Assembly: GCA_016781775.1 (NCBI GenBank)
Contig: JADDPR010000238.1
Location: 1-34,202 of the forward strand
Source of the DNA: Rubrobacter sp.
GTDB lineage: Bacteria; Actinomycetota; Rubrobacteria; Rubrobacterales; Rubrobacteraceae
Length of the DNA: 34,202 nucleotides
Direction: 5' to 3'
Numbering within the stretch: position 1 is the stretch's first letter; the number at the start of each line of letters is the position of its first letter. The notes under the pieces are model-generated. The model did no database searches. It saw nothing but the letters and a program-made list of their open reading frames with translations, and was not told where the DNA came from. Below are positions 1 to 34,202 of this stretch, in pieces. Position numbers and translations under genes: made by a program.

Positions 1-87
1 CTCGCCCGAAGGGATCGCTTGGTCGCGAGATTTCCCGCCGAGTGCCAAGGTGGAACACGGGCTCAATCATTTCGATCAACGCTCCAA

Positions 88-112
88 CGGCTGAAAGCCG
101 GCGGCTAACTAA
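88..112. repeat. Degenerate heptad repeat (GCTGAAA/GCCGGCG/GCTAACT) at the secG 3' end
   Basis: Same heptad style as at 2484-2520 and 6576-6606. Confidence 0.4.
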
Positions 113-329
113 GAAAGATCAGGGCCACCGTCGAGAGGGCGAAGAGGGCGACCACGATCAGGGTGAGCTTGGTCAGGTTCTTCTCCATGACGGTCGTGCC
201 GGAGAAGGTGCTCCCCATTCCGCCGCCGAGGGAGGAAGAGAGACCCCCGCCCTTGCCGGAGTGCAGGAGGATGAGCCCTATAAGGGCGATGCTGAAGATC
301 GTGTGCAGGAATGCGAGTACGTATATCAT
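105..329 (-). CDS. secG: Preprotein translocase subunit SecG
   Basis: 74 aa, two hydrophobic segments flanking a Gly/Ser-rich loop (LLHSGKGGGLSSSLGGGMGSTFSGTT); located after tpiA as in many bacteria. Confidence 0.93.
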   Translation of the reverse strand: MIYVLAFLHTIFSIALIGLILLHSGKGGGLSSSLGGGMGSTFSGTTVMEKNLTKLTLIVVALFALSTVALIFLS

Positions 330-334
330 GCCGG

Positions 335-1150
335 CTACTCTACCATACGTTCCTGCGCATCATCCTCGTTCTGCGCGACGCTCTGGCGGGCCACCTCGAC
401 GAGCTCTGCGAACGAGTCGGCCTCCAGGGAGGCGCCCCCGACGAGGCCTCCGTCCACGTCGTCCTGCGCCATGATGTCGGCGGCGTTGGACGGCTTGATC
501 GAACCGCCGTAGAGGATGCGGACGCTGTGGGCGAACTCCTCGCCGCCAAGCTCCCCGAGCAGGCCGCGGATCTGCCCTATCGCCTCCTGCGCATCCTCGG
601 GGGAGGCCGTCTCGCCGGTTCCTATCGCCCAGATGGGCTCGTAGGCGAAGACGACCGAATCTCCGGAGGGCGAATCCAGCCCGTCCATCACGGCGCGAAC
701 CTGCCCGGAGACCTTCTCCCACATGCCGCCCGCGTCGCGCTCCTCCTTCGTCTCCCCGACGCAGACGACGGGGATGAGCCCGGCCTCGAGGGCCTTCGCC
801 GCCTTGCGGGCGACGGTCTCGTCCGTCTCCCCGAAGATCTCGCGCCGCTCCGAGTGGCCCACGATCACGGCCTCCGCCCCGACGTCCTTGATCATCGGAG
901 CCGAGACCTCCCCTGTGTACGCCCCGGAGTCCTCGAAGTAGAGGTTCTGAGCCCCCGCCATCACGGCCGAGTCCTCCGTCATCCTGCCGACGGTCGGGAG
1001 CGAGGTGAACGGCGCGAAGACGGCGACGTCGACCTCGTCCGTGGAGTCCGCGACCCTCGGGAGGAGCTTCGCGGCGTAGTCCTCGGCCTCCCGGACGAGC
1101 TTGTTCATCTTCCAGTTCGCCGCCATCATCGGTTTTCTCTGTGCCGCCAT
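335..1150 (-). CDS. tpiA: Triosephosphate isomerase
   Basis: AANWKMNK, VIVGHSERR, AYEPIWAIGTG and ILYGGSIKPSNA motifs; starts 3 nt after the pgk stop codon with an SD-like GGGAG. Confidence 0.97.
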   Translation of the reverse strand: MAAQRKPMMAANWKMNKLVREAEDYAAKLLPRVADSTDEVDVAVFAPFTSLPTVGRMTEDSAVMAGAQNLYFEDSGAYTGEVSAPMIKDVGAEAVIVGHSERREIFGETDETVARKAAKALEAGLIPVVCVGETKEERDAGGMWEKVSGQVRAVMDGLDSPSGDSVVFAYEPIWAIGTGETASPEDAQEAIGQIRGLLGELGGEEFAHSVRILYGGSIKPSNAADIMAQDDVDGGLVGGASLEADSFAELVEVARQSVAQNEDDAQERMVE

Positions 1151-1153
1151 GGG

Positions 1154-2341
1154 CTACTCCCCCCTGTCTATCCTGTCCGGCAACACCGCGACGCCGGGCA
1201 ACTCCTTGCCCTCCACGTACTCCAGCGAAGCCCCGCCACCGGTCGAGATGAAGCTCATCTCGTCCTCCAGGCCGAGCTTGCGCACCGCCGCCACGGAATC
1301 ACCGCCCCCGACGACGCTCACCGCCTCACTCTCGGCGACGGCTCTGGCGACCCCCTCGGTCCCCTCCGCGAAGGCCTCGATCTCGAAGACCCCCATCGGC
1401 CCGTTCCAGAACACGGTCCTGGCACCCGCGATGTACGAGCGAAAAGCCTCGACCGACTGGGGTCCCACGTCCAGCCCCATCATGCCGTCCGGTATCTCCC
1501 CAACCGGGACGACGCGAGCCTCCGCGCCCTCCTCCATCGCCTCCGCGACCACCACGTCCACGGGCAGGACCAGCTTGTCGCCGGCCTCCCCCAGAAGCCG
1601 CTTCGCCTCCTCGAGATAGTCGTCCTCCACGAGGGAGTCACCGATCCCGTAGCCCTGGGCCTTGAAGAACGTGAAGCACATCGCCCCGCCGATAAGCAGC
1701 GTGTCCGCGACGCCGAGGAGGCTCTCGATCACCCCGAGCTTGTCCGAAACTTTTGCTCCGCCAAGAATCGCGACGAAAGGCCGCTCAGGCGTGCGCAACA
1801 CGCTATCGAGGTAATCGAGCTCTTCCTGCATCAAGAGCCCTGCTGCGGCGGGCAGCTTCTCCGCGACCCCCACGGTGGTGGCGTGCGCTCGATGGGCCGC
1901 CCCGAAGGCGTCGTTCACGTACAGCTCGGCCAAAGATGCGAGCCCCCCCGCGAGCTTCGGGTCGTTCTTCGTCTCCCCCGGATAAAAACGCGAGTTCTCC
2001 AGCAGCGTAACGCCGCCCTCCGGCGCATCTTCGAGCGCCGCCTCGACCTCGGGGCCGATCGCCTCGTCCAGCTTCTGCACGGGCGCGCCGAGAAGGTCCT
2101 CCAGGCGTTTCGCGACCGGGTCCATCGCGTACTTCGGGTCCGGCTCCCCCTTGGGTCGTCCGAGGTGAGAGATCAGGATGGGCCTGCCGCCACGCTCCAA
2201 AAGGTCCCGCACCGTCGGGAGAGCGCGCCGTATGCGCGTATCGTCGGTGACCTCGCCGTCCTTCACGGGCACGTTGAAGTCGACCCGCACGAGCACCCTC
2301 TTCCCCCCCACATCGAGGTCCTTCACGCTCTTCTTGTTCAC
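1154..2341 (-). CDS. pgk: Phosphoglycerate kinase
   Basis: RVDFNVPVKDG, ILISHLGRPKG, GGAKVSDK and STGGGASLE motifs. GTG start at 2341 preferred (GGGAGG SD about 5 nt upstream); the ORF track extends to 2365. Confidence 0.95.
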   Translation of the reverse strand: MNKKSVKDLDVGGKRVLVRVDFNVPVKDGEVTDDTRIRRALPTVRDLLERGGRPILISHLGRPKGEPDPKYAMDPVAKRLEDLLGAPVQKLDEAIGPEVEAALEDAPEGGVTLLENSRFYPGETKNDPKLAGGLASLAELYVNDAFGAAHRAHATTVGVAEKLPAAAGLLMQEELDYLDSVLRTPERPFVAILGGAKVSDKLGVIESLLGVADTLLIGGAMCFTFFKAQGYGIGDSLVEDDYLEEAKRLLGEAGDKLVLPVDVVVAEAMEEGAEARVVPVGEIPDGMMGLDVGPQSVEAFRSYIAGARTVFWNGPMGVFEIEAFAEGTEGVARAVAESEAVSVVGGGDSVAAVRKLGLEDEMSFISTGGGASLEYVEGKELPGVAVLPDRIDRGE

Positions 2342-2483
2342 TTGCCTCCCTTCGGTCGGCGCCAACAGCCCTCAGCCCAAGACGGCGGCCCGCGCATCCC
2401 CTCACCGAAGTCGCGTGGGTGGCCCTGAAAGAGAGGCGCAGCCGGGATCGAGTGCGAACCCCAGCTGCGCGCTGAACTGCCCT

Positions 2484-2517
2484 TGCTGACGGCTTACGGG
2501 CTGACGGCCGACAGCTC

Positions 2518-2520
<3 letters not shown>
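2484..2520. repeat. Degenerate heptad repeat downstream of gap
   Basis: GCTGACG GCTTACG G GCTGACG GCCGACA GCTCTTA, ending at the gap stop codon. Confidence 0.55.
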
Positions 2521-3522
<1,002 letters not shown>

Positions 3523-3611
3523 AGGTGTCTCCTTCTCTCGCTCGTCGCCAGCTTACTATATTGTCCCCTCACCGTCGGACGGCTAACGCGAGGGGGGAAT
3601 CACACCCGCCC

Positions 3612-4481
3612 CTACCCCTGGGCCCCACCCCTGGCGATCTCGACGAGCCTCCTCAGGCGATGATTTGCAGCACTCTTGGAGAGGCCGCCCAGGCGCGCAA
3701 GGTCCGTGAGGGAGGCATCCGGGTTCTCCAGACGCAGCTCCAGCATCTCCCGCAAGGCCGGCGGCAGGCTCCCGGGGTCGAGGTTCTCCAGCGCCTCCCC
3801 CTGCAGGGCGGCGGCGACGGCGGTCCGGTTCGCGTTGGCCGCGTCGAAGTTCGTTACGCGGTTGGCGTTGGCCTTCGCCTCCCCGACGATGGCGCGGGCC
3901 TCGTACTCGAGGACGGCGTCGTGCAGGCCCATGCGGGCCAGGATCGCGGTGACCCCCTCGGCGCTCTTGGTGTACGCCACGTAACGCCCCCGTCGGTGCG
4001 CGACCTTGAGGGGAACGGGCGAGAGACGGGCCACGCGCCTGACGAACTCCTCGCTCTTGTGGACGAACTCGAGGTGGTGACCGCGCCGGTAGCCGGGACC
4101 GGTGAGGGAGCCCGCGCCCTGAAAAGCCCCGCGAAGGTAGGAGATCCCGGCCGCGCCCCCACGGACGGCGCGACCACGCTCGACGCGAAGCTCTTCTACC
4201 GCCTGGACGGCGCGGTTCCCCTCTACCCTCACGGCGTAACGCTGACGGCCGAAGGAGCCCGGCGAGTAGGTCGTTAGCCCCGACTCCAACCCGAACTCCG
4301 AGCGCCAGAGGCGCACCACGGAGCGGGCGACGGGGGCGCTCGTCGTGCGGACCGTCGCGCCTGTCTCGTCGACCGTCCCGGCGGCGTCGAGTAGGCCCGC
4401 GAGCTCGGCCCTCCGGCCCGGCCCCGGCTCGGCCACCCGGGCGGCGAGCTGGCGGCGGAGCTCAGAGGCGAACGAGGGCAA
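3612..4481 (-). CDS. whiA: Sporulation/division regulator WhiA (DUF199)
   Basis: LAGLIDADG-like core (YLRGAFQGAGSLTGP), C-terminal HTH (SLTDLARLGGLSKSAANHRLRRL), position directly after yvcK. TTG start overlaps the yvcK 3' end by 20 nt. Confidence 0.92.
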   Translation of the reverse strand: MPSFASELRRQLAARVAEPGPGRRAELAGLLDAAGTVDETGATVRTTSAPVARSVVRLWRSEFGLESGLTTYSPGSFGRQRYAVRVEGNRAVQAVEELRVERGRAVRGGAAGISYLRGAFQGAGSLTGPGYRRGHHLEFVHKSEEFVRRVARLSPVPLKVAHRRGRYVAYTKSAEGVTAILARMGLHDAVLEYEARAIVGEAKANANRVTNFDAANANRTAVAAALQGEALENLDPGSLPPALREMLELRLENPDASLTDLARLGGLSKSAANHRLRRLVEIARGGAQG

Positions 4482-5430
4482 GCTGGCGCACCTCTTCTGC
4501 GAGACGGTCCGCGTCGTGGCGCAGCGAGGATCGGGTGGCGGCTTCGCGTGAGATCAGGTCGGCCTCCCGCACGCGCACCCCCATCGCACGGATCTTCTCC
4601 CCATCGACCACGACCGGCATCGCCCCCTCGGACTCGTAGCGTCCCACAAGCTCGGCGCTCAAGGGCTGTGCGTGTACGAGCACGTCCGTCACGATGGGAC
4701 CGGCGTGTTCGGCGATCGCCCGGAGGTGGTCGGAGACCGCGTACCCGTCCGTCTCCCCCGGCTGCGTCATCACGTTCGCGACGTACACGACCGGCCCCCG
4801 AAAATCCGCCAAAGCCTCCCGGACACCACCGCCCAGGAGCGCCGGGATCGTGCTCGTCCAAAGACTCCCCGAGCTCAAGACCACCACGTCCGCCCCCTCG
4901 ACCGCCTCGATCACGCCGGCCGGGGCCGGAGCCCCTTCCGGCTCCACGGTCACCCTTTGTATGGGTTTTCCGGCCTCGTGGACCGCGGACTCGCCGCGGG
5001 CCGCGGTGCCGTCGGCGTAGTGGGCGACGAGCGTCAGGCTCTCGGTCGCGGCCGGGAAGACGCGGCCCTTCACCCGTAGGAAACGCCCGGCCTGCTCGAC
5101 CCCCTCGCAGAAGCCGCCGGCGATGTCCGAGAGAGCCGCGATGATGATGTTCCCGACCGAGTGGTCCGAGAGCTCTCCTCCGCCTTCGAAGCGGTAGCCG
5201 AAGACCTCGGCGAGGCGCTTCCTGCCCGCCAGCGCGATCAGGCAGTTCCTCACGTCCCCCGGAGGGGCCACCCCGAGCTCCTGACGAAGCCTGCCGCTGG
5301 ATCCCCCGTCGTCCGCCACCGTCACGACCGCCGCGAGCTCCCCCACCCGTTCCCTCAAACCCCGGAGCAACACGGGCAACCCCGTGCCCCCGCCGAACGC
5401 GACCACCCGCAAACCGTCCTGCCTGCCCAT
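4462..5430 (-). CDS. yvcK: YvcK/CofD-like gluconeogenesis factor
   Basis: VVAFGGGTGLPVLLRGL, VADDGGSSGRLR, GDVRNCL and NIIIAAL; conserved rapZ-yvcK-whiA neighbourhood. Confidence 0.93.
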   Translation of the reverse strand: MGRQDGLRVVAFGGGTGLPVLLRGLRERVGELAAVVTVADDGGSSGRLRQELGVAPPGDVRNCLIALAGRKRLAEVFGYRFEGGGELSDHSVGNIIIAALSDIAGGFCEGVEQAGRFLRVKGRVFPAATESLTLVAHYADGTAARGESAVHEAGKPIQRVTVEPEGAPAPAGVIEAVEGADVVVLSSGSLWTSTIPALLGGGVREALADFRGPVVYVANVMTQPGETDGYAVSDHLRAIAEHAGPIVTDVLVHAQPLSAELVGRYESEGAMPVVVDGEKIRAMGVRVREADLISREAATRSSLRHDADRLAEEVRQLALVRL

Positions 5431-5451
5431 AAAGGGGAGTATAAACGCGCC

Positions 5452-6489
5452 CTAGGAGCCCGCGAACCGGTCGCGGTCGTGGGGCTCGTCGAAGTCGATG
5501 ATCGGACCCTTCGGCACTATCCGGCTCGGGTTGATGCTCTCGTGGCTCCGGTAGTAGTGCTTCTTTATGTGGTCCAGGTTCGCCGTCTCGGCGACGCCGG
5601 GCTGCTGGTACAGATCCTTGGTGTAATTCCACAGGTTCGGGTAGTCGACGATGCGCCGGAGGTTGCACTTGAAGTGGCCGACGTACACGGGGTCGAAGCG
5701 CAAGAGGGTCGGGAACATGCACCAGTCGGCCTCCGTGATCCTCTCGCCGCACAGATAACGTCGCTCCCCCAGGACCTCCTCCCAGTGGTTCAGCGCCTCG
5801 AAGAGCTCCGTCACGGCCTCGTCGTAGGCGGGCTGCTTCATGGCGAAACCGGTGCGGTAGACGCCGTTGTTGATGGGTTCGTAGATCTCGTCGATCACCC
5901 GGTCCACCTCCTCCCGGAGGTCCTCCGGGCAGAAGTCCAGATCGGCCCGGACCCCCTCGACCCCGTCGAACTCGTGGTCGAGCATGCGGATGATCTCGCG
6001 CGACTCGTTGTTCACGATCGTGCCGGTCTCCTTGTCCCAGAGCACGGGGGTGGTGACCCTACCGGTGTAGCTCGGATCGGCCTTCTGGTAGACCTCGCGC
6101 AGGTACCTGGCCCCGTTGACGTCGTCTGGCACCTCGCCCGGCTCGCCATACCAGCCCCAGCCGTCGTCCCCCATGTACGAGCCGACGACGGACATCGAGA
6201 TGGCATCTTCTAGCCCCTTGAGCTTGCGCAGGATCGCCGTCCTGTGAGCCCACGGACAGGCCCAGGCGACGTACAGATGGTACCGCCCGGCCTCGGCCCC
6301 AAACCCGCTCGACCCGTCCGCCGTTACCCGATCCCGGAACGAGGTGGTCGAGCGTACGAACCGCCCCTCGGAGTCCCTCGGGATGCGCTCCTCGGTCTTC
6401 CACTCGCCCTCGACCAGCATGCCTGGCATACGAAAACCTCCGGTTTCTTGGTTTGTCGGCATTTCAGTGCTCAGTTTGGCGGCGTCCAA
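5452..6489 (-). CDS. Xi-class glutathione S-transferase / glutathionyl-hydroquinone reductase-like protein (YqjG/ECM4 family)
   Basis: YVAWACPWAHRTAILRKLKGLE motif, SYMGDDGWGWYG and ADWCMFPTLLRFDPVYVGHFKCNLRRI. TTG start with GGGGAG upstream; start uncertain. Confidence 0.88.
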   Translation of the reverse strand: MDAAKLSTEMPTNQETGGFRMPGMLVEGEWKTEERIPRDSEGRFVRSTTSFRDRVTADGSSGFGAEAGRYHLYVAWACPWAHRTAILRKLKGLEDAISMSVVGSYMGDDGWGWYGEPGEVPDDVNGARYLREVYQKADPSYTGRVTTPVLWDKETGTIVNNESREIIRMLDHEFDGVEGVRADLDFCPEDLREEVDRVIDEIYEPINNGVYRTGFAMKQPAYDEAVTELFEALNHWEEVLGERRYLCGERITEADWCMFPTLLRFDPVYVGHFKCNLRRIVDYPNLWNYTKDLYQQPGVAETANLDHIKKHYYRSHESINPSRIVPKGPIIDFDEPHDRDRFAGS

Positions 6490-6575
6490 CGCTGCTCCCC
6501 AATGACCACGATTCTATCGGCTGTCCAGGCTCCGGGAGAGCCGGGGATCACCACCCTTCCGTGATCAAAGCCTTT

Positions 6576-6606
6576 CTGCTGACGGGCTGAAAACCTGACC
6601 GGCTGA
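6576..6606. repeat. Degenerate heptad repeat downstream of rapZ
   Basis: GCTGACG G GCTGAAA ACCTGACC G GCTGACA. Confidence 0.5.
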
Positions 6607-6628
6607 CAATCCCGAGGCACCCGCTTCG

Positions 6629-7549
6629 TCAGCGCCCTAGATCCCGGTGCCGAACGAAGAGATCGATCTCCGGGCCGTCCACACCCTCCTCCCGGAGGTG
6701 GCGCGCGATCTCCTCGACGATAGCGACCGAGCGGTGACGTCCTCCGGTGCAGCCTATACCCAGAGTGAAGTAAGTCTTGCCTTCGGCGGCGTAGCGCGGA
6801 ATCAGGAACGCCAAAAGGTCGCGGAGGTGGGCGAGAAACGTCTTGGTGTCCTCCTGACCGAGCACGGCGTCGCGGACGGGCTCGTCGTGCCCGGTCAAGG
6901 GACGTAGGGCGGGATCGTAGTGCGGGTTCGGGAGGAAGCGGACGTCGAGGAGCATGTCCACGTCCATCGGAGCCCCATGTTTGAAGCCGAAGGAGGTGAC
7001 GCTGACCGAGAGCCGCCCCTCATGCGACTCGATGAGCCGGGCAAAGCGCTTGCGGGACTCGGCGGCGTTCAGGGACGAGGTGTCCACGACGATGTCGGCC
7101 CTCTCTTTGAGGCCCGCGAGGTCGCGCCGCTCGGTCCCTATCGCCGCGAGGATATCCCCGTTCTTGGCCGCGGGATGCGGCCTCCGGCTCTCCTTGTAGC
7201 GGCTCACGAGCGTCTTGTCGTCGGCCTCCACGAAGACGATCTGCGGCTCCCAGCCGCTCTCGCCCTTGACGAAGTCGAGACCCGTCTCCAGCTCCTCGCC
7301 GAAGTACCTGCGACCCCGGATATCCACCACGACGACCACCCCGGCCGAGTTGTCCCGCTCCGACGGGGAGAGCGCCAGGACGTTCGGGATCATCTTCGGC
7401 GGAAGGTTGTCGATGCAGTAGTACCCGGCGTCCTCGAAAGCCTTCAGGAGCCCGGTCTTTCCGGCCCCCGACAGCCCCGTGACCATGATCAGACGCCGCC
7501 CCCCTGGGCTTGGGGCCTGACCAACGGGAGAGTCCCCGCCGTTCGTCAT
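6629..7549 (-). CDS. rapZ: RNase adapter / nucleotide-binding protein RapZ
   Basis: Walker A VTGLSGAGKTGLLKAFED, YCIDNLPP, SFGFKHGAPMDVDMLLDVRFLPNPHY and GIGCTGGRHRSV. Confidence 0.95.
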   Translation of the reverse strand: MTNGGDSPVGQAPSPGGRRLIMVTGLSGAGKTGLLKAFEDAGYYCIDNLPPKMIPNVLALSPSERDNSAGVVVVVDIRGRRYFGEELETGLDFVKGESGWEPQIVFVEADDKTLVSRYKESRRPHPAAKNGDILAAIGTERRDLAGLKERADIVVDTSSLNAAESRKRFARLIESHEGRLSVSVTSFGFKHGAPMDVDMLLDVRFLPNPHYDPALRPLTGHDEPVRDAVLGQEDTKTFLAHLRDLLAFLIPRYAAEGKTYFTLGIGCTGGRHRSVAIVEEIARHLREEGVDGPEIDLFVRHRDLGR

Positions 7550-7744
7550 ATTCTCGGTCTACCCTGCGCTGGAATCATCGATTAGGCCGAGCGTATCATC
7601 GGAGACGGGGGGTCGCAACGCATTTTCGTATATTTAAAGGACCTTTAACGCTGCCTCCCTGTGGAGGGGGTACGGCAAAGCGGTCGCTCCGATCCCATAG
7701 ATCCGTTGCGGTCCTGCCTCCAAACCCCGAGGACCTCACCCCGT

Positions 7745-9586
7745 TCAGCGATGCAACCGGGCGTGGATCTCGCGGGCTACCCTGTACGGCAGCCTGGGGA
7801 CGGCTTCTAGCTCCTCCACCGAGGCGTTGACGAACGCCTCCGGGGTACCGAAGTGCTCCAGAAGCTTTTTCTTGCGCGCGGGGCCGACGCCGGGCAGTTC
7901 GTCGAGGACGGAGGCTGTCATCGCCTGGCCGCGGAGCTTGCGGTGGTAGGTGTTGGCGAAGCGGTGCGCCTCGTCCCGGACGCGCTGCAGGAGGTGCAGC
8001 TCCGGGGAGTCGCGACGCAGGATCACCGGCTCCGGCCGGCCCGGCTGAAAGACCTCCTCGTCGCGCTTGGCCAGGGAGCGCAGGGTGATGTCGGGAAGAT
8101 CCTTGCCCACCCCCATCTCCTTGAAGATCGGGACGACCGCCGAGAGCTGGCCCTTGCCGCCGTCGAGGAGGACGAGGTCCGGGGCGGGGAACTTCTCGTC
8201 GCCCTCCGCCAGCCGGTCGAGACGGCGCCGCAGGACCTCCGCCATGCTCGAGAAGTCGTCGGCCCCCTCGACCGTCTTGATCTTGAACCGTCGATACTGG
8301 TCCTTCGCCGGCCTGCCGCCCTGGAAGACGACCATCGAGGCGACGGAGTTCGTCCCCATGGTGTTCGATATGTCGTAGCACTCGATGCGCATCGGCAGCC
8401 TTGGAAGAGCGAGCTCCTCGCGCAGGGCGTCCAGGGTCGAGGCGACCTGGTTGCGCTGGGACTCCTCCACCAGCTTCTCGTGCGAGAGGCCGAGCTTGGC
8501 GTTCCGCTCGGCCATCTCGAGGATGCGCCGTTTGTCCCCCCTCTTCGGACGATGCACGTCGACCTTCGTCCCCCGAAGCTCCGAGAGGTGATCCTCGAGC
8601 GGGGCGAGCGCCTCGTCCGTCTCGTCCGTCCCCACGAGGACCTCGCGCGGGACGGCATTCCCCGAATCGTAAAACTGGGGGACAAACTGGAGCGCCACGG
8701 CGTCCGCCGGCGACTCCGCGTAGTTGTCCAGAAGAAAAGAATCGCGGTTGACGATCTGGCCCCCGCGCACGGCGAAGACCTGAACGCAAGCGGACTCCCC
8801 CTCGGCGTACGCCCCGAAGGCATCGAAGGAGTCCTCGGAGGCGATCGTCGCCTGCTGGCGGTCGCGGACGTGGGTGAGGGCCGAGAGCTCGTCGCGAAGC
8901 TTCGCCGCCCTCTCGAAGTCCATCTCCCGGGCGGCCTCTTTCATCGCCACCTCGCGCTCGCGGATAAGGTGGTCGACCCTGCCCTCCAGAAAGGCGACGA
9001 CGTCCGAGATTATGCCGTCGTAGTCCTCCTTGGAGATCGCACCGACGCAAGGCGCCGCCGAGCGCCCGATGTGATAGTTCAGGCACGGCACCCCGCTTCT
9101 ACGTCCCGGCTCGGGGCCCCGGCACTTCCTGAACCGGAACGTCCTGTTCAGAACGTCCAGCGTCGAGTGCACGGAGCTCGCGCTCGGAAACGGCCCGAAG
9201 TAGCGGTGGCGCCCGTCCCGCGTCGCGCGCGTGGCGTAGACCCTCGGGTACTCGTCCCCGGTCGTCACCACGATGTACGGGTAGCTCTTGTCGTCCTTGA
9301 GCGAGGCGTTGAAGCGAGGACGATGGCGCTTAATGAGGTTCGCCTCCAACACCAGCGCCTCGGTCTCGCTCCTGGTGACGATGAAATCTATGCGCCGGAC
9401 GCGCTCGCGTAACTCCCCAATCTTCGGCCGCCCGTCGCCGGACTTCGTGAAGTAGTTGGCGACGCGCGAGCGGATGTTCTTCGCCTTACCGACGTAGATA
9501 ACCCGATCCTCGGCATCCTTGAAGATGTAGACGCCGGGTGAGGTCGGTAGGTGCGAGCGATCGGGATACCCGTTCTTCTGAACCAT
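7745..9586 (-). CDS. uvrC: Excinuclease ABC subunit C
   Basis: GIY-YIG domain ([34 protein letters not shown]), UVR motif, RNase H-like LDGGKGQL, C-terminal HhH ([20 protein letters not shown]). ATG at 9586 preferred over the ORF-track start at 9625. Confidence 0.95.
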
Positions 9587-9724
9587 CCATACGATTATAT
9601 CGCCTCGGACCCTCGGACCCGGCACGATCGGCCCTCCGAGGCGCGTTTGCCCAGTTCGTCGTCGAATACCCGGATCACGGGGATCGCTCCACGGCCTAGG
9701 CCAGAGGTCCCCTCTCGGGCTGCC

Positions 9725-10480
9725 TTACCGGGTTCGGCGGCGGGGTTGGCTGGGCCGGATGGTCGAGCCGGGCGGGATCATCTCGTTGCCGCCCGCCCGG
9801 GCGTAGCCGAAGCCCGAGACCCAGCCGCCGACGGCGCCCGAGAGGGTGGAGACGAGGGCCCCCGCGAGCCCCAACGCGTCCGGGTCCGTCGCCAGCACGA
9901 GAAGCCCCGCGACGAGGGCGAGAGCTCCGGACAGGAAGACGGCGTTGCGACGCCGCGCGTAATCCACCGTTGTGGCGTAGAGGGCGTACAAAACGAGCGC
10001 CGTTGCCGCGAGCAGGAGCAGGGGAAAGACGTAGATTACGAGGCTTCCTTCGAGGCCGGCGAAGAGCACGGGTCTGAAAAGCTGGTCGCGGCCCTCGAGG
10101 CCGTAGGCGATCGCAGCCCAGGAGAGGACGAAGAAGCACGCCCACCCGATCAGCGCGCCGAGGCCGGCGCCCACTCCCATCCCGAAGCCCCGTTCGACCC
10201 GATATGTGCGCGCTCCCAGAAAGAACGCGAGGACCATGGCCGGCAGGATCAGGACGAGACCGTAGAACGAGAGCCGGCTCAATACCTGCCCGAACCCCGC
10301 CCCGTCGCCGACGTAGCGGATCGGCAGTGCGAGGAGCGTCGCGGCCGCCAGAAAAGCGAGGATTCCCATGTACACCCAGGTGACGCACCCGAAGGCGCGC
10401 CGGTAACGCGGCTGGATCCCGTCCTCGCGTCCCCCCTCCGGGGCGGGCTCGCGGCGCCCGGACGGTCCGCTACGAGACAC
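9725..10480 (-). CDS. Multi-pass membrane protein of unknown function
   Basis: Hydrophobic helices (WVYMGILAFLAAATLLALPI, FYGLVLILPAMVLAFFLGA, GALALVAGLLVLATDP); overlaps the 3' end of the upstream phosphodiesterase gene by 11 nt. Confidence 0.75.
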   Translation of the reverse strand: MSRSGPSGRREPAPEGGREDGIQPRYRRAFGCVTWVYMGILAFLAAATLLALPIRYVGDGAGFGQVLSRLSFYGLVLILPAMVLAFFLGARTYRVERGFGMGVGAGLGALIGWACFFVLSWAAIAYGLEGRDQLFRPVLFAGLEGSLVIYVFPLLLLAATALVLYALYATTVDYARRRNAVFLSGALALVAGLLVLATDPDALGLAGALVSTLSGAVGGWVSGFGYARAGGNEMIPPGSTIRPSQPRRRTR

Positions 10481-12026
10481 GGCTCTCCGCGACGCCCGGT
10501 AGCACGGGGACGCCCCCCTCGAAGTGCCGTAGCAGGGTCTTGGCGACGTCGGTGATCCTGCGGGGCATCCTCACGCCCTCCGAGAGCCCGGCGGCGAGCA
10601 CGAAGACGTTCGAGTCGGAGGCGTGCAACGAGCCGTGGTCGCTCTCGACGTGGAACTTGCCGGAGACCTCGCCGAACGTGTATCCCGGGGAGGCCGAGAG
10701 CACGACGTCGCCGCACCTTTCGGAGCGCACGCATCCCCACAAACGCTCCAGCGCGTCGGGGTACTCCCCGTAGAGGATCTCGCCCTCAAAGACCCCGATC
10801 TCGAGGGTCCAGAGATCCCCGACAAGCTCCCAACGCCGCCCGGCGGCGTCGCGCGGTTCCGTCCCGACACCCTCCACGGGACGGAACCTGAGCTCCCCGC
10901 CCGCCCGGCGCGCCACGCCCCAGCCGTCGTCTTCCCACGCGGCGATGTCCACGCCGCGACGAGAGAGCACCCCCTGCACCAGGATCTCGCGCTCCGCGTC
11001 GGAGGCTTCCGAGGGGAGGTACAAGAGCGCCGAGCGGCCGTTCGGGACGGCCACCGTACCTATGCCGGGGCCGAATTGGGCCCTGGCCCCGATGGAGGTT
11101 CCCTCCCCGAGGATGTGCGCGAGGTCGATGTAGCGGCGCTTGTTCGTCAGGAGCGGGGTGTGGCCGTGGTCCGCGAGCGCGATCACCGCGTACTCCTCTA
11201 AGACCGTCTCGGCGCCGCCGGCCGCCTCGAACATCTCCGCGACGTAGCCGTCGATGGTCGCAACGTACTCCCTCTGGGCGGCGAGGCCCTTGTGATGGGC
11301 GATCGAGTCGCCCTTGAAGAAGTAGACGAGGTTAAACGGCGCGACCTTCTCCCCAAGGAACATGGCCCCCACGCGAGCGGCATACTCGTCGTTTATGCCG
11401 GCGGAGCGCGAGATCCCCCCGACCCCGGCCCTGCCCTGCAGCCCGGTGTCGCGGCTGTAGAAGAGGTCGCCCATGAAGTACTCTTTCGGACCCCCGACCG
11501 AGGCGCCGAGCAGCGCGCTGTTCGCCGCCACGTGGTTGACGCTCCTCAGCCGTACCGGGTGCTCGTGCGGCCCGCGCCTCACCGGAAAATTCACGCAAGC
11601 GCCGTCTATGCCGCGCTCGTGCAGCTTCTCGAAGATCGTCGGGGCGAGCAGGTCGTCCCGGTTCATTCGCCAGACGTTGTTGTGGAAAACCTTCAAGGGG
11701 CCAGTCGAGATCACGGTCTCCCTCGTCGCCCCGTAAACGACGACCCGGCCCTCGTCCCGGTCGTACCAGGCGTGGCCCAGGATACCGCTGCCGGAGGGCG
11801 CCTCGCCCGTCGCGATCGCCGCCGTCGCCGCCGGCGTGATGCTCGGGAAGACCGAGACCGCGTCCCAAACGGCCTCGCCCTTCTCGACGAGGTAGGTCAG
11901 AGCCGGCGCCTCCCCATTCTCGATAGCCGCCCGCAGCACATCCGGTCTTATGCCGTCGAGCACCATCATCAGAACCGGTTTGGGCAAGGCCAGATCATCC
12001 TCCAAAGAGCCACGGTTTTCTTGCAA
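10470..12026 (-). CDS. Type I phosphodiesterase/nucleotide pyrophosphatase (alkaline phosphatase superfamily)
   Basis: PVLMMVLDGIRPDVL, VSVFPSITPAATAAIATGEAPSGSGILGHAWYD, VIALADHGHTPL and HVESDHGSLHASD. Confidence 0.85.
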   Translation of the reverse strand: MQENRGSLEDDLALPKPVLMMVLDGIRPDVLRAAIENGEAPALTYLVEKGEAVWDAVSVFPSITPAATAAIATGEAPSGSGILGHAWYDRDEGRVVVYGATRETVISTGPLKVFHNNVWRMNRDDLLAPTIFEKLHERGIDGACVNFPVRRGPHEHPVRLRSVNHVAANSALLGASVGGPKEYFMGDLFYSRDTGLQGRAGVGGISRSAGINDEYAARVGAMFLGEKVAPFNLVYFFKGDSIAHHKGLAAQREYVATIDGYVAEMFEAAGGAETVLEEYAVIALADHGHTPLLTNKRRYIDLAHILGEGTSIGARAQFGPGIGTVAVPNGRSALLYLPSEASDAEREILVQGVLSRRGVDIAAWEDDGWGVARRAGGELRFRPVEGVGTEPRDAAGRRWELVGDLWTLEIGVFEGEILYGEYPDALERLWGCVRSERCGDVVLSASPGYTFGEVSGKFHVESDHGSLHASDSNVFVLAAGLSEGVRMPRRITDVAKTLLRHFEGGVPVLPGVAESRVS

Positions 12027-12271
12027 AGCCTCGTGATTCTAACCGATGAGGCCCAAAACCCGGCAGCGAGCCCCGATCCACGACGCCGGTACGCCTCATC
12101 GCCCCCGCCGAGTCGGGCCACATACAGGACGCCGGCACGCCGCATGCTAAAGTTTTAATACTCTTGGACCGATAACTTGTCGGCCGGGGGAATAGAGCGT
12201 ACGAGCCGCGGCTCGGCGCACGGTCGTTGCGGCTTTTTGTGGACGAAGCATAAGCTAGGGAGCGGGCGTTT

Positions 12272-14767
12272 ATGCGGCAGGACAACAGTTTGCGGGGGAG
12301 CGAGCGGGACGCGGAGCTGCGTTTTCTGCGGTCCATCGTCGAGAACGCCAACGACGCGATCCTGGTGACGGAGAGCACCCCCATCGAGGAACCCGGGCCG
12401 AGGATAATCTACGTCAACGAGACCTTCACGCGGGTGACCGGCTATACGTTGGAAGACGTAAGGGGTAAGACGCCGCGCGTCCTGCAGGGCCCCGAGACGG
12501 ACCAGGAGGCGCGGGACGAGATCCGGACTGCACTGGAGCGGTGGAAGTCGGTGCGCGTGGAGCTCCTCAACTACCGCAAGGACGGCACTCAGTTCTGGGT
12601 AGAGCTCAATATAGTCCCGGTCCTGGACGAGGACGGGCTGTACACCCACTGGGTCTCCGTGCAGCGCGACGTTACCGAGCGCAAACACGAGGAGGAAGAG
12701 AAGCGGAAGAGTGAAGAGGTGTTCCGTGCCGCGCTCGCCGAACAGGCGTCGGACGTCGTCCTGATACTCGGGCCGGGCGGCGTCGTGCGCTACGGCAGCC
12801 CGTCGCTCGCGAACGCTCTAGGCTACCGGCCCGAGGAGGTCGTCGATACCAACGTCTCCGTGTACATCCACCCGGACGACGCCGACGAGGCCCTGTGCAC
12901 CTTTGGGGAGGTTCTCGACGGTCCGGGGGTGGGCGGCAGCAAGCCCGTCGGGCTACGCGTGAGGCACAAAGACGGCTCCTGGCGCCACTTCAAGGCCGTG
13001 GGCACGAATATGACGGAAGACCCCAGCGTGCGCGGCGTCGTGGTCAACGCCTGGGACGTCACGGGGCGCAAGCTTGTCGAGGACGAGCTCAAGCTGAGGG
13101 ACAGGGCCATCGCCGCCAGCTCCAACGGCATCATCATCACCGACCCCAACCGCCCCGACAATCCGATCATCTACGTAAACCAGAAGTTCGAGGAGATAAC
13201 CGGCTACGGAGCCGCCGAGGCCATGGGTCAAAATTGCCGCTTTCTAGCGAACGGCGACAGGGACCAACCGGGCGTCGACGAGTTGAGGATCGCGATCCAG
13301 GAGGGCAGAGAGTGGTCGGGCCCTCTGCGCAATTACAAGAAAGACGGCACGCCTTTCTGGAACGAGCTGTACATCGCCCCGGTGCGCGACGAGGATGGCC
13401 GCGTCGTCAACTTTATCGGGGTGCAAAAGGACGTGACGGAGCGCAAAGAGCTCGAAGAGAAGCTGGCGCACCAGGCCTTCCACGACGGGCTGACCGACCT
13501 GCCCAACCGCAGCTTGTTTCTCGATCGCGTGGATCACGCCCTCAAGCGTGCCAGACGGCGGGACGAGCGGGTGGCGGTCCTGTTTATGGACCTGGACAAC
13601 TTCAAGGTCATAAACGACTCCCTCGGACACGAGGTCGGGGACGAGCTTCTGATCTCGGTCGCCGGCCGTCTCCAGTCGTGCCTGAGGCAAGGGGACACCG
13701 CCGCCCGCCTGGGCGGTGACGAGTTCGTGGTCCTTCTGGAGGACGTGGAGGACCCGGAGGAGGCGACGAGCGTCGCCGTCCGGATCGAAGAGGCGCTCCG
13801 GGAACCGTTCTGGGTCGGCGAGCACAACCTCTTCGTGACCACCAGCGTCGGGGTCGCCCTCGGCGGCGCGGACGGGGAGCGGGCCGGCGACCTCCTGCGC
13901 AACGCGGACCTCGCCATGTACCGAGCGAAGGAGGGCGGCAAGAACAACCACGCCGTCTTCGAGCCGGGCATGAACGAGAAGGCCCTGGAGCGCCTGGGGC
14001 TTGAGGGCGACCTCCGCCGCGCCCTGGAGCTGGGGGAGTTCAGGGTCTACTACCAGCCCAAGGTCTCGGTGAAGTCGGGGCGGATCGTGGCGCAGGAGGC
14101 GCTGGTGCGCTGGGAACATCCGGAGCGCGGGCTGGTGCCCCCGGCCGAGTTTATCCCCCTCGCAGAGGAGACGGGGCTCATCGTCCCGCTGGGCCGTTGG
14201 GTCCTGGAAGAGGCCTGCCGCCAGGCCAGGGAGTGGCAGGACCTGTACCCCACGGACCCGCCGCTCAGGATGAGCGTCAACCTCTCGGCGGCCCAGTTTA
14301 AGCGCCCGGACCTCGGGAAGAGCGTCGCGGAGGTGCTGCGGCGGGCCGGGCTCGACCCGCACGACCTGATCCTGGAGATCACCGAGAGCATGGTCGTCGA
14401 GGACGTCGGCGCCGCCCTCGCCACGCTCCAGGAACTCAAAGCCCTGGGCGTCAAGATCGCCGTAGACGACTTCGGCACCGGCTACTCGTCGCTCTCCTAC
14501 CTCAAGCGTTTCCCGGTCGACTTCCTTAAGATCGACCGCTCCTTCGTCGCGGGCCTCGGACGAGACCCAAAGGACGAGGGCCTGGTCTCCGCCTCCATCG
14601 AGCTCGCCCACGCCCTGGGCCTCGAAGCGATAGCCGAGGGCGTGGAGACCGCCGAGCAGCTCGAACGGCTGCGGGAATTGGGCTGCAATCTGGCCCAGGG
14701 GTACTACTTCCAACGCCCCTCCTCCGGAGACGCGGCCTCGGAATCCCTCGCCGCCCTCTTCGCCTGA
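12272..14767 (+). CDS. PAS/LOV-PAS-LOV-GGDEF-EAL signalling protein (c-di-GMP turnover)
   Basis: Three PAS-type domains. The third has LOV motifs [25 protein letters not shown] and FIGVQKDVT. Intact [14 protein letters not shown] (I-site RxxD plus GGDEF). EAL domain with [44 protein letters not shown] and EGVE. Confidence 0.95.
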
Positions 14768-14800
14768 AACACCCGGCGGGAAATCGCCCCCGCGGGAGAA

Positions 14801-14853
14801 CCCATTGCCGTAGGCTACCCCAACCCCACTAACGACACCTTGGGGTAGATGGG
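14801..14853. terminator. Long bulged hairpin between convergent GGDEF-EAL gene and uvrA
   Basis: CCCAT-(9 nt)-CTACCCCAA ... TTGGGGTAGATGGG, 14 paired bases with a one-sided bulge; no T tract. Confidence 0.45.
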
Positions 14854-15045
14854 TCGAAGTAGCAACGAAATGCCGAAACGGGCGTATCACCCGGCCCGGG
14901 TCTGACCTCACCCTCGGGCGAGGTCCGGGGCGCCAGTACGCCGACGCGGTCCACGGGTAGCCGGACGCTCGGAGGGTGATTTATCGCCGGCCTTTGGGGT
15001 CCGGTCGCTGCGCCGGTACCACCCGGGCGCGCAGCGCCCGCTCCC

Positions 15046-17937
15046 CTAGCTGGCGGCCTTTGCCACCTCGGGGAGGAGGTCGCGGAGGAAACGGCCCGTG
15101 TGCGACGCCTCGACGCGTGCGATCTCCTCGGGGGTGCCGGTCGCGACGATCTCGCCGCCCCCGTCCCCGCCCTCGGGCCCGAGGTCCACGACGTGGTCGG
15201 ACGAGCGGATCACGTCGAGGTTGTGCTCGATGACGATCACGGTGTTCCCCGCATCCACCAACCTGTGCAGAATCTGCAACAGCTTCTCGACGTCGGCGAA
15301 GTGGAGGCCCGTCGTCGGCTCGTCGAGGATGTAGACGGTCTTGCCGGTCGCCCGCTTGCCGAGCTCGCTGGCGAGCTTGACCCGCTGGGCCTCGCCGCCG
15401 GAGAGCGTGGTCGCCGGCTGGCCGAGGCGGACGTAACCGAGGCCGACGTCGCGCAGGGTGTCCATCCGGCGCGCGATGGCGGGGACGGGCGCGAAGAACT
15501 CGCAAGCCTCGTCCACCGTCATGTCGAGGACGTCGGAGATCGACTTGCCCTTGTAGGTGACGCGCAGGGTCTCGGCGTTGTAGCGGCGGCCCTTGCAGAC
15601 CTCGCAGGGGACGTAGACGTCCGGGAGGAAGTGCATCTCTATGCGGATCTGGCCGTCGCCCCGGCACGCCTCGCAGCGCCCGCCCTTGACGTTGAAGCTG
15701 AAGCGACCCGGCTTGTAACCCCGGATCTTCGCCTCCGGCGTCGCCGCGAAAAGCTGGCGGATGTGGTCGAAGACCTTGGTGTACGTCGCCGGGTTGGAGC
15801 GAGGGGTACGGCCGATCGGGCTCTGGTCTATGTCGATGACCTTGTCGACGCCCTCGGTGCCCTTGAGCCCCGCGTGGCGGCCGGGACGGTGCTTGCCGCG
15901 GCCCACGGCGTTCGCGAGCGCCTTGTACAGGATCTCGTTGACCAGCGTGCTCTTCCCCGAGCCCGATACCCCGGTAATGCTCGTGAGGATGCCCAGCGGG
16001 AACCTCACGTCCACGTCCTTGAGGTTGTTCTCCGTGGCCCCGAGGAGCGCTATCTCGCCGGTCGGCTCGCGCCGGTCCTCCCGCGGCTCGATGCGCCGGC
16101 GCCCCGAGAGAAACTGCCCCGTGATGGAGCGCTCCTCGCCCTCGATGTCCTCGACCGTCCCCTGGGCGATAATCTCGCCGCCGTGCACCCCGGCCCCAGG
16201 CCCCACGTCTATAAGGTGGTCGGCCGCCCGGATGGTCTCCTCGTCGTGCTCGACCACGAGGAGCGTGTTCCCGAGGTCCCTGAGCTTCTCGAGCGTCGCG
16301 AGAAGGCGCTGGTTGTCCCGCTGATGGAGGCCGATGGACGGCTCGTCCAGGACGTAAAGCACCCCGACGAGCCCGCTCCCGACCTGGCTCGCCAAGCGTA
16401 TCCGCTGCGCCTCGCCGCCCGAGAGCGTCCCCGCCGAGCGGCTGAGGGTCAGGTAGCCCAGGCCCACGTCCACGAGGAAGCCCAGACGCTCCCGAATTTC
16501 CTTGACCACCCGCTCGGCGATAATCCACTCGCGCTGAGAGAACTCGACCTCCCCGAAGAAGCCCTGCGCGTCCGTGACGCTCATCGTCGTGAAGTCGTGG
16601 ATGTTCTTGTCGCCGACGGTGACGGCGAGAGCCTCCGGCCTGAGCCTCGCGCCGTGGCACTTCGGACACGGGACGTGGCTCATGAACTCCTCGATCTTCT
16701 CGCGCTGGTACTCGGAGTCGGTCTCCGCGTAGCGCTTCTCGAGGTTGCCCACGACGCCGTCAAACTGGCTCATGTACTGTCGCTTGCGCCCGTAACGGTT
16801 GCGGTAGGAGACGTAGATCCTCTCGCCCGCGGTCCCGAACAGGATGGTCTTGCGGTGCTCCTCGGGGAGCTCGCACCAGCGCGCGTCGAGGTCTATGCCG
16901 TACTTCTCGGCGAGCCCCTGCAGCACGCTCGCGTGGTACTCCGTCTGGGAGTTGGCCCACGGCACGATCGCGCCGTCGTTTATGCTCAGATCCTCGTTCG
17001 GCACCACGAGGTCCGGGTCGATCTCCAGACGACTCCCGAGCCCATCGCAGCGCGGGCACGCCCCGTGCGGGCTGTTGAACGAGAACGTCCGCGGCTGTAT
17101 CTCGGCGATGGAGGCGCCGCAGTTTGTGCACGTGAAGTTCTCCGAGAAGAGCATCGACTCGCCCGAACCGCCCTTCTCCACGGTCTCGACGAGCACCAGG
17201 CCATCGGCGAGGCCGAGCGCCGTCTCGATGGAGTCGGTGAGCCTGCGCTCGATCCCCTCGCGCACCACGAGCCGGTCGACGACCACCTCGATGTCGTGCT
17301 TTTTGTTTTTGTCCAGGTCGAGGTCGACCGGCAGCTCGTAGAGCTCGCCGTCGACGCGCACCCGCGCGTAGCCCGCCTCGGCGAACTCCTTGAACATCTT
17401 CCCGTGCTCGCCCTTGCGTCCGCGCACCACGGGCGCGAGGACCATGAAACGCGTTTTCTCCGGGAGCGCCAGGACCTTCTCGACCATCTGCTGCGGGGTC
17501 GAGGAGGCGACCGGGAAGCCGCAGACGTGGCAGTGGGGCCGCCCGGCCCGGGCGTAGAGGAGGCGGAGATAGTCGTAGATCTCGGTAACCGTGGCGACCG
17601 TCGAGCGCGGGTTGTTGCTCGTAGTCTTCTGGTCGATCGAAACCGCCGGCGAGAGCCCGTCGATGTGGTCGACGTCGGGCTTGTCCATCTGCCCCAGAAA
17701 CTGGCGGGCGTAGGCCGAGAGGCTCTCGACGTAGCGCCGCTGGCCTTCGGCGTAGATCGTGTCGAAGGCGAGGGACGACTTCCCGCTCCCGGAGAGCCCC
17801 GTCACGACGACCATCACGTCGCGCGGCATGCTCACCGTCACGTCCTTCAAGTTGTGCTCTCGCGCCCCGCGGACGACGATCTCGTTCTCGGCGATCTCCC
17901 GCTGCCCCTTCTTAGTCCTGCTGCGTCTGCCCGGCAA
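15046..17937 (-). CDS. uvrA: Excinuclease ABC subunit A
   Basis: [55 protein letters not shown], zinc-finger cysteines, second ATPase [31 protein letters not shown]. Start codon uncertain (candidate TTG at 17937); ORF track extends to 18132. Confidence 0.95.
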
Positions 17938-17989
17938 AAGTATACGGCCCCCGCTCGGGAGGCCAAGTACGAAAAAGTATGATCGGATT

Positions 17990-18018
17990 TTACCATCCGT
18001 CCGTCGCTCGTTTATAGT
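17990..18018 (+). promoter_or_regulatory. Putative promoter of the PucR-type regulator gene
   Basis: TTACCA (17990-17995), 17-nt spacer, TATAGT (18013-18018). Confidence 0.45.
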
Positions 18019-18069
18019 GAATGCGCCCCCTACCCCGGGGCTTCCGTGGCCGGAGCCGTCTGGAGGAAG

Positions 18070-19806
18070 ATGACCCTCGAAGAGTTTTTCGCCACCCTCG
18101 TAGGCGAATTGAAGGGGCGCCGCGTCGCGCAAGGGGACCCCGCCAGGACGGTCCGCGGCATCACCCTGGAGGACGACACCGAGGGCTGGCTCGGCACGGA
18201 CGAGGTCGTCGTCACCGCCCGCGACACCCTAGACGAGGGCTTCCTGGACGACATACTGGGGAGAGGCGCCCCGGCCGTGGTGTGGCGCGCCAAGGCGGAG
18301 CCCACGGAGGAGACCGTCGCCAGGGTCGAGGGCAAGGGAGTCGGGCTCGCGATACTCCCCCAGGGGGTTCCGCTGCGCCGGGTGCTCTCGCTGGTAGCGC
18401 AAGAATCGAAGGCCGTCTCGACCGACGGAAGCACCGGCGACGGGCTCCTGCGCTACTCCCACGGCGCGGCGCGCGCCCTGCTGGAGGCCTCGGGCGGCGC
18501 ATCCTCGGTACGGGGGCTCACGGAGAGGCTCGCGGGCCTCCTCGGGCGCCCCGTGGTGATCGAAGACCCCGTCGGGCGCCTGCTGGCAGAAGCCGCCCCG
18601 TCCGGCGAGACCGGTGGCGCGACCCCTTCCCTCCACGACTTTCTGGAGGAACAAGGGCTCAGGGCCTCCCGGGGCTCTGGCGTCGACGAGACCCGCCGCG
18701 AGCGCCGGGACCGCTACGCGCGCCTCCCGGGGGGCTTCCTCTCGGTCCCCGTGGAGCGGTGGCGGGTCGGCGACAGGGAGCTTTTCTGGACGCCCGTGGG
18801 CTCCGGGGCGCCGGCGGGCTACCTGTGGATGGACCTGGACGGCGGCCCCCTGCGGCCGCAGGACATCGTGGTCTTGTACTGGTCCGTGCGCGCCCTGGAG
18901 GCGGAGCTCGGCAAGGAGCGCGTTCGCCTGGAGACCGAGCTCGGCGTCCGCGGGGACTTCGTGGACGACGTGATCTCCGGCCACCACGGGAACCTGGACC
19001 TCCTCCTGCAGAGGGCGCTCTACCTCGGCGCGGACCTCGCCAACGGCGCGGTGGCGGTCGTGGTGGACATAGACGACTTCGCGGGGTACCTGGGGCGGCG
19101 GCGGTTGAAGGAGCCGGCGATCCAGGAGCTAAAAAGGCGCCTGGCCGACGCGGTGCGCCTCCAGGCCCGCGACCTCTTCTCGAACTTCCTGATCGGGCCG
19201 CGCTCGGACAACATTATCCTCTTCGTTGGACCCTCGGAAGGGGCCCCCCCGGCGGAGCTACCGGACATGGCCCTCGACCTCGCGGCTCGCGTGCAGCGCT
19301 ATGTCAAGGGGCTCCTTCCGGACCTGACGGTCTCCGTCGGGATCGGGCGATTCAAGGGGGACCCGTCCGCCCTCTCGGACGCCTACTCCGAGGCGGAGGT
19401 CGCGCTGGAGATAGGGCACAGGATCCAGGGTCCCTCCTCCGTCTCGACCTTCGAGCAGACCGGCACCTACAAGCTGCTCTTCCGCGTCCTGCAGGAAGAG
19501 CCCGAGGAGCTCGAGACGTTCTACGCAGAGACCCTGGAGCCCGTGGTCCGCTACGACACCCGCTACGGCACCGAGCTCGTCCACACCCTTACGACCTACC
19601 TCGGCAACGACGCCTCGACGGCCCGGACCGCCTCCGAACTCTTCGCCCACCGCCACACCATCCGCTACCGCCTCGACCGCGTCCGGGAGCTCACCCGCCT
19701 CGACGTGGACAAGAGCGAGGACCGCGAGCGCCTGACCCTCGGCATAAAGTCGATGCAGCTTCTCGGCCGCATCCCGGAAAAACCCTCCAGCTTCAACGAC
19801 CGCTAA
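18070..19806 (+). CDS. PucR/CdaR-family transcriptional regulator
   Basis: C-terminal PucR-type HTH ([40 protein letters not shown]) and GGDEF-like central region ([29 protein letters not shown]). ATG 18070 with upstream GGAGGA; GTG 18046 is an alternative. Confidence 0.85.
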
Positions 19807-20353
19807 AACCCGACCTCGGTAACCTTCCGCCGGTACAACACCGCGGCCTGCGCTACCACCCGCGCTCGTACACGGGACCGCAAGTCTCGCAAGGAGGAAA
19901 CCCACGGTCTTTCTCGGCGGAGCTCCGCGCCTCAGGAGAAATGCCTCCGGGGAAGCTTCGGGCTAAAGAACCCCAAAAGAAGAAGGCAATAATTCCGAGG
20001 AGACGCCGCACGTGGAGGCCCTTCTCCGAGGGGCTCGTGACCGGCGACGTCGGGGCAGTGGCATGGGGATCCTCGGTTTACCCGTTGCCTACCCCGTCGA
20101 GTTCGCCGGCGTAGACGTATCGTCCGCCCATACGAAGATGGAAGAATTCGGCCTTAAGCCGTCGGGAGACGGACGCGGCGGTCTTCGGGCGCGAAGCGGA
20201 AGGAAGGCACCCCAACGTCCGGCGCGCCGCGCGGCTGTACAAGCAGGCCAACTCTTTCCCGACCCATCTTTGGACAGCGGGCCAAAGACCACCTCCGGGG
20301 GCGGACCTAGACTGCGTGCATTGCGTTTGTACCCTGTTAAAAGGAGGGAACCC

Positions 20354-21796
20354 GTGCGGAGGTTTGTTTTACTAACGATGGCGGTTCTGATGCTCGTGGC
20401 AGCGGTGCCCGGGCTGGCGCTAGCACAGGAAGAGGCGCCTCCGACCGTCGAGGAGATGGTGCTCGCGGTAGACACCCTGTGGGTGGTCGTCGCGGCGATG
20501 CTCGTCATCTTCATGCAGGCGGGCTTCGCGATGCTCGAGGTCGGCTTCTCGCGCATGAAGAACGTCGGAAGCGTCGTCGCCAAGATCCTGGCGATGATGG
20601 GCATCGGCATCGTGATGTTCTGGGCGGTCGGCTTCGGCCTCACCTTCTCCGACGGCGGCGCCCTCAACCCCTTTATAGGCCTCGGGGGCTTCTTCCTGAC
20701 CGGTGACGCCGAGACGTACGCGGGACTCTCGTGGACGGCGGTGCCGGTCTCCGCCAAGTTCCTGTTCCAGGTAGCCTTCGCGCTCGTCTCGCTGGCCATC
20801 GTCTGGGGGACGATGCTCGAGCGGACCAAGTTCGCGGTTTATTGCATCTTCGCCGTGGTCTTCGCGGGGATGGTCTACCCGATCGTGGGGCACTGGATCT
20901 GGGGCGGCGGCTGGCTCGCGGGCTTCGGCATGCAGGACTTCGCGGGCTCCACGGTCGTCCACCTCTCGGGCGCCATGGCCGCACTCGCCGGTACCCTCCT
21001 CCTCGGTCCCAGGATCGGCAAGTACGACGACGAGGGTCGTCCGCAGACCATCTCGGGCCACAACATGCCGCTCGCGGTCCTCGGCGTCATCATCCTCTGG
21101 ATCGGCTGGTTCGGCTTCAACCCCGGCTCCACCATGGCCGCCGTCGGCGCCTCCTTCGCGGACATCGCCCTGACGACCAACCTCGCGGCCGGGGCCGGCG
21201 TGCTCGGGGCCATGTTTATGAGCTACGCTTACCGCCGCCACATCGACGTCGGGATGGCGGGCAACGGCGCCATCGCCGCCCTCGTCGCCATCACCGCCGC
21301 CTGCGCCTTTGTCGACCCGTGGGCCTCGATCGTCATAGGCTTTATCGCGGGCGTCATCATGTACTCCGTCCTCGTCTTCGTGGACAGCATCGGCGTCGAC
21401 GATCCCCTAGGCGCCATCGCGGCGCACGGCATGGGCGGCATCTGGGGCACCCTCTCGACCGGCCTCTTCGCCACCCCCGCCCTTGTCGAGGCCACCGGCG
21501 TCGGCAACCCCGGCCTGTTCTACGGCGGCGGCTTCGCCCAGCTCGGCGTGCAGGCCCTCGGCATCGTCGTCTGCGGCGGCTTCGTCTTCCTCGTCTCCTA
21601 CGGCGTCTTCGCCGCCCTCAAGGCGACCATCGGCCTCCGCGTCAAGCCCGAGCACGAACTCGACGGCCTCGACATCTCCGAGCACGGCGTCTACGGCTAC
21701 TCCGAGCAGCTCGTCGCCACCGACTACCAGAACGGAAGCGCCAGCAACGGCATCGCCAGCCCGGTGGACGGCAGAACCGTCGGGGGCACAGCCTAA
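20354..21796 (+). CDS. amt: Ammonium transporter, Amt family
   Basis: N-terminal signal-like segment, DTLWVVVAAMLVIFMQAGFAMLEVGFSRMKN, FAGSTVVHLSGAMAALAG, WIGWFGFNPGS and DDPLGAIAAHGMGGIWGTLSTGLFA. GTG start with AAGGAGG SD at 20341-20347; the ORF-track start at 20012 lies in non-coding-looking leader. Confidence 0.95.
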   Translation: MRRFVLLTMAVLMLVAAVPGLALAQEEAPPTVEEMVLAVDTLWVVVAAMLVIFMQAGFAMLEVGFSRMKNVGSVVAKILAMMGIGIVMFWAVGFGLTFSDGGALNPFIGLGGFFLTGDAETYAGLSWTAVPVSAKFLFQVAFALVSLAIVWGTMLERTKFAVYCIFAVVFAGMVYPIVGHWIWGGGWLAGFGMQDFAGSTVVHLSGAMAALAGTLLLGPRIGKYDDEGRPQTISGHNMPLAVLGVIILWIGWFGFNPGSTMAAVGASFADIALTTNLAAGAGVLGAMFMSYAYRRHIDVGMAGNGAIAALVAITAACAFVDPWASIVIGFIAGVIMYSVLVFVDSIGVDDPLGAIAAHGMGGIWGTLSTGLFATPALVEATGVGNPGLFYGGGFAQLGVQALGIVVCGGFVFLVSYGVFAALKATIGLRVKPEHELDGLDISEHGVYGYSEQLVATDYQNGSASNGIASPVDGRTVGGTA

Positions 21797-21810
21797 AGGG
21801 ATAGGCTCGT

Positions 21811-21873
21811 CCGGCGGGGCTCTTCCCCGCCGGGCCCCGTCCGAAACCCCGGGAACACTCCGGGGTTTCGGAC
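21811..21873 (+). terminator. Two tandem hairpins downstream of amt
   Basis: CCGGCGGGG/CCCCGCCGG (21811-21819 / 21825-21833), then a perfect 14-bp stem GTCCGAAACCCCGG/CCGGGGTTTCGGAC (21839-21852 / 21860-21873). No long T tract. Confidence 0.6.
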
Positions 21874-21916
21874 GTTTCGTACGGTGCAGATCACGAGACC
21901 CTTACAGAAAGCGGGC

Positions 21917-22201
21917 ATGGAGCACAACAGACCCTTAGCGCAAGGCGCCGGGACCAACGTCGTGGTCAACGTCTATCCCGACCGGGTGGAGCTCGTCTCC
22001 GGATGGCAGGGCCAGAACGTGGTAGCGGTGGGGCTCAGGCAGGTGGTCGACGCGACGGTGCGCGGCGTCATCAACGCCACCCTGATCATCGAGACGAACG
22101 ACGGCCGCCGCATGGACGTCGAACGCATGGCCCTCCCCGACGCTCGTCAGGTAAAGGAGGCCATCGAACGGCAGAAGAAGACCGCGGGCCTCTACGAGTA
22201 G
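21917..22201 (+). CDS. Small conserved-looking hypothetical protein (possible PH-like fold)
   Basis: 94 aa, MEHNRPLAQGAGTNVVVNVYPDRVELVSGWQGQNVVAVGLRQVVDATVRGVINATLIIETNDGRRMDVERMALPDARQVKEAIERQKK; alternating beta pattern then a helix. Family assignment is only an impression. Confidence 0.6.
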   Translation: MEHNRPLAQGAGTNVVVNVYPDRVELVSGWQGQNVVAVGLRQVVDATVRGVINATLIIETNDGRRMDVERMALPDARQVKEAIERQKKTAGLYE

Positions 22202-22241
22202 CCGGCCGGATGCCTCCCCAAACATTGCTTCCATTGTCTCC

Positions 22242-22247
22242 TAGAAT
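22242..22247 (+). promoter_or_regulatory. Putative -10 (TAGAAT) for the riboswitch-led SDR-bluB operon
   Basis: TAGAAT, 5/6 match to TATAAT; would place the transcript start about 10 nt before the aptamer. No convincing -35. Confidence 0.4.
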
Positions 22248-22261
22248 GTCGCGATGGACGA

Positions 22262-22358
22262 ACACGGGGGAGCTCCGCAGGAGCTGAGATGGCGCGGGGC
22301 TTAGCAGCCAGTGGCGCCGACCCTTTGAACCTGATCCGGTCAGCACCGGCGGAGGGAG
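22262..22358 (+). promoter_or_regulatory. TPP (THI-box) riboswitch
   Basis: GGGGG-AGCTCC-gca-GGAGCTGAGAT (P2/P3 and CUGAGA core), optional P3a GGCGC...GCGCC, then ACCCTTTGAACCTGATCCGGTCAGCACCGGCGGAGGGA, matching the THI-box consensus ACCCUUUGAACCUGAUCYGG...CCRGCGUAGGGA. Confidence 0.93.
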
Positions 22359-22363
22359 AGAGC

Positions 22364-23131
22364 ATGAGCATCCTTGAGGGCAAGGTCGCGCTCGTCACCG
22401 GCGCGAGCCGGGGGGTTGGCGCGGCGGTGGCGGAATCTCTGGCGGGCGAAGGCGCCGCAGTGGTCGTGAACTACCTGAAGAACGAGGCGTTCGCCGGTGA
22501 GGTCGTGGACAGGATACGGTCGAGGGGCGGAGACGCCTTCGCGTACGGTGCCGACGTCACCGACGCCTCGTCGGTGCGCGAGATGGTCCAGGCAACCGCC
22601 GAGACCCTGGGTTCGGTGAACATCCTCATCAACAACGCCCTCCCAGACTACAAGTTCGATCCCGTCGGGCGCAAGGACTTCGCGAGCATCCGGTGGGAGG
22701 ACTACCTCCAGCAGCTCGGGGCGCTCGAAGGGGCCCTCCACTGCTCGCAGGCCGTGGTTCCGGGGATGATCGAGGGGGGCGGCGGCAGAATCGTCAGCAT
22801 CCTCACCAACCTGATAAACAACCCGGTCGTCGCCTACCACGATTACACCACCGCCAAGAGCGCCTTCCTGGGCTTCTCCCGCAACTTGGCCTCCGAGCTG
22901 GGACCGAGCAACATAACGGTCAACATGATAGCCGGTGGCCTCATCGACGAGACCGACGCCAGCGCTCCGACCACCGAAGAGGTACGCAATATCGTTGCGG
23001 CCTCCACTCCCCTGCGCCGGCTCGGCAAGCCGGAGGACATCGGTCGCGCCGTCCTCATGTTCGCCTCGCCCTGGTCGGGCTTCGTCACCGGCCAGTACAT
23101 CACCTGCGACGGCGGCCTGGTGATGCCGTGA
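22364..23131 (+). CDS. Short-chain dehydrogenase/reductase (FabG-like)
   Basis: Rossmann motif GKVALVTGASRGVG, INNALPDY, catalytic YTTAK and C-terminal FVTGQYITCDGG. ATG 22364 lies 8 nt after GGAGG; the ORF-track start at 22289 is inside the aptamer. Confidence 0.93.
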   Translation: MSILEGKVALVTGASRGVGAAVAESLAGEGAAVVVNYLKNEAFAGEVVDRIRSRGGDAFAYGADVTDASSVREMVQATAETLGSVNILINNALPDYKFDPVGRKDFASIRWEDYLQQLGALEGALHCSQAVVPGMIEGGGGRIVSILTNLINNPVVAYHDYTTAKSAFLGFSRNLASELGPSNITVNMIAGGLIDETDASAPTTEEVRNIVAASTPLRRLGKPEDIGRAVLMFASPWSGFVTGQYITCDGGLVMP

Positions 23132-23892
23132 TGGACGCTTGGCCAGAAGCCCGAGCCTCGAACCCGGAGCTGCAGCAATCCGTGTCGCCTGGAAGAAGAT
23201 GGGGGGAGTTCGCGCCGAGGGAGAAAAATGGCGTCTACGGCTCGATCTTCGGCCGCCGCGACGTCCGTTCCTTTCTCCCCGACCCGATCCCCGGGGATGT
23301 CCTCGTCCGTATCCTCACCGCCGCCCACCACGCCCCCTCGGTCGGCTTCATGCAGCCCTGGGATTTCGTCCTCGTCCGAGACCTGGACACCCGTAAGCGC
23401 GTCCGAGAGCTCTCAGACAAGGAGCGTCGGGCGGCGGCCGTCTTCTTCGAAGAGCCCCGTCGCGACAAGTACCTGTCGATGAAACTGGAAGGCATCCTCG
23501 ACGCCCCACTGAACCTCTGCGTCACCTGCGAACCTACCCGGGGAGGCCCGCAGGTCCTGGGGCGCAACAGCATCCCGGAGACCGACGTCTACAGCACATG
23601 CCTGGCGGTCCAGAATCTCTGGCTCGCCGCTCGCGCCGAGGGGGTCGGGGTGGGGTGGGTTAGCATCCTGCGCAACGCCGAGCTGCGCGAGATCCTGAGG
23701 GTGCCGCCACACGTAATTCCCGTGGCCTACCTTTGCCTCGGCTACCCTAAAGGGGGGTTCCCCAACGAGCCCCTCCTCCAGAGCGCCGGCTGGCGCGATC
23801 GGCTGCCCCTGGGCTCGCTAGTGCATTACGAACGGTGGGATCGGCGTGAGCACCCGGGGTGGAAGGGGTTCGACGGAGCCCTCGGAGGTTAG
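23131..23892 (+). CDS. bluB: 5,6-dimethylbenzimidazole synthase BluB
   Basis: Nitroreductase fold with BluB signatures: FGRRDVRSFLPDPIP, AAHHAPSVGFMQPWDFVLV, CVTCEPTRGGPQVLGRNSIPETDVYSTCLAVQNLWLAARAEGVGVGWVS. Start overlaps the SDR stop (TGATG). Confidence 0.92.
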   Translation: MDAWPEARASNPELQQSVSPGRRWGEFAPREKNGVYGSIFGRRDVRSFLPDPIPGDVLVRILTAAHHAPSVGFMQPWDFVLVRDLDTRKRVRELSDKERRAAAVFFEEPRRDKYLSMKLEGILDAPLNLCVTCEPTRGGPQVLGRNSIPETDVYSTCLAVQNLWLAARAEGVGVGWVSILRNAELREILRVPPHVIPVAYLCLGYPKGGFPNEPLLQSAGWRDRLPLGSLVHYERWDRREHPGWKGFDGALGG

Positions 23893-24485
23893 ACGAGGTC
23901 CCGGCGGCTCTTGAGGCCCATCTTCCTCAAGATGCTGGAGACGTGGTTTTTGGCGGTGTAGAGGCTTATGTAGAGCTCGGAGGAGATCTCGGCGTTCGTG
24001 TAGCGCCTGATCATGAGCGCCAGGACCTCCCGCTCCTTCGGGGTGAGCCGGGCCTCTTCGGCCGCACCGGTGACGCGCCGCCTGGCCTCTTCGTTCGCGG
24101 TGGAGAGCAGCCAGACCTTCTCGCCGTCCTCCACCCGCCTGAGGGCCTCGGGGAGCTCGGGTCCGCCTATCCCCTTGTGCAGGTAGCCGTCGGCCCCGGC
24201 GAGGACGGCCGCCGCAACGTCCTCGGCCCCGGTGTGGGCGGTGAAAAGGACGACGAACGGGGACCGGGACCTGCCCTTGATCTCCCTGCAAGCCTCGATG
24301 CCCGAGTCTTCCCCTTCGAGCCTGAGGTCGAGCAGGACCAGGTCGGGACGGAGCTCGTCTGCCAGCCGGACGGCCTCCCTGGCGGACTGAGCCTCCCCCA
24401 CCACCTCTATACCCTCGGCGGAATCCAACAGGTACTTCACGCCATAGCGCATTGCCGGGTGGTCGTCCACCAGTAGGACCTTCAT
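23889..24485 (-). CDS. NarL/FixJ-family (LuxR HTH) response regulator
   Basis: Receiver MKVLLVDDHPAMRYGVKYLL...DLVLLDLRLEGED; HTH LTPKEREVLALMIRRYTNAEISSELYISLYTAKNHVSSILRKMG. Start overlaps the kinase stop (ATGA). Confidence 0.93.
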   Translation of the reverse strand: MKVLLVDDHPAMRYGVKYLLDSAEGIEVVGEAQSAREAVRLADELRPDLVLLDLRLEGEDSGIEACREIKGRSRSPFVVLFTAHTGAEDVAAAVLAGADGYLHKGIGGPELPEALRRVEDGEKVWLLSTANEEARRRVTGAAEEARLTPKEREVLALMIRRYTNAEISSELYISLYTAKNHVSSILRKMGLKSRRDLV

Positions 24486-26095
24486 CCGGGGAACCTCAGC
24501 TCGATCACCGTTCCCGCGCCGGGGGCGGAGGAGACCCCGAGCTCGGCTCCGGCCTCCTCGGCGCGGGAGCGCATGGAGTGGAGACCGTAGCCGTCCCCCT
24601 CCGCCGCCGGAGCGAAGCCGCGCCCGTCGTCGCGCAGCGCGAGCACGAAGGCGCCTTCCTCGCGGCGCGTCTCCAGCCGAAGGTTGCGGGCTCCGGAGTG
24701 CTTGGCCGCGTTCCACGCGGCCTCGACGAAGACGCGGTGCGCCACGCGAAGCTCCTCCGGCGAGAGCTCGGCGAGGGGGGCGGCGAGATCCTGGTGCGTC
24801 TCCATGCCGAAGCGCTCCCCGAACTGGCGCAGCTTCTCCCTGAAAAAGGCCGCGGGGTCCCCTGCGTGCCCCGAGAGGAGCCTCAACTCGTCCATCGGCT
24901 TGGAGAGCTCGTGCCCCGTCTCGCGGGAGGTCTCCAGGGCCTTGCCGAGAAGGTCGCGGACGGCCGCCCCGTCGCCGTTCTTCTCGGCGAGGGTCGCGGC
25001 CTCGATCATGAGCGAGGTGCCGTGGACGCCCTGCTTGACGGTGTCGTGTAGCTCGCGCATGATGCGCCCCCCCTCGGCTTGACGCGCCAGCGCCTCCTGC
25101 CGCCCCGCCTGGCGGCGCATGGCGCGGTTGATCTCGAACATCCTCCCACACATCAAGACCGCGAGCACGACGCCCCCGAGCAATGCGTACGGCGGCAGAA
25201 GCCCGACACCGACGGCCCCCCACAGCAGCAAAACCCCGTACTGCAGGAGAGGCGAGAGCGGTCCGAACCAGAACAAGGCGATCCCATAACCGCCGACGTG
25301 CTCGGCCCGATTCACCTTCTCCCCGCTCCACCGGAGGGCCGCGAAGGCAAGTACCATCACGCCCCCCGACCAGAGCACCTCGGCGACCCCAAGCTCGTAC
25401 ATCCCCCGTACCCGCGTCCACAGGTACGCCCCGTTCGCCAGGAACAGCAGCAGCAGCCCGCCGGCCATGACGACCACGAAAGGGGGCCTCCTCACGGACA
25501 GGAGCGCGGCGAGCCCCAGAAACAGGAGCCCGAGATCTAAGACCGGCCGGGCCAGGCGCGCCAGTATCGCCAGCTCGTCGAGCCCCGCCCCCGAGCCGAG
25601 GACGAAGTACCACACAAGCAGTCCTGAGGTCAGCATCACGGCGACGGTGTCGAGCACGGCGACCGAGACCATCTCCTTGCGCAGCGTGCTCATGAGCCAC
25701 AGGAGAACCACGAAGAAGAGCGCGTAGGAGAACGCGTGCGCCACGACCTGAAACGCCTCCGCCAGCCCAAACCCAAACGCCCTCGTCCCCACCCATACAA
25801 CGTCTGCCAGAAGCCGCAGCGCCACCGCGAAGCCAAACAGCAGCCAGGGCCGCTTCTCGGTCCCGCCACCGCGCGAGAGAGCCAGGTAGAGCACCACCCC
25901 TGCCAACACCTCGGCGGTCCAAGATGCACACAGGATGGCGACGAAGCGCGAGTCGGTCCCTCGCGCAGAGAGCACGGCCACGAGCGTCGGCAGAGACCAG
26001 GCCAGGAGCGCGAGCACCAACCAACGCTCCCTCAAAGGGTTTCGAATCCCTTTCGTGCTCGCCGAACCGTCGGCCAGACCGATCCCTTCTCCCAT
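24482..26095 (-). CDS. Membrane sensor histidine kinase (HisKA_3 / NarL-type)
   Basis: Multiple N-terminal TM helices, H-box IMRELHDTVKQGVHGTSLMIEAA, HATPase EAAWNAAKHSGA...LRDDGRGF...GYGLHSMRSRAEEAG. ATG at 26095 chosen. Confidence 0.92.
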   Translation of the reverse strand: MGEGIGLADGSASTKGIRNPLRERWLVLALLAWSLPTLVAVLSARGTDSRFVAILCASWTAEVLAGVVLYLALSRGGGTEKRPWLLFGFAVALRLLADVVWVGTRAFGFGLAEAFQVVAHAFSYALFFVVLLWLMSTLRKEMVSVAVLDTVAVMLTSGLLVWYFVLGSGAGLDELAILARLARPVLDLGLLFLGLAALLSVRRPPFVVVMAGGLLLLFLANGAYLWTRVRGMYELGVAEVLWSGGVMVLAFAALRWSGEKVNRAEHVGGYGIALFWFGPLSPLLQYGVLLLWGAVGVGLLPPYALLGGVVLAVLMCGRMFEINRAMRRQAGRQEALARQAEGGRIMRELHDTVKQGVHGTSLMIEAATLAEKNGDGAAVRDLLGKALETSRETGHELSKPMDELRLLSGHAGDPAAFFREKLRQFGERFGMETHQDLAAPLAELSPEELRVAHRVFVEAAWNAAKHSGARNLRLETRREEGAFVLALRDDGRGFAPAAEGDGYGLHSMRSRAEEAGAELGVSSAPGAGTVIELRFPG

Positions 26096-26208
26096 AGCCC
26101 ATCCTAGCATGCCCGTCGGAGCCCCCTCACCGGGGCGGGAGCCGGCCGAAGGCATCGACGAGGACGTGGACGCGGGCGGCGTCGAACGGGCGGAGTAAAA
26201 ACTACACA

Positions 26209-26237
26209 GGGACCAAGGGCTAACGGCCCCCGGTCCC
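26209..26237 (-). terminator. Rho-independent-type terminator after uvrB
   Basis: Stem GGGACC-aa-GGGC-taacg-GCCC-cc-GGTCCC; on the minus strand it is followed within about 10 nt by TTTTT. Confidence 0.7.
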
Positions 26238-26246
26238 AGGATGCTA

Positions 26247-28256
26247 TTAAGAGGCGACCTCCTGGAGTTGTCGCTCGAGGTCTTTGATCTCATCGCGGAG
26301 CTTCGCGGCGTACTCGAACTTGAGGTCCTCGGCGGCCTGCATCATCTCGGCCTCGAGGTCGGCGATAAGGGTGCGGAGCTCTCCTGGGTCGCGCGGGGCC
26401 TCGCGGGCGGCGCCTTTCTTGCGGTCGGCCTTGTAGAGGCCCCTCGCTTCGGCGGCGATAAGGATGTCCGAGACGCCCTTGCTTATCGTCCTCGGCTCGA
26501 TGCCGTTGCGCTCGTTGTAGGCTACCTGGATCTCCCGGCGGCGTTCCGTCTCCCCGATGGCCGCCTTCATGGAGTCCGTCATCCTGTCGGCGTACATGAT
26601 GACCCGGCCCTTCACGTTGCGGGCGGCGCGGCCGATGGTCTGGATCAGGGCGCGCTCCCCGCGCAGGAAGCCCTCCTTGTCGGCGTCGAGGATCGCGACG
26701 AGGGTGACCTCGGGCAGGTCGAGCCCCTCACGGAGCAGGTTGATGCCGACGAGCACGTCGAACTCACCCGTCCGCAGGCCCCGGATAATCTGGATCCGAT
26801 CCAACGTCTCTATGTTGGCGTGCATGTAGCGCGCCTTTACGTTGTGCTCCAGAAGGTAGTCCGTAAGGTCCTCGGCCATCTTGATGGTCAGCGTCGTGAT
26901 CAGGACCCGCTCGCCGTGCTCGACGCGAACCGCGACCTCGTTGAGGAGGTCGTCGATCTGGTTCTTTGTCGGCCGGACCTCGACCTCCGGATCCACGAGC
27001 CCGGTCGGGCGGATAATCTGCTCGACGATCTGCTCGGAGTGCTCGAGCTCCCACGGCCCCGGGGTCGCCGAGACGCAAACCATCTGGTTTGTCTTGAGCA
27101 GGAACTCCTCGAACTTGAGCGGCCGGTTGTCCAGAGCCGAGGGCAGCCTGAAGCCGAAGTCCACGAGCGTCGTCTTGCGGCTCCGGTCGCCCTTGTACAT
27201 CCCGCCGATCTGCGAGAGTGTGATGTGCGACTCGTCCACGAACGTCACGTAGTCGTCCGGAAAGTAGTCCAGCAGCGTGAACGGCGTCGAGCCCGGCGGC
27301 CGACCGTCCATGTGCCGCGAGTAGTTCTCGATCCCGGAGGTGTATCCGAGCTCCCGGATCATCTCCAGATCGTAGAGCGTGCGCTGCCTGAGACGATACG
27401 CCTCCAGGACCTTGCCCTCACGCTCCAGCTCCGCGTACCGCTCGTCGAGCTCCGCTTCGATGTTCTGGATCGCGACCTGCAGTCGATCCTCGTTCGTCAC
27501 GAAGTGGCTCGCGGGATAAATCGCGAGCACTTTCTCCTCCCTCAAGACCTCGCCGGTCAGCGGGTCGACCTCGGAGATCCCCTCGACCTCGTCCCCGAAG
27601 AACGAGACCCGGTAGACCGTATCCTGGTACGCCGGATGCACCTCCAGCACGTCACCGCGCACCCGGAAGGTGCCGCGCGCGAGCTGGTAGTCGTTTCTGG
27701 TGTACTGGATCTTGACGAGCCCCCTTAAGACGTCGTCCAGGTCGTACAATCCGCCCTCCTCGAGGAGCACCATCTTGTCCCGGTACTCCTCCGGGGAACC
27801 GAGGCCGTAGATCGCCGAGACGCTCGCCACCACGATAACGTCGCGCCGCGTGAACAGGCTGCTCGTCGTCGAGTGCCTGAGGCGGTCGATGTCCTCGTTG
27901 ATCTGGGCGTCCTTCTCGATAAAGGTATCCGTGCGGGGTACGTATGCCTCGGGCTGGTAGTAGTCGTAGTACGAGACGAAGTACTCGACGGCGTTGTTCG
28001 GGAAGAACTCGGCGAACTCGTTGGCGAGCTGCGCCGCGAGGGTCTTGTTGTGCGCGATGATGAGCGCCGGCCGTCCGATCTGCTCGATGGTCTTCGCCAT
28101 CGTGTAGGTCTTGCCGCTCCCCGTGACCCCGAGCAGCGTCTGGGCCTTCATCCCGGCATCCAGACCGGAGGAGAGCTGCTCTATAGCCCTGGGCTGGTCG
28201 CCGGTCGGCATGTACTCACTGTTTACCTTGAAGTTATTCTGCGTCGAGTTCTCCAC
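26247..28256 (-). CDS. uvrB: Excinuclease ABC subunit B
   Basis: [53 protein letters not shown] and C-terminal UVR domain. GTG at 28256 with AGGTG upstream. Confidence 0.96.
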
Positions 28257-28677
28257 GCGTAAACACCTGTGCCCTCTCCGGATACCTCGCCCACGAAGGA
28301 GAGATCTTCCTCCCTCACCGTTCGAGTATACGACAGAGTCGGCGGCTTTCACCGATCAAAAGCCACCCGACCCCCACGCGAAAAGCATGCCTACAAACCT
28401 CCAAATGTCCGACCGGCGCCACCCCAGACAAGCGGGATGGTGCCTCTCCCGAGGGCAGTAGGCAAAGCGTCAACATGCTTCAGAACGGTTATGCGGCCTG
28501 GTTCGCGGGGGCGACGCCGTAGACGCGAACCGCGGCTATGAACGTCGGCTGAACCTCGTGGCCCGGAGACGTTGCGGGTCGCCGGCCACGTGCCCTTCCG
28601 CTGCCCGACGTGCGGTCTTGCATCCCCCATCGTAGAGCTTACACCAGGGTGCGACCACCCAGCTACGGACAGGCGCG

Positions 28678-29349
28678 TTACCCGGTCAGGTCGGGTCCGT
28701 AAAGCTCCGCATACGCATTCCGGGCCTCCGACACGCTCGTAACGTATTCGCGGGTCTCCTGGAACGGTATCTCCTCGGGGATCGAGCGTCCCTCGGCCAG
28801 CCACGAATCCACCTGGCCCTCGCCGGAGTTGTACGCCGCGAGCGCCAGCGTCTCGTCCCCGTCGTACCGGCCCCGAAGATAGTTCAGGTACCAGGCACCC
28901 ATCCGGACGTTCGTCGCGGGCTCCCTGTGGTCGCCGGTTATGCCGCTTCGCGAGGAGATGAACGCGGCCGTATCGGGCAGCACCTGCATGAGCCCGTAGG
29001 CCCCCTGCGAGGACTGGGCGTCGGGATCGTAGCGGCTCTCGACGTAGACCACGCCGGCCACCAACGTCGGCTCCAGGCCCTGCTCCGCCGCCGCCGCGCG
29101 TATCTCTTCTTCGTATCTCAGTGGATGCAAGGCCTTCTGCACGACACCGGGTGCCCGCAGAAGGAGCGGCAGCGCGAGAAGCAAGATGGAGAGGAGGATC
29201 AACCACGGGACCACGCGACGGCGGCGCTCGCGCGAGCGCCCATAGTACCGTTTACCCTTCTTCGCCCTCGTGCCCGTGCCGACCACTCCCACCCCGAACC
29301 CTCTCGAAGAGCCCCTCCGCTTGCCCCCTGAGTTTACCGAGGTCGCCAT
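28678..29349 (-). CDS. Membrane-anchored lytic transglycosylase (SLT family)
   Basis: TM helix VVPWLILLSILLLALPLLL, then GVVYVESRYDPDAQSSQGAYGLMQVLPDTA and LALAAYNSGEGQVDSWL. The ATG start would overlap coaE by 98 nt; a later start is possible. Confidence 0.88.
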   Translation of the reverse strand: MATSVNSGGKRRGSSRGFGVGVVGTGTRAKKGKRYYGRSRERRRRVVPWLILLSILLLALPLLLRAPGVVQKALHPLRYEEEIRAAAAEQGLEPTLVAGVVYVESRYDPDAQSSQGAYGLMQVLPDTAAFISSRSGITGDHREPATNVRMGAWYLNYLRGRYDGDETLALAAYNSGEGQVDSWLAEGRSIPEEIPFQETREYVTSVSEARNAYAELYGPDLTG

Positions 29350-29866
29350 CGTTTTCCACCACCACGTCGGCCCGACGGGCCTTCTCCTCCTGCGGAAGCT
29401 GGCGGGCCTCGATCGCCCGGCGCTGATCCTCGCCCATCCCGCGCTCCGCCGCCCACGTCTTCCGTCGCTCCTCCGGCGCCGTAACCGCGACGGTGAGGTC
29501 GAACTGCCCGCTCCGCTCCCCCTCGAAGAGGAGCGGTATCTCGGCGACAAAGACCTCCGCGCCCGATAGGGCGACCCTTCGGTCCGTCTCCTCGCGCACC
29601 AACGGGTGCAGGATGTCCTCCAGGTCCTTGAGGGCCTCCGGGTCGCCGAAGACCACCCGGGCGAGCGCCCGCCGGTCGATGCCGCCGTCCCCGCCCCTCA
29701 CCCCCTCGCCGAAACGCTCAGAGATCCTCCCGATCGTCTTCTCGTCGCCGGCGAGCAATTCGTGTACGAGCCCGTCGGCCGAGACGGTCTCGGCGCCGAG
29801 CTCACCAAGGATTCGGACGAAGGTGCTCTTGCCACAGGCGAGGGGGCCGGTGACCGCGATGGTCAC
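29252..29866 (-). CDS. coaE: Dephospho-CoA kinase
   Basis: P-loop VTGPLACGKSTFVRIL, SADGLVHELL, DLEDILHPLVR, PLLFEG and ADVVVENDGDLGKL. GTG start. Confidence 0.93.
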   Translation of the reverse strand: MTIAVTGPLACGKSTFVRILGELGAETVSADGLVHELLAGDEKTIGRISERFGEGVRGGDGGIDRRALARVVFGDPEALKDLEDILHPLVREETDRRVALSGAEVFVAEIPLLFEGERSGQFDLTVAVTAPEERRKTWAAERGMGEDQRRAIEARQLPQEEKARRADVVVENDGDLGKLRGQAEGLFERVRGGSGRHGHEGEEG

Positions 29867-29876
29867 CGGCCCCCTC
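29840..29876 (-). promoter_or_regulatory. Perfect hairpin over the coaE initiation region
   Basis: 16-bp stem GAGGGGGCCGGTGACC/GGTCACCGGCCCCCTC with 5-nt loop; the minus-strand 5' arm holds the SD-like GAGGGGG and the GTG start codon. Confidence 0.75.
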
Positions 29877-29904
29877 TTGGGCTCGCTATTCGTAGGGGCC
29901 GAAG

Positions 29905-31263
29905 CTACTCACGATCCCCGAGGTCGAGGTCGGAGAGCTTGTCGAAGGCGCCGGTCCTGAGGCCGTCGCCGACCCGGTCCTGCCTGTCGCGCCCGCCCCG
30001 GTCGCGGTCGCCACGGCCGCCGCCACGGTCGCCGCGCGGCTCGAAGTCGCGGCGGAAGCGGTCCTCGCGGCGCGGACGCTCGGGACGGTCGCCCCCACCG
30101 CTCTCCTCGCCCCGGTCGGCACGCTCCGGACGATCGGCACGCTCCTCGCGCTCCTCCTTCTTCGGACGGAGGGAGAGGGAGAGGCGGCGCCGCTTCGCAT
30201 CCACGTCGATGATGCGGGCGTCCACCTCGTCGCCGCTACGTACGATCTCGTCCGGCGTCTCCACGTGGTGCTCGGCGAGCTCGGAGATGTGGATGAGGCC
30301 CTCGACACCCTCGGCGACCTCGACGAACGCGCCGAAGGAGACGAGCTTGGTGACGCGGCCCTGGATCTGCTCGCCGACGTTGACCCGCTCGACGATCTCC
30401 TGCCACGGGTCCTTGCGGGTCTGCTTGAGGCCCAGAGAGATCCTCTCGCGGTCACGGTCGACTTCCAGGACCTTGACCTTGACCTTCTCGCCGACCTCGA
30501 CGACCTCGCTCGGATGGTCCACGTGGTTCCAGGAGAGCTCGGAGATGTGTATGAGGCCGTCGATCCCCTCGAGGTCGACGAACGCGCCGAAGTCCACGAG
30601 GTTGGAGACGACACCCTCGATGGTGTCCCCTTCCTGGAGCTCCGTGAGGATGCGGTGACGCTCCTCCTTGCGCTCCTCCTCGAGGACCGCCCTGCGGCTC
30701 AACACCACGTTGTTGCGGCTCCGGTTAAGCTCGATGACCTTGCACTCGAGCTTCTGGCCGAGGAAGGCGTCCAGGTTGCGCACCCGGCGGATGTCCACGA
30801 GGCTCGCCGGGAGGAAGCCGCGAAGGCCGATGTCCAGGATCAGACCGCCCTTCACCACCTCGATGACCGGGCCCTCGACGGTGCGCTGCTCGGAGTGGGC
30901 CTCCTCGATGCGCTTCCACGCCTTCTCGAAGGCGGCCCGCTTGGCCGAGAGGATCAGACGCCCGTCGGCGTCCTCCTTCTGCAGGACCAGCGCCTCGACG
31001 TGCTGCCCGAGCTCCACGATGTCGTGAGGGTCGGCGCCCTTACGGATGGAGAGCTCGTTGGACGGTATGAGGCCCTCGGACTTGTAGCCGATATCCACGA
31101 GGACTTCGTCCTTGTCGATACGCACGACGTCGCCTTCGACGATGTCGCCGTCCTTGAAGTCGATGAGTACTGCCTCGTCAACGGGAACGATCTCCCCGTT
31201 CTCTTCTTTGAAGAAGTCCCTCATCGTCAGCGTGCGGGACAAGTTCTCGGTGGTATTAGCCAT
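29905..31263 (-). CDS. rpsA: 30S ribosomal protein S1
   Basis: Repeated S1 domains (GDIVEGDVVRIDKDEVLVDIGYKSEGLIP, GVVSNLVDFGAFVDLEGIDGLIHISELSW, GRVTKLVSFGAFVEVAEGVEGLIHISEL). ATG 31263 preferred; ORF track extends to 31335. Confidence 0.96.
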   Translation of the reverse strand: MANTTENLSRTLTMRDFFKEENGEIVPVDEAVLIDFKDGDIVEGDVVRIDKDEVLVDIGYKSEGLIPSNELSIRKGADPHDIVELGQHVEALVLQKEDADGRLILSAKRAAFEKAWKRIEEAHSEQRTVEGPVIEVVKGGLILDIGLRGFLPASLVDIRRVRNLDAFLGQKLECKVIELNRSRNNVVLSRRAVLEEERKEERHRILTELQEGDTIEGVVSNLVDFGAFVDLEGIDGLIHISELSWNHVDHPSEVVEVGEKVKVKVLEVDRDRERISLGLKQTRKDPWQEIVERVNVGEQIQGRVTKLVSFGAFVEVAEGVEGLIHISELAEHHVETPDEIVRSGDEVDARIIDVDAKRRRLSLSLRPKKEEREERADRPERADRGEESGGGDRPERPRREDRFRRDFEPRGDRGGGRGDRDRGGRDRQDRVGDGLRTGAFDKLSDLDLGDRE

Positions 31264-31300
31264 GTAGCAGTTGCTTTCCTTCTCTTTGTTTGCAAATTTC

Positions 31301-31306
31301 ATTATA
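31301..31306 (-). promoter_or_regulatory. Consensus -10 element upstream of rpsA
   Basis: TATAAT on the minus strand, 37 nt upstream of the rpsA start; no good -35. Confidence 0.5.
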
Positions 31307-31358
31307 CAGGATGCGGGAGGGGTCGATTCTCCCACGAATGCCTCGTATTACATCACGC

Positions 31359-33866
31359 TCACCCCGCGGACCACGGCTCTACCCGGCCCCACCGATCCCC
31401 GACCTTCACCTCGACCTCGAGCGGCGGGTGCAGATCGTACGCGGCGACCATACTCTCGGCGGCGAGACGGGCAACCTCGTCCACCCTATCCTCGTCTACG
31501 TCGAAGACGAGCTCGTCGTGGACCTGCATGAGCATGTCCGCGCCCAGGGCACGCAGCCTCGGCTGAAGGTCGATCATCGCGACCTTGATGATGTCGGCCG
31601 CCGTCCCCTGCACCCGCGCGTTGAACGCGACCCGCTCCCCGAGTTTGCGGACGTTCTTGTTGGGGTTCTTGAGCTCCGGCACGTACCTCCTGCGCCCGAA
31701 GAGCGTCGTCGAGTACCCCGTCTCCTCCGCCTCGGCGATGGTGCCCTCCATAAACTGCGTGACCCTCGGGTAGCGCTCGAGGTAGCGCTTGATGTACCGC
31801 TCGGCCTCCGCCGGGTGGACGTTCCCGAGCCGTGAGGCGAGCCCGAAGCCCGAGATCCCGTACAAAATCCCGAAGTTGACCATCTTCGCCCTACGCCTGA
31901 GCTCCGGCGTCACGCTCTCGAGGCGCACGTCGAAGACCTCGGAGGCGGTGCGGGTATGGACGTCCTCCCCGGTCGTGAACGACTGGACGAGCGCCGGCTC
32001 CCCGGTCATGTGCGCGAGGATCCTCAGCTCGATCTGTGAGTAGTCCGCGACGACGAGCCTGCGGCCGGAGGACGACGTAAACGCATCCCGGATGCGGGCG
32101 CCGAGCTCCGTCCGGATGGGGATGTTCTGGAGGTTCGGCGAGTCGCTGGAGATGCGCCCGGTCGCGGTGGTGGTCTGGTTGAGGCGCGTGTGGATGCGAC
32201 CGTCCTCCCGGATAAGCCCGACTAGACCGTCGATGTACGTACCCTGGAGCTTCGCGAGCTCGCGGTAGGTGACTATCTTCTCCGCGATCGTGAAGCCCTG
32301 GGTCGCGAGCTGCTGCAAGACCTTCGCGTCGGTCGAGTATCCGGTCTTCGTCTTGCGGGTCGGCGGGATGCTCATCTCCTCGAAGAGGACCTCCCCGAGC
32401 TGCTTTGGGGAGCCGATGTTGAACGGGTGGCCGACCTCCTCGAAGATCTCGGCCTGAAGGCTCTCGATCCTGCCTTCTATCTCCTCCCCTACCTCCTTCA
32501 GGGTCGAGACGTCGACGGGCATCCCGATCTCCTCCATCTCACCGAGAACGTCCGCGAGCGGCAGCTCCACGTCGTAGTAGAGCTGCGCCAGGCCCATCTC
32601 CCTGAGCTCCTCGTCGAGCCTCGGCGAGAGGGCGCGTATCTGCGCCGCACGCCGCGCGGCCTCGCGCACCCCGAGGTCTTCGTGCTCGACGTCGACCTCC
32701 GCGAGGCCCCGAGGACCGGCGAGGGAATCGATGTCGTAGCTCCCGAGGCCCGGCTTCACGAGGTAGCCGGCGAGGTACGTGTCGAAGGCCGCCCCCCTTA
32801 TACCGAGCCCCTTGGCGTCGTGCACCTTCAAGGTCCCCTCGGGTACGCCGTCCACGAGGTATACCTCGTCGTCCTCCACCGCAACGCACCAGCGCCCGTC
32901 GCCCACCGGCGCGGCCGCTGCTGGCTCGAAGGAGAGCTCCGCAGGTTCTTCCGTGACGCGGACCTCCAGCCTCTCGGGTACGGGCATCTCCTCGCCGCCG
33001 GCGACCGGGAGGCCGGCGAGACGGGGTTCGAGGCTCCGGAACTCGTAGCGGCGGAAGACGTCGCGAACTTCGGGCTTGACCCCCTCGAAGCGCAGGGTAT
33101 CGGCGTCGAACTCGGCGGGCGCGTCGAAGCGCATCCTGGCGAGCGAGAGCGAGATGAAGGCGAGGTCGCGCCCTTCTTCCAGCTTGCCGCGCGTCCCCTT
33201 GGCCTTCACGCCGTCCAGGTTCTCGTAGAGGTTCTCGACCGTCCCGAAAAGCTGGAGAAGGTTCGCGGCCCCCTTCGGCCCGATCCCCTTCACGCCGGGG
33301 ATGTTGTCCGACGGGTCCCCGACGAGGGCCTTGTAGTCCGGGATCTGCTCCGGCTTCACCCCGTACTCCTCGACGACCTCGTCGTAGCCGTACTCCTTCG
33401 TCTCGGAGACACCGCGGGTCGTGCGCATAACCTTCACCTTGCCGTCGACGAGCTGCATGGCATCCTGGTCGCCGGTCACGATAAGGAGCTTCTCGACCTC
33501 GTCGGGGACGCGTTTGGAGAGGGTCGCGAGGACGTCGTCGGCCTCGAACCCCTCGGCGCGTATCGCCGGGATGTTCATCGCCGCGAGGATCTCGTCGAGG
33601 TGCGTCAACTGGACCTTGAGCTCCTCGGGCATCGACGAGCGCTGCGCCTTGTACTCGGGGTAGACCTCGAGCCTGAAAGTAGGCTTACCGCTATCCCACA
33701 CGACGCCGAGGCCGGTATCCTCATCTTCGCCCAGGATCTTCAAGATCATGCTCGTGAAGCCATACAGGGCGTTCGCCGGGAGGCCGGAGGAGGTGGTTAT
33801 GCTCTGCGGCAAGGCGTAGAACGCCCTGTAGAGCAAGGAAAACCCGTCGATGAGATAGACACGCAC
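31359..33866 (-). CDS. polA: DNA polymerase I
   Basis: 5'-3' exonuclease domain (LIDGFSLLYRAFYALP, GDPSDNIPGVKGIGPKGAANLL) and polymerase domain (DYSQIELRILAHMTG, RRRAKMVNFGILYGISGFGLA, QVHDELVFDV). GTG start. Confidence 0.97.
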   Translation of the reverse strand: MRVYLIDGFSLLYRAFYALPQSITTSSGLPANALYGFTSMILKILGEDEDTGLGVVWDSGKPTFRLEVYPEYKAQRSSMPEELKVQLTHLDEILAAMNIPAIRAEGFEADDVLATLSKRVPDEVEKLLIVTGDQDAMQLVDGKVKVMRTTRGVSETKEYGYDEVVEEYGVKPEQIPDYKALVGDPSDNIPGVKGIGPKGAANLLQLFGTVENLYENLDGVKAKGTRGKLEEGRDLAFISLSLARMRFDAPAEFDADTLRFEGVKPEVRDVFRRYEFRSLEPRLAGLPVAGGEEMPVPERLEVRVTEEPAELSFEPAAAAPVGDGRWCVAVEDDEVYLVDGVPEGTLKVHDAKGLGIRGAAFDTYLAGYLVKPGLGSYDIDSLAGPRGLAEVDVEHEDLGVREAARRAAQIRALSPRLDEELREMGLAQLYYDVELPLADVLGEMEEIGMPVDVSTLKEVGEEIEGRIESLQAEIFEEVGHPFNIGSPKQLGEVLFEEMSIPPTRKTKTGYSTDAKVLQQLATQGFTIAEKIVTYRELAKLQGTYIDGLVGLIREDGRIHTRLNQTTTATGRISSDSPNLQNIPIRTELGARIRDAFTSSSGRRLVVADYSQIELRILAHMTGEPALVQSFTTGEDVHTRTASEVFDVRLESVTPELRRRAKMVNFGILYGISGFGLASRLGNVHPAEAERYIKRYLERYPRVTQFMEGTIAEAEETGYSTTLFGRRRYVPELKNPNKNVRKLGERVAFNARVQGTAADIIKVAMIDLQPRLRALGADMLMQVHDELVFDVDEDRVDEVARLAAESMVAAYDLHPPLEVEVKVGDRWGRVEPWSAG

Positions 33867-33874
33867 TTCGCAAG

Positions 33875-33880
33875 ATTATA
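33875..33880 (-). promoter_or_regulatory. Consensus -10 element directly before polA
   Basis: Minus strand TATAAT-cttgcgaa-GTG; only 8 nt between the -10 and the start codon. Confidence 0.55.
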
Positions 33881-34202
33881 CCTCAGGTCCGGCACGACGC
33901 GGAGGCACGCTTCTTCCCTCCATCTGGCCGAAAATAGTCCTGCTCTCCCAACCGCCCGACCCGCTACCACGGACGGCAACCTCCCCAAAACCCGATCCGA
34001 GACCTGTACCCAAACCTTGCCACAAACGGTTATCGAAACGTGCCGAACAATTTGCGTTACGGGCGAGGGAAAGCACCGATGGAGACGCGCCCTGGTCACA
34101 CCGGAAGGAGCCGGCGACTCCTCGTATTCGCGAACGCTCCGAGTTGCCGATGCCTCGACCGCGTTGGGGTTCGGTAACACCTAAATCCTTCGTTCGGGGC
34201 AG

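Follow-up and report, generated by a model that had tools for sequence, protein, structure and literature searches.

The window analyzed here is a 34,202-nucleotide stretch of Rubrobacter sp. DNA in which rpsA and coaE lie one after the other on the minus strand. The rpsA product matched PF00575 (S1) in Pfam at 248.6 bits, in four stretches that correspond to four S1 domains, and it carries an RGG-rich tail; the position of the rpsA start is uncertain, and the ORF extends to 31335. The product of coaE matched PF01121 (128.9 bits, E = 2.2e-37), and the source genome contains a single copy of the gene. CoaE carries out the final step of coenzyme A synthesis. The closest named relative is Rubrobacter marinus, with a CoaE protein identity of 89–90%. 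The features of the rpsA-coaE junction are as follows:

29905..31302, minus strand: rpsA, ribosomal protein S1 (ORF list, codon-based gene call, and Pfam)
29867..29904, minus strand: spacer of 38 nt from the rpsA stop to the GTG, of which the final 10 nt are the stem foot
29861..29876, minus strand: 5′ arm of the hairpin, GAGGGGGCCGGTGACC, which carries an SD-like G-run and the GTG (sequence and complementarity)
29864..29866, minus strand: GTG, the sole canonical coaE start in the source species (ORF list and family alignment)
29856..29860, minus strand: loop, ATCGC, the sequence of which varies among relatives (alignment)
29840..29855, minus strand: 3′ arm of the hairpin, GGTCACCGGCCCCCTC, which codes for VTGPL of the P-loop, its codons held to those that pair
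29252..29866, minus strand: coaE, dephospho-CoA kinase, 204 aa if translation starts at the GTG (Pfam)

A Perfect Hairpin Encloses the coaE Start Region

The junction reads GAGGGGGCCGGTGACC-ATCGC-GGTCACCGGCCCCCTC on the minus strand (29876–29840). As originally predicted, the arms are complementary at all 16 of 16 positions (29840–29876), the 5′ arm contains the SD-like run and the GTG, the 3′ arm (29840..29855) encodes the P-loop residues VTGPL, and the GTG (29866–29864) lies 38 nt after the rpsA stop (TAG, 29907–29905, minus strand). The base of the stem is 28 nt past that stop. Between the upstream in-frame stop and the P-loop, the GTG is the only ATG, GTG, or TTG available to coaE, and in the source species the coaE frame runs open across the 38 nt spacer without a canonical start.

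The isolated hairpin has a folding energy of −38.1 kcal/mol. When the junction was folded in a 111 nt context, the energy was −58 kcal/mol (z = −4.5), and none of 200 shuffled sequences folded as well. Every base from GAGGGGG through GTG has a pairing probability of at least 0.995, in agreement with the proposal that the start region of coaE is occluded. Averaged across species, anti-SD pairing peaks in windows that start 7 to 10 nt before the GTG. Of the start regions predicted in 400 kb of R. marinus DNA, 354 in all, that of coaE ranks first in stability.

An Rfam search of the window gave no match above the gathering score at the hairpin. Its only match was a TPP riboswitch elsewhere (RF00059, 59.7 bits, 22256–22374, plus strand), which lies directly after a predicted small gene (21884–22201). 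A terminator scan of the window did not list the rpsA-coaE hairpin, and a promoter scan listed nothing before the coaE GTG. We considered whether translation might begin leaderless at the GTG and rejected this possibility; the sequence 7–12 nt before the GTG is AAGAGG, which is unlike a −10 element. Another candidate, weighed against the R. marinus spacer (CTCGGCAGC), was put down to chance.

The Stem Is Conserved and Covaries in Rubrobacteraceae

An initial search of 37 Rubrobacteraceae genomes detected coaE in 31, and a hairpin follows rpsA in all 31 of these. The stems contain 12–18 pairs, with a mean energy of −32.5 kcal/mol, and in the 29 junctions that were measured the stem base lies 23–38 nt past the rpsA stop, mostly at 25–31 nt. 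The original prediction proposed conservation and covariation as a check, and the stem passed it strongly. When 28 distinct sequences are aligned without gaps, 93.8% of the cells pair, and double changes are found at 7 of the 16 pairs, in 30 cells; no shuffle out of 500 reached these values, and when the register was slid by one column, pairing fell to about 50%. The covariation counts are inflated by the kinship of the sequences, but the pattern nonetheless recurs across genera. Many of the changes in the stem pass through G.U pairs.

The codons of the 3′ arm are restricted as well. Pro8 is encoded by CCC or CCT in 28 of 28 cases, although CCG makes up 67% of the other Pro codons in coaE; Thr6 is ACC (30/30), Gly7 is GGC or GGT (31/31), and Val5 is GTC or GTT (31/31). 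In three species (L022, L031, and L055) Ser replaces Pro at position 8, and pairing there is retained. These counts show that synonymous sites in the P-loop arm are confined to bases that pair, and the comparative evidence as a whole shows the stem to be a real, selected RNA element that was previously unlisted. RNA pairing therefore shapes the N terminus of an essential enzyme, in that Leu/Phe, Pro/Ser, and codon choice shift together with the untranslated arm.

A palindrome of this kind could also be a DNA operator. We rejected this interpretation: the outer pairs change type yet stay paired, and the many G.U pairs in the stem favor RNA over a DNA operator. The exact core of the stem occurs once in each family genome that has it, apart from one extra copy in each of two species, and is nearly absent elsewhere. 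The one extra copy that was read (L053) is surrounded by unrelated sequence and appears to be a chance match.

The Start Codon Moves While the Stem Stays

The GTG is kept in 30 of the 31 family genomes. In the exception (L015, genome G019), it has become GTA within the stem, with a compensating GTT in the opposite arm; this leaves the species with no canonical coaE start except inside the stem-loop, where a GTG in the loop, two codons further on, is the only one nearby. Upstream of the GTG, the coaE frame contains 12 ATG, GTG, or TTG codons and no stops in 357 codons (29 junctions), whereas the other two frames contain 2 starts and 17 stops in 710 codons; Fisher tests of the coaE frame against the other frames gave p = 8e-5 and 1e-3, uncorrected for kinship. 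In 12 of the 29 junctions there is an in-frame start outside the stem or at its foot, and some of these starts are unpaired. One species (L005) has an unpaired ATG upstream of the stem. Annotated coaE starts in Rubrobacteraceae may be wrong.

The stem is kept where the start has moved upstream or the GTG has been lost, which implies a role beyond start burial. Burial of the start codon is not the conserved property of the junction, and the role of the stem is not only to bury the start.

The frame and the counts of starts and stops suggest that the spacer could be coding sequence, but its substitutions do not. They are distributed over the three codon positions as 56/51/36, compared with 752/412/353 in coaE, and we rejected this candidate.

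Hairpins after Stop Codons in Rubrobacter and Other Actinobacteria

Long perfect hairpins are not rare in R. marinus. A search of 400 kb of its DNA, with genes called by our own codon-based caller, turned up 19 with at least 12 bp. Fifteen of these lie within 40 nt after a gene end or overlap one, and several have a purine-rich 5′ arm and a pyrimidine-rich 3′ arm, as at coaE. By position and form, the rpsA-coaE hairpin thus belongs with the post-stop hairpins, a class that the original prediction did not take into account, and of the 19 it is the only one that overlaps a predicted start. Most of the long perfect R. marinus hairpins (L091–L110; for example, L092:2177-2206 and L102:19295-19336) lack a U-tract. 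T-rich tails are often found at the matching sites in other members of the family, and both kinds seem to be used.

As controls, we followed three other post-stop hairpins through the family. The hairpin downstream of aceA has a counterpart in 24 of 30 relatives; for the one behind the ammonium transporter gene the figure is 23 of 30, and for the one behind a phosphomannomutase-like gene it is 10 of 28. All three drift in position, loop, and sequence. Unlike these, the rpsA-coaE hairpin is fixed in place; P-loop coding accounts only in part for its fixed 3′ arm. It also differs in its tail, which contains 1–3 T per 8 nt in 31 of 31 species (mean 1.45), with no U-tract, whereas the corresponding values are 3.0 after the aceA hairpins and 2.6 after the ammonium transporter hairpins.

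The window itself contains an ordinary terminator, a 15 bp hairpin (21838–21874) that lies 41 nt after the ammonium transporter gene (20378–21796) and has TTTCGT behind it; nine bases separate the hairpin from the next predicted gene. In most relatives the corresponding site also has a hairpin.

The rpsA-coaE gene order is common in Actinomycetota, and terminator-like hairpins occur between the two genes in other actinobacterial families (L218 among them). Some of these hairpins have a U-tract (L208, L210, L213, L215, and L280) and others do not (L209, L220, L253, L255, L256, and L271). Several families in which rpsA adjoins coaE have no such hairpin (L201, L204, L206, L207, and L219), and in some the junction is short and lacks one.

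In one family of the same phylum (f14, L221–L250), most of the 28 junctions have no canonical coaE start near the P-loop. In these junctions coaE follows the rpsA stop in the +1 frame; the spacings differ in length, and all of them are 1 mod 3. Most of the exceptions carry their own coaE start. The start-less junctions often read GCC TGA C, a context that we take to resemble the prfB frameshift site, and in two of them (L236 and L241) the open coaE frame contains no ATG, GTG, or TTG at all. These junctions are candidates for an RpsA-CoaE +1 frameshift or for a start deep inside rpsA. One member of the family (L249, genome G049) has an independent 13-pair hairpin of different sequence, 14–52 nt after the rpsA stop, that places the coaE ATG in its 3′ arm; most other members lack it.

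Alternative Explanations for the Stem

According to the original prediction, the stem should nearly abolish independent initiation, so that coaE translation might depend on ribosomes or S1 arriving from rpsA, or on another regulator. Such a pure translational silencer, in which the stem buries the coaE SD and GTG until a regulator or rpsA ribosomes open it, seems doubtful to us. It is favored by the essentially complete pairing of the SD and the start, by a start-region stability that is the highest of the 354, and by the conservation and covariation of the stem. However, the stem is retained with GTA in L015 and with an unpaired upstream start in L005, and we saw neither a conserved loop nor an alternative strand with which an arm could pair. 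We also doubt coupling to rpsA ribosomes. The distance from the rpsA stop to the stem is 28 nt here (23–38 nt in the family), and translational coupling has been reviewed as little or none above a spacing of 30 nt (PMC12548453), which makes coupling geometrically weak. In RNA-unfolding coupling (PMC12548453), the RBS and start of the downstream gene lie inside a repressive hairpin, as they do here, but upstream ribosomes disrupt that structure before they terminate, and this arrangement was found at none of the 29 junctions; with the rpsA stop 28 nt before the stem, rather than inside or abutting it, terminating ribosomes should not open it. The attractive idea of regulation by S1 itself found no support. 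In E. coli, S1 autoregulates through single-stranded, AU-rich sites located where rpsA translation initiates (PMC10931766), and no site of that definition is present at the hairpin, which is a GC-rich helix with a variable loop. The γ-proteobacterial rpsA leader (PMC10931766) is similar in that rpsA mRNA is involved, but it is AU-rich, single stranded, and at the rpsA start, whereas the GC helix is at the other end of the gene. Occlusion thus survives from the original prediction, and GTG burial as the conserved property, classical coupling, and the link to S1 do not. An RNA thermometer was likewise rejected, as the structure is far too stable (−42.5 kcal/mol at 28°C; still −26.8 kcal/mol at 60°C).

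It is improbable, in our estimate, that the stem acts instead as an mRNA processing or stability element, either as a candidate RNase III site or through exonuclease trimming after Rho termination, with no intrinsic termination; the lack of a U-tract and the long perfect helix are consistent with this, as is the suggestion, made for Streptomyces, that hairpin ends lacking a U-tract could arise by trimming after Rho termination (PMC8269248). Such an element would be expected to give a stable rpsA mRNA and an unstable coaE mRNA. We think it very unlikely that, where there is no upstream start, rpsA ribosomes reach coaE by a change of frame that the hairpin assists. A change at or after the rpsA stop would, on this equally slim account, make CoaE or an S1-CoaE fusion and be the counterpart of the f14 junctions, most of which have coaE in the +1 frame relative to rpsA and lack a nearby start. 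Of the 29 junctions, 25 have a distance of 2 mod 3 between the rpsA stop and the GTG, although lengths vary (32, 38, or 41), and these include 17 of the 17 without an upstream start; the coaE frame has no in-frame stops, and L015 has no start outside the stem-loop. Yet the junctions share no slippery site, the hairpin is 28 nt away, and the coaE frame differs from that in f14. In the window, moreover, a TGA (CGTGAG) interrupts the coaE frame right at the end of rpsA, and the spacer, with no coding-like third-position bias in its 56/51/36 substitutions (752/412/353 in coaE), is not evolving like coding sequence, so a frameshift is unlikely there. Finally, a GC-rich genome with further long hairpins might produce such a stem by coincidence from GC-rich P-loop codons, or an assembly artifact might mimic one. 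An artifact is excluded because the 31 carriers span many genera and include complete chromosomes, and with the stem present in 31 of 31 genomes, compensatory changes, and restricted codons, we find this explanation scarcely credible.

A Model for the rpsA-coaE Hairpin

As the most likely reading, we propose that the stem is a terminator-type hairpin that follows the rpsA stop, sets the ratio of S1 to CoaE, and masks the coaE start, and we give this proposal about an even chance of being correct. In its simplest history, coaE came to lie so close to rpsA that its first codons form the 3′ arm; in Rubrobacteraceae the post-rpsA hairpin would thus have been absorbed into the beginning of coaE, with P-loop codons as its 3′ arm. 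A single helix is a post-stop hairpin of rpsA, encloses the coaE initiation region, and codes for the P-loop.

The analysis shows the helix, its conservation and covariation, its restricted codons, its class of position, and the migration of the start codon; we infer partial termination or 3′-end protection, translational dampening, and an expression ratio that results from them. At the end of rpsA, the helix may stop or slow a share of the RNA polymerases, may shield the 3′ end of rpsA mRNA from exonucleases, or may do both. On read-through transcripts it would hide the coaE initiation region and keep coaE translation low; most initiation would take place in the brief interval before the 3′ arm has been transcribed, or at upstream in-frame starts in species that have them. 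The outcome would be much S1 and little CoaE from one operon. The main weakness of the proposal is the missing U-tract; the fixed position of this hairpin, where other post-stop hairpins drift, and the families with adjoining rpsA and coaE but no hairpin also count against it. Among the papers searched, none combines coaE, rpsA, and Rubrobacter.

Comparison with Known Systems

In the E. coli rpsU-dnaG-rpoD operon, an internal terminator lies between a ribosomal protein gene and dnaG. The two arrangements are alike in that a ribosomal protein gene is followed in one operon by the gene for a scarce enzyme; they differ in their genes and in that the E. coli terminator is separate from the dnaG start.

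The rpsA-coaE hairpin resembles an intrinsic terminator in being a GC-rich, stable hairpin (16 bp) shortly after a stop codon (28 nt), but in none of the 31 species is there a U-tract right after the stem, and intrinsic termination may therefore be weak or absent. A survey of 13 genomes concluded that U-tracts are unnecessary (PMC8355165). Hairpins without them are a mapped class of 3′ ends in Streptomyces and could reflect either I-shaped terminators or the trimming of Rho ends (PMC8269248). A strong GC stem-loop just after a gene, without a U-tract, is what these actinobacterial ends and the rpsA-coaE junction have in common. The U-lack or I-shaped ends, however, are mapped transcript ends (PMC8269248), whereas the rpsA-coaE stem is known from sequence and overlaps the next ORF.

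In clostridial operons, stoichiometry is set by internal terminators whose GC stems are long and whose U content is low (PMC9045158). Those in the ABC importer operons of Ruminiclostridium cellulolyticum (PMC9045158) are similarly placed, after the stop of a gene with an abundant product and before a gene whose product is needed in smaller amounts, and they have the same long, GC-rich, U-poor stems. At rpsA-coaE, in contrast, the stem contains the start of the downstream gene and has coding sequence as its 3′ arm, and termination is putative. The junction offers a clean natural case in which the effect of U-less hairpins on expression ratios could be measured in GC-rich bacteria.
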